Assembly (NCBI GenBank): GCA_913057195.1
Contig: CAJXNL010000010.1
Location: 1-64,000, forward strand
DNA: 64,000 bases
Direction of reading: 5' to 3'
Source of the DNA: an uncultured Wenzhouxiangella sp.
GTDB taxonomy: Bacteria > Pseudomonadota > Gammaproteobacteria > Xanthomonadales > Wenzhouxiangellaceae
Shown: piece after piece, positions 1 through 64,000 of the stretch
Layout: the number at the start of each line of letters is the position of its first letter
Position numbering within the stretch: position 1 is the stretch's first letter
Program-made: the position numbers and the translations under genes
The notes under the pieces: generated by a model
What the model was told of the DNA's origin: nothing
Databases searched by the model: none
What the model saw: the letters and a program-made list of their open reading frames with translations, nothing else

Positions 1-762
1 GGGCGCGATATCCGTCGGATCGTTGTGCGCCAACCCCAGCTCCGATGGCGCATCTCGCCTGAAGTCTCTCGCTTAAAAAACACCAGGATTCATGCGCTTC
101 GCCGGCGCGGGAAGTGGTTAATTTGGGACCTGGACCAAGGGCATTTGCTGTGGCACTTGGGCATGTCAGGGTCATTTCGGGCATGGCGTGAGCCACCGAC
201 AGCCAGCCCCCATGATCATGTGGATCTTGAAATCATTGAGGGGCATACCATCCGTTTCACCGACCCCCGGCGATTTGGGGCGCTCTTTTGGGTGAAATCA
301 GACCCCGAAGCGCACCCTCATTTGGCTCGGTTGGGCCCTGAGCCCCTGTCGGCGGCGTTTGGCGGTGAACACCTTTGGCGAGCGTCCCGATCGCGTTCTG
401 TGGCGGTGAAGTCATTCATCATGAACGGCGCCGTGGTCGTCGGCGTGGGCAACATCTATGCCAGCGAGGCTCTGTTTCGGGCGGGGATCAACCCAAGGCG
501 CGCGGCCAATCGAATTTCGAGACGCCGCTACACCGCGCTGGCTGAAGCGATTGTGACCATTCTTTCTGAAGCCATCGAAGTTGGTGGAACGTCACTGCGT
601 GATTTCACCGTGGGCGATGGCACACCGGGCTATTTCGGCCAACGCTTGAACGTTTATGGTCACCTCGGGTCACCATGTCCCAAAGCGGGATGTGATGGGG
701 CAATCAAGCGGGTTATCATCGGCCAACGCGCCACATTCTACTGCCCCCGGTGCCAGCGTTGA
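1..762 (+). CDS. mutM: Formamidopyrimidine-DNA glycosylase, 5' partial
   Basis: DNA repair enzyme that excises 8-oxoguanine and formamidopyrimidines and nicks the abasic site. The frame is open from base 1, so the gene begins before the window. About 20 N-terminal residues, including the catalytic Pro-Glu start expected in the family, are missing. Visible family features are HLGMSGS, HDHVDL, TDPRRFGA, the helix-two-turn-helix region VVGVGNIYASEALF, and a C-terminal zinc finger ending in GQRATFYCPRCQ. The first cysteine pair is C-x4-C (CPKAGC), a spacing also known in some alphaproteobacterial Fpg proteins. The stop lies next to the ribosome site of the following dsbD gene. Confidence 0.95.
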   Translation, partial: GRDIRRIVVRQPQLRWRISPEVSRLKNTRIHALRRRGKWLIWDLDQGHLLWHLGMSGSFRAWREPPTASPHDHVDLEIIEGHTIRFTDPRRFGALFWVKSDPEAHPHLARLGPEPLSAAFGGEHLWRASRSRSVAVKSFIMNGAVVVGVGNIYASEALFRAGINPRRAANRISRRRYTALAEAIVTILSEAIEVGGTSLRDFTVGDGTPGYFGQRLNVYGHLGSPCPKAGCDGAIKRVIIGQRATFYCPRCQR

Positions 763-772
763 GGACATTGTT

Positions 773-2848
773 TTGATCGGCAAACTGATCGGCAAACTGC
801 TCACCCACTTATTTGTCGTGGCACTCGCAGCCTCAAGCATCGCTGCGCTGGCCAATCCCGTTTTCGAAGACCACATCGAAGTGGAGCTGGTGTCTGAAAC
901 CCAAACCATCCAACCGGGCAGTGAGACTCGGCTGGGTCTTCGATTGCTGCCTGATCCACAATGGCACACCTATTGGCGCAACCCAGGTGATTCGGGCCTC
1001 CCAATTGACCTCAACTGGTCAATGCCACCCAACACCCACATCCACAGCCCAAGCTGGCCGTATCCACAGCGTATCGAAGTTGGCCATTTGGTCAATTACG
1101 GTTATGAAGGTGAGCATCTCTTGCCCATCCGAATCAGCTGGCCTGATGATCTCATTGTGGGCGAGTCCATCGAGATCCGTCTCGACGCGGAATGGTTGGT
1201 CTGCAAAATCGAATGCATCCCCGGACAAGCCCAGCTGGCACTGTCGCTGCCCGTAACCGACACCCCAGCTTTGGATGCCGCAAAATGGACAGACTTGTTT
1301 GCTTGGGCTGATCGACGCCAGCCGGCGAAAACGCATCGTTCCGCGCACTTTTCAATTGAGGCTGAGCGGGTCAAGGTCAACCTCGACACGGGTGGTTCGA
1401 TGTTCGGCCAAGTCCCCTCCGCACAGCACATCTTTGTCACAAACACCAATGTCATCGACCATGCCAAACCGATGGGTGTACAGGCGGGCGATCAAGCTGT
1501 CGAGCTCGATTTGCCGCTGTCGCCTTATTTCAACGGCACGCTCGATCAGTTGGGCGTGGTGATTGTCGATGATGCGAGTGGCCAAGCTTTTGCATGGTCA
1601 GCCCAACCTCAAGCCATGGCACATGAGCCATCCAACAACGTTGGGTCTCAATCCATTCTATGGATCTTAGTCTCCGCGCTCATGGGTGGCGTGTTGTTGA
1701 ATTTGATGCCGTGTGTTTTTCCGGTGCTATCAATCAAAGCGTTGCACTTACTTCAAACGCCCTCATCCGCCCATCGCTCCCATGCGCTTGCCTACACTGC
1801 TGGGGTGTTGCTGGCATTTGGTGTGCTGGCCGGGGGGTTGCTCGCGCTCCGCGCCGGGGGCGAAGCAATCGGCTGGGGGTTCCAGCTGCAGTCGCCTTGG
1901 GTGGTGGGCGGCTTAATCTATGTCTTTTTTGTGATGGCGCTTTCATTGTCGGGGCTGGCGGAGTTGGGCAGCCGGTGGATGGGCTTGGGTCAATCCACCG
2001 CTTCATCGTCCACCCACCGCGGGTCATTTATGACGGGGGTGTTGGCCACCATTGTCGCCAGCCCATGCACCGCTCCTTTCATGGGGGCGGCTCTGGGGGC
2101 AGCGGTGTTGATGCCTTGGTGGGCCGGCTTGGGGGTGTTTTTAATGTTGGGGCTGGGGCTTGCCCTGCCGCTTCTGGTGCTTGGCTTCATGCCACACTGG
2201 GGTCGGTGGCTGCCCAAACCGGGGCCTTGGATGGTGACCTTTAAACAATTGATGGCGTTTCCACTGTACTTGGCCACGGTCTGGTTGATTTGGGTGCTGG
2301 CCCGACAGACCGACGCGATGGCGGTGGGTTACATCTTAATTGGATTGGTGGCGCTGGCCTTTGTCATGTGGTTGATCAGACTGCCTGAGCGCAACCCCAC
2401 ACTGACCAGCGTGCGCCACGCGGTGGTGGCATTGGGGCTCATTTTGGCCGTCGCCATGCTCGCCAGTGCCGCACGCTCAGACTTGAGCGAGCCGCGCGAA
2501 GCGGATCTGTCTGAGCCTTTCAGCGCATCTCGGCTTCAACAGATCATCGACAATCCTCAACAAGCGGCTTTTGTAAATATGACAGCCGATTGGTGCGTGA
2601 CCTGTTTGGTTAATGAGCAGGTGGCATTGAGCAGTGAACGGTTTGCCAACGCGCTCAAAGACAATGACGTGGTCTATCTCAAAGGTGACTGGACCCGCCG
2701 CGATGAGCGCATCACCGCCTACCTCGCTGAATTTGAGCGCAACGGTGTGCCGCTTTATGTCGCTTATCCCAGAAACGGCGACCCGCCACGCGTGTTGCCC
2801 CAAGTGTTGACCCCAGAGGGTGTCAGCCGCGTTTTAGAATCGCTTTAA
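773..2848 (+). CDS. dsbD: DsbD/ScsB-type protein-disulfide reductase
   Basis: Inner-membrane protein that carries electrons from cytoplasmic thioredoxin to periplasmic thiol proteins. I chose the TTG at 773 because GAGGA at 761-765 lies 7-8 bases upstream and it gives a clean signal peptide. The open frame runs further back into mutM but has no ribosome site there. All six expected cysteines are visible. The N-terminal periplasmic domain has CKIEC. The multi-span core has LMPCVFPVLSIK and ASPCTAPFMGAALG. The C-terminal thioredoxin-like domain has DWCVTC. About 691 residues, longer than E. coli DsbD and closer to ScsB. A redoxin gene follows after 22 bases and is probably its partner. Confidence 0.88.
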   Translation: MIGKLIGKLLTHLFVVALAASSIAALANPVFEDHIEVELVSETQTIQPGSETRLGLRLLPDPQWHTYWRNPGDSGLPIDLNWSMPPNTHIHSPSWPYPQRIEVGHLVNYGYEGEHLLPIRISWPDDLIVGESIEIRLDAEWLVCKIECIPGQAQLALSLPVTDTPALDAAKWTDLFAWADRRQPAKTHRSAHFSIEAERVKVNLDTGGSMFGQVPSAQHIFVTNTNVIDHAKPMGVQAGDQAVELDLPLSPYFNGTLDQLGVVIVDDASGQAFAWSAQPQAMAHEPSNNVGSQSILWILVSALMGGVLLNLMPCVFPVLSIKALHLLQTPSSAHRSHALAYTAGVLLAFGVLAGGLLALRAGGEAIGWGFQLQSPWVVGGLIYVFFVMALSLSGLAELGSRWMGLGQSTASSSTHRGSFMTGVLATIVASPCTAPFMGAALGAAVLMPWWAGLGVFLMLGLGLALPLLVLGFMPHWGRWLPKPGPWMVTFKQLMAFPLYLATVWLIWVLARQTDAMAVGYILIGLVALAFVMWLIRLPERNPTLTSVRHAVVALGLILAVAMLASAARSDLSEPREADLSEPFSASRLQQIIDNPQQAAFVNMTADWCVTCLVNEQVALSSERFANALKDNDVVYLKGDWTRRDERITAYLAEFERNGVPLYVAYPRNGDPPRVLPQVLTPEGVSRVLESL
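774..797 (+). repeat. 12-bp tandem duplication at the dsbD start
   Basis: The 12-mer TGATCGGCAAAC occurs twice in immediate succession, encoding the IGKLIGKL repeat just after the proposed TTG start. It keeps the frame and adds positive charge to the n-region of the signal peptide. Seen directly in the sequence; functional meaning unknown. Confidence 0.8.
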
Positions 2849-2870
2849 TTGATCAGTTAAGGAGATCACC

Positions 2871-3509
2871 ATGCTAAGAGACATTCAGTTGAGATACGCC
2901 CCCACGCTGCTGATCCTGCTGTTTTGGGTGATGTTCAGCCTCACCACACTGGCACAGGCTGCACCAAGAATCGGCCAGGCTGCCCCAGATTTTGTTGGGG
3001 TGGACACCAACGGCAACGCCCACCGTCTCGACGACTTCCAAGGTCAAACCGTGGTGCTCGAGTGGACCAATCATGATTGCCCCTTTGTTCAAAAGCACTA
3101 TGAATCAGGCAACATGCAAACGCAGCAACGCCGTGCGCAAAACGATCATGGCGTGGTGTGGTTGACCGTCATCTCTTCGAGCCCGGGCACCCAAGGCCAT
3201 GTTTCACCGGACAAAGCCAATGCGCTGACCGAGTCGAGAGACGCCTCACCCACTGCGGTGATTTTGGATGAGGACGGCACCATTGGACGTGCATACGATG
3301 CGCGCGTGACGCCGCACATGTACATCATTGATGAACAAGGCACGCTGATCTACATGGGCGGTATCGACTCAAACCCCAGCGCCGATCCCGCTGACATTCC
3401 CGACGCCACGCAGTATGTGATTCAAGCACTCAACGAAAAGGCCGCGGATGAACCCATCTCTGAACCCATCACGCGGCCATATGGTTGCAGCATTAAGTAT
3501 GCTGACTAG
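2871..3509 (+). CDS. Secreted redoxin (AhpC/TSA-like thioredoxin fold)
   Basis: A 212-residue thioredoxin-fold protein with an N-terminal hydrophobic segment (about residues 9-25) ending at AQAAP, so probably periplasmic or membrane-tethered. AAGGAGAT at 2859-2866 supports the ATG. It has the redoxin opening IGQAAPDF and the motif TNHDCPFVQKHY. This subfamily has a single cysteine in place of CxxC and a second conserved cysteine near the C-terminus (RPYGCSIKY). VTPHMYIID is the cis-proline region. It lies directly downstream of the DsbD/ScsB homologue, which suggests that protein reduces it. The exact substrate is unknown: it could act as a peroxidase or as a thiol carrier. Confidence 0.82.
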   Translation: MLRDIQLRYAPTLLILLFWVMFSLTTLAQAAPRIGQAAPDFVGVDTNGNAHRLDDFQGQTVVLEWTNHDCPFVQKHYESGNMQTQQRRAQNDHGVVWLTVISSSPGTQGHVSPDKANALTESRDASPTAVILDEDGTIGRAYDARVTPHMYIIDEQGTLIYMGGIDSNPSADPADIPDATQYVIQALNEKAADEPISEPITRPYGCSIKYAD

Positions 3510-3516
3510 TTCATTT

Positions 3517-3553
3517 GGCTGAGCCTTGGGGCTTAGCGTGCCCCAGGCTCAGC
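3517..3553. terminator. Strong hairpin between convergent genes, no U-tract
   Basis: The left arm GGCTGAGCCTTGGGGC (3517-3532) pairs with GCCCCAGGCTCAGC (3540-3553) with one bulged T and a 7-base loop. It sits between the redoxin stop and the end of the convergent S9 peptidase gene, overlapping the latter's last codons. The position suggests a bidirectional transcript end, but neither side has a run of T, so it is not a classic intrinsic terminator. Confidence 0.5.
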
Positions 3554-5548
3554 GAACTGCGCCATCCACTTTTCGACCTCTGAATACCAATACAAAGAGT
3601 TGTTGGGCTTAAGCACCCAGTGGTTTTCATCAGGGTAGTAGATCAGCCGTGACTCAATGCCCTTGGTTTGCAGCGTTCTAAACAGCTCAAAGGCTTGACC
3701 CACCGGCACACGCAAGTCATTCTGACCATGAATGATCAATGCCGGCGTATCAAAGTTCTCCGCATAGTAATGGGGCGAGATCTCTTGATAGATCTCCGGG
3801 TTTTCCCAAAACTGACCAAAACGGGTGCCGTGGACAGCGAAGTCTGCGGCCATCTGTGAGTACATGTTGTAGACCGGCGCATGAATCAACAGCGCGTTGA
3901 AGGGGTGCTCTTTGCCCAACAAGATCGATGACAGATAGCCTCCATAGCTGCCACCACCGGCCACCATCCGATCCTCATCAATCCAGGCTTTGTCTGCAAA
4001 CCAGTCAGCCGCCGCGATGGTGTCGTTGTATGGCGCTGTAATCCAATCGGGGTTAATTGAATCAGCAAAGTCTTGGCCGAAACTGTTGGAGCCATGAAAA
4101 TTGTGCCATGCCGTGACGTATCCCCAAGAAGCGAACGTTTGGGCATTCCACCGAAAATGGAAACCATCTGGGATGGCGTTATGCGGGCCTCCATGGATCA
4201 GCAAAAACAGCGGGTATTCTTTGTCTTTGTCAAACCCTGGCGGGTAATGAACCCACATCTGAATGTCTTGGCCATCGTGGCCTTGATAAGTCACCGATTC
4301 GTAGGTGCCCATATCAACATTGGCCAAGACCTCATCGTTGATGGTATCAATGCGTTCAATCGCGCCGCTTTCGATATCGAGCGTCACCAGCCGCGGGGGA
4401 TACAAAAAGCTTTGATTGTGCGCGACCACTGTGCCATCGTCGGCCACGCTCAGCCCACCGAAACTGGTCGGCCCTGTGATCGCACGCGGTTGACCGGTCA
4501 GGTCGATGTGATACACCCGGCGATGCGCCTCATCTGCAATCGAGCCTAAAAACCCACTGCTGTCGGGCAACCAGACCAAACCACTGGCCGATCGATCCCA
4601 CTCGGTGGTGATCTCATTGTGCTGACCACTGTCTAAATCCACCAAAACAATGTTGGCATTGTCAGCATAAAAGCCTGGGATCGCCCGACGAACGTAAGCC
4701 AAGGTTTGGCCGTCGGGGGAGAACATCGGTTGACCATCACCGGCCGGATTGTCCGGAGTCATGTTGGTGGCGTCCTCGCCATCGATGCGGGCCAAAAATA
4801 AATCGATGTTGGGATCGACATCACCCGGATTGGCCGCTGAGGTGAACGCTATGTGCGTTTCTTCTGGATGGATATCGTAACTTCCCAAGCCTTGACTCGA
4901 GCGAGGCAACTCTATGCCAAAGCGTTGGGTGATCGGCTCGATGCGTTCACTTTCAACATGAACACGGAAAACATGGGCTTGTGTTTCCTCATCAATCCAA
5001 TGGTCCCACATGGCATAGGGCAACGCATTCCACTGATGAGCGGACACGTGGCTGTCTTTGTTTTCTTGTAGGGTCTCTTTCATGTCTGCCCAATCTTGCT
5101 CTGGATAGACCCGGCTGATGAAATAAATATGCTCACCCACCCAACGAAGAGACGATGCCCCTGTCGGCACCTCGGCCAAACGCCTGGCTTCGCCTGGCGC
5201 GTTCATCGGCAAGACATAAATCTGACCGGCTTCATCGTCATTGCGGCGAGCGACAAACGCCAACCACCGACCGTCTGGGGAAAAAACGGGGCTGCTGGCC
5301 GAGTGGCCCTTTGCAGTCAACGGCCGTTCGACACCGCCATCAGGCGAAAATAAGTACAAGCGCGTCTCACTGCTGTCATCGCTTGTATCGTATTCGGTCA
5401 CTGGCGCGACCACCTGGTTGCCCGCCGGTGAAATCACAGGTGAGCCAACGCGGTCAAGCTCCCACAACACCTCGGCCGATAAAGGTCGAGTGTCCTCGGC
5501 CAGCACCGCCAGGGGCCACAGCAATAACACAAACGCCCATTTTTTCAT
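3533..5548 (-). CDS. Secreted S9-family prolyl oligopeptidase
   Basis: Serine peptidase of the prolyl oligopeptidase/acylaminoacyl-peptidase group, 671 residues. The signal peptide (MKKWAFVLLLWPLAVLAED) points to the periplasm. Residues about 25-410 form a beta-propeller with TolB-like repeats (SPDGRWLAF, SPDGQTLAYV). The C-terminal alpha/beta hydrolase domain carries the nucleophile in GGGSYGGY (Ser534), Asp611 in GQNDLRVPVG and His643 in DENHWVL. The family typically trims or clears short peptides. It follows the zrg-like operon after about 40 bases and could be co-transcribed, although it has no obvious functional link to it. Confidence 0.92.
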   Translation of the reverse strand: MKKWAFVLLLWPLAVLAEDTRPLSAEVLWELDRVGSPVISPAGNQVVAPVTEYDTSDDSSETRLYLFSPDGGVERPLTAKGHSASSPVFSPDGRWLAFVARRNDDEAGQIYVLPMNAPGEARRLAEVPTGASSLRWVGEHIYFISRVYPEQDWADMKETLQENKDSHVSAHQWNALPYAMWDHWIDEETQAHVFRVHVESERIEPITQRFGIELPRSSQGLGSYDIHPEETHIAFTSAANPGDVDPNIDLFLARIDGEDATNMTPDNPAGDGQPMFSPDGQTLAYVRRAIPGFYADNANIVLVDLDSGQHNEITTEWDRSASGLVWLPDSSGFLGSIADEAHRRVYHIDLTGQPRAITGPTSFGGLSVADDGTVVAHNQSFLYPPRLVTLDIESGAIERIDTINDEVLANVDMGTYESVTYQGHDGQDIQMWVHYPPGFDKDKEYPLFLLIHGGPHNAIPDGFHFRWNAQTFASWGYVTAWHNFHGSNSFGQDFADSINPDWITAPYNDTIAAADWFADKAWIDEDRMVAGGGSYGGYLSSILLGKEHPFNALLIHAPVYNMYSQMAADFAVHGTRFGQFWENPEIYQEISPHYYAENFDTPALIIHGQNDLRVPVGQAFELFRTLQTKGIESRLIYYPDENHWVLKPNNSLYWYSEVEKWMAQFAEPGAR

Positions 5549-5588
5549 TGATCTTGTCCTTTTGATTCGTAAAGTCTGAGATTAAAGC

Positions 5589-6077
5589 TTAATACAGGGT
5601 GAGCTCTGTCACATCCATGGTGTAAGCCGATGCAGCTGTCTCATTAGAAACATCTTCAATATTGAGCTGGCCTTCCATCCAAAACGCATCCCAAATGTTG
5701 ACCATCGGAATCGGCTCATCCAATCGCCCATAGATCAGTTGGTTGGCCGGTGGGGGCGGCACATGAATGCAGGCACCAAAATAAGGCACCAAGAAAAACT
5801 CCTTTAAGTTCCCTTCCCCATCGGTTTCTATGGGCACCACAAACCCTGGGATTTTGACTTGTTCGCCGTCCAACTCGCCCACAGTGCGAAACGACTGGAA
5901 CGCTTCAGGATCAGACATGCTGGTGTGATCCACTTGATTGGAGGCATCCATCCACACTTGAGCCTCATCTTCAGGCATCAAATCAAGCCACTCAAGTTCT
6001 CTGACCTCTTCGTTTGCCAATGCGGCACTGGACAGGAGCAACGCCGCCAAACCGCCTATGCTGTGTTTCAATTGCAT
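5589..6077 (-). CDS. DUF3299 secreted protein (ZrgD-like)
   Basis: A 162-residue protein with a signal peptide ending near ALANEE and the DUF3299 signature GACIHVPPPPANQ, which includes a Cys and a His that could bind metal. Biochemical function is unknown. It is the last gene of the His-rich protein/ABC transporter cluster, 67 bases after the permease. From memory, DUF3299 genes occur in the Vibrio Zrg zinc-uptake operon, so a periplasmic role in zinc handling is my inference. A perfect 12-bp palindrome, ATTGAATTCAAT (6101-6112), lies in the short gap upstream; its role is unknown. Confidence 0.85.
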   Translation of the reverse strand: MQLKHSIGGLAALLLSSAALANEEVRELEWLDLMPEDEAQVWMDASNQVDHTSMSDPEAFQSFRTVGELDGEQVKIPGFVVPIETDGEGNLKEFFLVPYFGACIHVPPPPANQLIYGRLDEPIPMVNIWDAFWMEGQLNIEDVSNETAASAYTMDVTELTLY

Positions 6078-6144
6078 CGTCTTGCTGTCCCTTTCAAAGA
6101 ATTGAATTCAATCTTTTGACCTATCATTGTAGCGACAGTTTCGT

Positions 6145-7422
6145 TCAGCTTCGCACCTGCATGCCATCGGCCAAGGTGCGCCGATACGCTAAGCTGGCCG
6201 GGACCAAGGCCACCAACAGCCCTGCAACCCAAATGCCCCCAAGCACGCCCCACTGCCAAAGCGCGGGCCACTGTAGGGACAGATAAATGCCCAGCCGGTC
6301 CAGCAGCACCGGCGCTAAAGCCCATTGCGCCATCAGCGCCAGCGCCACACCCAAAACGATGCCTGCCAACGCAATCAGCCCCGCTTCCATCACAAGGAGC
6401 ATCGCGATGTGATGGGGTCTGGCGCCATTGGCTCTCAAAATCGCCATTTCTCGACGTCGCTCATTGAGGGTTGTCAGCAACACAGTGAGCATGCCCAGCA
6501 ATCCTGTCAGCACCACCAACGCTGCAACCACGCGCAAAATCTGCTCCGCCACACCGGAGATCCGCCACAGCTCTTGGAGTGTGATGCCGGGAATGATGGC
6601 GCTCAATGGCTCGACCCGGTACTCGTTGACCCGACGCTGCAGACCAAACACCGCCGCACGGGTCTTTAAGCCTAAGAAAATGGCTGTCAGCGTCTCGGGC
6701 TGTAAGGCATCCGCGCTTTGACGCGCGCTTTCTTGATCCAAACCCGCACCGGGTCGCTGAACACCACTTTCCCAACCCACATGAAGGGCTCGGTGAGCTC
6801 GCAGCGAGACAAACAGCTGCTGATCGATGGGGGTTCCCGTGGGCGCCAAGACTCCTGTTACCTTGAACGGTAAGGCGTCATGGCTTTGCAAGCTGACCCG
6901 ACCAGTGCCATGCGACAGCACAATTTCATCACCAAGGGTGTACCCCAACTGCTTGGCCACCTGGGCGCCGATGACCACTTCAAATAAATCCTCAAACACC
7001 GCTGTGGCAGGTTGGCCATACTGGATGACCAGCCCCTCCTGATCACCGACTTTAAATTGCTCAAAAAACGCTCGCGTTGTGCCCATCACCCGATAGCCCT
7101 GATGGGAATCCCCTAAGGCCATCGGCACTGCCCAATCAACTTCAGGTTGACGCTGAAGCTCTTGAAAGGTCTCCCAATCGATGTTGTTGGTGGCGCTTCC
7201 GACGCCAAAAACCGAATACAGCAGCAGCTGAATCGGGGCGGTGCGGGCTCCCACAATTAAATCCACGCCCGACACAGAGCGATAGAACCCTTCACGCACC
7301 TCTTGGCGGAGTTGGTCGACCATGACCAAAAGCCCAATAGAAAAGGCAATGGTCATCACCGTCAAAATGACCGCAAAGCTTCGGTTGACCAAAGAGTGCC
7401 ATGCCAGCGTTAACAGCCTCAT
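6145..7422 (-). CDS. ABC transporter permease, FtsX/MacB type
   Basis: A 425-residue inner-membrane protein with one N-terminal membrane segment (about 15-36), a large periplasmic domain and three C-terminal segments (about 295-320, 340-370, 385-415), as in LolC/MacB-like permeases. The loop NERRREMAILRANGARP before the central segments is typical of FtsX domains. Its start overlaps the stop of the ATPase gene by four bases (ATGA), showing translational coupling. This fold usually drives mechanical extraction or periplasmic work rather than classical import. In this cluster it probably works with the ZrgA-like and DUF3299 proteins. Confidence 0.9.
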   Translation of the reverse strand: MRLLTLAWHSLVNRSFAVILTVMTIAFSIGLLVMVDQLRQEVREGFYRSVSGVDLIVGARTAPIQLLLYSVFGVGSATNNIDWETFQELQRQPEVDWAVPMALGDSHQGYRVMGTTRAFFEQFKVGDQEGLVIQYGQPATAVFEDLFEVVIGAQVAKQLGYTLGDEIVLSHGTGRVSLQSHDALPFKVTGVLAPTGTPIDQQLFVSLRAHRALHVGWESGVQRPGAGLDQESARQSADALQPETLTAIFLGLKTRAAVFGLQRRVNEYRVEPLSAIIPGITLQELWRISGVAEQILRVVAALVVLTGLLGMLTVLLTTLNERRREMAILRANGARPHHIAMLLVMEAGLIALAGIVLGVALALMAQWALAPVLLDRLGIYLSLQWPALWQWGVLGGIWVAGLLVALVPASLAYRRTLADGMQVRS

Positions 7423-8090
7423 TCGCCAACATCCTCCAGGCTCAACTGGCGATCGAACCGGCTGGCCAGCGCCTGATCATGGCTGACAAACAGCAGGGTG
7501 CTGGCGCTGTGTTCCACTTGCTCAAACAGCAAATCCACAAAGATCTGACGCCGGTCTGCATCCAACGCTGACGTGGGTTCATCCGCCAAAATCAGATCGG
7601 GGCGACCAATCAGTGCACGCGCCGCCGCCACACGTTGCTGTTGCCCCACACTGAGCGCATCGGCGCGTCTCGACCACAGCTCACTTTCAAGATCCATGCC
7701 CATAAGCAACTGCACTGCTGCATCAGCCACATCGCCACATTGACGCGCGCGACGCGGTGAGAATTGACACGGCAAGACCACATTGGCCTTCACGTCCAGC
7801 CAGGGCAAGAGGTTGAACTGTTGGAAAATAATGCCCAAGTGATCGGCCCTGAACCGATCTCGCTGGCTGGGCTTGAGCGTGTCAAGGCGCGTATCAGAAA
7901 AGACAATCTCACCGGCATCGGGGGCAATCAAGCCGCCAATCAATGCCAGCAACGTTGATTTCCCGGAGCCACTTGGCCCGTAAAGAAATACCTTTTCACC
8001 CGGCGAAAGACTTAAATCAGGCAGCGCGATGGGCGCCTCTGCCCCGGGCCAAGTGTAGCGAAGGCCTGTGAGTTCGAGCAGCGAGTTCAT
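7419..8090 (-). CDS. ABC transporter ATP-binding protein, LolD/MacB type
   Basis: Cytoplasmic ATPase of about 223 residues. Walker A is GPSGSGKS at residues 38-45, the signature is LSVGQQQRVAAARAL, Walker B is LILADEP, and the H-loop is LFVSHD. I place the start at the ATG at 8090, which has GGCGG eight bases upstream. A TTG at 8105 is in frame but lies directly on the GAGGGG. It sits between the ZrgA-like gene and its permease, with a four-base overlap to the latter, and belongs to the subfamily that pairs with FtsX-type permeases. Confidence 0.92.
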   Translation of the reverse strand: MNSLLELTGLRYTWPGAEAPIALPDLSLSPGEKVFLYGPSGSGKSTLLALIGGLIAPDAGEIVFSDTRLDTLKPSQRDRFRADHLGIIFQQFNLLPWLDVKANVVLPCQFSPRRARQCGDVADAAVQLLMGMDLESELWSRRADALSVGQQQRVAAARALIGRPDLILADEPTSALDADRRQIFVDLLFEQVEHSASTLLFVSHDQALASRFDRQLSLEDVGE

Positions 8091-8109
8091 GTCAACAGCC
8101 GCCAACCCC

Positions 8110-8700
8110 TCAAGGCCAGTCGATGCGTTGAATGTTGGGAGTCAATCTGGCTTGAAACGCGGCTTGATCGGTGAGCACATCGACTGTGAGCTGCGCATTG
8201 TTTGGAAACGCGGCAAACAAACGAAGCTCTGCCCAAGTGAGCAACTCAGGGCGTGCACACTCAACCTGTCCCGAGACATCCACTTGGGCATGCCCCCCAT
8301 GGTCGTGATCACTCTGGTCGTGGTCATGATGGTCGTGATCATGGGTGTGTTCTGAGTCAGTGTGATCATCGACGCCGAACCCTTGCGAGGTTGCCGTGAC
8401 AGACGTCACCACACACCGCGCCGCTGGGGTAAAACGCAACCAATCGTCCGAATTTAAGACAGCAATGGCCTGATCGAAAGCCTGTTGTTGGCGCTCATTG
8501 CGTGGGGGATGCTCAAAACCAACCAGATTGTGGCCAGGCAAAGACAACTGCACCTGAAGGCGTTGGCCATCCACCGCCATAAACCCGGTTGCCTCACCAT
8601 GGACATGGGCGCCGTGTTGGCGCTCAATTTGAGCCTCAGCGGTGGCCGCCAGCGCCAGCATCAGCAAAACGCCTGCCTTAAATCTAAAGGCAGTGGCCAT
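8110..8700 (-). CDS. zrgA: DUF2796/ZrgA-family His-rich zinc-binding protein
   Basis: Exported protein with signal peptide MATAFRFKAGVLLMLALAATAEAQ, then HGAHVHGEATGF typical of DUF2796. A long stretch of His and Asp pairs (EHTHDHDHHDHDQSDHDHGGH) is an obvious zinc-binding patch. ZrgA proteins are induced by zinc starvation and help zinc uptake in Vibrio (family knowledge). The start is uncertain: the ATG at 8700 gives the best signal peptide but has no clear ribosome site. In-frame ATGs at 8766 and 8781 would add a 22-27-residue lead. It heads the operon with the ABC pair and the DUF3299 gene. I could not find a convincing Zur box upstream. Confidence 0.85.
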   Translation of the reverse strand: MATAFRFKAGVLLMLALAATAEAQIERQHGAHVHGEATGFMAVDGQRLQVQLSLPGHNLVGFEHPPRNERQQQAFDQAIAVLNSDDWLRFTPAARCVVTSVTATSQGFGVDDHTDSEHTHDHDHHDHDQSDHDHGGHAQVDVSGQVECARPELLTWAELRLFAAFPNNAQLTVDVLTDQAAFQARLTPNIQRIDWP

Positions 8701-8925
8701 CCAGAAGGGTGGCAGAAGATGGCCTCTTGTCCTCCTTGGCGGCGGTAGAGTTGACTCGAAACGCATTGTTGATTGACCCATAAAAATGAGCCTTTGAGCA
8801 TATCAGATTCTTCGATTTTTCGGTCAAAGATCAAATCCGGCTCTTTTGGTGCCTGTGGCAATTGCGCAAAGGGTTGGCTTGTCGCACAATGACATGCTTA
8901 TTACACAACACAGCAATGGTTACAA

Positions 8926-10290
8926 ATGCAAACATCCTCCCTTCACGGCATGTGGTCTTCAAGGATTGCCTTCATTGCAGCGGCCACGGGTTCTGCTGTT
9001 GGCTTAGGCAACATATGGCGGTTCCCCTACATCACCTCAGAAAACGGCGGGGGCGCATTTGTTCTGATTTATTTGGCATGCATTGCGTTGGTGGGACTGC
9101 CCATAATGTTTGCAGAAATTGTCATTGGGCGGCGGGGGCGCATGAGTCCGATTAACTCCATTCGAGAGTTGACCACGGCGAGCGGTGCCTCCCATAAGTG
9201 GGCCATTATTGGCGTCATGGGCATTGTGGCGGGGTTTATGATTTTGTCTTTTTACTCGGTCGTGGCCGGTTGGACCTTGCACTATGCCTTCCACTATTTC
9301 CAAGAGCTCATTGGCACAGGCGCATCGATCACCGATCCCGGCGCCACCTTCAATTCACTGCTTGGAAATGTCGGCGAGCTGACGTTTTGGCATGGCCTTT
9401 TTATGGTCATGACCATGGGTGTTGTGGGCTTAGGCGTTGAAAAGGGGTTAGAGCGGGCGGTCAGCGTGTTAATGCCTGTGCTTTTGATCTTACTGTTGAT
9501 TCTTTTGGGTTATGGCATGAACACCGGATATTTTCATGAAGCAGTTGGGTTCTTGTTCAAGCCCGACTGGTCACAGGTGTCTGGATCCATGTTTGTCACC
9601 GCTTTGGGTCAAGCTTTTTTTACCCTATCGCTCGGCATGTGCGCCATCATGACTTATGGCGCCTATTTGCCGTCGGATGTCAATATTCCTAGGGTCGGGG
9701 TCACGGTCGCTGGCGCAGATACCTTTGTGGCGATCGTTGCCGGTTTGGCCATTTTCCCCATTATCATCGCCAACAACATCGATCCAGGCAGTGGCGGCGC
9801 TGGTTTGATCTTCACGTCGCTGCCATTGGCGTTTGCCGAAATGCCGTTTGGCATCTTTTATGGCATGATCTTTTTTATCCTCCTGTCTGTTGCGGCCTGG
9901 ACCAGTTCAATCTCCCTCATGGAGCCGGCCACAGCCTACATCGTCGAGGCCACAAATCTGTCCCGAAAAGTCGCTGCGTTGCTCGTGGCCGGTCTGGGGT
10001 GGTTGTTGGGTCTGGCGTCGGTGTTTTCATTCAATCTGTGGTCTGAAGTCAAAATTGCTGGCAAATCGCCCATGGATGCCATCGATTATGTGGCGACACA
10101 AATCATGTTGCCGGTGGGTGGGTTATTGATTGCACTGTTCGCCGGTTGGGTGTTGTCGAGTCGAATTACCCGTGAAGAACTGGGGGAGAAAATGCCCGCC
10201 TGGGCCTATGAGGCTTGGTTGTGGCTGACCCGCGTGGTCACACCGCTTCTGATTTTGGTCGTGCTTGGCGGCATCTTAAATCTGTTTTAG
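8926..10290 (+). CDS. Sodium-dependent transporter, NSS/SNF family
   Basis: A 454-residue inner-membrane symporter of the neurotransmitter:sodium symporter (LeuT-fold) family, which imports amino acids or related amines with Na+. The diagnostic opening SRIAFIAAATGSAVGLGNIWRFPY contains the unwound TM1 sodium and substrate site. About eleven or twelve membrane segments follow. The ATG at 8926 is used; an ATG at 8950 also fits, since many relatives start at MWSSR. It is a single gene whose end faces cmoB, and it diverges from the zrg-like operon across a gap of about 225 bases that shows no other gene. Confidence 0.93.
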   Translation: MQTSSLHGMWSSRIAFIAAATGSAVGLGNIWRFPYITSENGGGAFVLIYLACIALVGLPIMFAEIVIGRRGRMSPINSIRELTTASGASHKWAIIGVMGIVAGFMILSFYSVVAGWTLHYAFHYFQELIGTGASITDPGATFNSLLGNVGELTFWHGLFMVMTMGVVGLGVEKGLERAVSVLMPVLLILLLILLGYGMNTGYFHEAVGFLFKPDWSQVSGSMFVTALGQAFFTLSLGMCAIMTYGAYLPSDVNIPRVGVTVAGADTFVAIVAGLAIFPIIIANNIDPGSGGAGLIFTSLPLAFAEMPFGIFYGMIFFILLSVAAWTSSISLMEPATAYIVEATNLSRKVAALLVAGLGWLLGLASVFSFNLWSEVKIAGKSPMDAIDYVATQIMLPVGGLLIALFAGWVLSSRITREELGEKMPAWAYEAWLWLTRVVTPLLILVVLGGILNLF

Positions 10291-10292
10291 TG

Positions 10293-11219
10293 TCACGGCC
10301 GCTGGGCCATGACCATGGCACGCAGCGGCCTGGGGTGGCCCTCAACCGTTTGATTGGGATGGTTGGACGATAAGCCGTCAACCAATGATTGATAGGGCAT
10401 CCACTCAGTTGAACGCTGTTCTTGGGTGGTTGTTTGAGTTTGATCCAGCACTTCAACCCAACAAAACCCCGATTGGGTTAACCAATCCACCAGCGTTTCA
10501 ATGCTGGGCAGCGCATAGACATTTCGCATGCGCGCATAGCGATCTTGAATCGTCAAAACTTGATCGCCCCAATGGCCGGCTGATGTTGATTCCTCCGGGG
10601 CCACCAAAGTCTCCAAAACGACCCATCCCCCTGGGGTGAGGCGTCGAAAGAGGCCTCCCAAATGAGCGATGTGGTGTGCCTGTTGGTACCGCCGGTGTGA
10701 CAACACGCCCATGGAAAAAACCACATCAAACATTCCCAATGTCATCGGCAAACTTTCAAGGCGCGTCGCCCAAAGTGCGTTTCGGTCACACCCAGCCAGT
10801 GATTCAATCAGATGGTGTTGAGTGATAAATAACCCCATGGGATCACATCCGACCACGGAGTCAGCACCAGCTTCGAGCATTCGCCAACCGAAATAACCAT
10901 TGCCTGCGCCGACATCTAAAACACGCCGATCCGTTAATTCAACATGATGAGCAAGACGAGACCACTTCAGCTCACAACGCCACTCTGCGTCCACACCCAC
11001 ACCGGCGACACACCACGGCCCTTTGCGCCACGGCACCAAGGCCTCAAGGACATGCTCAACGGGGGACGGATCAGCGGCAGGCGCGCCCACGTGCACCACA
11101 CCATTTTCGATGACCCAACCCGGTTCAACCTCAGGTATCGCGTCCAAAACAGCGCGCCAATCCGCCCATCGCCCGTCGCGGGCCAAAGCCGCTCGATTAA
11201 ATAAGTGACGATCGGGCAC
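10293..11219 (-). CDS. cmoB: tRNA U34 carboxymethyltransferase CmoB
   Basis: Transfers a carboxymethyl group from carboxy-S-adenosyl-methionine to 5-hydroxyuridine at wobble position 34 of tRNA, giving cmo5U. The 308 residues contain the CmoB features LVPWRKGPW, the Rossmann motif VLDVGAGNGYFGWRM and GCDPMGLFITQHH. The start is a GTG that overlaps the glyS stop by one base (TAGTG), so translation is coupled to glyS. Its partner cmoA lies 3 kb away beyond glyQ on the opposite strand. Confidence 0.95.
   Translation of the reverse strand: MPDRHLFNRAALARDGRWADWRAVLDAIPEVEPGWVIENGVVHVGAPAADPSPVEHVLEALVPWRKGPWCVAGVGVDAEWRCELKWSRLAHHVELTDRRVLDVGAGNGYFGWRMLEAGADSVVGCDPMGLFITQHHLIESLAGCDRNALWATRLESLPMTLGMFDVVFSMGVLSHRRYQQAHHIAHLGGLFRRLTPGGWVVLETLVAPEESTSAGHWGDQVLTIQDRYARMRNVYALPSIETLVDWLTQSGFCWVEVLDQTQTTTQEQRSTEWMPYQSLVDGLSSNHPNQTVEGHPRPLRAMVMAQRP
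10297..10330. terminator. Inverted repeat at the convergent NSS/cmoB ends
   Basis: GGCCGCTG (10297-10304) pairs perfectly with CAGCGGCC (10323-10330), and the loop holds a second small dyad (CCATG-AC-CATGG). It lies inside the last codons of cmoB, just after the NSS transporter stop. There is no T-tract, so a terminator role is only suggested by position. Confidence 0.3.
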
Positions 11220-13315
11220 TAAACACCCAGTTGCGCCAAATCACCAATTCTTAAGAATGCCGCTCGCATTTCGCGCAGCAAAGCCAGCCGGTTGGTTTGT
11301 AACAGAGCATCATCACTCATAACCATCACATGTTCGAAAAACGCATCCAGGGGATCAGCCAATTCAACCAACTCACCCATCGCTTGATCATAGTTGCGCT
11401 CACCGATCGCCTGATCAATTCTGGTCTGCTTGTCTCTCCACTGAGCAAACAACGTTTTTTCCTGCGTTTCAACCAACCGGGCCTCATCCACACCCACATC
11501 CTCTCCGTGATGGGTTTGACCGAGGAGATTGGCCAGGCGTTTGTTGGCTGCCACCAGTCGCTCAATCGCTGGGTGCGATAACAATCCGGAGATGGCATTT
11601 GCGCGGGCGGATAAATCACTGATTGAGGAGACCGGAACTGCCAAAGCCGCATTGGCGGTGGCGGTGGAGATGCCTTGATCGAGGGCGTACGAGCGCCATC
11701 GATCGAGACAAAATGAGTGCACATCCGCCAACGTTTCTTGCTGATGGGCTTCATCCCAAGACAGCTGTCGAGCAATGGGTGTCAATGCCATTTTTAAAAG
11801 CTCGGCCAACTCGAGCGTCGGCTGGTGCTCAAGCAAACGCACCAATCCCATCGCGGTCCGACGGAGCGCGAAGGGATCTTTGGAGCCTTTCGGTTTGAGC
11901 CCAACGCCAAAGATGCCGATAAGGGTATCGGCGCGATCAGCCAAGCCAATGGCAATGGCTTCTTTAGACCTGGGCAGAGGATCCGTCGACGCTTTCGGCC
12001 AATAATGTTGCTCAATGGCTTGTGCCGTCGCTGGTTCCTCGCCTGCCGCCAAAGCGTATTGTGCCCCCATAATGCCTTGAAGCTCTGGGAACTCACCCAC
12101 CATCTCCGTCAGCAAGTCACTTTTAGACAGCTGAAGCGAATGATTCACCCTTTCAGGCTCAGCCCCAATGGCATCTGCCAGCCCTGGAGCAGTTTCAGCC
12201 AGTCTTGAGACTTTAGCGCCGATGCTTCCCAAGTCTTTCTGGAAGGTCACTGCATCAAGGTGCTCGCGACGTTGATCAAGGGGCGTTTTTTGATCTTGAA
12301 GCCAGAAAAACTTGGCATCCGCCAGCCGCGGTCGAATCACTCGCTCAAATCCCGAGCGCATGGCAGCGACATCTTCGCTTTCGATATTGGCAATGACGAT
12401 AAACTCAGAGCGCAGCGCTTTCGACTGGGTATCGCGCAGCGCAAAACACTTCTGATGATGTTGCATGGCGCTGATTAGCGCCGCTTCCGGGACCGACAAA
12501 AATGCCGGATCGAACTGACCCATGATGGCTTGGGGCCATTCGGTCAGATGGGTGTTTTCTGTGATGAGTGCATCAACCGTTTGCTCATCAAACTCGGCGT
12601 TGTTTTCTTTTACCAAAGCATGAATTTGGTCGGCAATCGCTTGCCTGCGCTGATTGGGATCAACAAGTACAAAGGCGTTTGCAAGGACAGTGGGATAGTC
12701 ACTCGCTTGCGGTATTGCCCATGGTCCTGGGGCATGAACGCGGTGGCCATGGGTGGCGTTATGCGCTTCCAACCCAAACAGCGACACAGGCAACACGGTC
12801 GATCCATGCATAACGACCAACCATCGAACCGGTCGCAAGAATCGATCATCGGTGGTCTGCCAGCGCATGCTTTTGGCACTGGACATCTTCCTGACAACGA
12901 CCTCTAAAGCCTCTTGCAGCAGCGTGGTGAGGTCTTGGCCCACTTTTTCAACCCGCGCCGCCAACCATTCCCCTTGGTCCGTCTTTAATCGAGTCAGTTT
13001 TGCAACGTCGAGACCCACGCTGTTCGCAAACCCCAACGCGGCTTGGGTGGGTTGGCCCGCATCGTCGAACGCGGCCTGCACAGAGGGCCCTTTCCGTTCG
13101 ATGGTTTGATTCGGCTGCGCGGCGGCGACCCCATCGATGAGCACAGCCAACCGCCTTGGCGTCGCCAACGGGCGAGCCGTGGTCGTTGAGTCGACCAAAC
13201 CCGCATCCAAAAGCGCATCAAAAATGCCTCGTGCCAAGGCCTCGCTTTGCGCAGGCAGTGCCGCAGCGGGCAGCTCTTCACAACCAAGCTCAATCAGCAG
13301 CGTTTGTTTGCTCAT
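11219..13315 (-). CDS. glyS: Glycine--tRNA ligase beta subunit
   Basis: Beta chain of the alpha2beta2 bacterial glycyl-tRNA synthetase, needed for tRNA recognition. The 698 residues (E. coli 689) open with [16 protein letters not shown]. They continue with the conserved [26 protein letters not shown] and EGDFPELQG-type regions (here [14 protein letters not shown]) and end in a DALR-like anticodon-binding domain. It overlaps glyQ by four bases (ATGA) at its start and cmoB by one base at its end, so all three genes form one operon. Confidence 0.96.
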
Positions 13316-14244
13316 GATGATGCCGCCTCGTCACGGCCCACGGGAAATCCAAGCGCCTCGCGAGCGGTGTAATACGCCTGCGCCACTTGCCGCGACAAAT
13401 CACGAATCCTCAATATGTAACGCTGGCGCTCAGTCACCGAAATCGCACCGCGCGCGTCGAGTAAATTGAAAGTATGTGAGGCTTTGAGGACCTGATCATA
13501 GGCAGGCAGGGGCAGGCCATCCTCAATCAAGGTGTTGGCTTGACGCTCATGGGCATCGAACGCCGTGAACAAGTCATCGGTGTTGGCTTTTTCAAAGTTG
13601 TAGGCCGACTGCTCAACTTCGTTTTGGTGGAAAATGTCGCCATAGGTGACCACCCCGTTGACCGACTCGGTCCAGACCAAGTCATAAACGCTCTCAACGC
13701 CTTGCAGATACATGGCCAAACGCTCCAGACCGTAGGTGATTTCACCCATCACCGGCCGGCACTCCAAACCGCCGGCCTGTTGAAAGTATGTAAACTGCGT
13801 CACCTCCATGCCATTGAGCCAAACCTCCCAGCCCAAGCCCCAAGCACCCAAAGTGGGCGATTCCCAGTTGTCCTCAACAAAGCGAATATCGTGAACCGAA
13901 GGGTTAATGCCCACGGCTTCAAGCGATCCCAAGTACAGCGTTTGAAAATCGGTCGGAACGGGCTTCATCACCACTTGGTACTGGTAGTAATGCTGAAGCC
14001 TGTTTGGATTGTCGCCATACCGGCCATCGCCAGGGCGTCGACAGGGTTGAATATAAGCCGCTGACCAAGGCTCCGGACCGAGGGCTCGAAGGAAGGTGGC
14101 TGGATGAAAGGTGGCCGCGCCGATTTCGCTGTCAAGGGGTGCGCTCAGCACGCAGCCTTTTTCAGCCCAGTACGCATCCAAGGTTCGAATGAAAGTTTGA
14201 AAATCCAATGGCCGTTGCCTTTTTGAGCTTGCCGGACACGCCAA
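13312..14244 (-). CDS. glyQ: Glycine--tRNA ligase alpha subunit
   Basis: Catalytic alpha chain of glycyl-tRNA synthetase, 310 residues. Class II motifs are visible in [36 protein letters not shown], along with [25 protein letters not shown]. It is the first gene of glyQ-glyS-cmoB. The roughly 120-base gap shared with divergent cmoA must hold both promoters. On the glyQ side TATACT is a plausible -10 element, without a convincing -35. Confidence 0.96.
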
Positions 14245-14368
14245 GCCTGACGGCTTCGGCGTATTTGTCTAAGTATAACTGCCCGATCAAAGCGATAAGG
14301 CCCTATCATATCGGCTTTGTTTGTATCCATCACCGCTTGGAAGAATTGGGGCGGTTAAAGTGGTGTCC

Positions 14369-15094
14369 ATGACGAGCAAAGACCAATTGTTTGACAAACC
14401 TCAACCGAAGGTTCGCCCATTTGAGTTCAATGAGGCGGTGGCCCGCGTGTTCCCTGACATGATTGAACGCTCAGTGCCCGGCTACCGGCTGTTGATTGAG
14501 ATGACGCCTCTGATCATTAAACGCGCTGTCCGACCCGACAGCCACATCTATGATCTGGGCTGCTCGCTCGGCGCCGGCACGCTGGCCGCTCGCCGAGCTG
14601 TGAGCGTGCCTGGCGTGCGCATCATCGGGGTGGATAACGCACCCGATATGGTCAAGCGCTGTCGAATGGCCATCGCTGAGGACAACTCCAGTGTGCCCGT
14701 GGATATTATCGAAGACGACATCACACAAACGCCGATTGGGAATGCTTCGGTGGTGATGTTGTATTTCACGCTGCAATTTGTTCCACCTGAGCAGCGTTTT
14801 GGAGTGCTCAAAACCATCTACGACGGGCTACAGCCTGGGGGCACTTTGCTGTTGGCTGAAAAACTGGCGTTCGACCCAGACCAGCAGGCGTGGATGGACG
14901 ATCACCACGTCGAATTCAAAAAGGCGCAAGGGTACTCCGATTTGGAAATTGCGCAAAAGCGCCAAGCCATTGAAAACGTGTTGATCCCGCAGAGTCAAGA
15001 CAGCCATCAAAAAGCGCTTAACAAAGCGGGGTTTTCACGGTGTTACCGCTGGTTTCAGGCGCTAAATTTTGCCTGTTTTGTTGCGATTAAGTAG
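14369..15094 (+). CDS. cmoA: Carboxy-S-adenosyl-L-methionine synthase CmoA
   Basis: Makes carboxy-SAM from SAM and prephenate, the donor used by CmoB for wobble-uridine modification. About 241 residues starting MTSKDQLFD. The frame is open upstream to a TTG at 14321, but the ATG at 14369 matches known family N-termini. Visible motifs are VFPDMIERSVPGY, the SAM-binding IYDLGCSLGAGTLAARR and VVMLYFTLQFVPPEQR. It is divergent from glyQS-cmoB, so both parts of the cmo5U pathway flank the glycyl-tRNA synthetase genes. It converges on gyrB with a 39-base gap. Confidence 0.96.
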   Translation: MTSKDQLFDKPQPKVRPFEFNEAVARVFPDMIERSVPGYRLLIEMTPLIIKRAVRPDSHIYDLGCSLGAGTLAARRAVSVPGVRIIGVDNAPDMVKRCRMAIAEDNSSVPVDIIEDDITQTPIGNASVVMLYFTLQFVPPEQRFGVLKTIYDGLQPGGTLLLAEKLAFDPDQQAWMDDHHVEFKKAQGYSDLEIAQKRQAIENVLIPQSQDSHQKALNKAGFSRCYRWFQALNFACFVAIK

Positions 15095-15133
15095 CTATCT
15101 GCTCCTAAAATCGCTCAAATTCGGTCAAAAACC

Positions 15134-17560
<2,427 letters not shown>

Positions 17561-17571
17561 CTACCGCTCAA

Positions 17572-18642
17572 TTATACCACCGACTGGATTTGGCCCTGTT
17601 CCACGTGAAACGTTTTGATGCCCGTTGGCCCGGGTTGTGTGGCCGTTATCCAGACCTGGTGCGGTTGCTCGCGAAGCCAAGCCAAAAGCTGGTTTAAGTG
17701 ACCTTGATCGAGCTCTGAGACCGGATCATCAAGAAGCAACACCGGCGCGCTTTCAGCGTGTTCGGTCAGTTGTCGCCAATGTGCGAGCAACAACAACGTC
17801 GCCAGCAGCTTTTGCTGTCCCCGCGAGCTCTCTTGGGCCGCCGGGAACCCCGCCACCCGCAACACCAAATCCGCTCGATGCGGCCCTGCCCGCGTAAAGC
17901 CCGTTTCCCTGTCGGTGTCCCGGCTGTCGGCCAAAGCTTGCGCCAAGGTTTTGTCTGAGGCATGCCCTGGTCGGTACTTGATATCAATCGGCCCAGGCAA
18001 CCGCAGCCCCAGCGTTTCGCTTAACTGAGATACCGCCTCCCCCAACGCACCAATCTTGACCTCACGCACAGTGTTCAAGGCCTCCCCAGCGGCGATCAGC
18101 GGTGCCTCCAACGCATCCAGCACATGGTCGGCCTCCCCAGTCTTCAAGGCGGCATTTCGCTGCTTAAGCAGTCGCTGATAGCGCTGCCACTGCGCCAAAT
18201 AGTCAGGTTCCACGTGAAACAATAGCCAGTCCAAATATTGACGACGGCCCTGCGGACCATCGCTGACCAACCGATGACTGTCTGGCTCGATCAAGACCAC
18301 AGGCAATTGACGCGCGAAATCGCTGACCCGGTGGCTGTCGTGTCCGGCAATTCGACCGCGCCAACCAGAGGCGTCTCGCTCGACACCCATCACCACAGCG
18401 GGGGCACTCGGCTGAGTTTGGACATGGGCCACCACCATCAAACTGTCAGTCTGGTGGCCGATCACGGCCCCGATTTGAGCGGCTCGGAAAGAACGCCCGC
18501 GCGCCAAAACGTGGAGGGCTTCTAAAACGCTGGTTTTCCCAGCGCCATTGTCGCCAGCAAGCCAGTTGATGCCGGGTTCGGCGGAGATGTCTACACTGTC
18601 GAGGTTCCGAAACCCCCGGATGCTCAGATGCTCAACGCCCAA
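17572..18642 (-). CDS. recF: DNA replication and repair protein RecF
   Basis: SMC-like ATPase that helps load RecA at single-strand gaps. The 356 residues show Walker A AGDNGAGKT (about 29-37), the QLPVVLIEPDSHRLV region, the signature SRGQQKLLATLLL and Walker B VLLLDDPVSELD. It lies 15 bases after dnaN and 47 before gyrB. Two parS-like sites are embedded in its coding sequence and a third lies just upstream of its start. Confidence 0.96.
   Translation of the reverse strand: MGVEHLSIRGFRNLDSVDISAEPGINWLAGDNGAGKTSVLEALHVLARGRSFRAAQIGAVIGHQTDSLMVVAHVQTQPSAPAVVMGVERDASGWRGRIAGHDSHRVSDFARQLPVVLIEPDSHRLVSDGPQGRRQYLDWLLFHVEPDYLAQWQRYQRLLKQRNAALKTGEADHVLDALEAPLIAAGEALNTVREVKIGALGEAVSQLSETLGLRLPGPIDIKYRPGHASDKTLAQALADSRDTDRETGFTRAGPHRADLVLRVAGFPAAQESSRGQQKLLATLLLLAHWRQLTEHAESAPVLLLDDPVSELDQGHLNQLLAWLREQPHQVWITATQPGPTGIKTFHVEQGQIQSVV
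17597..17612. promoter_or_regulatory. parS-like centromere site 1
   Basis: TGTTCCACGTGAAACG has the CACGTG core and GTTYCACGTGRAAC arms of the bacterial ParB-binding parS site. One half matches the Bacillus-type arm and the other the Pseudomonas-type arm. It lies in the 3' end of recF, about 2 kb from the proposed oriC, where parS clusters are expected. The parAB genes are not in the window. Confidence 0.8.
18206..18221. promoter_or_regulatory. parS-like centromere site 2
   Basis: GGTTCCACGTGAAACA matches the parS consensus across the central 14 bases (GTTCCACGTGAAAC). It is inside recF. Its recurrence in the same gene as site 1 makes chance unlikely. Confidence 0.8.
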
Positions 18643-18644
18643 GA

Positions 18645-18660
18645 GGTTTCACGTGGATCA
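18645..18660. promoter_or_regulatory. parS-like centromere site 3
   Basis: GGTTTCACGTGGATCA carries the CACGTG core and one mismatch to the parS arms (T for A in the right arm). It spans the recF-dnaN junction and includes the dnaN stop codon. Weaker than the other two sites but spaced about 440 bases from site 2 in the same cluster. Confidence 0.65.
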
Positions 18661-19755
18661 CAGTTTGAGAGGCATCACCACTTGACGCACCGCATCGCCT
18701 TCAATGTCGGTGACCAAGCAAGAGCTGTTGGCGTCTTTCAGGGCAATGCGGACTTTTTCCCCATCAATGGCACTCAAAGCCTCGAGCAGATAATTGACAT
18801 TGAAGCCGACTTTCAGCTGATCAAGCTGGTGCTCGGCCTCGATTTCCTCTGTGGCCTCCTCCTGTTGGGGGTTGTGGGCCACAATCTTGGCCGTCCCTGC
18901 GCTCAACTCAATCCGCACGCCACGGTATTTTTCATTGGACAAAATGGCCGCGCGCTGTAATGCATCGACCAGGACGGTCCGCTCGGCGATCATGGCTTGA
19001 TCCACGGCCAGAGGAATCACCGCCTCGTAGTCAGGGAAACGCCCATCGATGAGCTTAGTGGTCATCACCAACCGCTCGCGCTCAACGCGCAAAAACCCTT
19101 GGCCCACCACCAGCTCTAACGGGTTATCGCTGTCCTCAAGCGCCCGATTCAGCTCCATCACACCTTTTCTGGGCACAATGACGCTGCGGACCTCGCCTGT
19201 GATGTCGGCACTGACCTCTGCCAACGCCAAGCGGTGACCATCGGTGGCCACTGCGCGAATGGCGCCTTCACGAAACTCCAGCAGCAGGCCATTGAGGTAG
19301 TGGCGGACATCCTGATGGGCCATGGCGAAGCTTGTTTTTTCCAACAGCCAGCGCAATTTGCCCTGATTGATGCTGTAGGTTTGCAAACTTTCCGATCGAT
19401 CGCTGGCGGGAAACTCAGTGGCGGGCAAGGTCGCCAATGTGAAGCGACTGCGGCCTGCGTGCAACACCAGCTTGTCTTTGTTGAGCTGCACATTGACTTG
19501 CACGCCCTCCGGCAGCGCCCGGCAGATGTCAACCAGCTTGCGGGCGGGCACCGTGATTGAGCCCGGCTGAGCGACTTCAGCGCTGACCTTGGCCACCAAC
19601 TCCACCTCCATATCGGTGCCAGTAATGCGAAGGCCCTCATCCACCGCTTCAATTAAAAAGTTGGCCAGTACAGGCAACGTTTGGCGGCGTTCAACCACAT
19701 TGACCACCTGAGAGATGGGACCCAACAAAGCTTCGCGTGGCATGGAGAATTTCAT
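18658..19755 (-). CDS. dnaN: DNA polymerase III sliding clamp (beta)
   Basis: Ring-shaped processivity clamp of the replicase, about 365 residues (E. coli 366). I chose the ATG at 19755 (MKFSMPREALL), which follows GAGGAC. An upstream in-frame start at 19842 would run the protein through the origin-like region. Recognisable segments are ETLPVLANFL-type RRQTLPVLANFLIEA and DGHRLALAEV, and the usual C-terminal VMPLKL. It follows dnaA across a 226-base gap that looks like oriC. Confidence 0.96.
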   Translation of the reverse strand: MKFSMPREALLGPISQVVNVVERRQTLPVLANFLIEAVDEGLRITGTDMEVELVAKVSAEVAQPGSITVPARKLVDICRALPEGVQVNVQLNKDKLVLHAGRSRFTLATLPATEFPASDRSESLQTYSINQGKLRWLLEKTSFAMAHQDVRHYLNGLLLEFREGAIRAVATDGHRLALAEVSADITGEVRSVIVPRKGVMELNRALEDSDNPLELVVGQGFLRVERERLVMTTKLIDGRFPDYEAVIPLAVDQAMIAERTVLVDALQRAAILSNEKYRGVRIELSAGTAKIVAHNPQQEEATEEIEAEHQLDQLKVGFNVNYLLEALSAIDGEKVRIALKDANSSCLVTDIEGDAVRQVVMPLKL

Positions 19756-19981
19756 GGTTTGTCCTCGTTTGAGTTCGCCGTGGATCTTGATATTTTGTTG
19801 TGTATAAAAATAAAAAGCAGTAATAGTAAGCCCTGTGGGCAATCGATTAACTGTTTATTTTGTTTTAAAATCAATACCTTAAAAATTCTTCACGGGTGCA
19901 TAACCGCCCCGGATTTGATGTGGAGGAAATGTGGATAACTTCCAACGATTCCATTGTCCACAGCTTATGCACGCGTTGCAA
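19756..19981. other. Probable chromosomal replication origin (oriC) in dnaA-dnaN gap
   Basis: This 226-base gap holds two boxes that fit TTWTNCACA fully, on the minus strand at 19799-19807 (TTATACACA) and 19930-19938 (TTATCCACA). Near matches with one difference lie at 19895-19903 (minus), 19954-19962 (TTGTCCACA) and 19965-19973 (TTATGCACG), and a two-mismatch site at 19834-19842. Between them lies a long A/T-rich stretch (about 19789-19890) suited to be the unwinding element. CAGTAATAGTAAG near 19818-19830 resembles the DnaA-trio pattern, though this last point is speculative. Confidence 0.72.
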
Positions 19982-21340
19982 TCAGCTTGCTAACTCTCGC
20001 ATCAATCGAGCGTGCTCTTCGCGCAATCGACCGTCGGTCTCGCATAATGTCTCAATTTTACGGCATGCGTGCAAAACCGTTGTGTGATCGCGCCCGCCAA
20101 AGGCATTGCCAATTTCAGGCAAAGAATGCTCAGTGAGCTGTTTGGCCAAAAACATGGCCATTTGTCGCGGGCGAGCAATTGAGCGGGTTCGACGCTTGGA
20201 CAGGAGGTCAGCGACTTTAAGCTGATAAAAGTCAGCCACCTGTTTTTGAATGTTTTCAATTGTGATCAGCCGATCGTGCACTGCCAGCACGTCTCGCAAG
20301 ATTTCTTGGGTGTAATCCAAGTCAATGCGCCGCCCGGAAAAGCGAGCGTTGGCAATCAAAGAATTGAGCGCGCCTTCGAGATCTCTGACGTTGGATCGAA
20401 TGCGTTTGGCAACCAAAAAAGACACCGCGTCGTCGAGCTCTAAGCCTCTGTCCAGGGCTTTGCTTTGCAAAATCGCCACTCGCGTTTCGAAATCGGGGGG
20501 TTCAATTGACACCGTCAAGCCCCACCCAAACCGGGACCGAAGCCTCGCCTCAATGCCATCCACCTCCTTGGGATAGCGATCACAGGTGAGAATAATTTGC
20601 TGCCTGGATTCTAGTAACGTATTGAAAGTATGGAAGAATTCTTCCTGAGATCGGTCCTTACCGGCAAAAAACTGAATATCGTCAATCAGCAACGTATCGG
20701 CTGAACGGTAGCGCCGTTTAAACTCATCAATGCTGTTTCGGCGAAGGGCTTGGATCATTTCGCTGACAAACTTCTCCGAGTGCAAATAGATCACGTGTGC
20801 ATCCGGGTTGGATTGGGCAATGAACCGTCCAGCAGCATGAAGCAAGTGGGTTTTGCCCAGACCCGTGCTGCCGTATAAAAGCAAAGGGTTGTAAACGGTG
20901 CCGGGGTTTTGGGCGACCTGCTTGGCAGCGGCAAACGCCAGTTCGTTGGATTTGCCCAGAACAAAGTTATCGAAGTGATAACGCTCATCAACCGTGGCGC
21001 TGTCACCGCGTGGATTGCCGTGGGCCCTTGGTTGCGGCTGAGCCGGGCCCTTCTCGCCGACTCGCACCCGAATTTTGTCAGCGTCATAGCCATGCTGGCC
21101 CAAAAACTCTTGGATCATCCGCAAATAGTCGGCGATGACTTGGTCGCGAACGAAATCATTGGGCGCATCGAGCACAAAGCTTTTGTCGTCACACTCGGCC
21201 ACCCTCAGTGGCCGAATCCAGGTGTTGACCTCATCTAAGGGAATGTGACGCTCCAATCGTGCCAAACAGGCCGACCACAGCGACTGTGGATCGTGAGAGG
21301 CCATTGAATCGGTTGGCGGTATGGGCGGTTGATGGGTCAT
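19982..21340 (-). CDS. dnaA: Chromosomal replication initiator DnaA
   Basis: AAA+ initiator that binds DnaA boxes and melts oriC, 452 residues. Domain I starts [14 protein letters not shown]. The linker (about 85-110) is short and Pro/Arg rich. The AAA+ domain has Walker [14 protein letters not shown] near residue 155 and Walker [25 protein letters not shown]. Domain IV carries the DnaA-box reader [16 protein letters not shown]. The ATG at 21340 is used; an in-frame ATG at 21304 lacks a ribosome site. It is divergent from rpmH and upstream of dnaN, recF and gyrB. Confidence 0.98.
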
Positions 21341-21459
21341 TGATTCTTCAGTCTATCGCGCAATGGTCGTAAAATCACCCTCAGTCAAGGCACTTAACGC
21401 CTCGAATGATTGACGCCAAGGCCCAAAAAACGCTATCCTTGACGTCTTTTGTTGCGGAT

Positions 21460-21468
21460 TTATCCACA
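21460..21468 (+). promoter_or_regulatory. Perfect DnaA box between dnaA and rpmH
   Basis: TTATCCACA matches the strongest DnaA-box consensus exactly. It lies 120 bases upstream of dnaA and 51 upstream of rpmH, in the 178-base divergent promoter region. This position suits autoregulation of dnaA and control of rpmH. TTGACG at 21440-21445 could be a -35 for rpmH, but the -10 is poor. Confidence 0.75.
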
Positions 21469-21518
21469 GCCGTCCATCTTAGTTTTTTTGACTGGATTTT
21501 TGCAAAGGAATTTTGACC

Positions 21519-21665
21519 ATGAAACGCACTTTTCAGCCAAGCCGCCTCAAACGCGCCCGCCGTCACGGATTTCGTGCCCGCATGGCCACTCGGTCGGGGC
21601 GTGCCATCATTAATGCGCGCCGTGCCAAAGGCCGCAAACGCTTGGCAGCCACCAACTCTCGCTAA
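21519..21665 (+). CDS. rpmH: 50S ribosomal protein L34
   Basis: Short basic ribosomal protein of 48 residues beginning [22 protein letters not shown], an unmistakable L34 sequence. It continues [25 protein letters not shown] about ten bases upstream is the ribosome site. It starts the rpmH-rnpA-yidC-mnmE group and is divergent from dnaA, the arrangement found across gammaproteobacteria. Confidence 0.98.
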
Positions 21666-21675
21666 GAGCGGACCG

Positions 21676-22047
21676 GTGACAGGCGCTTTTGGTTTGGACA
21701 AACAGGCGCGCCTGTGCTCAAGCGCCGAGTTTTCGAACGTCTTAAACCAAAAGAAAAGTTTGGTTTGGCGCCACCAAGATCGGCGCTTTAGGATTTTGAG
21801 CATCCCAAGTCATCGTCCGCGACTGGGACTGGCCATTGCCAAACGGTTGATGCCACGGGCCGTGGATCGCAACAGGACCAAGCGTTTGGTGCGCGAGGCT
21901 TTTCGGCTCAAACAATCGGCCCTGCCCGCCCGAGATTATGTGGTGTTTGCGCGTCAAAACCTTCGGGACGAGACATCGAAACAAATTCGTCATAGCTTGG
22001 ATGAGTTGATGCGCGCTATGATGTCGGATTCAAAGACCAACCAGTAA
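21676..22047 (+). CDS. rnpA: Ribonuclease P protein component
   Basis: Protein cofactor of RNase P, which matures tRNA 5' ends. I chose the GTG at 21676 ([15 protein letters not shown]), ten bases after the rpmH stop, giving about 123 residues. The frame is open further upstream but overlaps rpmH. The family opening [15 protein letters not shown] and the RNA-binding motif [16 protein letters not shown] are clear. The gene ends three bases before yidC, so the yidD gene usually found here is absent. Confidence 0.95.
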
Positions 22048-22050
22048 CCC

Positions 22051-23745
22051 ATGAACACGAGAACCTTTTTTGTCATTTTGCTGACCATGTTGGCGCTGTT
22101 GCTCTACATGGAGTGGCAAAAAGAGCAGTTTTCGCCGCCGCAGACCAACACTTCGGCATCGACTGGAGCGATCCAGTCGGATTCTTCTGGCAACGGGTCT
22201 GGACCCAGCCCTGATCGTTCAGCAGATGATTTGCCCGATCTTCCAAGCATCGTGGATCAAACCGCCAACGAGACACAAACACCTGCGCCACAGATGAGCG
22301 CCTCCCGGCGCATTGAGGTGTCCACTGACGTCTTAAGCGTGGACATTGACGCCAACGGGGGCACCTTGGTCGATTTGCGGCTGAAAGATTACCCAGTGTC
22401 GGTCGACCAACCCAACACGCCGTTCACGCTATTGATCGAGGCGCTGCCTGAGCTTTATGTGGCGCAAGCCGGCTTGATTGGCGCGGGTGTGCCCGCACCC
22501 AATCACACCACCATGTGGCAATTTGATGCGGATCGATACACGCTTGCCGATGGGCAAGACCAAATCGAGGTGCCGTTGTATTGGGCCGAAGACGGCATTG
22601 AGGTGGTGGCCACGTGGACCTTCTATCGCGGCGACTACCGCGTGGACCTTGATTTAGAGGTCATCAACAACAGCCTAGAGCAATGGACCGGCGCGCGGTA
22701 TGTGCAGCTTCAACGCACCGAACCTGATTTCTCTGATTCGGGCCCTGCCTTCACCAACCCAGAGCGGTTCAGCTACAACGGCGCGGCGGTGTTTGAACCT
22801 GGTCAAGGCTTTCAAAAGTTTGGCTATGGGGACATTCGTGACAGGCCGTATAACAACGACTTTGCCAACGGTTGGGCGGCCATGGTCGAGCATTATTTTC
22901 TGGCTGCTTGGATACCACCCACCGAGCAAGTGCACCAGTACAGCACCCGCTTTGTCGATCGAAATAGATTGCCCCGGTATGTCGTCTCTGCAACCTCCCC
23001 CCAGGTATCGGTCGAGCCCGGTGAACGACACCGCTTCAGCGCCAAGCTGTACGCTGGGCCTAAGCTCCAGAATCGTTTAAAAGAGATCGCACCAGGATTG
23101 GAACTGACGGTGGATTATCGCTGGTTCCGAGTGATTTCCCAGCCCTTATTTTGGGTGCTCGATAAACTGCACGATGTTTTAAACCATTGGGGCTGGTCTA
23201 TTGTGGCCTTGACCCTCTTAATCAAACTGATCTTTTTTAAGCTTACCGAAGCGCAGTTTAGGTCAATGGGCAAGATGCGAAAGCTTCAGCCTCGCATTCA
23301 GCAGCTCAAAGAACGCTTTGGCGATGACCGACAAAAATTCGGTCAAGCCATGATGGACATCTACAAAAAAGAAAAGGTCAACCCGCTGGGCGGCTGTTTG
23401 CCTGTTCTGGTCCAGATACCCATCTTTATTTCACTGTATTGGGTGCTTTTGGAGTCGGTCGAACTTCGCCAAACAGCCTTTTTATGGGTGCCCGATTTGA
23501 GCCGACCCGACCCCTACTTCATACTGCCTGTGCTCAACGGCATCTTTATGATCGCCACGCAACGACTCATGCCCACGGCGGGCATGGACCCACTTCAAGC
23601 CAAAATTATGATGTGGCTGCCTGTGGTCTTTGCCTTTATGTTTGCGCTCTTCCCAGCAGGCTTGGTGTTGTATTGGGCCACCAACGCAGGTGTGTCCTTG
23701 GCGCAACAGTGGGTGATTTTGAAGAGAATTGAGAAAGAAGGCTGA
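22051..23745 (+). CDS. yidC: Membrane protein insertase YidC
   Basis: Inserts and folds inner-membrane proteins, alone or with SecYEG. 564 residues. The N-terminal anchor (about 4-20) is followed by a Ser/Thr/Pro-rich linker, the large periplasmic beta-domain (about 85-345) and the conserved five-segment core with hydrophilic hairpin (KLQPRIQQLKERFGDDRQ) and NPLGGCLPVLVQIPIF. It starts three bases after rnpA and its 3' end overlaps the presumed mnmE start by 17 bases. Confidence 0.97.
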   Translation: MNTRTFFVILLTMLALLLYMEWQKEQFSPPQTNTSASTGAIQSDSSGNGSGPSPDRSADDLPDLPSIVDQTANETQTPAPQMSASRRIEVSTDVLSVDIDANGGTLVDLRLKDYPVSVDQPNTPFTLLIEALPELYVAQAGLIGAGVPAPNHTTMWQFDADRYTLADGQDQIEVPLYWAEDGIEVVATWTFYRGDYRVDLDLEVINNSLEQWTGARYVQLQRTEPDFSDSGPAFTNPERFSYNGAAVFEPGQGFQKFGYGDIRDRPYNNDFANGWAAMVEHYFLAAWIPPTEQVHQYSTRFVDRNRLPRYVVSATSPQVSVEPGERHRFSAKLYAGPKLQNRLKEIAPGLELTVDYRWFRVISQPLFWVLDKLHDVLNHWGWSIVALTLLIKLIFFKLTEAQFRSMGKMRKLQPRIQQLKERFGDDRQKFGQAMMDIYKKEKVNPLGGCLPVLVQIPIFISLYWVLLESVELRQTAFLWVPDLSRPDPYFILPVLNGIFMIATQRLMPTAGMDPLQAKIMMWLPVVFAFMFALFPAGLVLYWATNAGVSLAQQWVILKRIEKEG

Positions 23746-25111
23746 CACCATTTGTGCCATCGCCACCCCCCAAGGTCGGGGTGGCGTTGGCATTGTGCGG
23801 CTGTCGGGACCTCAGGCCTTTGAAATCGCTGAACGCTGTTGCTCAAAGTTGCCAGCACCTCGCCAAGCACAGCTTCGGTCGATCTTAGACTCCAAAGGGG
23901 TGCGCCTGGATGAAGGACTGATTCTCACTTTTCCAGCTCCTCAGTCCTTGACCGGTGAGGATGTGGTTGAGATCCAAGCGCATGGCTCACCGGTGGTTCT
24001 AAACCTCATCGTTCAAGCCCTCGTCAACGCTGGAGCGCGACTTGCTGAACCAGGTGAGTTTTCTAAGCGTGCCTTCCTTAACGACCGCATGGATTTGGTT
24101 CAAGCCGAAGCGGTTGCAGACTTGATCGATGCCAGTACCGCTCAAGCGGCACGCGCAGCGAGCACCAGTTTGCAAGGTGAGTTTTCGAAAAAAATTCATG
24201 CTTTGGTCTCTGATCTCACTGAGCTTCGGGTCTATGTCGAGGCCAGCCTGGACTTTCCTGATGAGGACGTGGACTTTTTGGCCGATGGCCAAGTGGCGGC
24301 CAAAGCAGCGCAGTTGTTGGCTCAGGTGGATGAGATCATTTCAAAGGCCACGCAAGGAGAGCGGTTGATCAGTGGCGCCCGGGTGGCGCTGGTGGGTGAG
24401 CCCAATGCAGGCAAATCCAGCGTACTCAATGCGCTGGCTCAGCGCGAGGCAGCGATTGTCACAGACTTCGCGGGCACCACCCGCGATGTGGTGACCGAGC
24501 ATCTCAACGTCAATGGATTGGCGGTGACCGTGGCGGACACCGCCGGTCTTCGAGAAACTAAAGATCCGGTCGAAACCATCGGCATTCAGCGGGCAGCGCA
24601 AACGATGGCCCAAGCGGACCTCATTGTTTGGGTGATCGATGCCCAACGGGTGGGGGATGTGGAACCAAGCCGAGACGCACTGATGGATCACCAGGCCTTT
24701 GTAGCGCTCAAGCGGGACTATCCTGAACTGGGTGACCCGGAACGGGTTTTGCCAGTGATCAACAAAATTGACTTGTCTGGTCAAGATCCAGGTTGCTACG
24801 GGGGTGTGGTCTGCATGTCGGCAACAAGCAAGGCAGGTTTAGAGAGCCTGCATCAAATGATCAGTGAGCGACTTGGCGCAGCAGAGCTCAGTGAGGGTTT
24901 ATTTTCTGCCAGAGCGCGGCATTTAGAAGCGTTGAATCGAGGCCGACAACACTTACACGACGGCGTTGCCGAAATCAAAGCCACCCACTCTGGTGAATTG
25001 TTGGCCGAGTCGCTGCGGGCCTCAGCTGATGCCTTGGGTGAAATCACCGGCCAAATCAGCCCTGATGAACTTTTAGGTCAAATATTCTCAAGTTTTTGCA
25101 TCGGCAAGTAG
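23729..25111 (+). CDS. mnmE: tRNA modification GTPase MnmE
   Basis: GTPase that with MnmG adds the carboxymethylaminomethyl group to wobble uridine of tRNA. 460 residues. The N-terminal folate-binding domain starts DTICAIATPQGRGGVGIVRLSGP. The G domain has GEPNAGKSS (about 223-231), DFAGTTRD, DTAGLR and NKID. The C-terminus is the catalytic CIGK. The TTG at 23729, inside the yidC end, is the only reasonable start and has a GAAGAG ribosome site. In many relatives mnmG, rsmG and parAB follow, but here a CBS-domain gene does. Confidence 0.96.
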   Translation: MRKKADTICAIATPQGRGGVGIVRLSGPQAFEIAERCCSKLPAPRQAQLRSILDSKGVRLDEGLILTFPAPQSLTGEDVVEIQAHGSPVVLNLIVQALVNAGARLAEPGEFSKRAFLNDRMDLVQAEAVADLIDASTAQAARAASTSLQGEFSKKIHALVSDLTELRVYVEASLDFPDEDVDFLADGQVAAKAAQLLAQVDEIISKATQGERLISGARVALVGEPNAGKSSVLNALAQREAAIVTDFAGTTRDVVTEHLNVNGLAVTVADTAGLRETKDPVETIGIQRAAQTMAQADLIVWVIDAQRVGDVEPSRDALMDHQAFVALKRDYPELGDPERVLPVINKIDLSGQDPGCYGGVVCMSATSKAGLESLHQMISERLGAAELSEGLFSARARHLEALNRGRQHLHDGVAEIKATHSGELLAESLRASADALGEITGQISPDELLGQIFSSFCIGK

Positions 25112-25134
25112 CTCCACAGGCGGTTGCCGCTCAA

Positions 25135-25164
25135 TTGCCACAGCGCACCCAACAGGGGCATACT
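25135..25164 (+). promoter_or_regulatory. Possible sigma-70 promoter of the CBS-domain gene
   Basis: TTGCCA (25135-25140) and CATACT (25159-25164) are spaced 18 bases and lie 35 bases before the gene start. The match is moderate, four of six at the -10. It lies in the 87-base gap after mnmE, which holds no other feature I can see. Confidence 0.35.
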
Positions 25165-25198
25165 GGATTGACCCATTCATGTGAAGGAGGGTCATCTA

Positions 25199-25630
25199 AT
25201 GCACAACATCCGCCATATTATTGCCCAAAAGGGCAGCGACATTTGGTCTGTCGAGAGCACACAAACCGTTTACAACGCCGTGCGTACCATGGCCGAATTG
25301 GGCGTCGGTGCCCTGATGGTGATCGATGACGGGCAGCTCGTGGGCATGTTTTCGGAAAGAGATTACGCCCGAAAAGTCATTTTAGAAGGCCGCGCATCGC
25401 GCGAGACAGCGGTGAGTGAAGTGATGTCTTCACCACCGGTGACCATCCACCCTCAAGCCACGGCCCAAGAGGGTTTGGCTTTGATGACACAGAAGCGGTT
25501 TCGACACCTGCCCGTGGTTGATGAGCAGCGCCTGTTGGGGTTGGTTTCCATCGGTGATTTGGTCAACGCCGTCATTGATGATCAGCAAGCATTAATCGCT
25601 CAGTTGGAGCGCTACGTTTCGGGACAATAA
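25199..25630 (+). CDS. CBS-pair domain protein
   Basis: A 143-residue soluble protein made almost entirely of two CBS motifs (about 10-65 and 75-130), with GVGALMVIDDGQLVGMFSERDYARKVI in the first and RHLPVVDEQRLLGLVSIGDLV in the second. CBS pairs bind adenine nucleotides and act as energy sensors. No catalytic domain is attached, so the target is unknown. A strong AAGGAGG at 25184-25190 sets the ATG at 25199 rather than the GTG at 25181, which lies on the ribosome site. Confidence 0.92.
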   Translation: MHNIRHIIAQKGSDIWSVESTQTVYNAVRTMAELGVGALMVIDDGQLVGMFSERDYARKVILEGRASRETAVSEVMSSPPVTIHPQATAQEGLALMTQKRFRHLPVVDEQRLLGLVSIGDLVNAVIDDQQALIAQLERYVSGQ

Positions 25631-25657
25631 CGCCACGCTACAAAAGGCAGTCAAGTG

Positions 25658-26686
25658 ATGGGTTTATTGATCGATGGTCAGTGGCATGACCAGTGGTATG
25701 ACACAAGCAAGACGGGCGGTCGCTTTGAGCGCTCTAAAGCCGTATTTCGTCATTGGATCACGCCCGATGGATCGCCGGGGCCCCACGGCACAGGTGGGTT
25801 TGCCGCTGAAGCCGGTCGGTATCATTTGTATGTGGCTTATGCCTGCCCTTGGGCACACCGCGCTTTAATTTTCAGAAAGCTCAAAGGCTTGGAGTCCATG
25901 GTGGATGTTTCCATTGTTAACCCCATCATGCGTGAAAACGGCTGGACTTTCGAACCTGAACCTGGCGTAACACCGGATCCAATTTTGGGCGCTGAGTATC
26001 TTCACCAACTGTATACCCACGCCGATTCGACATACTCGGGTCGTGTCACGGTGCCTGTGATTTGGGATAAGAAAAACCAAACCATCGTGTCCAACGAATC
26101 GGCTGACATTATTCGTATGTTCAATACCGCATTTGATGCACTCGGCGCCAAGGTTGGTGATTACTATCCGCCACCATTGCAAGATGAGATCGATAAGATC
26201 AACGCTGAGATATACGACAAGGTGAATAACGGCGTCTACAAGGCCGGGTTTGCGACCACACAGCAAGCCTATGAAGAGGCGGTGGTTCCGCTGTTTGAGA
26301 CGCTAGATGCGCTGGATGCGCGACTGGATCAAAGCCGTTATTTATTGGGCAATGAAATCACTGAAGCCGACTGGCGGTTATTTACCACGCTGGTTCGTTT
26401 TGATGCAGTGTATGTGGGGCATTTCAAATGCAATCTTCGTCGAATTGAAGATTATCCCAACTTAAGTCATTACGTGCGGGATTTATACCAACATCCCGGC
26501 ATTGCTGAAACGATCGATATGAATGCCACCAAGCGCCATTATTATGGGTCTCACGACACCATTAATCCCCACTTTATCGTGCCTGTGGGGCCCGAGCTTG
26601 ATTTTGAAAGGCCTCACAACCGCCAGACGCGTTTTGGCGATTCGGCCAGGTCGTCTCAAAGCGCTTCTATGGCTGATCCAGATTGA
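25658..26686 (+). CDS. Glutathionyl-hydroquinone reductase (GST, YqjG type)
   Basis: Xi-class glutathione transferase that reduces glutathionyl-hydroquinones to hydroquinones. 342 residues from the ATG at 25658. The catalytic Cys63 is in YACPWAHRALI. The family motifs RVTVPVIWDKKNQTIVSNESADIIRMFN and the C-terminal helical domain with ADWRLFTTLVRFDAVYVGHFKCN are clear. It probably recycles quinone adducts in the cytoplasm. Its 3' end overlaps the convergent gene by 20 bases. Confidence 0.95.
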   Translation: MGLLIDGQWHDQWYDTSKTGGRFERSKAVFRHWITPDGSPGPHGTGGFAAEAGRYHLYVAYACPWAHRALIFRKLKGLESMVDVSIVNPIMRENGWTFEPEPGVTPDPILGAEYLHQLYTHADSTYSGRVTVPVIWDKKNQTIVSNESADIIRMFNTAFDALGAKVGDYYPPPLQDEIDKINAEIYDKVNNGVYKAGFATTQQAYEEAVVPLFETLDALDARLDQSRYLLGNEITEADWRLFTTLVRFDAVYVGHFKCNLRRIEDYPNLSHYVRDLYQHPGIAETIDMNATKRHYYGSHDTINPHFIVPVGPELDFERPHNRQTRFGDSARSSQSASMADPD

Positions 26687-27191
26687 TGACGATGAGCGAC
26701 AGCGTCAAGTCTGTTTCGCTGAGCCAGTCGTTCAGGGCAGATTGCACCTGATCGCAAGCCGAGCAGGCGTTTTGTCGGTAGATCACCGCATACAGGTCCG
26801 CGTTCGGCAGTTGGTCCTGTTGGATTGTGTCTCCTTGGGGTGTCTCAGCCCGCTCCAATAGTCGGTCGAGGTCCACCATAGAGCGCTCCAACCGGTGCCT
26901 TTGGATGGTCAAGTCCAGTTCTTTGATCAAGGTTTTTCGATAACCTGAAAGATGATAGGCCGGCGAAAAGTCTGCGTAATACACAAACAGTTCAGGGGCA
27001 TCAATAATCACACCTTCTCTTTTGGCTTGAGCGGAGACATTGCCGACCAAGCGTTGATCAGCCAGCAGCGCTTGGGTGGATTGAAAGAGGTTGAGCGGTT
27101 CAAGCTCAGCCTGCGCCCGTTCGCTGGTGATTCCCCATTGGCTCGCCATGGCCAACACAACCAAAAACTTTGTCATCAATATGCGCTTCAT
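26667..27191 (-). CDS. Secreted protein with CxxC motif, unknown function
   Basis: A 174-residue protein with a signal peptide ending near AQAELEP. Near the C-terminus YAVIYRQNACSACDQVQSAL looks like the start of a thioredoxin-type active site (CSAC), and the last residues (LSLIVINLDQP) fit a following beta strand. The middle is predicted helical and Arg/Leu rich. I do not recognise the family. A periplasmic redox or scaffold role is possible. It is convergent with the GST gene, overlapping it by 20 bases, and divergent from rep. Confidence 0.75.
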   Translation of the reverse strand: MKRILMTKFLVVLAMASQWGITSERAQAELEPLNLFQSTQALLADQRLVGNVSAQAKREGVIIDAPELFVYYADFSPAYHLSGYRKTLIKELDLTIQRHRLERSMVDLDRLLERAETPQGDTIQQDQLPNADLYAVIYRQNACSACDQVQSALNDWLSETDLTLSLIVINLDQP

Positions 27192-27230
27192 CCGCCCCAG
27201 TATATCGGTTATCGGATACCCTTTTGGGCC

Positions 27231-29204
27231 ATGCCGACCCTGAATTCAGACCAACGTGCCGCCGTGCGCCACATTGACAGCCCACTGCTTGTCTTGGCGG
27301 GTGCGGGGTCAGGAAAAACGCGGGTCATCACAGAAAAAATCACCTGGCTGATTGAACAGCAACGTATCCCACCCGATCAAATTGCCGCGATCACATTCAC
27401 CAACAAAGCGGCCAAAGAAATGCGAACCCGGCTGGGCCGGAAGGCATCCGATGTGCTCGTGTCGACTTTTCACTCCCTGGGTTGGCAAATCATAAAAACC
27501 AACCCTCAAAGCATTGGTCGCAAGCGGGGCTTATCCATCTTAGATCAACATTCCGCCTTCGACCTTGTCAAAGAGTTGCTGCCCCCAGGCGCTCCCAACG
27601 ACTTGGTGTGGGCGGTGCAATCCGGGATCGGACGGTATAAAGACCAGGGGATCAGCGCTGGGGAAGCGGCCAGTTTGGCCGATGACGAGGCCAGTGCGCA
27701 ATCGGCGTCGATTTATCAACGCTACGATGAGCGTCTGGTGGCACTGAACGCAGTGGACTTTGATGACCTGATTCGGTTGCCGCTGGTGCTTTTGAAAGCG
27801 CCTGAGGTGAGGCACCACTGGCAGCAGCGCATCGCTTATTTGCTGGTGGATGAATACCAAGACACCAGCCAAGCTCAATATCAGTTGATGCAGGCGTTGG
27901 TGGGTGATCGGCCTGGATTGACGGCCGTGGGTGATGATGATCAGTCCATCTATGGGTGGCGAGGCGCTCGTCCGGACAATCTGATCCACCTGCAAAATGA
28001 TTACCCCAACCTTAAAGTCATCAAGCTCGAGCAAAATTACCGCTCATCAGGGCACATTTTGCAATCGGCGAATCATCTGATCAGTCACAACCCCCATGCG
28101 TTTGAGAAAAAACTCTGGAGTGAGTTGGGCGCTGGGGATCGAATCGCCATTGTGGGGTATGCCCACGACCAAGATGAGGCCGAAGGCGTGGCGCGCGATA
28201 TTGTGGCCGCGCATCACGGCCGCCGCACGCCTTGGGCTGAGTGTGCGATCTTATATCGCTCCAACCAGCAGGCGCGGACCCTGGAGTTGGCACTTCGAGA
28301 GCTGGGTGTGCCTTATGTGGTTTCGGGTGGCCCGAGCTGGTTTGACGCCCGAGAGATTCGCGATGGCTTATCGTATCTTCGCCTCTTGCTCAATCCTGAT
28401 GACAATCCCGCTTTTATGCGCGTGGCGAATGCACCCAAGCGTGGTCTGGGCTCAGTGGCGATGGCCCAGCTGGGCCAGTTTGCCAACCATGCGGGGGTCA
28501 GCCTGTTCGAAGCGGCGTTGAAGGATGATTTCCAACAGCTTGCCCAGCCCAAAGCGGCGCAGAGTTTTCGGGGGTTGACCAACCTATTAATTGAGTTCAA
28601 TGATCGTGTTGAGCGCGAGGGTCTAACTGCCATTGCCGAGATTTTTAATGATCTTCTTGATCACATGGGCTATCTCGATTGGGTCGCGGCAAATGACGAT
28701 CACAAACAAAAAGATCGGCGTCGACGAAACCTGAAAGATCTGGTGAATTGGTTGGCGCGCCTCAGCCGTGAAGAATTGACCAAAGACGCGCTACTGGCTC
28801 GCCTGTCACTGGTGGCAGGCCCCGACGACGATCGCCATGAAGGCAAAGATGTGGTGCGGTTAATGACACTTCATGCGGCTAAGGGTTTGGAATTTGGCCA
28901 CGTGTGGCTCGTGGGGTGCGAAGAAGGCATGTTGCCCCATACACGGAGTTTGGATGACGGCCAAATTGAAGAGGAGCGGCGGTTGATGTATGTCGGCATC
29001 ACCCGTGCACGCCGGGTGCTTAAGATCAGCCATTGCCACCAACGTCGTCGGGGAGGTGAAGTGGTGAGCCATCAACCCAGCCGGTTTTTAGAAGAATTGC
29101 CCGAAAGCGCCATTGACTGGCCGCAGGCCAGCGATCGTGAGGCCGTCACCGGTGACGACGCCAAGGCGACCATCGCTGATCTGAAGGCCTTGCTTGAGCA
29201 ATGA
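27231..29204 (+). CDS. rep: ATP-dependent DNA helicase Rep
   Basis: Superfamily 1A 3'-5' helicase that restarts forks and clears proteins ahead of the replisome. About 657 residues (E. coli 673). I use the ATG at 27231 (MPTLNSDQRAAV); the open frame upstream overlaps the divergent gene. Motifs: P-loop AGAGSGKT (about 23-30), Ia TFTNKAAKEM, II LLVDEYQD, III GDDDQSIYGWRGA, IV KLEQNYRS, V LMTLHAAKGLEF and VI ERRLMYVGITRA. The sequence is closer to Rep than to UvrD. It overlaps the DUF192 gene by four bases. Confidence 0.93.
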   Translation: MPTLNSDQRAAVRHIDSPLLVLAGAGSGKTRVITEKITWLIEQQRIPPDQIAAITFTNKAAKEMRTRLGRKASDVLVSTFHSLGWQIIKTNPQSIGRKRGLSILDQHSAFDLVKELLPPGAPNDLVWAVQSGIGRYKDQGISAGEAASLADDEASAQSASIYQRYDERLVALNAVDFDDLIRLPLVLLKAPEVRHHWQQRIAYLLVDEYQDTSQAQYQLMQALVGDRPGLTAVGDDDQSIYGWRGARPDNLIHLQNDYPNLKVIKLEQNYRSSGHILQSANHLISHNPHAFEKKLWSELGAGDRIAIVGYAHDQDEAEGVARDIVAAHHGRRTPWAECAILYRSNQQARTLELALRELGVPYVVSGGPSWFDAREIRDGLSYLRLLLNPDDNPAFMRVANAPKRGLGSVAMAQLGQFANHAGVSLFEAALKDDFQQLAQPKAAQSFRGLTNLLIEFNDRVEREGLTAIAEIFNDLLDHMGYLDWVAANDDHKQKDRRRRNLKDLVNWLARLSREELTKDALLARLSLVAGPDDDRHEGKDVVRLMTLHAAKGLEFGHVWLVGCEEGMLPHTRSLDDGQIEEERRLMYVGITRARRVLKISHCHQRRRGGEVVSHQPSRFLEELPESAIDWPQASDREAVTGDDAKATIADLKALLEQ

Positions 29205-29689
29205 AGTCCGCTACACTGAAACCCATGCATGGTTTGATCCAAATAATTCGCGGGTGCTGTGTGGCCTTTGTGCTGGTCCCGTTGGCCGGCTGCCCCAGCG
29301 ATTCGGCATGGGTTGAGGTCAAAGGCGAGCGTTTTGACGTGGCGATTGCCGACGATGATGCCAGTCGCGCGCGCGGGTTGATGTTTGTGGACGATCTTCC
29401 TGAAGATGAAGGGATGTTGTTTATTTTTCGGCGCGAAGCCCCCCGCGCGTTCTGGATGAAAAACACCCGCATTCCGCTGGACATTATTTATCTTGATTCA
29501 ACCTGGACGGTGGTTGATGTGATTGAAGACGCCAAACCGTGCCGGCGCCCGCGCTGTCCCTCTTATCCGTCTCGCCGCCCCGCTCAGTATGTCCTTGAGC
29601 TCAACGGGGGGATGAGCGAGCGCTTGGGTCTGGAGGTGGGCGACACGATTTCGGTGGGCAACGTGGCAACAACCCCAGCAACCCCCTAA
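29201..29689 (+). CDS. DUF192 lipoprotein
   Basis: A 162-residue protein whose lipobox VPLAGC follows a hydrophobic segment, so it is probably lipidated and exported. The DUF192 features RARGLMFVDDLPEDEGMLFIFRREAPRAFWMKNTRIPLDIIYLD are clear. Function of the family is not established. The start ATG overlaps the rep stop (ATGA), so it is translated in one operon with rep, and cpdA follows after 17 bases. Confidence 0.9.
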   Translation: MKSATLKPMHGLIQIIRGCCVAFVLVPLAGCPSDSAWVEVKGERFDVAIADDDASRARGLMFVDDLPEDEGMLFIFRREAPRAFWMKNTRIPLDIIYLDSTWTVVDVIEDAKPCRRPRCPSYPSRRPAQYVLELNGGMSERLGLEVGDTISVGNVATTPATP

Positions 29690-29706
29690 TCCAAACACCA
29701 CAACTC

Positions 29707-30447
29707 ATGACCAAGCCTTTCACCTTATTGCAGATCTCAGATTGTCACCTGTTGGCAGACCCTAAAGGGCGCTACCGGGGTCAAAGCCCCGACGAGTGTC
29801 TACAGCGGCTGTCGCCGGCGATGGCCGCATTCAAACCCGATGGGCTGGTGCTCACAGGGGACGTGGCCGAGGATGGTTCGTCAGAGGCGTATGAACGAGC
29901 CATTGATGCCCTGATAGGACTGGCGCCCAAGCGGGCGGTGATTCCAGGCAATCATGATGACCCAGATCACATGTTCGATATTTTTGACGCAGCGGGTTTT
30001 GCTCAGCGCCAAGTCGTGACTTGGGGCGGCTGGGCCGTGGCGCTGTTGGACAGTGTTCAGCCCAATGACCCCGCGGGGGCGCTATCGCCGACTGAATATC
30101 AGCTGTTGGAAGACGCCCAAACGCTGGCCTTGCCCACATTGGTTTTTTTGCACCACCCCCCTATGGCGGTGGGCTCGCCATGGATCGATCGTTACGCGCT
30201 GAACGCGCCGGAACCCTTTATCGAGGCGGTGGGCTTGGGGCAGGTTCAGGCCGTGGGCTTTGGCCATGTCCACCAAGTGTTCAGCGAACACCGCGGCGGG
30301 GTTCAGTACCTGTCCGCCCCCGCCACTTCCGTCAATTCGCAGCCGGATCGGGACAGTTTCACGCCCGACCCGACCGGCCCTAAAGCGCGCTGGTACCGGT
30401 TGTGGCGCAACGGGCGGTGGGCCAGTGGTGTGATCAGCGCAGGCTAG
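29707..30447 (+). CDS. cpdA: 3',5'-cyclic-AMP phosphodiesterase CpdA-like
   Basis: Class III metallophosphoesterase of 246 residues that would hydrolyse cAMP. The metal-binding blocks are QISDCHLL, LTGDVAEDGS, PGNHDD, FLHHPPM and GFGHVHQVF. The length and order match CpdA; another small phosphoesterase activity cannot be excluded. It is the third gene of rep-DUF192-cpdA and ends one base before the convergent rubredoxin gene. Confidence 0.88.
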   Translation: MTKPFTLLQISDCHLLADPKGRYRGQSPDECLQRLSPAMAAFKPDGLVLTGDVAEDGSSEAYERAIDALIGLAPKRAVIPGNHDDPDHMFDIFDAAGFAQRQVVTWGGWAVALLDSVQPNDPAGALSPTEYQLLEDAQTLALPTLVFLHHPPMAVGSPWIDRYALNAPEPFIEAVGLGQVQAVGFGHVHQVFSEHRGGVQYLSAPATSVNSQPDRDSFTPDPTGPKARWYRLWRNGRWASGVISAG

Positions 30448-30448
30448 A

Positions 30449-30631
30449 TCAAAGTTCGACCATTTCAAAGTCTTCTTTGCCCGCACCACAATCGGGACAT
30501 ACCCATGATTCGGGCACATCATCCCAACGTGTTCCTGGCGGAATGCCGTCATCGGGCGCGCCGTCTTGTTCGTGATACACCCAACCACAAACGACACACA
30601 TCCAGCTTTTGTAATCGTTGCTTTCGCTCAC
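30449..30631 (-). CDS. rubA: Rubredoxin
   Basis: A small electron carrier of 60 residues with a single iron held by four cysteines, Cys12/Cys15 (CVVCGWVY) and Cys45/Cys48 (CPDCGAGK). I chose the GTG at 30631, which follows GAGGAC; an in-frame ATG further upstream would add 13 polar residues. It would serve a reductase/oxygenase pair or oxygen detoxification encoded elsewhere. The 160-base gap to the DUF805 gene holds no other gene. Confidence 0.95.
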
Positions 30632-30791
30632 AGGTTTGTCCTCGTTATGCGTGTTTTTTGTCCAACGCACATTCTAAAACACCCCTTGCGAGGTTGTGAG
30701 AAATCAAGCGACACAAGCCATAAGGGTTGTCGTGCCATAATAGATCAGCCCACCTGATCATTCGGGTGGTGGCCTGAGCTAAGGAGTGAAC

Positions 30792-31190
30792 ATGGACACC
30801 TATCTCATACCCTGGAAAAAATACGCAACGTTCTCTGGCCGGGCACCCCGAAAAGAATTCTGGACGTTTTACTTGGTCAACACCTTGGTGTTTGTTGGCC
30901 TGTCGGTGGCCATGGGGACTGGGCTGTCCAGCGGACGTGGACTGATGAGTGTGCATGTGGTCACCGTCGGCACGCCCGCTTTGGCGTTTGGTTTGGCGGT
31001 ATTTTTGCCCACTGTGGCAGTGATCGTACGACGACTCCACGACATTGGCCGGTCTGGTTTTTGGGTGCTGATGGGGTTTGTGCCCGTGATCGGTGGGATT
31101 GTTGTACTGATTTTAATGTTGATGGACACGCAACCTGAAACCAATCAATACGGTCCCAACCCCAAATTGGTCCAGACATCAACCGCCTAA
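30792..31190 (+). CDS. DUF805 inner-membrane protein
   Basis: A 132-residue protein with three or four membrane segments. Family features are KKYATFSGRAPRKEFWTF at the N-terminus and RRLHDIGRSGFWVL in the middle. Its function is unknown. AAGGAG at 30781-30786, five bases from the ATG at 30792, decides the start; the GTG at 30786 lies on the ribosome site. It stands alone before the sulfotransferase, 15 bases away, and may share its transcript. Confidence 0.9.
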   Translation: MDTYLIPWKKYATFSGRAPRKEFWTFYLVNTLVFVGLSVAMGTGLSSGRGLMSVHVVTVGTPALAFGLAVFLPTVAVIVRRLHDIGRSGFWVLMGFVPVIGGIVVLILMLMDTQPETNQYGPNPKLVQTSTA

Positions 31191-31205
31191 GATAGAGCCC
31201 GAACC

Positions 31206-32147
31206 ATGGTGATCAGCCACGACCGAATCAAGCACTGGGCCATTTTGTACGCCACCGCATGGCTGCCAAAAAAGGTCCGAACACATACGCGGTATCGATT
31301 GTTTGAACGTCAGCGCCGAGGCATGCTCGAGCGAGGTCAGGTCGTCATGGTCCGTCACCCCAAAACGGGCTCGACATGGCTTAGAACCTTGCTCACCCAG
31401 CTTTATCATCACCGCGATGGCATCTCACCCAAGCGCGTGTTTGTCGCCGATGAGTTGGCGCTTCAAAAGAAAGGTCTCCCCCGCTGGATCATTTCCAATG
31501 GCTGGTACAGCCTGGAGCATTTGATTGCTGAGGCATACGCCACCAATGATCCTTTGGTTCATGGCAAAAAAACCTTGGTACTGACTCGCCACCCCGGCGA
31601 CATTGTGGTGTCTTGGCATCGTCAGTATCAAAAGAGAACCAAAGCCTTTAAACGAGAACTGATTGAAGCCGATGTGAACCCCGATGGTCGCATCGACTGG
31701 CAGGCCATGGACCGGTGGCAGTTTGTGCAAAATCCACAGCTGGGGCTGCCTGCAATTATTCGCTATTACAACTTTTGGGCGCGGACCGTGGCGGACCGAG
31801 ATGATGCATTGTTGGTTCGCTATGAGGATCTTCGCCGAGACACGGAGACCACACTTAGAGCCATCACCTCGCTGCTGGGCGAATCGTTCAGTGATGACGC
31901 TTATCAAAAAGCCATTGAGTTTGGCTCGGTTGACAATATGCGCCGATTGGAGAAAGCCGGCTACTTTCAAAACGAGTCATTGAGGCTTCGGGATGCCAAA
32001 GACGATGACGCTTTGAAGGTGAGAAAAGCTCAAGTGGGTGGATTTCGGGGCGATTTATCGCCCGAGCAGGCGGACTGGGTTCAGACCCAGATCGACGCGC
32101 AGCTGGATCCAAGCCTGGGCTATCACAGCGACCAATCTGGCGTATAA
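31206..32147 (+). CDS. PAPS-dependent sulfotransferase-family protein
   Basis: A 313-residue cytosolic sulfotransferase-fold enzyme that would move a sulfuryl group from PAPS to an unknown acceptor. The 5'-phosphosulfate loop is HPKTGSTWLR (residues 51-60) and the 3'-phosphate motif is RHPGDIVVSWHR near residue 126. The C-terminal GxxGxxK-like part is altered (QVGGFRGDLSPEQ). The neighbours give no clear substrate: a DUF805 gene upstream and an RND pump downstream with its own promoter-like -10. Confidence 0.85.
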   Translation: MVISHDRIKHWAILYATAWLPKKVRTHTRYRLFERQRRGMLERGQVVMVRHPKTGSTWLRTLLTQLYHHRDGISPKRVFVADELALQKKGLPRWIISNGWYSLEHLIAEAYATNDPLVHGKKTLVLTRHPGDIVVSWHRQYQKRTKAFKRELIEADVNPDGRIDWQAMDRWQFVQNPQLGLPAIIRYYNFWARTVADRDDALLVRYEDLRRDTETTLRAITSLLGESFSDDAYQKAIEFGSVDNMRRLEKAGYFQNESLRLRDAKDDDALKVRKAQVGGFRGDLSPEQADWVQTQIDAQLDPSLGYHSDQSGV

Positions 32148-32160
32148 CAGAAGTTTCTAA

Positions 32161-32205
32161 TATAATGGTGGGCTGGCGTGGGCATTGGGTCAATGCTTTG
32201 ACGCA
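32161..32205 (+). promoter_or_regulatory. Promoter -10 and overlapping dyads before the RND operon
   Basis: A perfect TATAAT lies at 32161-32166, just after the sulfotransferase stop; the -35 is weak. Immediately downstream are two overlapping inverted repeats: GCATTG-ggt-CAATGC (32182-32196) and TGGGTCAA-tgct-TTGACGCA (32186-32205, one mismatch). Together they look like a repressor site in the 5' leader of the efflux operon. No regulator gene is adjacent. Confidence 0.45.
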
Positions 32206-32228
32206 TGCAATTAACGTAGGTGAATGAC

Positions 32229-33248
32229 ATGAGCAAAGTCAACCGACATTGGGTGTGGCGCCGTTTCGGGCTTTTGGCTGTGGGGTTTGGATTGTTGATC
32301 AGTGCGTCGGGGCAGGCACAGACCGATTGGGCGCGCGTCGAGCAGGCGGCCTTGCAAGAAGAAATTCGTTTAGATGGACGAATTGAGGCGGTGCAACAAT
32401 CGACGGTGTCGGCACAAATCAGCGGCACCATCACCGACTTGCCCGTTGATGTCGATGATGTGGTCAATCAAGGCGATGTCATCGCCAGATTGGATGACAC
32501 CGAACCCAAAGCCCAGCTCAATCAGGCTGAAGCCGATCTCAGCGAGGCGCAGTCGAGTGTTTTGGATGCCACTCAGCGGGTTGATCGCATCCGGCCGTTG
32601 GCCGCCCGTGGCGTCGCCTCGCAGGCCGAACTTGACGAGGCAGAAAACCAACTCAACGCGGCACAAGCACGCTTAGCCCGTGCTGAAGCTGCCGTTGAGC
32701 AAGCACAAGAACGCCTGTCGTATACCGAAGTGCGCGCGCCGTATGGTGGCATCGTCACCGAACGCCATGTTGAACTTGGCGAAACCGTCAGTCCGAGTAC
32801 GCCGCTGTTGTCTGGGTTTTCGCTGGAGGCCCTTCGCGTGGTGGTGTCCATTCCACAGCGCTATGCCAATCTTGCTCGGCAACAGCGCCAGGCCAGTGTG
32901 ACATTGGATGACGGGCGGGTGTTGTCCACCGATGAAATGACGTTCTTTCCGTATGCCGATACTCAAACCCATGCGTTTCGAGTTCGGATGGCCCTCAATG
33001 AAGTCGACGGCGACGTCTTTCCAGGAATGTTGGTTCGAGTCGGCTTGCCTGTGGGTGAGCGCGCAGCGCTTTGGATCCCCGAGGAGGCGTTGGTCCGCCG
33101 CGGTGAACTCCGAGGCGTGTATGTGTTCGATGCCGAGGGGCAAAAGCGTCTGCGTCAAATCCGAACGGGGGTTCGACGCGACGGAAAAATCGAGGTGTTG
33201 GCTGGCCTGGATGAAGGCGAACGAGTTTGGCTTCGGGGTGGGCAGTGA
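32229..33248 (+). CDS. RND efflux periplasmic adaptor subunit
   Basis: Membrane fusion protein of about 339 residues that links an RND pump to an outer-membrane channel. It has a signal peptide ending GQAQTDW, a lipoyl-like half EAVQQSTVSAQISGTI and a coiled coil (about 90-145) rich in Ala, Glu and Gln. The second lipoyl half is YTEVRAPYGGIVTER and a beta-barrel domain follows. ATG 32229 has TAGGTGA upstream; GTG 32220 is the alternative. It overlaps the pump gene by four bases (GTGA). No outer-membrane channel gene is adjacent. Confidence 0.92.
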   Translation: MSKVNRHWVWRRFGLLAVGFGLLISASGQAQTDWARVEQAALQEEIRLDGRIEAVQQSTVSAQISGTITDLPVDVDDVVNQGDVIARLDDTEPKAQLNQAEADLSEAQSSVLDATQRVDRIRPLAARGVASQAELDEAENQLNAAQARLARAEAAVEQAQERLSYTEVRAPYGGIVTERHVELGETVSPSTPLLSGFSLEALRVVVSIPQRYANLARQQRQASVTLDDGRVLSTDEMTFFPYADTQTHAFRVRMALNEVDGDVFPGMLVRVGLPVGERAALWIPEEALVRRGELRGVYVFDAEGQKRLRQIRTGVRRDGKIEVLAGLDEGERVWLRGGQ

Positions 33249-36200
33249 GCGCCATACGGTTGGGCATTTCTGGACGCATTGCCAAAGCGTTCCAAGACTC
33301 TAGACTGACCCCTTTGCTTTCAGCCGTGGGGCTGATCTTGGGCATTTTGGTGGTGGTGATCACCCCGAAAGAAGAAGAGCCACAAATTGATGTGACCATG
33401 GCCGATGTCATGGTTGCCTTCCCGGGGGCGTCTGTTCACGAAGTGGAAAGTTTGATCGCCACGCCGGGTGAGCAAATTCTCGATGAGATTGAGGGGGTGG
33501 AGCACATCTATTCGGTCTCACGGGCCGGCCAAGCCATCCTGACCGTTGAGTTTGAAGTGGGCATTCCCAGGCAAGAAGCCTTGGTGCGGCTGTATAACCA
33601 AGTTTTTTCAAACCAAGACTGGTTTCCCCAGGGATTGGGTGCCGGCGCGCCCGTGGTCAAACCCAAAGGCATTGACGATGTGCCCATTATGGCGCTCACC
33701 CTGTACGACCCCAGCCAGCAACAAACCGGTGAGGATTTAACTCGACTGGCACACGCATTGGAAGTTGAACTCAAACGCGTGCCTGGAACACGTGATGTCT
33801 ATACCATCGGTGGCGTACCCGATCGGGTGGACATTCGCTTTGACCCTGCGCGCGTGGCGGGTTTTGGTCTCAGTTTGGATTCGGTGGCGCGGACGATCCA
33901 ACAGGCCAATGCGGTGGGGACTCAAACCCCGATCACACAAGGGCAGCTGTCCATTCCTGTCGCCCCTGGCGAGCCTTTGGCGACGCTGGAAGATGTCAGC
34001 AATCTGGTGTTGGGCGTTCACGAAGACACCCCCATTTTTCTTGAGGACATCGCCCAAATTAGCCGAGGCGGCACCGTCCCTGATCAAAGCGTTCAGCTGG
34101 GCTTTGGACCTGCCGGAGAAGGGCCTACCGGTGAGGTTTTTCCAGCGGTGACGGTCGCCATTGCCAAAAAGCCTGGCGAGAACGCGGTGGTGATTGCTGA
34201 TGCGGTCAAAGAGCGCTTGGACATGCTTCGCAACCGCGTGGTGCCAGATAACACCGAAGTGGTGATCACCCGCAACTACGGAAAAACGGCCGGAGATAAA
34301 TCAACAAAACTGATCAGCGACCTGGTGATGGCGACGTTGTCCGTGATGCTGTTGGTGTTGGCTGGCATGGGATGGCGTCAGGCCACCATTGTGGGTTGCT
34401 CGGTGATTGTCACGTTGTTAGTCACCTTGTTTTTCTCGTGGGCGTGGGGCTTTACGCTGAACCGAGTCTCGCTGTTTGCATTGATTTTCGCCATTGGGAT
34501 TTTGGTTGATGATGCGATTGTCATCGTCGAAAACATTTCCAGGCGGTTTAAAGCCGCCGGTGGCATGAACCTACGAGACGTGGTCCCGGCCGCGGTGGAT
34601 GAGGTGGGCACACCGACCATTATGGCGACACTGACTGTGATGGCGGCACTGTTGCCGATGGCATTTGTGACTGGATTGATGGGACCTTACATGAGCCCCA
34701 TTCCCATCAACGCCTCGGCAGGAATGGTGATCTCGAACATCGTCGCTTTCGTTTTGGCGCCTTGGCTGGCGTTGCGGCTTTTGAGACACCAGCGCGAGCG
34801 CGCCGGGGGTGAGGTGCGCATTGAAGATGGTGTTGATGAGACCGGATCAGCCAAAGGGGTTAACCCCAAAATTCTTGGGATTTTTAAGACCGCGCTGACT
34901 CCTTTTCTTGGCGACAGCAGCCGGCCCCGCTGGCTGTTGGGCGGTGGCTTGGTTGGGGTGACGGTGCTGGCAGCGCTGTTGCCTGTTTTTATGGCGGTGA
35001 TTTTAAAAATGCTGCCATTCGACGATAAGTCAGAGCTTCAGGTCGTCATCGATATGCCCGAATCGACCCCAGTTGAGGAGACCATGCGGGTCTTAACTGA
35101 GATGGGCGGTTATCTAGAGACCATCGATGAGGTGACTCATTGGCAAGCGTATGCCGGCACCGCCGCTCCCATCAATTTTAATGGCTTGGTTCGCCAGTAT
35201 TACCTTCGCCAATCGCCGTGGCAGGGCGATTTACAGGTCAATTTGATCGACGAGGGCCGCGACCGCCAATCGCATGACATTGCTTTGGCTCTTCGCGGGC
35301 CACTGACTGAGATTGGGCAGCGCCATGGTGCCGCGGTCAAAATCGTGGAAGTCCCCCCGGGCCCGCCGGTGTTATCGCCCGTTGTGGCCGAAGTCTATGG
35401 GCCCAACGCGACCACCCGTCAGACCTTGGCCACCGAACTGGCCGAGGACATGGCCACGATTGATGGGCTGGTGGACATCGACACCAGCGTGACAGCACCG
35501 ACCCGGCGCTGGTCGGTGAATGTTGACCGCCATCGGGCCGCTCAGCTGGGTGTCAATCAGGCCCAAGTGGTGCGCGCCTTGGATCTGGCCCTGGGTGAGC
35601 AACAGGTGGACTATCTGCACGACCCCATGGCCAAACACGCTGTGCCCATTCGGCTGATTTTGTCAGAAGCGGATCAAGCTCAGCCCGCGGCACTGGCATC
35701 GATCCCGCTGCAGTCAGCTCAAGGCGATACCGTGTTGTTGGGTGAAGTGGCTGAGATTGTGCCCACCGAATGGCCGGGCGTGATTTATCACAAAGACCTG
35801 CTGCCGGTGACCTATGTGACTGCCGATATGGCCGGTCAGGTGGATTCGCCGTTGTATGGCATGTTTGCGATGGCTTCCTTGCTGTCCAATCAAGATAATC
35901 CACCGAAGCAGTACTACATCAACCAACCCGACTGGCCTGATCAGGCTGCGCTGAAATGGGACGGTGAATGGCAGATCACCTATGAGACGTTTCGCGATAT
36001 GGGCATTGCCTATGCCGTCGGGGTGTTTGTGATTTTCTTGCTGTTGGTGGCGCAGTTTCGCGCCTACATCATGCCGTTAATCGTGATGGCACCCATCCCT
36101 TTGACCTTGGTGGGGATCATGCCCGGGCATGCGCTGTTGGGCAAAGAATTTACCGCCACCAGTATGATTGGCATGATTGCCTTGGCTGGGATCATTGTCC

Positions 36201-36475
36201 GTAACTCAATTCTTTTGGTGGTGTTCATCCGCCAGCTTGTCGAAGAAGGCCGCTCGTTAGAAGACGCCGTCGTTTTGGCGGGCGCTGTGAGAATCAAGCC
36301 GATTGCATTGACCGCGGTGTCAGCGATGGTGGGAGCATTGTTTATTCTCACCGACCCGATCTTCAACGGGCTGTCAATCTCGTTGATCTTCGGTTTGGCC
36401 GTCTCTACGCTTTTAACAGTGGTGGCCGTGCCGCTGCTGTATTACGTCCTGGCCAAGCGGGGGCTCATTCAGTAA
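33245..36475 (+). CDS. RND efflux transporter permease subunit
   Basis: Proton-driven inner-membrane pump of 1076 residues starting at the GTG that overlaps the adaptor stop. It has the usual duplicated layout of TM1, periplasmic domain, TM2-6, a second periplasmic domain and TM8-12. TM4 contains the proton-relay pair in FAIGILVDDAIVIVENISRR. The early motif FPGASVHEVESLIATPGEQILDEIEGVEHI is typical of AcrB-like exporters. Substrate unknown: hydrophobic toxicants are most likely, and no metal-export signature stands out. Confidence 0.94.
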   Translation: MSAIRLGISGRIAKAFQDSRLTPLLSAVGLILGILVVVITPKEEEPQIDVTMADVMVAFPGASVHEVESLIATPGEQILDEIEGVEHIYSVSRAGQAILTVEFEVGIPRQEALVRLYNQVFSNQDWFPQGLGAGAPVVKPKGIDDVPIMALTLYDPSQQQTGEDLTRLAHALEVELKRVPGTRDVYTIGGVPDRVDIRFDPARVAGFGLSLDSVARTIQQANAVGTQTPITQGQLSIPVAPGEPLATLEDVSNLVLGVHEDTPIFLEDIAQISRGGTVPDQSVQLGFGPAGEGPTGEVFPAVTVAIAKKPGENAVVIADAVKERLDMLRNRVVPDNTEVVITRNYGKTAGDKSTKLISDLVMATLSVMLLVLAGMGWRQATIVGCSVIVTLLVTLFFSWAWGFTLNRVSLFALIFAIGILVDDAIVIVENISRRFKAAGGMNLRDVVPAAVDEVGTPTIMATLTVMAALLPMAFVTGLMGPYMSPIPINASAGMVISNIVAFVLAPWLALRLLRHQRERAGGEVRIEDGVDETGSAKGVNPKILGIFKTALTPFLGDSSRPRWLLGGGLVGVTVLAALLPVFMAVILKMLPFDDKSELQVVIDMPESTPVEETMRVLTEMGGYLETIDEVTHWQAYAGTAAPINFNGLVRQYYLRQSPWQGDLQVNLIDEGRDRQSHDIALALRGPLTEIGQRHGAAVKIVEVPPGPPVLSPVVAEVYGPNATTRQTLATELAEDMATIDGLVDIDTSVTAPTRRWSVNVDRHRAAQLGVNQAQVVRALDLALGEQQVDYLHDPMAKHAVPIRLILSEADQAQPAALASIPLQSAQGDTVLLGEVAEIVPTEWPGVIYHKDLLPVTYVTADMAGQVDSPLYGMFAMASLLSNQDNPPKQYYINQPDWPDQAALKWDGEWQITYETFRDMGIAYAVGVFVIFLLLVAQFRAYIMPLIVMAPIPLTLVGIMPGHALLGKEFTATSMIGMIALAGIIVRNSILLVVFIRQLVEEGRSLEDAVVLAGAVRIKPIALTAVSAMVGALFILTDPIFNGLSISLIFGLAVSTLLTVVAVPLLYYVLAKRGLIQ

Positions 36476-36499
36476 TGCCTGATCTATGGCGTTACTGAA
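36468..36499. terminator. Near-perfect hairpin between convergent RND and NPP genes
   Basis: TTCAGTAATGCC (36468-36479) pairs with GGCGTTACTGAA (36488-36499) over 12 bases with one G-T pair and an 8-base loop. It spans both stop codons of the convergent genes. The symmetry would serve either strand as a transcript end or as a 3' stabiliser. There is no T-run. Confidence 0.5.
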
Positions 36500-37982
36500 T
36501 CACCACACAGTCGGCGTCGAACCGGTCATCAATTTCGACAGACGCCTCGTCCTGGTCAAATTCAAACGCTAAGCCAGTGGCTTCAAACTGATGATGGTTC
36601 TCCTCATCCGTTTCGATGCGATCAAGCACGTGCACCTCATTTTGCCAGTGAAGCGCCATGTGCGCAGGTGCAACGCGGGCTTCAACTGGGCTCCCGTCAC
36701 AATCGAATTGATGGCTGGTGTAGGTCACAGCCTGATCAGAATTGAGATAGGGCAAGAACGGATCCAATGAGCCATCATTGTCTGCGGGTGTGAGGCCCAA
36801 AACATGCGCCATCAGCTCGTACAAATCCACTGAACGAACGGCAGGGCTCTTGCTGCCAGATACAAATCCAGGCCCCATCATCGCAAACCCACCATGCATT
36901 TCAGACAGTGCGGGGTCCCAGCCGTGCATCCCATACAGCTGAAACTGTGATCGGCCGGCCATGTAGGGCTTGTTTGAGATCATCCAGCCCATGTCCGCTT
37001 CAGCCAACACATCTGGAACGCGGCGGTGAGTGTCGAACTGGTAGCGCTCGGGAATGTCCTCTTTGGCCCAGACTCTCAGATTGGGGTGTGCGTCCTCTAA
37101 CGATTCAACGATGTCGTCGACAGGCATCTCTGTGGCCCAGATCTGGGCGGCAGGGCCCCAATCCGACACCCGCACTTTCGAAAGGTCCAGGTAGTCATCA
37201 AGCATGATGTAGCGGTCAAAGTCCACCCGGCTCATGCCGTGATCCGAGGTCAGTAAGACGTAAAACTCATCCAAAACGCCGCGCGTTTCAAGCGCATCCA
37301 GCAAGCGGTTTAAGTGCCCATCAATCTCTTCAAGCGCCTCTTGCACCGGGGCCTCCCTGGGGCCCCAGCGGTGGCCGGCCGAATCAACCGTGCTGAAATA
37401 AAGCGTGATCAACTCAGGCCGTTCGCCAGCGGGCATGTCCACCCATTCCAGCACTTGATCAATGCGCTCTTCGTGGGGCACATCGCCATCGTACATTTTC
37501 CAGTACGTGGGCCGGACACCTTGGATCCGGGCCTCTGAGCCGGGCCAAAAATAGGTGGCCGTGGTCATGCCTTGTTTTTCTGCGGTGACCCAAATGGGCT
37601 CTCCCCCTTGGTACCAAAAGCCATCCCCCACAGCATCTCGGTTGCCCAGCGAAAAACGTGCATCGCGATCGGGATCCCACATGTTGTTGGCCACCACACC
37701 GTGGTGGCCGGGATATTTGCCGGTGACCACGCTGTAGTGGGTGGGGAAAGTTTTTGTCGGGAAGACATGGTGCAAACTGTCGACCGCGACACCGCCCTCC
37801 ACGAGCCGATCCAGCGCGGGGGTCTGGCCTAAGTCGAAATAATCGTAGCGAAAACCATCGATAGAAATCAGCAGCACTCTGGGCTGATCGGCCCTTGGAT
37901 TCTCGGACGGCTCGGGCTGGCAAGCCGCCGTGATTGATAAAGCAATGAGCATGAAGACAATGCGTTGGATCATGACAGGCAT
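36492..37982 (-). CDS. Nucleotide pyrophosphatase/phosphodiesterase (NPP)
   Basis: Exported alkaline-phosphatase-superfamily enzyme of about 496 residues that cleaves nucleotide pyrophosphate or phosphodiester bonds. A hydrophobic signal precedes Cys in SITAACQPE, a possible but weak lipobox. Zinc-site and catalytic blocks are ISIDGFRYDYFD, FPTKTFPTHYSVVTGKYPGHHG (catalytic Thr), DSAGHRWGP and LLTSDHGM. ATGs at 37982 and 37973 are both possible. The frame stays open far upstream to 38975, but that part is antisense to the chorismatase gene and not real coding. Confidence 0.9.
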   Translation of the reverse strand: MPVMIQRIVFMLIALSITAACQPEPSENPRADQPRVLLISIDGFRYDYFDLGQTPALDRLVEGGVAVDSLHHVFPTKTFPTHYSVVTGKYPGHHGVVANNMWDPDRDARFSLGNRDAVGDGFWYQGGEPIWVTAEKQGMTTATYFWPGSEARIQGVRPTYWKMYDGDVPHEERIDQVLEWVDMPAGERPELITLYFSTVDSAGHRWGPREAPVQEALEEIDGHLNRLLDALETRGVLDEFYVLLTSDHGMSRVDFDRYIMLDDYLDLSKVRVSDWGPAAQIWATEMPVDDIVESLEDAHPNLRVWAKEDIPERYQFDTHRRVPDVLAEADMGWMISNKPYMAGRSQFQLYGMHGWDPALSEMHGGFAMMGPGFVSGSKSPAVRSVDLYELMAHVLGLTPADNDGSLDPFLPYLNSDQAVTYTSHQFDCDGSPVEARVAPAHMALHWQNEVHVLDRIETDEENHHQFEATGLAFEFDQDEASVEIDDRFDADCVVIQ

Positions 37983-38087
37983 CCATAACGGTGTGAAAAC
38001 ATAAGCATAGTATGGCACCAAAATGACCGCTTCGATATGTTGAAAGGATGACGAATGCGTCAGTGCCAGTGGGTAAAATAGTGTGCC

Positions 38088-39005
38088 ATGGCGCACGCTC
38101 CCACACTTTCGGTTCAACCCGACCCCTGCCCTGCAACCCCAACGTTGGCGGTGTTTCATGCCGAAAGTTTGGGGCTCCAATACCTGGGCGGGGAGATGAG
38201 CCAGGAGCACTGGCAAGGCCCGGTGGAGCATTTTGAGGTGTTGACGATTGAACGACCGCTGCCGGTCAATCAAGACCCGGCTGAGGGCGTCGAGGCCGCG
38301 TACCTTGAGCTTTTTGCCACTGCAAAAGCCAAAGGCTGGCCCAACGTTGTGCGCATCTGGCAGTTTATTCCTGCCATCAACGCCGGCCAGGGCGATCAGG
38401 AGCGCTATCGCCGTTTTTGTGTGGGTCGCGCGAACGCGCTTGACGCGGTTGGATTGGCCAACCACCGAATGTGTGCCGCCACTGCCATTGGCACCGAAGG
38501 CCAAAGATTGACGCTGATCGCTCTTTTGGCCAACCACCCGGGCCGATCCATCGAAAACCCGCGCCAAATCAGCGCATGGCAGTACCCGCGCCAGTATGGT
38601 CCCATCAGCCCCGCGTTCGCGCGCGCCACGGCGGTGCCTGTCACCGGCCAAGATGAGGGCACGGGTTGGGCGGTGATGGTCTCTGGGACGGCGGCGGTGG
38701 TGGGCCATGCATCGGCCTATCCAAACGACGTCGTGGCCCAAACCGAAGAGGCGATGACCAATGTGGAGGCGGTGTTGGCTCAAGCCGAGCGCTGTACCGG
38801 CGAGCCAATGGCGGCGGTGGGCGCCCACACGCCTATTCGCGCCTATCTCCGTGACCCCAGTGATTGGCCCAAGGTGCTCGAGGTGATCCAGCAGCGTTGG
38901 CCACAAGCCCCTATCATGGGGCTTCAAGGCGATGTCTGTCGATCTGAGCTGTTGGTTGAGCTCGAGGCGTGGCACGCCAATCCATTGATATCAAGCCAGA
39001 GGTGA
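38088..39005 (+). CDS. Chorismatase, FkbO/Hyg5/XanB2 family
   Basis: A 305-residue enzyme of the family that splits chorismate to 3-hydroxybenzoate, 4-hydroxybenzoate or a dihydrodiol acid plus pyruvate. Family-like blocks are NVVRIWQFIPAINAGQGD, ERYRRFCVGRANA, GRSIENPRQISAWQYPRQYGP (about 150-171) and the C-terminal GDVCRSELLVELEAW with probable catalytic Glu. Which product is made cannot be told by eye. It precedes a creatininase-family gene by eight bases in a two-gene operon. A role in supplying 4-hydroxybenzoate to ubiquinone, as for XanB2 in Xanthomonas, is an inference. Confidence 0.85.
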   Translation: MAHAPTLSVQPDPCPATPTLAVFHAESLGLQYLGGEMSQEHWQGPVEHFEVLTIERPLPVNQDPAEGVEAAYLELFATAKAKGWPNVVRIWQFIPAINAGQGDQERYRRFCVGRANALDAVGLANHRMCAATAIGTEGQRLTLIALLANHPGRSIENPRQISAWQYPRQYGPISPAFARATAVPVTGQDEGTGWAVMVSGTAAVVGHASAYPNDVVAQTEEAMTNVEAVLAQAERCTGEPMAAVGAHTPIRAYLRDPSDWPKVLEVIQQRWPQAPIMGLQGDVCRSELLVELEAWHANPLISSQR

Positions 39006-39013
39006 GCACCAGC

Positions 39014-39748
39014 ATGAAACTACAGCAATCCACTTGGCCTGAAGTTGAGGCCTACCTTAAAGAATCTAAGGGCATTGTCATTCCCATCGGCTCCACTGAG
39101 CAACATGGGCCCACCGGGTTGATCGGCACCGATGCGATATGCCCAGAAACCATCGCACAAGGGCTCTCCGAGCAAGGCATCTTGATTGGGCCGACGCTGT
39201 CGATTGGCATGGCGCAACACCATTTGGGGTTTCCTGGGACCATTACGTTACGACCGAGCACGTTGATGTCGGTCATCAAAGACGTGATCATGTCACTCAA
39301 GGGACACGGGTTTCGACAGTTCTTATTTCTCAATGGCCACGGCGGCAACACCCAAACCACCCAAGCGGCATTCTCAGAGGTGTTTGCTGAACACAGCCTT
39401 GACCGAGAAGCCAGCAATCTTGCAATGCGCCTGCTCAACTGGTTCCAAGGGCCCAGGGTTCGAAGCTTGATCGATGAGCTGTACGCCTCAGCGGATGGCA
39501 ACCATGCCACCCCATCGGAAATCGCGCTGACGTGGTATGCATACCCTGATCAGATTCGTGACGTTCCATTGACCCCGGAGCAAGCGCCTTCAGGAGAAAT
39601 CAGAGATGCCAGCGATTACCGGCGTCGATTCCCCGATGGGCGCATCGGATCGAAGCCACAGTTGGCGAGTGTGGATCATGGGCGGCAATTTTATGAGGCG
39701 GGCTTGGCCGATGCGTTAGAGGTGTGGCGGTCGCTGACCGACAGCTGA
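39014..39748 (+). CDS. Creatininase-family amidohydrolase
   Basis: A 244-residue metal-dependent hydrolase. Likely ligands are Glu29 and His31 in GSTEQHGP, Asp40 in GTDAICPE, His109 in NGHGGN, and the acidic residue in NHATPSEIALTW. The family cleaves cyclic or linear amides (creatinine, formamidopyrimidines, mycofactocin precursor), so the substrate is open. The ATG at 39014 is chosen for the GAGGTGAG ribosome site that overlaps the chorismatase stop. Convergent with hisIE after 19 bases. Confidence 0.9.
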   Translation: MKLQQSTWPEVEAYLKESKGIVIPIGSTEQHGPTGLIGTDAICPETIAQGLSEQGILIGPTLSIGMAQHHLGFPGTITLRPSTLMSVIKDVIMSLKGHGFRQFLFLNGHGGNTQTTQAAFSEVFAEHSLDREASNLAMRLLNWFQGPRVRSLIDELYASADGNHATPSEIALTWYAYPDQIRDVPLTPEQAPSGEIRDASDYRRRFPDGRIGSKPQLASVDHGRQFYEAGLADALEVWRSLTDS

Positions 39749-39767
39749 CCCTCGACAAGGCAGAGGT

Positions 39768-40385
39768 TTAGCTGGCTTGGTATCGCCTGTCGAGCACAGA
39801 CAACACCGACTCAATGTCCGATCCTGCAGCTTTGAGTGTCACCAGCAAGTGGTACAACAAATCTGCCGCTTCTTCGTTGAGCTGATCTGTGTCGCTTGAC
39901 ACCGCGGCTAAAGCGACCTCGACGCCCTCTTCTCCCACTTTTTGGGCACAGCGCTCGATGCCCGCGGTTAACAGCGACTGAGTATATCCGCCGCCGCCGT
40001 CGACCTCGGCGCGCTGGTCAATGCGGGCGGCCAAGCGCTGAAGCACAGACCCAAGTTGTGCATGGGCGCCAAAACACGACCGGGTCAGTAAATGGCACGT
40101 CGGCCCGTGTGGGTGGGCGAGCACCAGCAGGGCATCGCGATCACAGTCCAACGCCAAATCCACCAGCGACAAGACATGCCCAGAGGACTCGCCCTTGGTC
40201 CATAGACGCGCTTTGGATCGAGAATAGAACGTCACCTTCTCGCGGGTTAGGGTGGTCTCTAGGGCCTCGGCGTTCATAAACCCAAGCATCAACACTTCAC
40301 CGGTGAGGGCGTGTTGAACAATCGCGGGCACAAGGCCATCGTGTTTTGTCCAGTCAATGTCAGCGATCCAAGAGGGTGATTCCAT
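39768..40385 (-). CDS. hisI: Bifunctional PR-AMP cyclohydrolase/PR-ATP pyrophosphatase
   Basis: Steps two and three of histidine synthesis in one 205-residue chain. The HisI part (about 1-115) has FYSRSKARLWTKGESSGH and metal-binding DCDRDALLVL and GPTCH. The HisE part (about 118-205) has KVGEEGVEVALAA and EAADLLYHLLVTL. It is the last gene of the operon, 15 bases after hisF. Confidence 0.97.
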   Translation of the reverse strand: MESPSWIADIDWTKHDGLVPAIVQHALTGEVLMLGFMNAEALETTLTREKVTFYSRSKARLWTKGESSGHVLSLVDLALDCDRDALLVLAHPHGPTCHLLTRSCFGAHAQLGSVLQRLAARIDQRAEVDGGGGYTQSLLTAGIERCAQKVGEEGVEVALAAVSSDTDQLNEEAADLLYHLLVTLKAAGSDIESVLSVLDRRYQAS

Positions 40386-40400
40386 CAGAAGTCCTTGTGA

Positions 40401-41177
40401 TTAAAAGCCGGTGGGGCGAACATGCACAGCTGCTTTAGCCAGATGCTGTTTGAGCGAAGGTATTGGCAGTGTATTGGCATGGAATATCGTGGCAGCCAGT
40501 GCACCATCCACGTCCGCCTGTTGAAACACATCAATAAAGTGTTGTGCTTGACCCGCCCCACCGGACGCAATCAGCGGGACACGACACGCCGCCCGCACGG
40601 CTTTAAGCTGCTGGATGTCATAACCTGAGCGCACCCCGTCGGCATCCATACAATTCAAAACGATCTCACCTGCCCCCCGCGACTGCGCCTCGCTGACCCA
40701 GTCGAGTGTCAATCGGTTGGGGTTGGTCATGGCCTCTGGGTGGCCGGTGTTTTGTCTCACCCACCACTGTCCGTTGTCTTCGATCGAATCGACGCCAACG
40801 ACCACACACTGTGAGCCCAAGGCATCCACCATCTCATCAATCAACGTCGGGTTGGCCAACGCGGGTGAGTTGATCGACACCTTATCGGCCCCTGCGCGGA
40901 GGACTGCGCGTGCATCGGCCACCGATCGTATGCCGCCGGCCACGCAGAACGGAATGTCAATGGCGTCGGCGACGCGTTCAATCCATTTCAAATCCACGCT
41001 TCGCTTTTCAGGGCTGGCGGTAATGTCGTAAAAGACCAGTTCATCGGCACTGTGGTCTCGGTAACGCGAAGCCAGATCCACGATGTCCCCCATGACCCGA
41101 TGGTCTTTGAAACGAACGCCTTTGACGACTTGGCCGTCTTTAACGTCTAAGCAGGGAATAATGCGCACCGCGACCAT
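40401..41177 (-). CDS. hisF: Imidazole glycerol phosphate synthase subunit HisF
   Basis: Cyclase subunit that joins ammonia from HisH with PRFAR to give imidazole glycerol phosphate and AICAR. TIM barrel of 258 residues with catalytic Asp in [16 protein letters not shown] and phosphate-binding GADKVSINS and [13 protein letters not shown]. It begins directly at the base after the hisA stop. The genes around it are tightly packed in the same direction. Confidence 0.98.
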
Positions 41178-41948
41178 TTAGTTCATTGCCCCATCATCGT
41201 TGCCGAAACGTCCGATGGCGGCCAGTGGCACGTGGCCTTCCAAGAGCGCGCGCCCGACGATGCACGCATCAACCCCCGCAGCGCTCACAGCATCCAGGTC
41301 ATCGCTGGCACCGATGCCCCCTGAGGCTTGAATCGCAAGCGTGGGGTAGCGTGTCACCAAGTGCTCATAAAGTTCCACCGATGGGCCTTGTAACAAACCA
41401 TCCCGGTCGATGTCGGTGCACAGCACGTGCTTGAGTCCGCTGGGAATCAACAAATCGAGCAGCTTTTGCAAATCAAGCGCACCCGGCTCGGACCAGCCCG
41501 AGGCGTGTGGCACCCATCGAGAGGGCTGATTCTGGTGAGCCGCCATTGCTTGTTTGACATCAAGCCCTGCCACCAGCGTGTCGGTCCCAAACTGGGCCAA
41601 CCACTCGGCAAACGTCAGCGGCGACTGGATGCACACGCTCCCCACCACCACGCGCGCGGCACCTGCGTTCAGTCGTGCCTCAATGTCTGCCGCCGAGCGC
41701 ACCCCGCCACCGGTTTGAACAGGCACAGTGAGCGTCTCACACATGGACCGAATCAAGGCCAAATTGGCCGCGCCACCGCCTTTGGCGCTGTCGAGGTCGA
41801 CCACATGCAAACAACGCGCGCCGGCGCGCTCATAAGCCAACGCACGCTCGATGGCATCATCACCATAGTCCGTTCGCCGGGTGAAGTCGCCTTGGGCCAG
41901 GCGAACCACCCCGCCGTCGATGAGGTCCAGTGCGGGGATGATCATCAT
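41178..41948 (-). CDS. hisA: ProFAR isomerase HisA
   Basis: Isomerises ProFAR to PRFAR in histidine synthesis. TIM barrel of 256 residues with IIPALDLIDGGVVRL (catalytic Asp), VQTGGGVRSAADIEA and the second Asp in CTDIDRDGLLQGP. It overlaps the hisH stop by four bases. Confidence 0.98.
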   Translation of the reverse strand: MMIIPALDLIDGGVVRLAQGDFTRRTDYGDDAIERALAYERAGARCLHVVDLDSAKGGGAANLALIRSMCETLTVPVQTGGGVRSAADIEARLNAGAARVVVGSVCIQSPLTFAEWLAQFGTDTLVAGLDVKQAMAAHQNQPSRWVPHASGWSEPGALDLQKLLDLLIPSGLKHVLCTDIDRDGLLQGPSVELYEHLVTRYPTLAIQASGGIGASDDLDAVSAAGVDACIVGRALLEGHVPLAAIGRFGNDDGAMN

Positions 41949-42544
41949 GTGCGCAAAAACCCCTCAATCAATGAAGCGCCGGCAGTGGCCGACTTCTCTG
42001 GATGGAATTGGCAGGCCACAAAATTATTGTGACGAACCACAGCCGCAAACGATTGACCGTGTTGGCAGCGCGCCACCAAGCTCGGATGATCACCCACCGC
42101 CGCGAAGCTGTGGACGAAATAAAACCACTCATCACCGCTAAGCGCCTGGGCGATCGGCTCTTGCGTTGTCCATTGGAGCTGGTTCCACCCCATGTGGGGC
42201 AAACGCAAGCCGGGTGAGGCGCGCAACGCCTTGATCGAACCGGGGATAATCCCTAAGCAGGGGGTGGGTGTGAGGCCTTCCTCCGACGCGTCAAACAGCA
42301 GCTGCAAGCCCAAACACACCCCCAAAACCGGTTGCGTCAAACCTTGGATGACAGACACCAAACCGGCCTGTTTGAGGGTGCTCATGGCAGCTTGTGCAGT
42401 TCCCACGCCGGGCAAGACCACATGGCTGGCGGTTTTGATGACGCCGGGCGCTTGAGTCAGGACCGTCTCAGCGCCGGCACGCTTGAGTGCCTGGCGCACC
42501 GAGCCGACATTGGCCCCGCCGGAGTCGATCACCGCCACCGCCAT
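41945..42544 (-). CDS. hisH: Imidazole glycerol phosphate synthase subunit HisH
   Basis: Glutaminase subunit that feeds ammonia to HisF. Class I amidotransferase fold, 199 residues, with nucleophile Cys in GVCLGLQLLFD, catalytic His and Glu in FVACQFHPEKS, and the start VAVIDSGGANVGSV. It starts two bases after hisB ends. Confidence 0.97.
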   Translation of the reverse strand: MAVAVIDSGGANVGSVRQALKRAGAETVLTQAPGVIKTASHVVLPGVGTAQAAMSTLKQAGLVSVIQGLTQPVLGVCLGLQLLFDASEEGLTPTPCLGIIPGSIKALRASPGLRLPHMGWNQLQWTTQEPIAQALSGDEWFYFVHSFAAVGDHPSLVARCQHGQSFAAVVRHNNFVACQFHPEKSATAGASLIEGFLRT

Positions 42545-42546
42545 CC

Positions 42547-43614
42547 TTACAAGACCCCTTTGGTCGACGGCACGGCGCCTTTGTCATCGCGAACAAGCGC
42601 GGGTTTTAACGCGCGGCCCAACGCTTTGAAGCAAGCCTCAATTTGGTGGTGGGTGTTCTCGCCGCTGACTTCGATATGAATGGCTGCGCGCAAGGTTTGT
42701 GACAGTGACTGAAAAAAATGAACCACCATCTCGGTGGGCAGCTGGCCCACTTGCGAACGACCAAACTCGCCTTTAAATACGCACGCGGGTCGCCCTGACA
42801 AATCAATCGCCGCGTTGGCCAATGACTCATCCATGGCCACGGTGAAGCCATAGCGACCGATCCCGTGGCGATCACCCAACGCCTGATCCAGCGCTTGCCC
42901 CAAAGCCAAGGCGGTGTCTTCGACGGTGTGGTGCTCGTCGATGTGGGTGTCGCCTTGCGCGGTGAGCTCGAGCGCAAACTGGCCGTGGGCGGCCAACTGG
43001 TCGAGCATGTGGTTAAAAAATCCAAGCCCGGTCTGTACTTGCGGCGGGGTGCAAGCATCTAAGTTAACGAACACATCGATGTGTGTTTCGTTGGTGGCCC
43101 TTTTCACCCGCGCGGTTCTCGGCGTGTTGATCAAAGCTTGGGCAATCTCCATCCACCCTTGCTGCTCATCCAATAAAAATCCACGAAGCCCCATGTTGTT
43201 CGCGAATGCCAAGTCGGTGTCTCGATCACCAATGACCGCGGATTGTTGACGATCGAGGGTGGGGTCTTGCAAGTAATCCAAGACCATGCCGACACCGGGC
43301 TTGCGATTCGGGGAAGCCGCTTCTGGCAACGACGGGTCGATATGGATGGCATCAAATTCGATGCCTTGAGATTGGAGAATCTGCAGCAACAACGCTTGAG
43401 GCCCCTCGAAATCAGTTTGGGGAAACGTTTCTGTGCCCAGGCCATCTTGGTTGGACACCATCACAAACCGAAAGCCGGCGCGCTTGAGCTCAAGCAAGGC
43501 GGGAATCACGTGATTGACCAATCGCAATTTATCCAAGCGGTCAATCTGCTCATCAGCAGGCTCTTCGATCAGCGTGCCGTCACGGTCAATGAACAAAACT
43601 TTTTTAAGCCCCAT
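42547..43614 (-). CDS. hisB: Bifunctional histidinol-phosphatase/IGP dehydratase
   Basis: Fusion of a HAD phosphatase (about 1-165, FIDRDGTLIEEP) and imidazoleglycerol-phosphate dehydratase (about 168-355, NETHIDVFVNLD, HMLDQLAAHGQF, DEHHTVEDTA). Choosing the ATG at 43614 (MGLKKVLFIDRDG) gives 355 residues, the same as E. coli HisB. A ribosome site (AAAGGGA) lies within the hisC end, and an upstream ATG at 43653 is less likely. It overlaps hisC by 11 bases. Confidence 0.97.
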   Translation of the reverse strand: MGLKKVLFIDRDGTLIEEPADEQIDRLDKLRLVNHVIPALLELKRAGFRFVMVSNQDGLGTETFPQTDFEGPQALLLQILQSQGIEFDAIHIDPSLPEAASPNRKPGVGMVLDYLQDPTLDRQQSAVIGDRDTDLAFANNMGLRGFLLDEQQGWMEIAQALINTPRTARVKRATNETHIDVFVNLDACTPPQVQTGLGFFNHMLDQLAAHGQFALELTAQGDTHIDEHHTVEDTALALGQALDQALGDRHGIGRYGFTVAMDESLANAAIDLSGRPACVFKGEFGRSQVGQLPTEMVVHFFQSLSQTLRAAIHIEVSGENTHHQIEACFKALGRALKPALVRDDKGAVPSTKGVL

Positions 43615-44716
43615 GGGTTGTCCCTTTTTGACGGTGGGTTGGGGAGTAGGCATCGAGACAATCCAAAAGCGCTTGCGTCTCTGATTCGGTGCCGACGGTG
43701 ATGCGGATGCATTGATCGAGTTGCGGCTGGTGGGACTGATTTCTTAATTCGATGCCATTGGCTGCACAATGCGCCATGAAGTCAGCGGCATCCTCCACCT
43801 TGACCAAGACAAAATTTGCCTGACCTGGCCACAGGGATTGGATGTGGGGTGAGTCTTTCAAAGCCTCACACAGCAGCGCTTTGTTGGCTCGCAGGCGGTC
43901 AAGCTGCGTGTTTTGCTGGGCCAACGCATCAGGCGTGAGCGATTTCAGCGCGGCGTCAACGCATGGAGAGGGCAAGGGGTAAGGGGCGATGATTCGTTTG
44001 AGCCAGCCAATCAGGTCGGGGTGGGCAATCACCCCGCCCACCCTCGCGCCGGCCAAACCGAACCCCTTGGATAAGGTTTTGAGCACCACCAGATTGGGTT
44101 GATGTGCCAGGGCTGAGACCAAGCTGGGCTGGTCACTGAATTCACCGTAGGCCTCATCCACCACCACCACGCCTGAATTCTCGACGCGCTTGGCGAAGGC
44201 CAACACCTCGATGGGCGGGAGGGTATGCCCAGTGGGGTTGTTGGGCGAACACAAAAAGTAAGCTCGGCAAGGCTTGGCCGCTTCGACCGCTGGCCAATCG
44301 ACCGCCCAGGCATGCTCGCCTTGGGTCAGCCCGACTTCGACGACTTCAGCACCCTGAATTTGCGCATACAGGGCATACATCCCAAAACAAGGCGGCAATG
44401 TCATCACCCGATCCACGCCGGGCCGAATCAACAGCCGCATCAACAGATCAATGCCCTCGTCTGAGCCGCGGGTGATTAAGACGTGCTCAGGGGTCGTTGA
44501 CCAGTGTGCGCTCAGCGCCTCAACCAGGGCTTGCGGCTGAGGGTCTGGGTAACGGTTGAGCGGTTGGTCCTCGTCACTGGCCCACGGGTTTTCATTCGCA
44601 TTCAGCCTGATTGGCGGGGCAAAATCCCCGCTGATCGCGCGCGCAGACGCGTAAGGTTTGAGCGTCCTAAGCTCGGGCCTGACCCAGGCCTCAAACGGAG
44701 CCGACGGCTCGGTCAT
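43604..44716 (-). CDS. hisC: Histidinol-phosphate aminotransferase
   Basis: PLP enzyme of 370 residues that converts imidazole-acetol phosphate to histidinol phosphate. RLNANENPWA is at the N-terminus, SPNNPTGHTLP in the middle, and the PLP lysine is in TLSKGFGLAGARVG. It starts inside the hisD end with a four-base overlap. Confidence 0.97.
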   Translation of the reverse strand: MTEPSAPFEAWVRPELRTLKPYASARAISGDFAPPIRLNANENPWASDEDQPLNRYPDPQPQALVEALSAHWSTTPEHVLITRGSDEGIDLLMRLLIRPGVDRVMTLPPCFGMYALYAQIQGAEVVEVGLTQGEHAWAVDWPAVEAAKPCRAYFLCSPNNPTGHTLPPIEVLAFAKRVENSGVVVVDEAYGEFSDQPSLVSALAHQPNLVVLKTLSKGFGLAGARVGGVIAHPDLIGWLKRIIAPYPLPSPCVDAALKSLTPDALAQQNTQLDRLRANKALLCEALKDSPHIQSLWPGQANFVLVKVEDAADFMAHCAANGIELRNQSHQPQLDQCIRITVGTESETQALLDCLDAYSPTHRQKGTTHGA

Positions 44717-46023
44717 GGCTCACCACCGGTGTCGCGAAGCCGAAGCTCAATTGCCAGTTGGTGGGCCCCCAGGCCCTCATGTCGGGCCAATCGGGCCGCC
44801 TTGGGGCCAAGCTGCTGGAGGCCTTCTGGGGTCGCGCTTTGAACGGTCATGCGGCGCATGAAATCGGTGGCAGACAGCCCGGCATAGACTTTTGCCCAGC
44901 CACCGGTGGGCAGGACGTGATTGGTGCCTGAGATGTAATCGCCCAAGGCTTCGGGGGTGTGGTGGCCGACAAACACCGACCCGGCGGTGGTGATGTCGGG
45001 GACCCAGTCCAGCGCTCGGTCGCTGGCGAGTATGAGGTGCTCTGGCGCATAGCGATTGGCCACCGCCACGCCGTGTTCAATGTTGGGCACCACCAGGGCG
45101 CGGGCGTGAGCGAGCGAGGCGGCGGCGATATCGGCTCGATTTAATCGCGGCAGCAAGGCATCGATTTGAGTGGCGGTGGCTTGGGCCAATGCATGAGAAT
45201 CCGTGACCAGCACCGCCTGCGAGTCCGGTCCATGTTCGGCTTGCGATAACAAGTCTGCTGCCACAAACGTTGGATTGGCGGTGCTGTCGGCCAGCACCAT
45301 CACCTCGGATGGGCCGGCAGGCATGTCCATGGCCGCGCCATCGATGTCCAAAGCCACTTGGCGCTTGGCCTCGGTGACGAAACGGTTGCCGGGGCCAAAA
45401 ATTTTGACCACGGCGGGCACGGTTTCCGTGCCATAGGCCATCGCGGCGATGGCTTGGGCGCCGCCGGCGATTAGCACGTGGTCAATGCCCAGTCGTTCAG
45501 CAATGGCCAACACGGCCGGATCCGCTTGCCCATCGGGACCCGGCGGGGTGGCGAGGACAACCTGTCGACAGCCCGCCAATCGCGCGGGCACGCCGAGCAT
45601 GATGGCGGTCGAGGGCAGCGGGGCGCTGCCGGCAGGCACATACAGCCCCACCGCATCCAAGGGCCGCCATTGGGCCTGGCAGGTCACACCGGGCGCAGTG
45701 TCGGCGCTGTACGGCTGTGGGACGCCTTGGGCATGAAAGTGCTCAATTGTTCCGATCGCGCTGTCAATGGCATCGATCAGGTCGTTATCGAGCTTGTTTT
45801 TGGCATCACTGATGGCCGCTTTGCTGGCCCACAGGGCGGGCGCAGGATGGGCATCAAAGCGTTGGCCCAGGTCGGTGAGCGCTTGATCGCCCCCGACACG
45901 GACCGCGTGGATGATTTCACCGACCGTCTCGGCCAAGTCGGCACTGCTTTCCAGCTCAGGGCGGGCCAGCAGAGTGGTCAGGGCTTCGTCGGTGGCGTCA
46001 ACGGCGTAGATGGATAAACTCAT
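44713..46023 (-). CDS. hisD: Histidinol dehydrogenase
   Basis: NAD-dependent zinc enzyme for the last two steps of histidine synthesis, about 436 residues. I chose the ATG at 46023 (MSLSIYAVD), which overlaps the hisG stop by four bases. The open frame upstream is inside hisG. Family blocks are VGLYVPAGSAPLPSTAIML, GAQAIAAMAYGTETVP, DMPAGPSEVMV and LSQAEHGPDSQAVLV. Confidence 0.97.
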   Translation of the reverse strand: MSLSIYAVDATDEALTTLLARPELESSADLAETVGEIIHAVRVGGDQALTDLGQRFDAHPAPALWASKAAISDAKNKLDNDLIDAIDSAIGTIEHFHAQGVPQPYSADTAPGVTCQAQWRPLDAVGLYVPAGSAPLPSTAIMLGVPARLAGCRQVVLATPPGPDGQADPAVLAIAERLGIDHVLIAGGAQAIAAMAYGTETVPAVVKIFGPGNRFVTEAKRQVALDIDGAAMDMPAGPSEVMVLADSTANPTFVAADLLSQAEHGPDSQAVLVTDSHALAQATATQIDALLPRLNRADIAAASLAHARALVVPNIEHGVAVANRYAPEHLILASDRALDWVPDITTAGSVFVGHHTPEALGDYISGTNHVLPTGGWAKVYAGLSATDFMRRMTVQSATPEGLQQLGPKAARLARHEGLGAHQLAIELRLRDTGGEP

Positions 46024-46907
46024 GCCAACATTTTCTCCACCGGCAGCACTAAAATCGCCGAGGCGCCCGCGGCTTTGAGCCTCTCGAGGTGCTCCCAAAA
46101 CACCTGTTCGGTGCACACCGCATGCAGCGCGACTCGATCAGGGCTGCCCTCTAAGGTTAAGACGGTGGGGGCTTCGGCCCCCGGCAACAGCGCCGTGATC
46201 TCGGTGAGTTTGTTTTTGGGGGCATGCATCATCACGTATTTGGTTTCATTGGCCTGGCGGACCCCTTCAATGCGGGTCATGAGGGTGTCGATGAGCGCTT
46301 CGGCCTCAGGGCTTAAGGCATTGGGACAGCGGTAGAGTCCCGCCTCGCTGACCAAGACCTCGTCGACCACCGCCAAGTGGTTGGCACGAAGCGTGGTCCC
46401 TGTCGAGACCAGATCCACAATGGCTTCGGCGGCGCCCATCGATGGGGCGATTTCAACCGCGCCGTTGAGGACCACAATGTCGGCCGACACGCCACGTTCA
46501 TTGAGGTAGCGGCGGGTGAGTTGAGGATAACTGGTGGCCAAACGCTGTCCTGTCAGGTCTTGCGCGCCTTGAATGGCGCTTTGTTCTGGCGCTGCGAGCA
46601 TTAACCGGCAGCGCCCGAAACCCAAGCCGACCAAGGGGGCAAAGCCGGTGCGCGCATCCAGCCCCTGTTCGAGGGCTTTTTCTTCGGCGACATTGCCCCC
46701 CACGATGCCCAACTGACACACGCCAGCGAGCAACAGCCGGGGAATGTCGTCATCACGGACCAGCATTAAGTCGATGGGCAGTGTCTCGCCAAACCAAAAG
46801 AGCTTGTCTTTGCTTTTGGCGAATTTCAAACCCGAGCGCTCCAGCAGCGCCAATGACTCTTCGGCCAGGCGTCCAGACTTTTGAATGGCCAGTTTCAGTC
46901 GAGTCAT
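46020..46907 (-). CDS. hisG: ATP phosphoribosyltransferase, long form
   Basis: First and feedback-regulated step of histidine synthesis. The 295 residues include the C-terminal ACT-like domain (about 225-295), so this is the long form that does not need HisZ. It opens LKLAIQKSGRLAEESLALLERSG and has DIVVLNGAVEIAPSMGAAEAIVDLVSTGTTLRANHL, the PRPP-binding region. It overlaps the TrpR-like gene stop by four bases. Confidence 0.97.
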   Translation of the reverse strand: MTRLKLAIQKSGRLAEESLALLERSGLKFAKSKDKLFWFGETLPIDLMLVRDDDIPRLLLAGVCQLGIVGGNVAEEKALEQGLDARTGFAPLVGLGFGRCRLMLAAPEQSAIQGAQDLTGQRLATSYPQLTRRYLNERGVSADIVVLNGAVEIAPSMGAAEAIVDLVSTGTTLRANHLAVVDEVLVSEAGLYRCPNALSPEAEALIDTLMTRIEGVRQANETKYVMMHAPKNKLTEITALLPGAEAPTVLTLEGSPDRVALHAVCTEQVFWEHLERLKAAGASAILVLPVEKMLA

Positions 46908-47248
46908 GCCAACGGCCCGGCGGGCGCGACGGGTGACTGCTGGGGGCGGGCGACGCGCTCCAATGCCATCCGGTAACCCCCGTGGCCAGACTCTAAGAAA
47001 CGCGCGACCCGGCCGATGGTGGTCACGCTCACGCCGGTTTGGGCATTGATTTCTCGGTAGGGCAGGCCTTGCTCGAGGAGCTGCGCGACCCGCCAGCGAT
47101 CCACCAACGCCTCGAGCTCAGCCGGCGTGGTCAGATCCCGAAGCAGCGCGCGGAGCTCATCGGGGGTGTCCATGGCCGCGAAGGCCTCTGCCAAGCTGGC
47201 GCGGGCGGCCCGGTTGGCTTGGGTGTGTTCGTTGTCAAGTTGCTTCAT
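46904..47248 (-). CDS. TrpR-like (YerC/YecD-type) regulator heading the his operon
   Basis: A small helical DNA-binding protein of about 114 residues, related to Trp repressor and to YerC. The core is LLRDLTTPAELEALVDRWRVAQLLEQGLPYREINAQTGVSVTTIGRVARFL, where PYREINAQTGVSVTTIGRV is the helix-turn-helix. ATG 47248 has GGGGCAGG just upstream; ATG 47260 is an alternative. It is the first gene of the operon and overlaps hisG by four bases. I infer that it represses its own promoter, and so all his genes, in response to histidine or a related signal; this has to be tested. Confidence 0.88.
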   Translation of the reverse strand: MKQLDNEHTQANRAARASLAEAFAAMDTPDELRALLRDLTTPAELEALVDRWRVAQLLEQGLPYREINAQTGVSVTTIGRVARFLESGHGGYRMALERVARPQQSPVAPAGPLA

Positions 47249-47265
47249 GGCCTGCCCCATTTGTC

Positions 47266-47311
47266 TTAATGTAATAGCGTGATATTACACTAGTACATTA
47301 AAACATGTCAA
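47266..47311 (-). promoter_or_regulatory. his operon promoter with overlapping inverted-repeat operator
   Basis: On the minus strand TTGACA (47306-47311) and TGTAAT (47284-47289) are spaced 16 bases, close to sigma-70 consensus. Overlapping it are two dyads: TGTAATA-n6-TATTACA (47270-47289, perfect) and TTAATGTA...TACATTAA (47266-47273 and 47294-47301, perfect). The ACTAGTAC inside (47289-47296) resembles the half-site of E. coli TrpR operators. A repressor bound here would block RNA polymerase. There is no his leader peptide or attenuator in the short 5' region. Confidence 0.75.
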
Positions 47312-47403
47312 GCCCGGGCACCGATTTTTGGGGGTGTGGCGCTGATGGGCACTTCACGCCAGATGTGGTTTACTGAAACCTGTGGACCAATCAGGAGGCG
47401 TTG

Positions 47404-47982
47404 ATGGGACGAACAATCGAAAGGCGCACGTGGCGCTGGCTTGCGATCGTTGCGGCGGTGATGCTGTCATCAGGCTGTGCGCTCATGGCCCCCAAGGCGC
47501 CGCTGCCCACCGTTGAATCGGTGGATCTTGATCGGTACATGGGCCAGTGGTATGTCATTGCCAACATTCCCTACTTTGGCGAGCGGGGCAACGTGGCCGG
47601 CCGAGCCATCTATCGCCAGCGCAGCGATGGCCGAATGGATGACATCTACATCTATAAAAAAGGCAATTTTGATGCCCCAGATGAGCGCTTGGAGGGCGTG
47701 GCCTGGGTGGTGGATGAAACCACCCGCGCCGAATGGAAAGTGCAGTTTTACTGGCCGCTGCGATTTGGCTACTACATCGTCGGGCTCGACCCGGATTACC
47801 AGTGGTCGATGGTGGGCCACCCCACCCGCAACTACGCTTGGATCATGGCGCGTGAGCCGACCATGGATGACGCGCTGTATGCGCGCTTGTTGAGCCGATT
47901 CGAGGCCCTTGGCTACGATGCCGATCGGCTAAAAAAGGTCCCCCAGCGCCCAGAGCAGGTGGGTCAACCCGGCTTCCAATGA
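47404..47982 (+). CDS. blc: Lipocalin lipoprotein (Blc-like)
   Basis: A 192-residue outer-membrane lipocalin. The signal ends in the lipobox SSGC, and the barrel starts with the GxW motif in YMGQWYVIANIPYFGERG. NYAWIMAREPTMDD near the C-terminus is also family-like. Such proteins bind lysophospholipids or fatty acids. A strong AGGAGG at 47393-47398 sets the ATG at 47404. It is divergent from the his operon, and its end lies six bases from the convergent DMT gene. Confidence 0.93.
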   Translation: MGRTIERRTWRWLAIVAAVMLSSGCALMAPKAPLPTVESVDLDRYMGQWYVIANIPYFGERGNVAGRAIYRQRSDGRMDDIYIYKKGNFDAPDERLEGVAWVVDETTRAEWKVQFYWPLRFGYYIVGLDPDYQWSMVGHPTRNYAWIMAREPTMDDALYARLLSRFEALGYDADRLKKVPQRPEQVGQPGFQ

Positions 47983-47988
47983 CGCTGT

Positions 47989-48885
47989 CTACGCGGTTGG
48001 CGGGGCGTCGGGCTTCACTGTCCGGCGCCAGCGCATCCGCAGGGTAATCCACAACACCCCAAACAGCACCAGCGCACCGCCCAGCAGCAGGCGAGGCCCG
48101 GGCCGATCGCCCCAAAAAATGACCCCCATCAACACGGCCAGCACCGGGATGGACAGCAACACCGGCAGGAGTCGATTGACCTCGTGGCGCTGGACCAACC
48201 AATAAAACGTTCCGTGGCCCACAATGGAAGCCATGACCGCTGAGTAAGCCACGCCCACCCAGACCATGGGATGTTCACTGAAGCTCGCCTGGATGCCCTC
48301 GATCGGTGACTCCAACCAAAACGCCAGCACCAATAAGGGTGGAAACGCAAACAGGGCGTTCCAGGCCTGGAAGTTCATCACCTGAATATCTTTAAGTCGT
48401 CGCATTAATATGGTGCCTGCACCCAACGCCGTGGCCGATAACAACACCAACGCCAGCACGTCCAGCTGCGCCAAAATCAGCGGGTCAAACCCCATCACCA
48501 ACACCCCACCAAACGACAGTGCAATCCCAGACGATGTCCGCCATCCAATGCGCTCGCCCAAAAACACCACGGCAAAGACGGTTGAGATGGGAATATAGAC
48601 CTGCATCAGCAGCGCCACTGAGGACACATCCGTTGAACGACCGAGTGCCATGAACAAAAACGCAAAATGCAGTGCCCCCACACACCAACAGGTGACGATC
48701 AGACCCCACCATTGCCCAGGCGCCGGTCGTCTCAGCAGCGGGAAGATCATCAAAAACACCAGCAGAAACCGCACCATTGTGTAAGTGATCGGCGCCATGT
48801 ATTGCACGGCCCACGCTGAAATAATGAAGTTGCCTGCCCAAACAAAGCAAACCATGACCAGCAAAAAAAAGTGAGACAGCGGCAT
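47989..48885 (-). CDS. DMT-superfamily transporter (EamA)
   Basis: A 298-residue inner-membrane protein with ten predicted segments in two EamA repeats, ending in a basic cytoplasmic tail (RMRWRRTVKPD). The family exports metabolites, amino acids or drugs; the substrate here is unknown. It stands alone, and the 143-base gap to the divergent DUF1295 gene has no other feature I can support. Confidence 0.92.
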   Translation of the reverse strand: MPLSHFFLLVMVCFVWAGNFIISAWAVQYMAPITYTMVRFLLVFLMIFPLLRRPAPGQWWGLIVTCWCVGALHFAFLFMALGRSTDVSSVALLMQVYIPISTVFAVVFLGERIGWRTSSGIALSFGGVLVMGFDPLILAQLDVLALVLLSATALGAGTILMRRLKDIQVMNFQAWNALFAFPPLLVLAFWLESPIEGIQASFSEHPMVWVGVAYSAVMASIVGHGTFYWLVQRHEVNRLLPVLLSIPVLAVLMGVIFWGDRPGPRLLLGGALVLFGVLWITLRMRWRRTVKPDAPPTA

Positions 48886-49028
48886 AACGTGGGGCCCTTT
48901 AATCAGGCGCTCATTGTGCCTGATTGTGACCCCACCAGAAACCCCCGTCAGTGCCGTCCGTCATGTGACCGATTCCCCGCCCATTGTCTCTTCATCTTCC
49001 CTTCATTGACGCGCGCGACCATGGCCCC

Positions 49029-49805
49029 ATGAATGAGCTGTTGATCGCCTTTTTATTGGCCGCATCCGCAATGACTGGGCTGTGGGTGTGGCAACTGAGA
49101 TCCAAGCGCGCCGATTGGGTGGATGCCGCGTGGGCCGCGAGCATCGGGTGTTTGGCGTTCTTGTTTGCCCTGTTGGGCGATGGCGCGGTGGAAAAGCGCA
49201 TTCTCGCGGTGCTGGTGGCAGGCAGCTGGTCGGCCCGGCTGACGGCTCACATGATCACGCGGCTACTCGCCCATGACGATGAGGATGGCCGTTACCAAGC
49301 CTTGCGAGCCCACTGGGCGCCAAACGTCAACTTCAGGATGTGGCTGTTTTTCATGGCGCAGGCCAGCGTGGCATTTTTGTTTGCCCTGCCGGCGTGGGTG
49401 GTGGCCCAGGACCCTTCATCAGCGCTCGATTGGGCGGTCTTTGCCGGCGTTGCGATTTGGGTGATCAGCTTGGCGGGAGAATCGGTGGCCGATCAACAAT
49501 TGGCCCGTTTCCGAGCCGACCCATCAAACAAAGGCCAGGTGTGTGATGTTGGCCTATGGCACTACTCCCGACACCCCAACTATTTTTTTGAGTGGCTTCA
49601 CTGGTTCAGCTACCCACTGATCGCCTTTGGAACGCCTTTGAGTTGGATTGCGTGGTTGGGCCCTGTGGTGATGCTGATTTTTTTGTATCGGATCACGGGC
49701 ATCCCGTATACAGAAAAACAGGCGTTAAAGTCTCGCGGTGACGCCTACCGCCGCTATCAAGAAACCACCTCGCCTTTTGTTCCGTGGAAAAAGAAAACGC
49801 CCTAG
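49029..49805 (+). CDS. DUF1295 membrane protein (steroid-reductase-like fold)
   Basis: A 258-residue protein with six or seven membrane segments. The signature WHYSRHPNYFFEWLHWFSYPL matches DUF1295 and the isoprenylcysteine methyltransferase/steroid 5-alpha-reductase group, which bind NADPH or SAM. The ATG at 49029 (MNELLIAFLL) gives the normal N-terminus; the frame upstream adds a hydrophilic stretch. Reaction unknown. Its last four bases overlap the convergent NatB-like gene. Confidence 0.9.
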   Translation: MNELLIAFLLAASAMTGLWVWQLRSKRADWVDAAWAASIGCLAFLFALLGDGAVEKRILAVLVAGSWSARLTAHMITRLLAHDDEDGRYQALRAHWAPNVNFRMWLFFMAQASVAFLFALPAWVVAQDPSSALDWAVFAGVAIWVISLAGESVADQQLARFRADPSNKGQVCDVGLWHYSRHPNYFFEWLHWFSYPLIAFGTPLSWIAWLGPVVMLIFLYRITGIPYTEKQALKSRGDAYRRYQETTSPFVPWKKKTP

Positions 49806-50971
49806 TCTGAGGTGAAAATCAGCTTTGGTCGACTGTAAAGTCCCCCCGCCACCACCGCCAAGACCCCAGCAGCCAGCGTCGTTGAGAGCACACATAACGC
49901 CACCCATAAGCCGTTGATCGGCTCCCCGCGGACCAGCTCCAAAATCAATACGTTTTGGCTGAGCAAAGGCACCAAGGTCATCCACTGCTCGGCTTTGGTG
50001 GGGTTGATCAAAATATACAGGCTGGGCAACATTGGGACCAACACCACCATCCCCATGTAGCTTTGTGCCTCTCGATAGCTTTTGGCGAATGAGGCCAAAA
50101 TAATCAGCAGCGCTGCGGCGAACAATGCCGCCGGCGCCGTCATCACAAACACCCATGCAGCGACCTTGAAATCCAGGTTTAAGGTCATGTTCATGTTGTC
50201 GAGAGGCAAAAATCCCATGGCCACAACAAAAGCGACCAAACCCAAAATCAACGTCAACAATCCAAAGGTGGTGGTGGCCGCCAGTTTGCCGGCCATGATC
50301 TGCCAACGGGGCAGGGGGTTGATCAGCAGTGGCTCTAACGACTTCCGCTCACGCTCACCTGCCGTGGTGTCGGTGGCCATATGCATGGAACCGACAAACA
50401 CCATAATCAAAATAAAGTAGGGCAAAAACGACAGCACCATCCCCCCGCGCGCTTCGGGGGTGGCCAGATCGACCGTCACCACATTGATCGGTCGGGTCAG
50501 TTCTGGATCCACGCCGCGCATTTGCAGACGCAATTGGGCAATGGTGCGGTTGTAGGCCGATAAATGCCCTCGCACCCGCCGAACGGTGGTGCCGGTATAG
50601 CGTCTCGATTGGTCGGCCAACACTTCGACAGACGCGCTGTGACCCGCTGTCCACGACTGACCAAATGATTCTGGAATGCGAACAATCACCTCCTCAGTCT
50701 CGTTCTTAATGGCCGCTTCAGGGTCATCGGGCGCAGGTTGAATCACCACCCCTTGGCGCTCTAAATAGCCGATCAAATTCGGTGCATGCTCCGCGCCCAC
50801 CACGGGCAGTTCCAATGTGGTCTCTAAACGCTCGCTGGTTTGGCGTTCAGCAAAGCCCAACATCACCACCAACAAGACTGGACCAAACAGCGGACCAAAG
50901 ACCAGGGTGGACAACACCACCCGCCGGTCTCTCAAGTTGTCTTTGATTTCTTTGAGCCACACCGCCTTCAT
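49802..50971 (-). CDS. ABC-2 exporter permease, NatB-like
   Basis: A 389-residue membrane protein with one N-terminal segment, a large extracytoplasmic domain (about 45-175) and five C-terminal segments. This layout and DTTAGERERKSLEPLLINPLP match the NatB/Na+ efflux permease group. It overlaps the ATPase gene by four bases. Substrate is inferred only from similarity and could be other than sodium. Confidence 0.88.
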   Translation of the reverse strand: MKAVWLKEIKDNLRDRRVVLSTLVFGPLFGPVLLVVMLGFAERQTSERLETTLELPVVGAEHAPNLIGYLERQGVVIQPAPDDPEAAIKNETEEVIVRIPESFGQSWTAGHSASVEVLADQSRRYTGTTVRRVRGHLSAYNRTIAQLRLQMRGVDPELTRPINVVTVDLATPEARGGMVLSFLPYFILIMVFVGSMHMATDTTAGERERKSLEPLLINPLPRWQIMAGKLAATTTFGLLTLILGLVAFVVAMGFLPLDNMNMTLNLDFKVAAWVFVMTAPAALFAAALLIILASFAKSYREAQSYMGMVVLVPMLPSLYILINPTKAEQWMTLVPLLSQNVLILELVRGEPINGLWVALCVLSTTLAAGVLAVVAGGLYSRPKLIFTSD

Positions 50972-51708
50972 GACAACAAGCCCTCATCGCTGCCGATCAA
51001 TTTCACAAACGCATCTTCGAGGCCCGCTTCGCCGGATTGTTGAAGCAGCTCACGCGCGCTGCCTTGAGCAGCGACACGGCCTTTGGCAATGATGACAATG
51101 TGATCACACAAGGCTGCCACCTCTTGCATGATGTGCGTTGACAGCACCACGCATCGGCCTTGAGCTTTGAGCGTTAATAAGAACTGGCGAAGGGCTCGGG
51201 TCGTCATGACATCCAACCCATTGGTGGGCTCATCCAGCAACACCGTTTTTGGGTCATGGATCAGCGCCCGTGCGATGGCCACTTTTACGCGTTGACCTTG
51301 TGAAAACCCCTCGGTTTTTCGATCAATGAACGCGTGCATGTCCAACACATCACAAAACTCAGCCACGCGTTGATCGATCAGCGCGCGACTGAGGCCCTGT
51401 AACTGACCGTAGTAGGCCACATTTTCACGCGCGGTCAGTCGATCGTAGAGGCCGCGAGAGTCAGGGACCACACCAATGGCGCGTTTGACACCCAGCGTGT
51501 CACGGCGTGGATCGATGCCATCGATTGACATCGTTCCCGCATCGGGGGGCAGCAAGGTATAGAGCATTCGAAGCGTGGTCGTCTTGCCCGCCCCATTTGG
51601 TCCGAGCAGGCCTGTGATCTCGCCGTCTTTCGCTTGGAAGCTGACCTCATCCACCGCCACCACTTTGGATCGATCGAAGGTCTTTCGCAAGCCTTGGACA
51701 TCAATCAT
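50968..51708 (-). CDS. ABC-2 exporter ATPase, NatA-like
   Basis: A 246-residue ATPase with Walker A GPNGAGKT (36-43), signature FSQGQRVKVAIARAL, Walker B TVLLDEPTNGLD and H-loop VLSTHIMQE. The sequence resembles NatA. It lies between the hydrolase and permease genes with four-base overlaps on both sides, so all three are one operon. Confidence 0.92.
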   Translation of the reverse strand: MIDVQGLRKTFDRSKVVAVDEVSFQAKDGEITGLLGPNGAGKTTTLRMLYTLLPPDAGTMSIDGIDPRRDTLGVKRAIGVVPDSRGLYDRLTARENVAYYGQLQGLSRALIDQRVAEFCDVLDMHAFIDRKTEGFSQGQRVKVAIARALIHDPKTVLLDEPTNGLDVMTTRALRQFLLTLKAQGRCVVLSTHIMQEVAALCDHIVIIAKGRVAAQGSARELLQQSGEAGLEDAFVKLIGSDEGLLS

Positions 51709-53183
51709 GGTGTTGGCCCCAATAAATCAGTGAAAAACGGCTCATTGCCCAGTGCGGTCATGCAATCGGTGTTGAGCTCATCCACTTGAGGATCCTCGAT
51801 GAACTGCGCGGCGATTTGAGCCAGACAGGGCATGGTGATGACAATGTGGCCCCGACCCGGCGCCACCAAATGCGTGCTGTTGGCGGACAGCGCATCGACT
51901 TCCGAACCATAGCTTGGGGGGGTGACCGGATCCAACGCCCCGGAGAGCAACAGCATCGGTGTGTCTCCGGTGTAGGGGTCATTGAAATCTTGAGGGACGC
52001 TGGCCTTGGGCCAGTCGGGACAAACTTCAGCATAAAGCTCGCCAACGCTGTCGCCCAATAACGTCTGACGCGCAGATGTTGCCTCTGGCCACCGCGGCCA
52101 GTCCTCAGCGCACCCCACCGCAAAATTCAGTCCCAACGCGATCACATCGCTCATCTGCTCGCTGACAATGACCGCTTGGGCGGCAATGCGCTCGGGTCGG
52201 TGGGTGGTCGCTGCCTCGTGAATCAGGTAAGGCAGCATCATTTGGCTGGCTGGATCGTAGGCCAAAAACCTCAGTGCGGTGGCCAAAACCGTTCTTGAAA
52301 ACGTCATCTCAAGGGCCTCACCCAAGCGAGGGTGAGTGATGGTGATGGTCGGGCCATCGACCCAATTGGGATAGGCTTGCTTGAGCTTGATAAAGGCCTC
52401 ATCGAGATTCGGGAACGCCTCACCACACGCTGCGTCGGCCTGGCAGGAGGCAATGAGGGTCTCAAGCGCACGATCCAAGCTGGGGCCATGTTCTGCGCCC
52501 AACGCCAGGCGCATGGGCACGACCCCATCGAGCACCACAGAACGAACGCGCTCAGGGTGCATTTTGAGATAGACCTGCCCAAGGCGCGTGCCGTATGAGC
52601 CGCCGATGAGGTTGATCTCATCAAATCCCAAGTGGCTGCGCAGCCGATCCAAGTCACGGGCGGCTTCAGAGGTCGTATAGTGACGCACATCCGCCGACCA
52701 TTCGGCAAGACACGCCAGAATTTCGTCTGCAGCTTGGCCCGGTGAGGGGTTCAGCCAGCTGGCCTGTTCGTCAAGTACACAGTCAAGGCGATTGGACTCG
52801 CCGGTGCCTCGTTGGTCAAGGAAGATCAAGTCGCGCTGGCGATGAATGTCTCGCAGCGCTCGGGTCATCACCGGTGCCATGTCTTGGGCCGACTGACCCG
52901 GCCCGCCGGCCAAAAAGAACACCGGGTCGGGCTGGGCCTGACCACTGCGGGCAGGCACCACCGCATAGGCCAGCTCAACCGCGTTGTCGGGGGTGAGTTC
53001 AAGGGCGGGGTTTTCGGGGACCATCAGTGTGCCGCAGCGCGCCTCGGTGGTGATTCGGCCGTTGAACGCACTCAGTTCACACAGCGCCAAGTCATCGTAG
53101 CGCTCTGCATGGCCAGGCAGCGCAAACAGCATAAGCGGCAACCACAGCACCCGCTCGGCAATGTGAGAAAACAGATTTCGCAA
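51705..53183 (-). CDS. Secreted alpha/beta-hydrolase, TAP-like peptidase
   Basis: A hydrolase of about 492 residues in the tripeptidyl aminopeptidase/proline iminopeptidase group. Features are FFLAGGPGQSAQDM (oxyanion region), nucleophile GGSYGTRLGQVY, Asp in SGALDPVTPP and His in VAPGRGHIV. A signal peptide ends near LPGHAERYDD. The TTG at 53183, with AGAGG seven bases upstream, is preferred; an ATG at 53234 gives 509 residues but lacks a ribosome site. It is the first gene of the operon with the NatAB-like exporter. Confidence 0.85.
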   Translation of the reverse strand: MRNLFSHIAERVLWLPLMLFALPGHAERYDDLALCELSAFNGRITTEARCGTLMVPENPALELTPDNAVELAYAVVPARSGQAQPDPVFFLAGGPGQSAQDMAPVMTRALRDIHRQRDLIFLDQRGTGESNRLDCVLDEQASWLNPSPGQAADEILACLAEWSADVRHYTTSEAARDLDRLRSHLGFDEINLIGGSYGTRLGQVYLKMHPERVRSVVLDGVVPMRLALGAEHGPSLDRALETLIASCQADAACGEAFPNLDEAFIKLKQAYPNWVDGPTITITHPRLGEALEMTFSRTVLATALRFLAYDPASQMMLPYLIHEAATTHRPERIAAQAVIVSEQMSDVIALGLNFAVGCAEDWPRWPEATSARQTLLGDSVGELYAEVCPDWPKASVPQDFNDPYTGDTPMLLLSGALDPVTPPSYGSEVDALSANSTHLVAPGRGHIVITMPCLAQIAAQFIEDPQVDELNTDCMTALGNEPFFTDLLGPTP

Positions 53184-53268
53184 GGTTTTGCCTCTTATTG
53201 ATCCGATATGTTGGACAATAGAGGCATTATGCACGGTTTAGTCGACACGCACCCACAGGCCAAAAGTC

Positions 53269-54207
53269 ATGCTCGCGCTTGAAGTCAACAACTTACAAAA
53301 AACCTATGGCAACGGCGTCACCGCCCTCAAAGGCATCAACTTGGAGGTGCAAGAAGGCGACTTTTTTGCGCTGCTGGGACCCAACGGCGCGGGCAAGTCA
53401 ACCCTGATTGGCATCATCAGCTCGTTGGTCAACGCCAGCAACGGGGAGACCAAGGTGTTTGGCACCAGCGTTCAAAAGAATCGCTCCAAGGCGATGGCCG
53501 AGATTGGCCTGGTGCCTCAAGAAGTCAACTTTAATCAGTTTGAAAAGCCTTTCGACATTGTCGTCAACCAAGCTGGGTATTACGGTGTGCCGCGGCGAAT
53601 CGCCCGAGAGCGCGCCGAGCATTACTTGAAAAAGCTCGAGCTTTGGGACAAGGCCTTTTCTATGTCGCGGACCCTGTCAGGGGGCATGAAACGCCGACTG
53701 CTGATCGCTCGAGCAATGGTTCATGAGCCAAGACTATTGATTCTTGATGAGCCCACCGCCGGTGTCGACATCGAAATCCGTCGTTCAATGTGGCACTTCA
53801 TCGAAGAGATCAACCGCGCGGGTACAACGGTGATTTTGACCACGCACTATCTTGAAGAAGCAGAAAATCTGTGTCGCAACATCGCCATCATCGATCATGG
53901 GGAAATTGTTGAAAACACCACCATCAAAGACCTGTTGAGCAAGCTTGACCTTGAAACTTTTGTGTTGGATCTGCGCTCACCGATTGAAGCGCTGCCGGCG
54001 ATCGAGGGCATCGAGTTGGTGTTGAAAGACGCGCACACGGTTGAGGCGTCGATCCCCAAGTCAAAGAGCCTTAATCGCTTGTTTCGGGCGCTTGAAGAGG
54101 CCGGCGTTGAGGTGGTGTCCATGCGCAACAAAGTCAACCGGCTAGAGGAGCTGTTCGTGCGGCTGGTGCACGCCGATGCCGAGGAAGTCAAAGAGGACGA
54201 ACGATGA
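53269..54207 (+). CDS. yadG: ABC exporter ATPase YadG
   Basis: A 312-residue ATPase very similar to E. coli YadG throughout. Walker A is GPNGAGKS (37-44), signature LSGGMKRRLLIARAMVHEP, Walker B LLILDEPTAGVDIEIRRSMW, H-loop ILTTHYLEEAE, and the C-terminus MRNKVNRLEELFVRLV. Substrate is unknown. It overlaps yadH by four bases and is divergent from the hydrolase operon. Confidence 0.93.
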   Translation: MLALEVNNLQKTYGNGVTALKGINLEVQEGDFFALLGPNGAGKSTLIGIISSLVNASNGETKVFGTSVQKNRSKAMAEIGLVPQEVNFNQFEKPFDIVVNQAGYYGVPRRIARERAEHYLKKLELWDKAFSMSRTLSGGMKRRLLIARAMVHEPRLLILDEPTAGVDIEIRRSMWHFIEEINRAGTTVILTTHYLEEAENLCRNIAIIDHGEIVENTTIKDLLSKLDLETFVLDLRSPIEALPAIEGIELVLKDAHTVEASIPKSKSLNRLFRALEEAGVEVVSMRNKVNRLEELFVRLVHADAEEVKEDER

Positions 54208-54989
54208 GCGAGAAAGTATCGGCCCGAAGTTTTTGGATTGGTTATCAAACCATCCTGATTAAGGAAGTGACCCGGATCATCCGCATCTGGGCGCAAACGG
54301 TGATCCCCCCGGTGATTACCATGACGTTGTACTTTGTGATTTTCGGCGCCATTATCGGCCGCCGGGTTGGCGAGATGGAGGGCATGCCCTACATGGAGTT
54401 CATCGTTCCTGGGCTGATTATGCTCACGGTCATCACCAACAGCTATGGCAATGTCACCAGCTCGTTTTTTGGCGCCAAGTTTGGTAAACACATCGAAGAA
54501 TTGCTGATCTCGCCTTTGCCCCCCTGGATTATTTTGTTGGGTTACATCTCTGGGGCGGTGATCCGCGCGCTGGTCGTCGGCCTCTTGGTGTGGCTGGTGG
54601 CGTCGTTCTTTGCCGGCTTCCAGATGCACAACATTTGGGTGACCGCTTCGATCTTAATCTTGACCTCGGTGACTTTTGCCTTAGGCGGGTTCATCAATGG
54701 CGTCTATGCCCAAAAGTTTGATGACATCTCGATCATTCCCACCTTTGTGTTGCAACCAATGACCTACCTGGGTGGGGTTTTCTTCTCAGTCACGCTGTTG
54801 CCGGGCATTTGGCAACAGGTCTCTTTGGTGAACCCCATCGTCTATATGGTCAGCGCATTTCGCTATGGCATTTTGGGGATCAGTGACATGCCGCTTTGGG
54901 TGGCGTATGCCATCATCATCGGTTTTGGCACGGTGTTGTTTGCGGTTTGCCTGACTTTGCTAAACCGCGGCGTGGGGCTTCGGACTTAA
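54204..54989 (+). CDS. yadH: ABC-2 exporter permease YadH
   Basis: A 261-residue permease with six membrane segments, partner of the preceding ATPase. It has the ABC-2 motif in YMEFIVPGLIMLTVITNSYGNVTSSFFGAKFGKHIEELLISPLP. The start ATG lies in the YadG stop. The 43-base gap after it has only the end of a convergent gene. Confidence 0.92.
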   Translation: MSEKVSARSFWIGYQTILIKEVTRIIRIWAQTVIPPVITMTLYFVIFGAIIGRRVGEMEGMPYMEFIVPGLIMLTVITNSYGNVTSSFFGAKFGKHIEELLISPLPPWIILLGYISGAVIRALVVGLLVWLVASFFAGFQMHNIWVTASILILTSVTFALGGFINGVYAQKFDDISIIPTFVLQPMTYLGGVFFSVTLLPGIWQQVSLVNPIVYMVSAFRYGILGISDMPLWVAYAIIIGFGTVLFAVCLTLLNRGVGLRT

Positions 54990-55032
54990 AGCCAAAGCCC
55001 CGGCATGTGATCGCCGTTTGGTTTAGAGGTGG

Positions 55033-55437
55033 CTACTTAAGCTGAATGTTGCCCATGCCGCCGCCTGGGCCCATGCCGCCCGCTCCGCCGGGGCCCTCTT
55101 GCCCAGGCACGACGATTGAATTTTGGGCTTCGCGCTGCATGCGCTTGAGTTCTTCCATCGCGTTTTCAATCGCTTTTTCTGCCTCGTCAGCGAAGTGGCT
55201 GGCCGCCTCGCCAATGGTCTCGCCCGGCAACTCAAAGCTTAATGGCAAAGCGCCCGCGGGGGTCATCACCTGCGTGGAGCCCACAAACATCACCGAACGC
55301 GATGGATCGTCTTGGCCTGATGCGGTGACTGGCGTGAGGCGGCGGATCTGTCCGGCCCGTTGATCAGAAAACTGCTCCTCACGGTAGAGGGCGTCTGGGT
55401 CCATCCGCAGTTGGTCTTGAATCGATTGTTCTGTCAT
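55033..55437 (-). CDS. Conserved hypothetical cytoplasmic protein
   Basis: A 134-residue protein with no signal or membrane segment. It has a charged N-terminus (YREEQFSDQRAGQIRRLTPVTASG), a compact middle with SVMFVGSTQVMTPAGALPLSFELPGETIGEAASHF, a helical stretch (AEKAIENAMEELKRMQREAQNSIVVPG) and a Gly-rich tail (about 113-134). I recall similar proteins in gammaproteobacteria but no function. The ATG at 55437 is preferred over one at 55464. It is divergent from the NfeD gene. Confidence 0.78.
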   Translation of the reverse strand: MTEQSIQDQLRMDPDALYREEQFSDQRAGQIRRLTPVTASGQDDPSRSVMFVGSTQVMTPAGALPLSFELPGETIGEAASHFADEAEKAIENAMEELKRMQREAQNSIVVPGQEGPGGAGGMGPGGGMGNIQLK

Positions 55438-55522
55438 GCTCAGTCTCAATGAATGGGAATACAATCTAGTGTAGGCGATGTCGTTGACGCATGTGTCATT
55501 GAAGCGGTTTAGGATGGAGCCA

Positions 55523-57082
55523 ATGAGACGCCAAATCTTTGCAAATTTCAGATCGATTGGGCGGCACGCCGTCGCAGGCGCACTGCTGGCAGCGGTTTGG
55601 GCGAGCTTGGGCCTGACCGCCGAGAGTCAAGCGCAATCTCAAGTGCAGTCCCAAACCCAGCTGGCCTCGAATGAACGCGCCAGTGTGGTGGTGCTCACCG
55701 TGGACGGTGCAATTGGCCCGGCCACGCGAGATTACTTGGTTGAGGGCATAGAACAGGCTGAAAACAGCGACGCGGCATTGGTGGTGATTGAGATGGACAC
55801 CCCAGGCGGGCTGTCTGACTCGATGCGCGATATCATCAAAAAAATACTGAACGCTGAGGTGCCCGTGGCCACCTGGGTGGGACCGCCTGGCGCGCGCGCG
55901 GCGAGTGCGGGCACTTATATTCTGTATGCCAGCCACATTGCCGCGATGGCCCCGTCGACCAACTTGGGGGCGGCCACGCCCGTCCAAATCGGCGGTGGGG
56001 GCAGTGAGCCCGCCGACGGGCCGGGCAACAGCCCCATGGAGCGGCTGGCCGATGCGCTACAGGGCGATGAGGAACCCTCTGCCAGTGAAGACGCCGCCGG
56101 CGACGCGGCCGATACGGCTGACTCGTCCGACTCCACTGCACCGGCGGCGCCGTCCGAGGCGCCCGCGGACACCGGCCCCGAACCCAGCGCCACGGAGAAA
56201 AAAGTCCTGGAGGATGCGGTGGCCTATATTCAAGGCTTGGCCGAGCGCCACGGGCGCAATGCCGAGTGGGCTGAGCAGGCGGTCAGAGAGGCCGTGAGCC
56301 TGACCGCAAGTGATGCGCTGGCTCTGAACGTGATTGATGTGGTTGCAGAGGACTTGCCCGAGCTTTTGGCGCAAATCGATGGCCGCACCGTCAAGATGCA
56401 CGCCGGCAGCGAAGTGATCGAGGTGTCGGATGCCGATATCGAGACCATCGAGCCTGATTGGCGCAATAAGCTGCTGACTGTGATCACCAACCCCACGCTC
56501 GCTTATATCTTGCTGATGGTTGGCATCTATGGATTAATCTTAGAAGGCTATAACCCGGGCGCGTTGGTGCCAGGGGTGATCGGCGGCATCAGTCTATTGC
56601 TCGCGCTGTATGCATTCCAGATTTTGCCGATCAATTTTGCAGGCTTGGCATTGATGCTTTTGGGCTTTGCACTGATTGCAGTCGAGCTGTTTGTGCCCTC
56701 ATTTGGGATACTGGGCATTGGAGGGGTGATGGCAGTGGTTTTCGGTTCAGTGATTTTGATGGACTCAGGCGTGCCTGGGTTTGGCATCAACACAGGTTTG
56801 ATTATCGCCATGGGTTTGAGCGCGGCGTTTGTCTTTGCGGTGATCTTGTACCTGGTGACGCGGTCTTTGAAAAAACCCACCGTCAGCGGCACCGAGATGT
56901 TGATTGGGGAGGTTGCCGAGGTCATCGCCGAATTCGCCGATGGTCGCGGGCGGGTGCATATCGATGGTGAGGACTGGCAGGCGACGGGTCCAGAGACACT
57001 CACACGCGGTCAACAAGCCCGGGTGGTGGGGATTGATGGTTTGAAACTGAAGGTCGAGCCCGTCGCGGATACAACCGCTTAA
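55523..57082 (+). CDS. NfeD-family membrane serine protease (NfeD1b)
   Basis: About 519 residues. A signal peptide is followed by a ClpP-like protease domain with catalytic Ser in PPGARAASAGTYILYA. An acidic Ala/Ser/Thr/Pro-rich insert lies at about residues 170-225. Four to five membrane segments (about 320-450) and a C-terminal OB fold (LIGEVAEVIAEF to the end) follow. The ATG at 55523 has GGAG at the right distance. The slipin gene follows after 19 bases. Such pairs are thought to cleave slipin and to maintain membrane microdomains. Confidence 0.93.
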   Translation: MRRQIFANFRSIGRHAVAGALLAAVWASLGLTAESQAQSQVQSQTQLASNERASVVVLTVDGAIGPATRDYLVEGIEQAENSDAALVVIEMDTPGGLSDSMRDIIKKILNAEVPVATWVGPPGARAASAGTYILYASHIAAMAPSTNLGAATPVQIGGGGSEPADGPGNSPMERLADALQGDEEPSASEDAAGDAADTADSSDSTAPAAPSEAPADTGPEPSATEKKVLEDAVAYIQGLAERHGRNAEWAEQAVREAVSLTASDALALNVIDVVAEDLPELLAQIDGRTVKMHAGSEVIEVSDADIETIEPDWRNKLLTVITNPTLAYILLMVGIYGLILEGYNPGALVPGVIGGISLLLALYAFQILPINFAGLALMLLGFALIAVELFVPSFGILGIGGVMAVVFGSVILMDSGVPGFGINTGLIIAMGLSAAFVFAVILYLVTRSLKKPTVSGTEMLIGEVAEVIAEFADGRGRVHIDGEDWQATGPETLTRGQQARVVGIDGLKLKVEPVADTTA

Positions 57083-57101
57083 ATAGTTTTTTTAGGAGTC
57101 G

Positions 57102-57872
57102 ATGATGAGTTTAGATTTTCTTTATTTTGTAACCACCGTGGTGGTGGTGTTGGTGGTGTTGATCGCCAACGTCATCAAGGTCTTGCGAGAATACGAGCGA
57201 GGGGTGATTTTTACTCTGGGTCGCTTTTATAAAGTGAAAGGGCCTGGCTTGATCATCGTCATTCCTTTTATCCAGCAAATCGTTCGCGTGGATCTTCGAA
57301 CCATCGTGATGGATGTGCCCACACAAGATGTGATCTCGTATGACAACGTGTCTGTCAAAGTCAATGCGGTGCTTTATTACCGAGTGGTCGATCCACAAAA
57401 AGCGATCATCAACGTTGAGCGGTTTATGGATGCCACCAGTCAGCTGGCGCAAACCACATTGCGCTCGGTGCTGGGCAAGCATGAGTTGGATGAAATGTTG
57501 TCTGAGCGCGACAAGCTCAACGAGGACATCCAAGAAATCCTGGACCGCCAAACCGATGCTTGGGGCGTGAAAGTGGCCAACGTTGAGATTAAGCACGTGG
57601 ATCTTGATGAGTCCATGATTCGTGCCATCGCTAAACAGGCTGAGGCTGAGCGTCAGCGGCGGGCCAAAGTGATCCATGCTGCCGGTGAGCAAGAGGCCGC
57701 CAAAAAGTTGGTCGAGGCGGCCTCCGAGCTGTCCGAGGCCGGTGGTGCCATGCAGCTTCGCTACATGCAAACGCTGACCGAAATCGGGGGTGAGCAAAAC
57801 ACCACGGTGGTCTTTCCCATGCCCGTTGATCTAATGGAAGGCCTAAAAAAGATGATGCCTGAGTCGAAGTAA
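57102..57872 (+). CDS. Slipin (stomatin/SPFH-family protein)
   Basis: A 256-residue membrane-anchored SPFH protein with one N-terminal segment (about 5-25), then [17 protein letters not shown]-type sequence, the SPFH core with [25 protein letters not shown], and a helical C-terminal region ([27 protein letters not shown]). It probably scaffolds lipid domains and is the likely substrate of the upstream NfeD protease. Two adjacent ATGs start the gene after TAGGAG. Confidence 0.95.
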
Positions 57873-57886
57873 GGCCTAAAAACCCG

Positions 57887-58726
57887 TCAGTCATCCCACT
57901 CGGGTGACAGCGAGGCTGGGGCACACAGTCGCCGGTCTTTATCCAATTCGGCGATGCGCTGGTGGTCGTCGAGGCTCAGGGCGAAATCAAAGATTTCAAA
58001 GTTTGCTCGAGCATGGTGAATGTTTGAGGTGGCGGGAATCGCAGCCACCCGATCTTGTTCAATCAGCCACCGTAAGGCCACCTGGGCGGCCGTTTTGTCG
58101 TACTGCGCACCAATTTCCCAAAGCACCGTGTCGTTAACCACGCCGGCTTTGGCCAACGGCATGTATGCCGTCAATACGAGGTTGTGACGAGCGAGCACCC
58201 GTCTTAAACGTTCTTGGCCCAAGTAAACGTGGTACTCCACTTGGTTGGTGACCAGCGCGCCCGGCCCACAAAAGGCCATCGCTTGCTCGGTTTGATCGAT
58301 GTTGAAGTTGCTGATGCCGATGTGGCGGGTCAAGCCATCGGCCCGTGCCCGCATCAAGCCCTCTAAGGTGGGGTTCATGCCCTGGCCTTCAAAGAGTGGC
58401 CAGTGCAGCAGCAACAGATCAACATAATCGGTTTGCAGCCGATCCAGGCTTTCTTTGACCGAGGCCAATAAATCATCTGGGGTGTAGCGGTCCACCCAAA
58501 CTTTGGTGGTGATGAACAGCTCATTTCTGGGGAGGTCGCTGCGGGCGAGATTGCGCCCCACGTCGGCTTCATTTTTATAGATCTGGGCGGTGTCAATGTG
58601 CCGATAGCCAATGTCCAGGGCTTCCGGGATGACCTCGTCGAGCTGTGCGCCCCCCAGCTCCCATGTTCCCAGGCCCAAGGCGGGCATGTTCAAACCATTG
58701 GCAGCGAGGCTGGGCACATCAACCAT
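57887..58726 (-). CDS. Aldo/keto reductase
   Basis: NADPH-dependent carbonyl reductase of 279 residues in the 2,5-diketogluconate reductase group. The catalytic tetrad is visible as Asp in HIDTAQIY, Tyr of the same motif, Lys in FITTKVW and His in LLLLHWP. ISNFN and IPATSNIHHARANF are cofactor-binding. The substrate is unknown. It converges on the slipin gene, 14 bases away. Confidence 0.93.
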   Translation of the reverse strand: MVDVPSLAANGLNMPALGLGTWELGGAQLDEVIPEALDIGYRHIDTAQIYKNEADVGRNLARSDLPRNELFITTKVWVDRYTPDDLLASVKESLDRLQTDYVDLLLLHWPLFEGQGMNPTLEGLMRARADGLTRHIGISNFNIDQTEQAMAFCGPGALVTNQVEYHVYLGQERLRRVLARHNLVLTAYMPLAKAGVVNDTVLWEIGAQYDKTAAQVALRWLIEQDRVAAIPATSNIHHARANFEIFDFALSLDDHQRIAELDKDRRLCAPASLSPEWDD

Positions 58727-58806
58727 GAAAAAACTGTCTCCGTTGTTGGGGGTTAAGCCGTCAGACTGAAAGTGAAGCGTCTATGGTCGCGCATCTGAGC
58801 GCGATG

Positions 58807-59334
58807 TCAAGGACTGAACTGACCTTTGACCCGAACATAGTGTTCAGCGGAGTATTTCAGCGCATCCACCTCATCTTGGCTGAGTGGGCGCGCGGCAGTG
58901 GCTGGCTGGCCCCGATAAAGCAATCCCGACTCGAGATGTTTGCCCGGACTGACCAAGCTGCCCGCAGCAATCATGACGTCTGACTCAATGACGGCCCCAT
59001 CGAGGACAATGGCGCCCATGCCGATCAGCACGCGATCTTTAATGGTGCAACCATGCAAAATTGCCCCATGCCCGACCGTGACATCCTGGCCGATCACCAA
59101 AGCGTGACCACCCGGGGTGTAGGGCCCATCGTGAGTGACATGGCCAATCACGCCGTCTTGAATGTTGGACCGATCACCGACTTCGATGGTGTTGACATCG
59201 CCGCGAAGCACCGCCTGTGGCCACACCGAGACATCGGCACCCAAACGAACTTGGCCGATGACAGTGGCGGCGGGGTCGACATAGGCGCCCTCGCTCAGTT
59301 GGGGATGGTGGTCAAGGAAGCTGCGCATGCTCAT
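58807..59334 (-). CDS. Gamma-carbonic anhydrase-like hexapeptide protein
   Basis: A 175-residue left-handed beta-helix protein of the YrdA/CaiE group. Hexapeptide repeats run through about 20-130, and the metal-ligand histidines appear in GVIGHVTHDGP and DVTVGHGAILHGC. Actual carbonic anhydrase activity is not assured in this group. Alone in its orientation. It is divergent from argS with a 64-base gap. Confidence 0.92.
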   Translation of the reverse strand: MSMRSFLDHHPQLSEGAYVDPAATVIGQVRLGADVSVWPQAVLRGDVNTIEVGDRSNIQDGVIGHVTHDGPYTPGGHALVIGQDVTVGHGAILHGCTIKDRVLIGMGAIVLDGAVIESDVMIAAGSLVSPGKHLESGLLYRGQPATAARPLSQDEVDALKYSAEHYVRVKGQFSP

Positions 59335-59398
59335 CGCCCTATTGTAGTGTGAACCTCGTTACAATAACGCCTCATTCGTCAACAACGTCCAAGCCCAC

Positions 59399-61159
59399 AT
59401 GCGCGCTCACATCGAAGAATTGGTCACTCAGGCTTTGGGGTATCTCAAACGCGACGGCGTGATTGGGGACGATATTGGCACCGCCATTCAAGTCGAGCCC
59501 ACCAAAGACCGCGCTCACGGTGACTATGCCTGCAACATCGCCATGGTGTTGGCAAAGACCGCCAAAATGGCACCCACTGAGTTGGCTAAAAAAATCCTTG
59601 ACCGCGTGCCGGCATCGAAGCGCGTCAAGAGCATCGAAATTGCAGGGCCGGGGTTCTTGAACTTTTTTGTTAGCGGCCATCACCTCAAAATTGTCGTGCG
59701 CGAGATTTTGGCCAAAGGGGCAGACTATGGTCGTGCGCCCGCCAACACCCTGCCGCCGGTCTTAATTGAGTTTGTCAGCGCCAATCCCACTGGCCCTTTG
59801 CATGTCGGCCATGGCCGCGGGGCCGCGTATGGCGCCAGTGTGGCGTCGATCTTGGAAGCGGCAGGCCACCCTGTTGAGCGCGAGTACTATGTCAACGATG
59901 ACGGTCGACAAATGGATATTTTGGCCGTTTCCGTGTGGCTTCGGTATCTCGAGCTGGCCGGCGAGCGTGTGCGCTTTCCAGACAATGCGTATCAAGGCGA
60001 TTATGTCTACGACATCGCTCGCCAAGTCAGGTCTCGCCACGGCGATGATCTGCGCCACCATGCCCACGAGGTGACCGAGGGTCTCCCCGCCGATGCCGAC
60101 CAAGAAGGTGATGCTGAGGCCCACATTGATGCCTTGATTGCGCGAACGCGAGCGCTGCTGGGTGATGAGCAGTACGAGGCGGTCTTTGCCATTGCGCTGG
60201 AGGCCATGATCGAAGACATCCGACAAGATCTGGGCGAGTTCGGCGTTCATTTCGACCGCTGGTATTCTGAAAGAAGCCTGCACACCTCAGGCGCCCTAGA
60301 GCAAGCGTTGGCCAAGCTCGAAGCCAAAGGTTGGTTGGAGACCCGCAACGGGGCGGTGTGGTTCAAAGCGTCTGAACTTGGAGATGATAAGGACCGCGTG
60401 GTGGTGCGAGACAATGGTCGCAGCACCTACTTTGCCTCTGATGTTGCGTATTTGCTTGATAAGCTCGAGCGCTGCTCAGGTCAGGCGCTGTATATTTTTG
60501 GGGCCGACCACCACGGCTATGTCCCCCGTCTTAAGGCCGCAGCCAAAGGGCTGGGCCAAGATCCCGATCGGCTGGATTTCCAGCTGGTGCAGTTTGCGGT
60601 GCTCTACCGCGAGGGCCAAAAGCTTCAAATGTCGACCCGCTCGGGTGAGTTTGTCACTTTGCGTGATTTACGTGATGAGGTGGGCAATGACGCCGCGCGA
60701 TACTTTTATGTCATGCGCTCGCACGAGCAGCACCTGGATTTTGATTTGGATCTTGCCAAATCAAACGCCAACGAAAACCCCGTTTTTTACATTCAGTACG
60801 CGCATGCGCGCATCCAAAGCATCTTTGCCAAGCTCGAAGAGTCTGGGCAACGTCATAATCCAGCGATTGGCGAAGCCGCCATTTCACGGCTGGATGCTGA
60901 GCCCGAGCAAGTCTTATTGCGGCAACTGGGCCGGTATCCTGAAGTGCTTGAGAATGCCGCTCAGCGCCGCGCGCCGCACGTGTTGGCGCACTACCTTCAC
61001 GACATCGCCGCGGAGTTTCATTCTTGGTATAACCACTCACAATTCCTTGTCGATGACGACGATCTCAGAAACGCCCGCTTGAACCTTGCCCAAGCAACGG
61101 CCCAAGTGCTCCGCAATGGCTTGGGCTTGATTGGGGTCAGCGCACCGGAGTCGATGTAG
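59399..61159 (+). CDS. argS: Arginine--tRNA ligase
   Basis: Class I synthetase of 586 residues (E. coli 577). The HIGH motif is HVGHGRGAAYG near residue 138; the KMSK region is the altered QMSTRSGEFVTLRDL, as usual in ArgRS. The N-terminal Add1 domain and C-terminal DALR anticodon domain (about 465-586) are present. Its stop shares a base with the GTG start of the SPOR gene. Confidence 0.97.
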   Translation: MRAHIEELVTQALGYLKRDGVIGDDIGTAIQVEPTKDRAHGDYACNIAMVLAKTAKMAPTELAKKILDRVPASKRVKSIEIAGPGFLNFFVSGHHLKIVVREILAKGADYGRAPANTLPPVLIEFVSANPTGPLHVGHGRGAAYGASVASILEAAGHPVEREYYVNDDGRQMDILAVSVWLRYLELAGERVRFPDNAYQGDYVYDIARQVRSRHGDDLRHHAHEVTEGLPADADQEGDAEAHIDALIARTRALLGDEQYEAVFAIALEAMIEDIRQDLGEFGVHFDRWYSERSLHTSGALEQALAKLEAKGWLETRNGAVWFKASELGDDKDRVVVRDNGRSTYFASDVAYLLDKLERCSGQALYIFGADHHGYVPRLKAAAKGLGQDPDRLDFQLVQFAVLYREGQKLQMSTRSGEFVTLRDLRDEVGNDAARYFYVMRSHEQHLDFDLDLAKSNANENPVFYIQYAHARIQSIFAKLEESGQRHNPAIGEAAISRLDAEPEQVLLRQLGRYPEVLENAAQRRAPHVLAHYLHDIAAEFHSWYNHSQFLVDDDDLRNARLNLAQATAQVLRNGLGLIGVSAPESM

Positions 61160-61680
61160 TGGCCAGGCGTCAAGCCAAGCGCGCATCCACCTCATCCAAT
61201 GCGATCACGGTGGCGTTTGTGTTGGGCTTGGTCAGCGGCTTGGGTTTGGCCACTGTCGTGGGCTGGTTGGGGTCAGATGATGATGCCCGCCCGCAAAGCG
61301 GATTGGCTCAACAGGCCAATGAAATCCCCGAAGAAGAGATCGCTCCCCCGCGGCGCTATGAGTTCTTTAGCGTGTTGCCCGAGGTTGAGCGGGTGGTGCC
61401 AGAGCGTGAGATGGCTGAACGCGTGGCCACCTCAGATGCAGAGCCTCAACGTCAGTACCGACTGCAGGCGGGCTCTTTTAGGGCCAACAGCGACGCCGAA
61501 TCGCTCAAAGCCGAGATCACATTGTTGGGATTGAGTGCAGAGGTCCAGTCGGTTACTGTTGATGATGAGACCTGGCACCGAGTTCGGGTGGGGCCCTTCG
61601 ACAGCGCTCGCCAAGCGGACGGTGCCCGGCGTCGCCTGCAAGATAATGGCTTGGAGGCACTGGTCTTGACCGAGGGCTAG
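61159..61680 (+). CDS. SPOR-domain membrane protein
   Basis: A 173-residue protein with one membrane segment (about 15-35) and a C-terminal SPOR domain (about 95-171, starting QYRLQAGSFRANSDAESLKAEI), which binds denuded glycan at division septa. The GTG at 61159 overlaps the argS stop (TAGTG). argS followed by a SPOR gene is a common gammaproteobacterial arrangement, in which the protein is FtsN-like. Confidence 0.92.
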   Translation: MARRQAKRASTSSNAITVAFVLGLVSGLGLATVVGWLGSDDDARPQSGLAQQANEIPEEEIAPPRRYEFFSVLPEVERVVPEREMAERVATSDAEPQRQYRLQAGSFRANSDAESLKAEITLLGLSAEVQSVTVDDETWHRVRVGPFDSARQADGARRRLQDNGLEALVLTEG

Positions 61681-61708
61681 GGCCCGTCACCACAAGGAGA
61701 ACACCTGC

Positions 61709-63091
61709 ATGCTTGAATTGATCATCGCGGCCAACAGCTGGCTCAATGGCATTGTCTGGGGCCCTCCGTTCATGATTTTGCTGGTGGGAACGGGTGCGTT
61801 TTTGACCTACAAGCTGGGTTTTTTCCAGTTCCGGTTTCTCCGCCACACCTGGGCCAACAGCTTTGGCGAGATGTTTAAGCGCAATGCCAAGGTTGAAGAG
61901 GGCGCGATTTCGCCATTCCAAGCCGTGGCGGCTGCCATGGCGGCGACCATTGGGGTGGGCAACATCGCCGGCGTGGCGACCGCCTTGGTGCTCGGCGGCC
62001 CTGGCGCGATCTTTTGGATGTGGATGGTGGCCTTGGTGGGAATGGCCACCAAGCTTGCTGAAGCCACCTTGGGCCTCAAATATCGCCACATCGATGCCAA
62101 TGGCCACGTCTCAGGCGGTGTGTTCTACTACATCGAAAAAGGATTGGGCCCGCAATGGAAATGGCTCGCCGTGGCGTACGCTTTCTTTGCAGGCATTTCC
62201 GCCTTTGGCTTGGGCAACATGGTTCAATCGAATACCGTTGCACAATCCATGGCCACCGGCTTCGGGGTTCCCAATTGGGTCACCGGCCTGGTTCTGGTGG
62301 TGTTGGTGGGCGCGGTCACTTTGGGGGGCATCAGCCGAATCGCCAGCACGGCTGAAAAAATTGTTCCGGTGATGGCGGGCGCTTACATCTTCGGTGCGCT
62401 GGGCGTTTTGGCGGTGAACATCACCGAAGTCCCAGGGGCCTTCATGATGATCATTCAGTATGCCTTCGAGCCCGCACCCGCGATGGGTGGGTTTGCCGGC
62501 GCAAGCGTGGCCGCCGCGATTCGGTATGGCATCGCGCGGGGCATCTTTTCGAACGAAGCCGGGCTGGGCTCGGCTTCCATTGTCCACGCCCAGGCCAGGA
62601 ACACCCCGTTTCGTCAGGGCTTTTGGGGCATGTGGGAGGTCATTATCGACACGCTGTTGGTGTGCACTTTGACTGCCTTGGTGATTTTGGTCACTGGGGT
62701 CTTGGAGTCGGGTGAAAACGGTGCGGTGCTGACAACGGCGGCGTTTGAGAGTGGGCTGACCGGTCCAGGCGCTTACGTGATCATTGTCTCTATTGTCTTT
62801 TTTGCCTACACCAGCATGCTCACGTGGAATTTTTATGGCGAGAAGAGCTGGGAGTACCTGTTTGGCCAAAAAGTGGTGCTGCCTTACCGGCTGGTCTTTT
62901 TGGTGTTTGCTTTTTTGGGTTCCATTGGTGGGTTGGAGCTTATTTGGGACATTGCCGACACTTTCAATGGCTTAATGGCGGCCCCCAACTTGATCGCCTT
63001 GATTTTGCTCGGTGGCGTGTTGGCGAAAGAGAAACTGGATTACTTCAACCAGCTTCGAGATAAAGCCAAAAACTCTATCAACGACGTTTGA
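61709..63091 (+). CDS. Sodium:alanine symporter, AGCS family
   Basis: A 460-residue inner-membrane symporter of alanine or glycine with Na+. The family blocks GTGAFLTYKLGFFQ, MAATIGVGNIAGVATALVLGGPGAIFWMW and ARGIFSNEAGLGSASIVHA are clear, with about eleven membrane segments. An AAGGAG ribosome site precedes the ATG. The 3' end overlaps the convergent dehydrogenase gene by 14 bases. Confidence 0.96.
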   Translation: MLELIIAANSWLNGIVWGPPFMILLVGTGAFLTYKLGFFQFRFLRHTWANSFGEMFKRNAKVEEGAISPFQAVAAAMAATIGVGNIAGVATALVLGGPGAIFWMWMVALVGMATKLAEATLGLKYRHIDANGHVSGGVFYYIEKGLGPQWKWLAVAYAFFAGISAFGLGNMVQSNTVAQSMATGFGVPNWVTGLVLVVLVGAVTLGGISRIASTAEKIVPVMAGAYIFGALGVLAVNITEVPGAFMMIIQYAFEPAPAMGGFAGASVAAAIRYGIARGIFSNEAGLGSASIVHAQARNTPFRQGFWGMWEVIIDTLLVCTLTALVILVTGVLESGENGAVLTTAAFESGLTGPGAYVIIVSIVFFAYTSMLTWNFYGEKSWEYLFGQKVVLPYRLVFLVFAFLGSIGGLELIWDIADTFNGLMAAPNLIALILLGGVLAKEKLDYFNQLRDKAKNSINDV

Positions 63092-63944
63092 GGCGAATCA
63101 GTGCCGAGATATCGCGACTGGTCTGATCGGTCGCGACCACTTTTTCGTAGTCGGGAATGGCTTGTTTGAGAACGGTTGAGGCCATGCCGGCTTGCGTGGC
63201 CACGCGCTCACAAATCTTTAGGTCTTTGACCAAAAGGTCGGGAGCAAATCCGACCTCAAACTGGTCTTCGAGCATGGTGTGACCTCGCTTGTCTAAGAAC
63301 CAACTGCCCGCGGCGCCGCCACTGAGCAATTCGAGCATGGGCGCTTTGGGCAGGTCCAGCTTCTCTAGAAGCGCCAACGACTCGCACACCGCTTCTGCAA
63401 TGCCGGCGACCATCAATTGGTTGACCGCCTTGGCGGCCTGGCCGCGGCCGGGTGAGCCCAGGTGTTGCGTGGTCCTGGCGTAGGCATTCAACACCGGCTG
63501 TACCTTTTGAAAGGCCGCCCAATCACCCCCGGCCATCACCGACAGCACGCCCTGGATGGCGCCCTCGACGCCCCCGGTGACCGGCGCATCGATGGCACTG
63601 ACCCCAGTCTCGGCAAGCCGTTGAGCCACATGCTCGGCTGTGGTGGGGGCAATGGTCGAGTGGTCGATCAGGATCTGCTCTGGGCGGAGCTGACCGTCCA
63701 GTTGATCGATGAGGCCAATCACATCTTGATCGGCGGAGACACACATCACCACCACATCCACAGCGCCGGCCAAGTGGGCGGGATCCTCGCCAAGCAGCGT
63801 GTTGGGGTGCTGCTCAACAAAGGCGCGTGCTTTGTCCTCGCTTCGGTTCCAAACGGCTTTGAGTAAGCCTTTGGCGTGAAGGTGGCCAGCCATCGGCCAA
63901 CCCATGGCGCCGAGTCCAATCCAGCCGACAGTTGGGGTGCTCAT
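63078..63944 (-). CDS. 3-hydroxyisobutyrate-dehydrogenase-family oxidoreductase
   Basis: NAD(P)-dependent beta-hydroxyacid dehydrogenase of 288 residues. The Rossmann motif GWIGLGAMGWPMAGHL opens the chain, IDAPVTGGVEGAIQG is the substrate loop, and the catalytic Lys lies in GRGQAAKAVNQLMVAG. The substrate may be 3-hydroxyisobutyrate, tartronate semialdehyde or a related acid. It overlaps the stop of the gene upstream by one base (TGATG). Confidence 0.92.
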   Translation of the reverse strand: MSTPTVGWIGLGAMGWPMAGHLHAKGLLKAVWNRSEDKARAFVEQHPNTLLGEDPAHLAGAVDVVVMCVSADQDVIGLIDQLDGQLRPEQILIDHSTIAPTTAEHVAQRLAETGVSAIDAPVTGGVEGAIQGVLSVMAGGDWAAFQKVQPVLNAYARTTQHLGSPGRGQAAKAVNQLMVAGIAEAVCESLALLEKLDLPKAPMLELLSGGAAGSWFLDKRGHTMLEDQFEVGFAPDLLVKDLKICERVATQAGMASTVLKQAIPDYEKVVATDQTSRDISALIRLKRR

Positions 63945-64000
63945 CAGGTGTTCTCCAAGTAAGTATATGATTGCAGCCCACTGGCCAGGAGGGCTTTGAG
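63944..64000 (-). CDS. C-terminal end of an unidentified upstream gene
   Basis: The last 57 bases read on the minus strand as an open frame ending LQSYTYLENT then TGA, which shares its A with the ATG of the dehydrogenase gene. This tight coupling suggests a real gene in the same operon. Only 18 residues are visible, too few to identify it. Confidence 0.45.
   Translation of the reverse strand, partial: LKALLASGLQSYTYLENT

Follow-up and report, generated by a model that had tools for sequence, protein, structure and literature searches.

Described chorismatases include FkbO (CH-I), Hyg5 (CH-II), which makes 3-hydroxybenzoate, and the bifunctional XanB2 of Xanthomonas (CH-III), which yields 3- as well as 4-hydroxybenzoate. 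A further type, CH-IV, forms 4-hydroxybenzoate only. CH-IV is named as a fourth chorismatase subfamily in the excerpted text of PMC7170507, where the CH-II residues of Nat-hyg5 are given as G164, G231 and C318. XanB2 is the published replacement for UbiC in Xanthomonas, where it supplies 4-hydroxybenzoate for ubiquinone (PMC5069965 and PMC3949708, in excerpt). A XanB2 homologue in Azoarcus sits inside a pigment cluster, according to the excerpted text of PMC3949708. The Creatininase family (Pfam accession PF02633) includes creatininase, MftE, IolN and ArfB. The riboflavin formamidase BrbF (SMc02977) is also described as a creatininase-family enzyme (PMC9478397, in excerpt).

We analysed a window of 64,000 nucleotides from an uncultured Wenzhouxiangella sp. 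(contig CAJXNL010000010.1), in which a chorismatase gene and a creatininase-family gene lie side by side. The features of this locus are:

36492..38096, minus strand: divergent type I phosphodiesterase, one flank of the locus (domain evidence); its true start probably lies inside this frame
38088..39005, plus strand: chorismatase of the stand-alone lineage that we name CHOR-U, 305 aa, ATG to TGA (open reading frame, domain, structure and residue evidence)
38998..39005, plus strand: Shine-Dalgarno-like AGAGG (38998-39002) followed by the TGA stop of the chorismatase (sequence)
39014..39748, plus strand: creatininase-fold metal hydrolase, 244 aa, start ATG at 39014 (open reading frame and domain evidence)
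39768..40385, minus strand: HisIE, the proximal gene of the convergent his operon and the other flank of the locus (PRA-CH and PRA-PH domains)
40401..46907, minus strand: HisF, HisA, HisH, HisB (HAD fusion), HisC, HisD and HisG, the remaining his operon (domain evidence; HisH and HisC by domain plus position)

The spacer between the two genes is 8 bases long, GCACCAGC, and the AGAGG at the chorismatase stop is the probable start-site signal of the hydrolase gene. An earlier note, made from the window alone, had read the locus as a chorismatase followed by a metal hydrolase on one strand, with this same gap; the coordinates and Pfam matches agree. It had also placed the ribosome site of the second gene on the stop of the first, where the AGAGG indeed abuts the TGA codon. 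Beyond the divergent phosphodiesterase, a domain search identified an RND exporter, and a sulfotransferase-domain protein (31206-32147) lies near this exporter. The window also contains GyrB (15134-17524) and YidC (22051-23745), an indication that the replication origin is close by.

The window chorismatase matches the FkbO_Hyg5-like_N domain (Pfam accession PF21168) with 88.1 bits against a cut-off of 27. Its match to NCBIfam TIGR04444, which models the FkbO/Hyg5 subfamily only, falls below the cut-off (186 of 325 bits). The nearest solved structures by sequence are 5ag3 (E 1.6e-42), which we take to be Hyg5 and which carries the PDB title 'putative pteridine-dependent dioxygenase', and FkbO 4bps (E 4.7e-32). 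A DNA-pattern scan of named genomes identified 18 chorismatase relatives, 12 from Lysobacterales families, two from Marinicella and four placed only at class or phylum level. An AlphaFold model, for which the window protein was aligned with 14 of these 18, has a mean pLDDT of 81, and its top seven Foldseek matches are chorismatase chains (5ag3, 5a3k and 4bps).

In the alignment, window residues C284 and E291 correspond to Hyg5 C327 and E334, the latter presumably the catalytic glutamate, and G200 corresponds to Hyg5 G240. The catalytic cysteine and glutamate, which the earlier note had left to an alignment, are thus present. FkbO is like Hyg5 in fold and has alanine at both the Gly240 and Cys327 sites; this CH-I signature is absent from the window enzyme, which has Gly200 and Cys284. 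FkbO-type dihydrodiol formation is unlikely, since C284 and E291 are as in Hyg5 and Gly200 stands where FkbO has alanine. The CH-II set of Gly/Gly/Cys is found only in part: the window has Ala133, Gly200 and Cys284, and the first of the three differs from Gly173 of Hyg5 and FkbO, a position that we equate with Nat-hyg5 G164 by a constant offset of 9. The subtype assignment from active-site residues that the earlier note had proposed speaks against the FkbO type and gives two of the three CH-II residues. Because the product of a chorismatase is not predictable from sequence alone, as stated in the excerpted text of PMC3949708, we give no closer subtype than non-FkbO.

The window enzyme has its family in common with XanB2, and the likeness is one of family, XanB2 itself having been left out of the alignment. 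Unlike the Azoarcus homologue of XanB2, it lies outside a pigment cluster, and it belongs to a separate lineage. The xanthomonadin-type cluster typical of CH-III is absent, as the window's genome has neither a ketosynthase (Pfam accession PF13723) match nor a cluster-ligase orthologue at E ≤ 1e-30. Among the 66 chorismatase rows classified here, 27 sit in a pigment cluster.

We identified no match to UbiC (Pfam accession PF04345) in any of 30 genus genomes, with a positive E. coli control; the earlier note had proposed looking for just this absence. UbiA (TIGR01474) scores above cut-off in 27 of the 30, the window's genome included. The match falls below cut-off in G153, G162 and G164, with a shorter match in G164 and distant prenyltransferases only in G153 and G162. 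Chorismatase was matched in 28 of the 30 genus genomes; at family level 41 of 43 genomes have a match, and at order level 118 of the 151 that were sampled. Since a ubiC match is lacking and ubiA is present, chorismatase is likely the source of 4-hydroxybenzoate for ubiquinone. By analogy with XanB2 in Xanthomonas, this is most likely the role of the window enzyme. The first option of the earlier note, a ubiquinone-precursor enzyme with an unrelated neighbour, fits the lack of ubiC, the presence of ubiA, the catalytic residues and the separability of the two genes.

The window's genome is 1.78 Mb in size and 98.9% complete, and it has kept both genes of the pair. It is the smallest of the 15 genus genomes that are at least 90% complete (the next is 2.1 Mb, the rest 2.7-4.2 Mb). 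Together with its two nearest relatives, G164 (84% complete) and G165, it (G000) forms a streamlined sub-lineage with genomes of 1.7-2.1 Mb. EAL, DUF418 and AsmA genes were not seen at the locus in this sub-lineage, and chorismatase and hydrolase remain. Another genus genome, G089, is 99% complete and has ubiA, with no match to chorismatase, ubiC, HisF or the hydrolase orthologue. We dropped the idea that G089 makes ubiquinone without any 4-hydroxybenzoate source, as HisF is missing too; the whole region is thus absent there, either unassembled or removed by a large deletion.

We identified two cluster markers, the PF13723 ketosynthase and a ligase orthologue (E ≤ 1e-30), in the same 13 of the 30 genus genomes. 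Among the cluster members that were scanned are an ACP, two ketosynthases, a glycosyltransferase, an acyltransferase, LolA, an AMP ligase and a halogenase-like flavoprotein, together with a FabA/ApeI-like dehydratase that scores below cut-offs. Xanthomonadin-type clusters as published have such parts (PMC3949708, in excerpt), and the cluster is predicted to produce an aryl polyene of the xanthomonadin type. Gene order in the cluster genomes is his, EAL, (hydrolase), cluster with chorismatase, (DUF418), AsmA, phosphodiesterase. Cluster-less genomes have the same flanks around chorismatase alone, with some flank genes missing in the window's sub-group, and the type I phosphodiesterase flank is common to the window and its cluster-bearing relatives. 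In G099, the chorismatase keeps AsmA and phosphodiesterase as neighbours, not his. The sister-genus chorismatase lies by the his operon in G065 and G051, the two genomes in which the fetched stretch shows it, by an EAL gene in G072, G166 and G167, and by neither in G104. That the aryl-polyene cluster occupies this locus in sister species lay beyond the reach of the earlier reading from the window alone.

The chorismatase at this site is of an either-or kind. A cluster-linked lineage, which we name CHOR-X, is present in all 13 cluster genomes, and CHOR-U is present in the 15 other chorismatase-bearing genus genomes and in 6 of 6 sister-genus genomes. Each of the 28 chorismatase-bearing genus genomes has one of the two.

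A close hydrolase orthologue occurs in 28 of the 30 genus genomes, the same 28 that have chorismatase. The two genes lie within ~1 kb of each other in 14 of the 15 chorismatase-bearing genus genomes without the cluster and in none of the 13 with it, a comparison outside which G089 and G162 fall for want of a chorismatase match. Completeness is below 90% in nine of the 15 cluster-less genomes, so the absence of a cluster elsewhere in the genome is less sure there; with genomes at least 90% complete only, the pair is adjacent in 5 of 6 without the cluster and 0 of 8 with it. The cluster-less pairs are immediate in 13 genomes (gap -4 to 164 nt), separated by 1,023 nt in G165 and apart in G099. 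Besides the window's genome, 12 genus genomes have the pair in the same strand and order, with a 4-nt overlap or a gap of 0-164 nt, the hydrolase being truncated by a contig end in two of the 12; the pairing is thus no accident. The pair is never adjacent in cluster genomes, with a gap of 5.5-7.7 kb in the five that have both genes on one fetched stretch. The hydrolase lies beside secA and a phosphopantetheinyl transferase in cluster genomes G084, G009, G029, G161 and G163, and in G099. The gene maps are incomplete, lacking among others the chorismatase of L019, L021 and L022, and these pair counts rest instead on chorismatase and hydrolase matches. Conservation of the pair in relatives, which the earlier note had made a test of its reading, holds within part of one genus and fails beyond that part.

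A tree of RpoB and RpoC from 39 genomes places the genus in one clade with two main parts (I and II) and the sister genus outside. RpoB had no match in G155, G157, G144 and G162, and G109 (two pieces) was left out of this species tree. The chorismatase tree unites cluster-less and sister-genus rows in one clade (support 100/98, 99/97 and 83/98 in three builds) and cluster-linked rows in another (98/94). Chorismatases sort by cluster presence, not by species. The support of 83/98 for the CHOR-U clade in one build counts against our best explanation. On the chorismatase tree, AU tests reject species clade I (dlnL 115, p 1.1e-5) and species clade II (dlnL 104, p 4.5e-73), and a genus held together is rejected as well (p 0.027). 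For these tests, the clade of G155, G157 and G144 was taken from the hydrolase tree plus gene order, and the cluster chorismatase of G149, which nests with clade I, was counted there.

Neighbouring genes behave differently. Clade I is contained in the hydrolase (89/90), AsmA and phosphodiesterase trees and is not rejected by HisB (p 0.445). A clade of the cluster genomes is rejected by AsmA (p 0.013), phosphodiesterase (1e-113) and HisB (8e-5), in quick builds of 17, 16 and 17 rows, respectively. Clade II does not come together in the hydrolase tree, where rows from the sister genus and from another family join the window's sub-group (94/88). In the phosphodiesterase tree, cluster genome G144 groups with cluster-less genomes. 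The hydrolase and phosphodiesterase controls are imperfect species trees, and none of the controls shows a division by cluster of the chorismatase type.

Our best explanation, to which we assign a probability of roughly 75%, is that the locus pairs a ubiquinone chorismatase with an unrelated hydrolase neighbour and alternates with an aryl-polyene cluster and its CHOR-X. The chorismatase would form 4-hydroxybenzoate from chorismate, perhaps along with some 3-hydroxybenzoate, and would replace UbiC as the one source of the ubiquinone ring that is recognised in the cell. The hydrolase would be unrelated to it and probably shares its transcript owing to their closeness. In sister species, the spot between the his operon and the DUF418/AsmA/phosphodiesterase block holds the aryl-polyene cluster with CHOR-X; the window's lineage, which would have lost the cluster, has only the stand-alone CHOR-U. 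The apparently odd pairing would thus be explained by the locus: the two genes stand side by side because the window's lineage lacks the cluster that fills this spot in its sister species.

A true two-gene pathway, in which the hydrolase would take as substrate an amide or lactam formed from the product of the chorismatase, or would trim a side product of ubiquinone synthesis, would account for the tight same-strand spacing (-4 to 164 nt) of the pair in 13 of the 15 cluster-less genomes and for a hydrolase start signal that abuts the chorismatase stop. Three sub-groups of the genus have retained this spacing, which could mean selection for the pair and so counts against our best explanation. 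However, at none of the six sister-genus CHOR-U loci does the fetched stretch contain the hydrolase, and one of these genomes (G072) has no hydrolase match at all. CHOR-U and the hydrolase are apart in G099, all 13 cluster genomes have the hydrolase and lack CHOR-U, six genomes have the hydrolase beside secA and the phosphopantetheinyl transferase, and the chorismatase and hydrolase trees differ. Because the genes are separable and their trees differ, we set the pathway aside as the main explanation and regard it as improbable. The small pathway offered as the second option of the earlier note finds no support here, as each gene occurs apart and adjacency is limited to genomes without the pigment-type cluster. 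Among the matches listed, titles and abstract openings of the open-licence literature contain no creatininase-chorismatase link; a gut-metabolite review holds both creatinine amidohydrolase and chorismate without joining them in its title or the start of its abstract. It is also improbable that the window enzyme makes 3-hydroxybenzoate for another secondary product. The enzyme keeps the Hyg5 residues C327 and G240, but cluster-less genomes have no cluster-ligase orthologue at E ≤ 1e-30, there is no UbiC as an alternative source of 4-hydroxybenzoate (UbiC being the one source looked for), and the gene is kept in a small genome.

The alternation itself could have arisen in several ways. A simple deletion scar with one vertically inherited chorismatase is contradicted by the conflict between the chorismatase and species trees. 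A single vertical chorismatase left at each cluster loss could instead have converged in sequence, so that the cluster-less forms only look related; this would fit a locus that is in place in both states and seven alignment columns that separate the groups with no residue in common. Such convergence is unlikely, given that both halves of the protein yield the split independently (cluster-less clades at 90/97 and 94/95, each half rejecting clade I), that the split remains at 99/95 after removal of the seven columns, and that the dlnL values of 115 and 104 are large for convergence. An exchange between species of the cluster with CHOR-X, or of CHOR-U alone, by recombination in the shared flanks as at capsule loci is a tentative alternative for the origin only. 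G149, which belongs to a different genus of this family, carries one cluster-linked chorismatase in the CHOR-X clade and a different second one elsewhere, and the CHOR-X of G037 groups with clade I (100/99) though its RpoB/RpoC is of clade II. These two placements suggest transfer, and in G149 (L063, L064) transfer of the cluster between genera is likely. Against exchange, tests of species splits within CHOR-U give no rejection (p 0.227 and 0.272), three clade I rows form a group within CHOR-X (81/89), and at least three switches are needed within the genus (25 rows), or four with five neighbours added. The within-lineage trees of CHOR-U and CHOR-X have 19 and 10 rows, and G156, G161, G163, G166 and G167 were added in a later build. 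Because the species splits tested within each lineage are not rejected, we favour an ancient two-copy locus with reciprocal loss over exchange between species. A two-copy ancestor predicts some genomes with both CHOR-U and CHOR-X, and we identified none among 41 chorismatase-bearing family genomes.

The seven columns without a common residue separate the CHOR-U and CHOR-X sets in alignments of 19 versus 12 rows and of 21 versus 13 rows, the latter with one gapped row at two of the seven. Within each set, Hyg5 positions 168, 171, 205 and 217 are invariant. Position 173, a glycine in Hyg5 and FkbO, is alanine in every row of both sets (21 of 21 and 13 of 13), window included. Over the order, Ser217 (Hyg5 numbering) is found in 25 of 27 cluster-linked enzymes and 0 of 39 unlinked ones, a count that leaves out L001, L002 and L004 as ambiguous, takes linkage from gene maps and may include unlinked rows with a cluster elsewhere in the genome. 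We rejected residue 217 as a proven determinant of product, as there are only three independent contrasts (five on all branches), with which a sign test cannot reach 0.05, and as Hyg5 makes 3-hydroxybenzoate yet has arginine there. A speculative extension, which we hold at less than even confidence, is that CHOR-U is dedicated to 4-hydroxybenzoate for ubiquinone and alternates, one per chorismatase-bearing genus genome, with a pigment cluster whose chorismatase also serves ubiquinone, residue 217 and columns 168, 171 and 205 marking the product split. Neither the alternation nor the pair is described in titles and abstract openings of the open-licence literature, among the matches listed. With its two alternating chorismatase lineages, the locus constitutes a natural experiment on the choice between 3- and 4-hydroxybenzoate. 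Sister species that do and do not require 3-hydroxybenzoate supply matched sets of enzymes, on which the determinants of product can be tested directly.

The window hydrolase matches the Creatininase domain (PF02633) with 205.7 bits against a cut-off of 31.3, and its nearest solved structure by sequence is 3no4, a 'creatinine amidohydrolase' (E 8e-83). All 35 relatives compared have E29, H31, D40, H109, H164 and E169 unchanged. Although its family is also that of creatininase, MftE, IolN and ArfB, the hydrolase scores below each curated cut-off: 95.2 of 235 bits for the creatininase model TIGR04448 and, for the NCBIfam equivalogs, 66.8 of 172 for MftE, 64.4 of 245 for IolN and 13.9 of 180 for ArfB. 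Its NGHGGN motif has Gly111 at the site of creatininase Glu122 in 35 of 35 relatives; this Glu122, which follows His120, we take to be a metal ligand. Judged from these sequence features, the hydrolase is most likely a metal amidohydrolase. A formamidase role like that of BrbF may be one option for it. A second, distant creatininase-family match (29% identity) lies on the same contig outside the window (G000:C10:70627-70932).

We also identified another stand-alone chorismatase context, in which the chorismatase is followed by proteins of ~650, 312, 248 and 532 aa (L066, L068 and L071, and in part L065 and L067).
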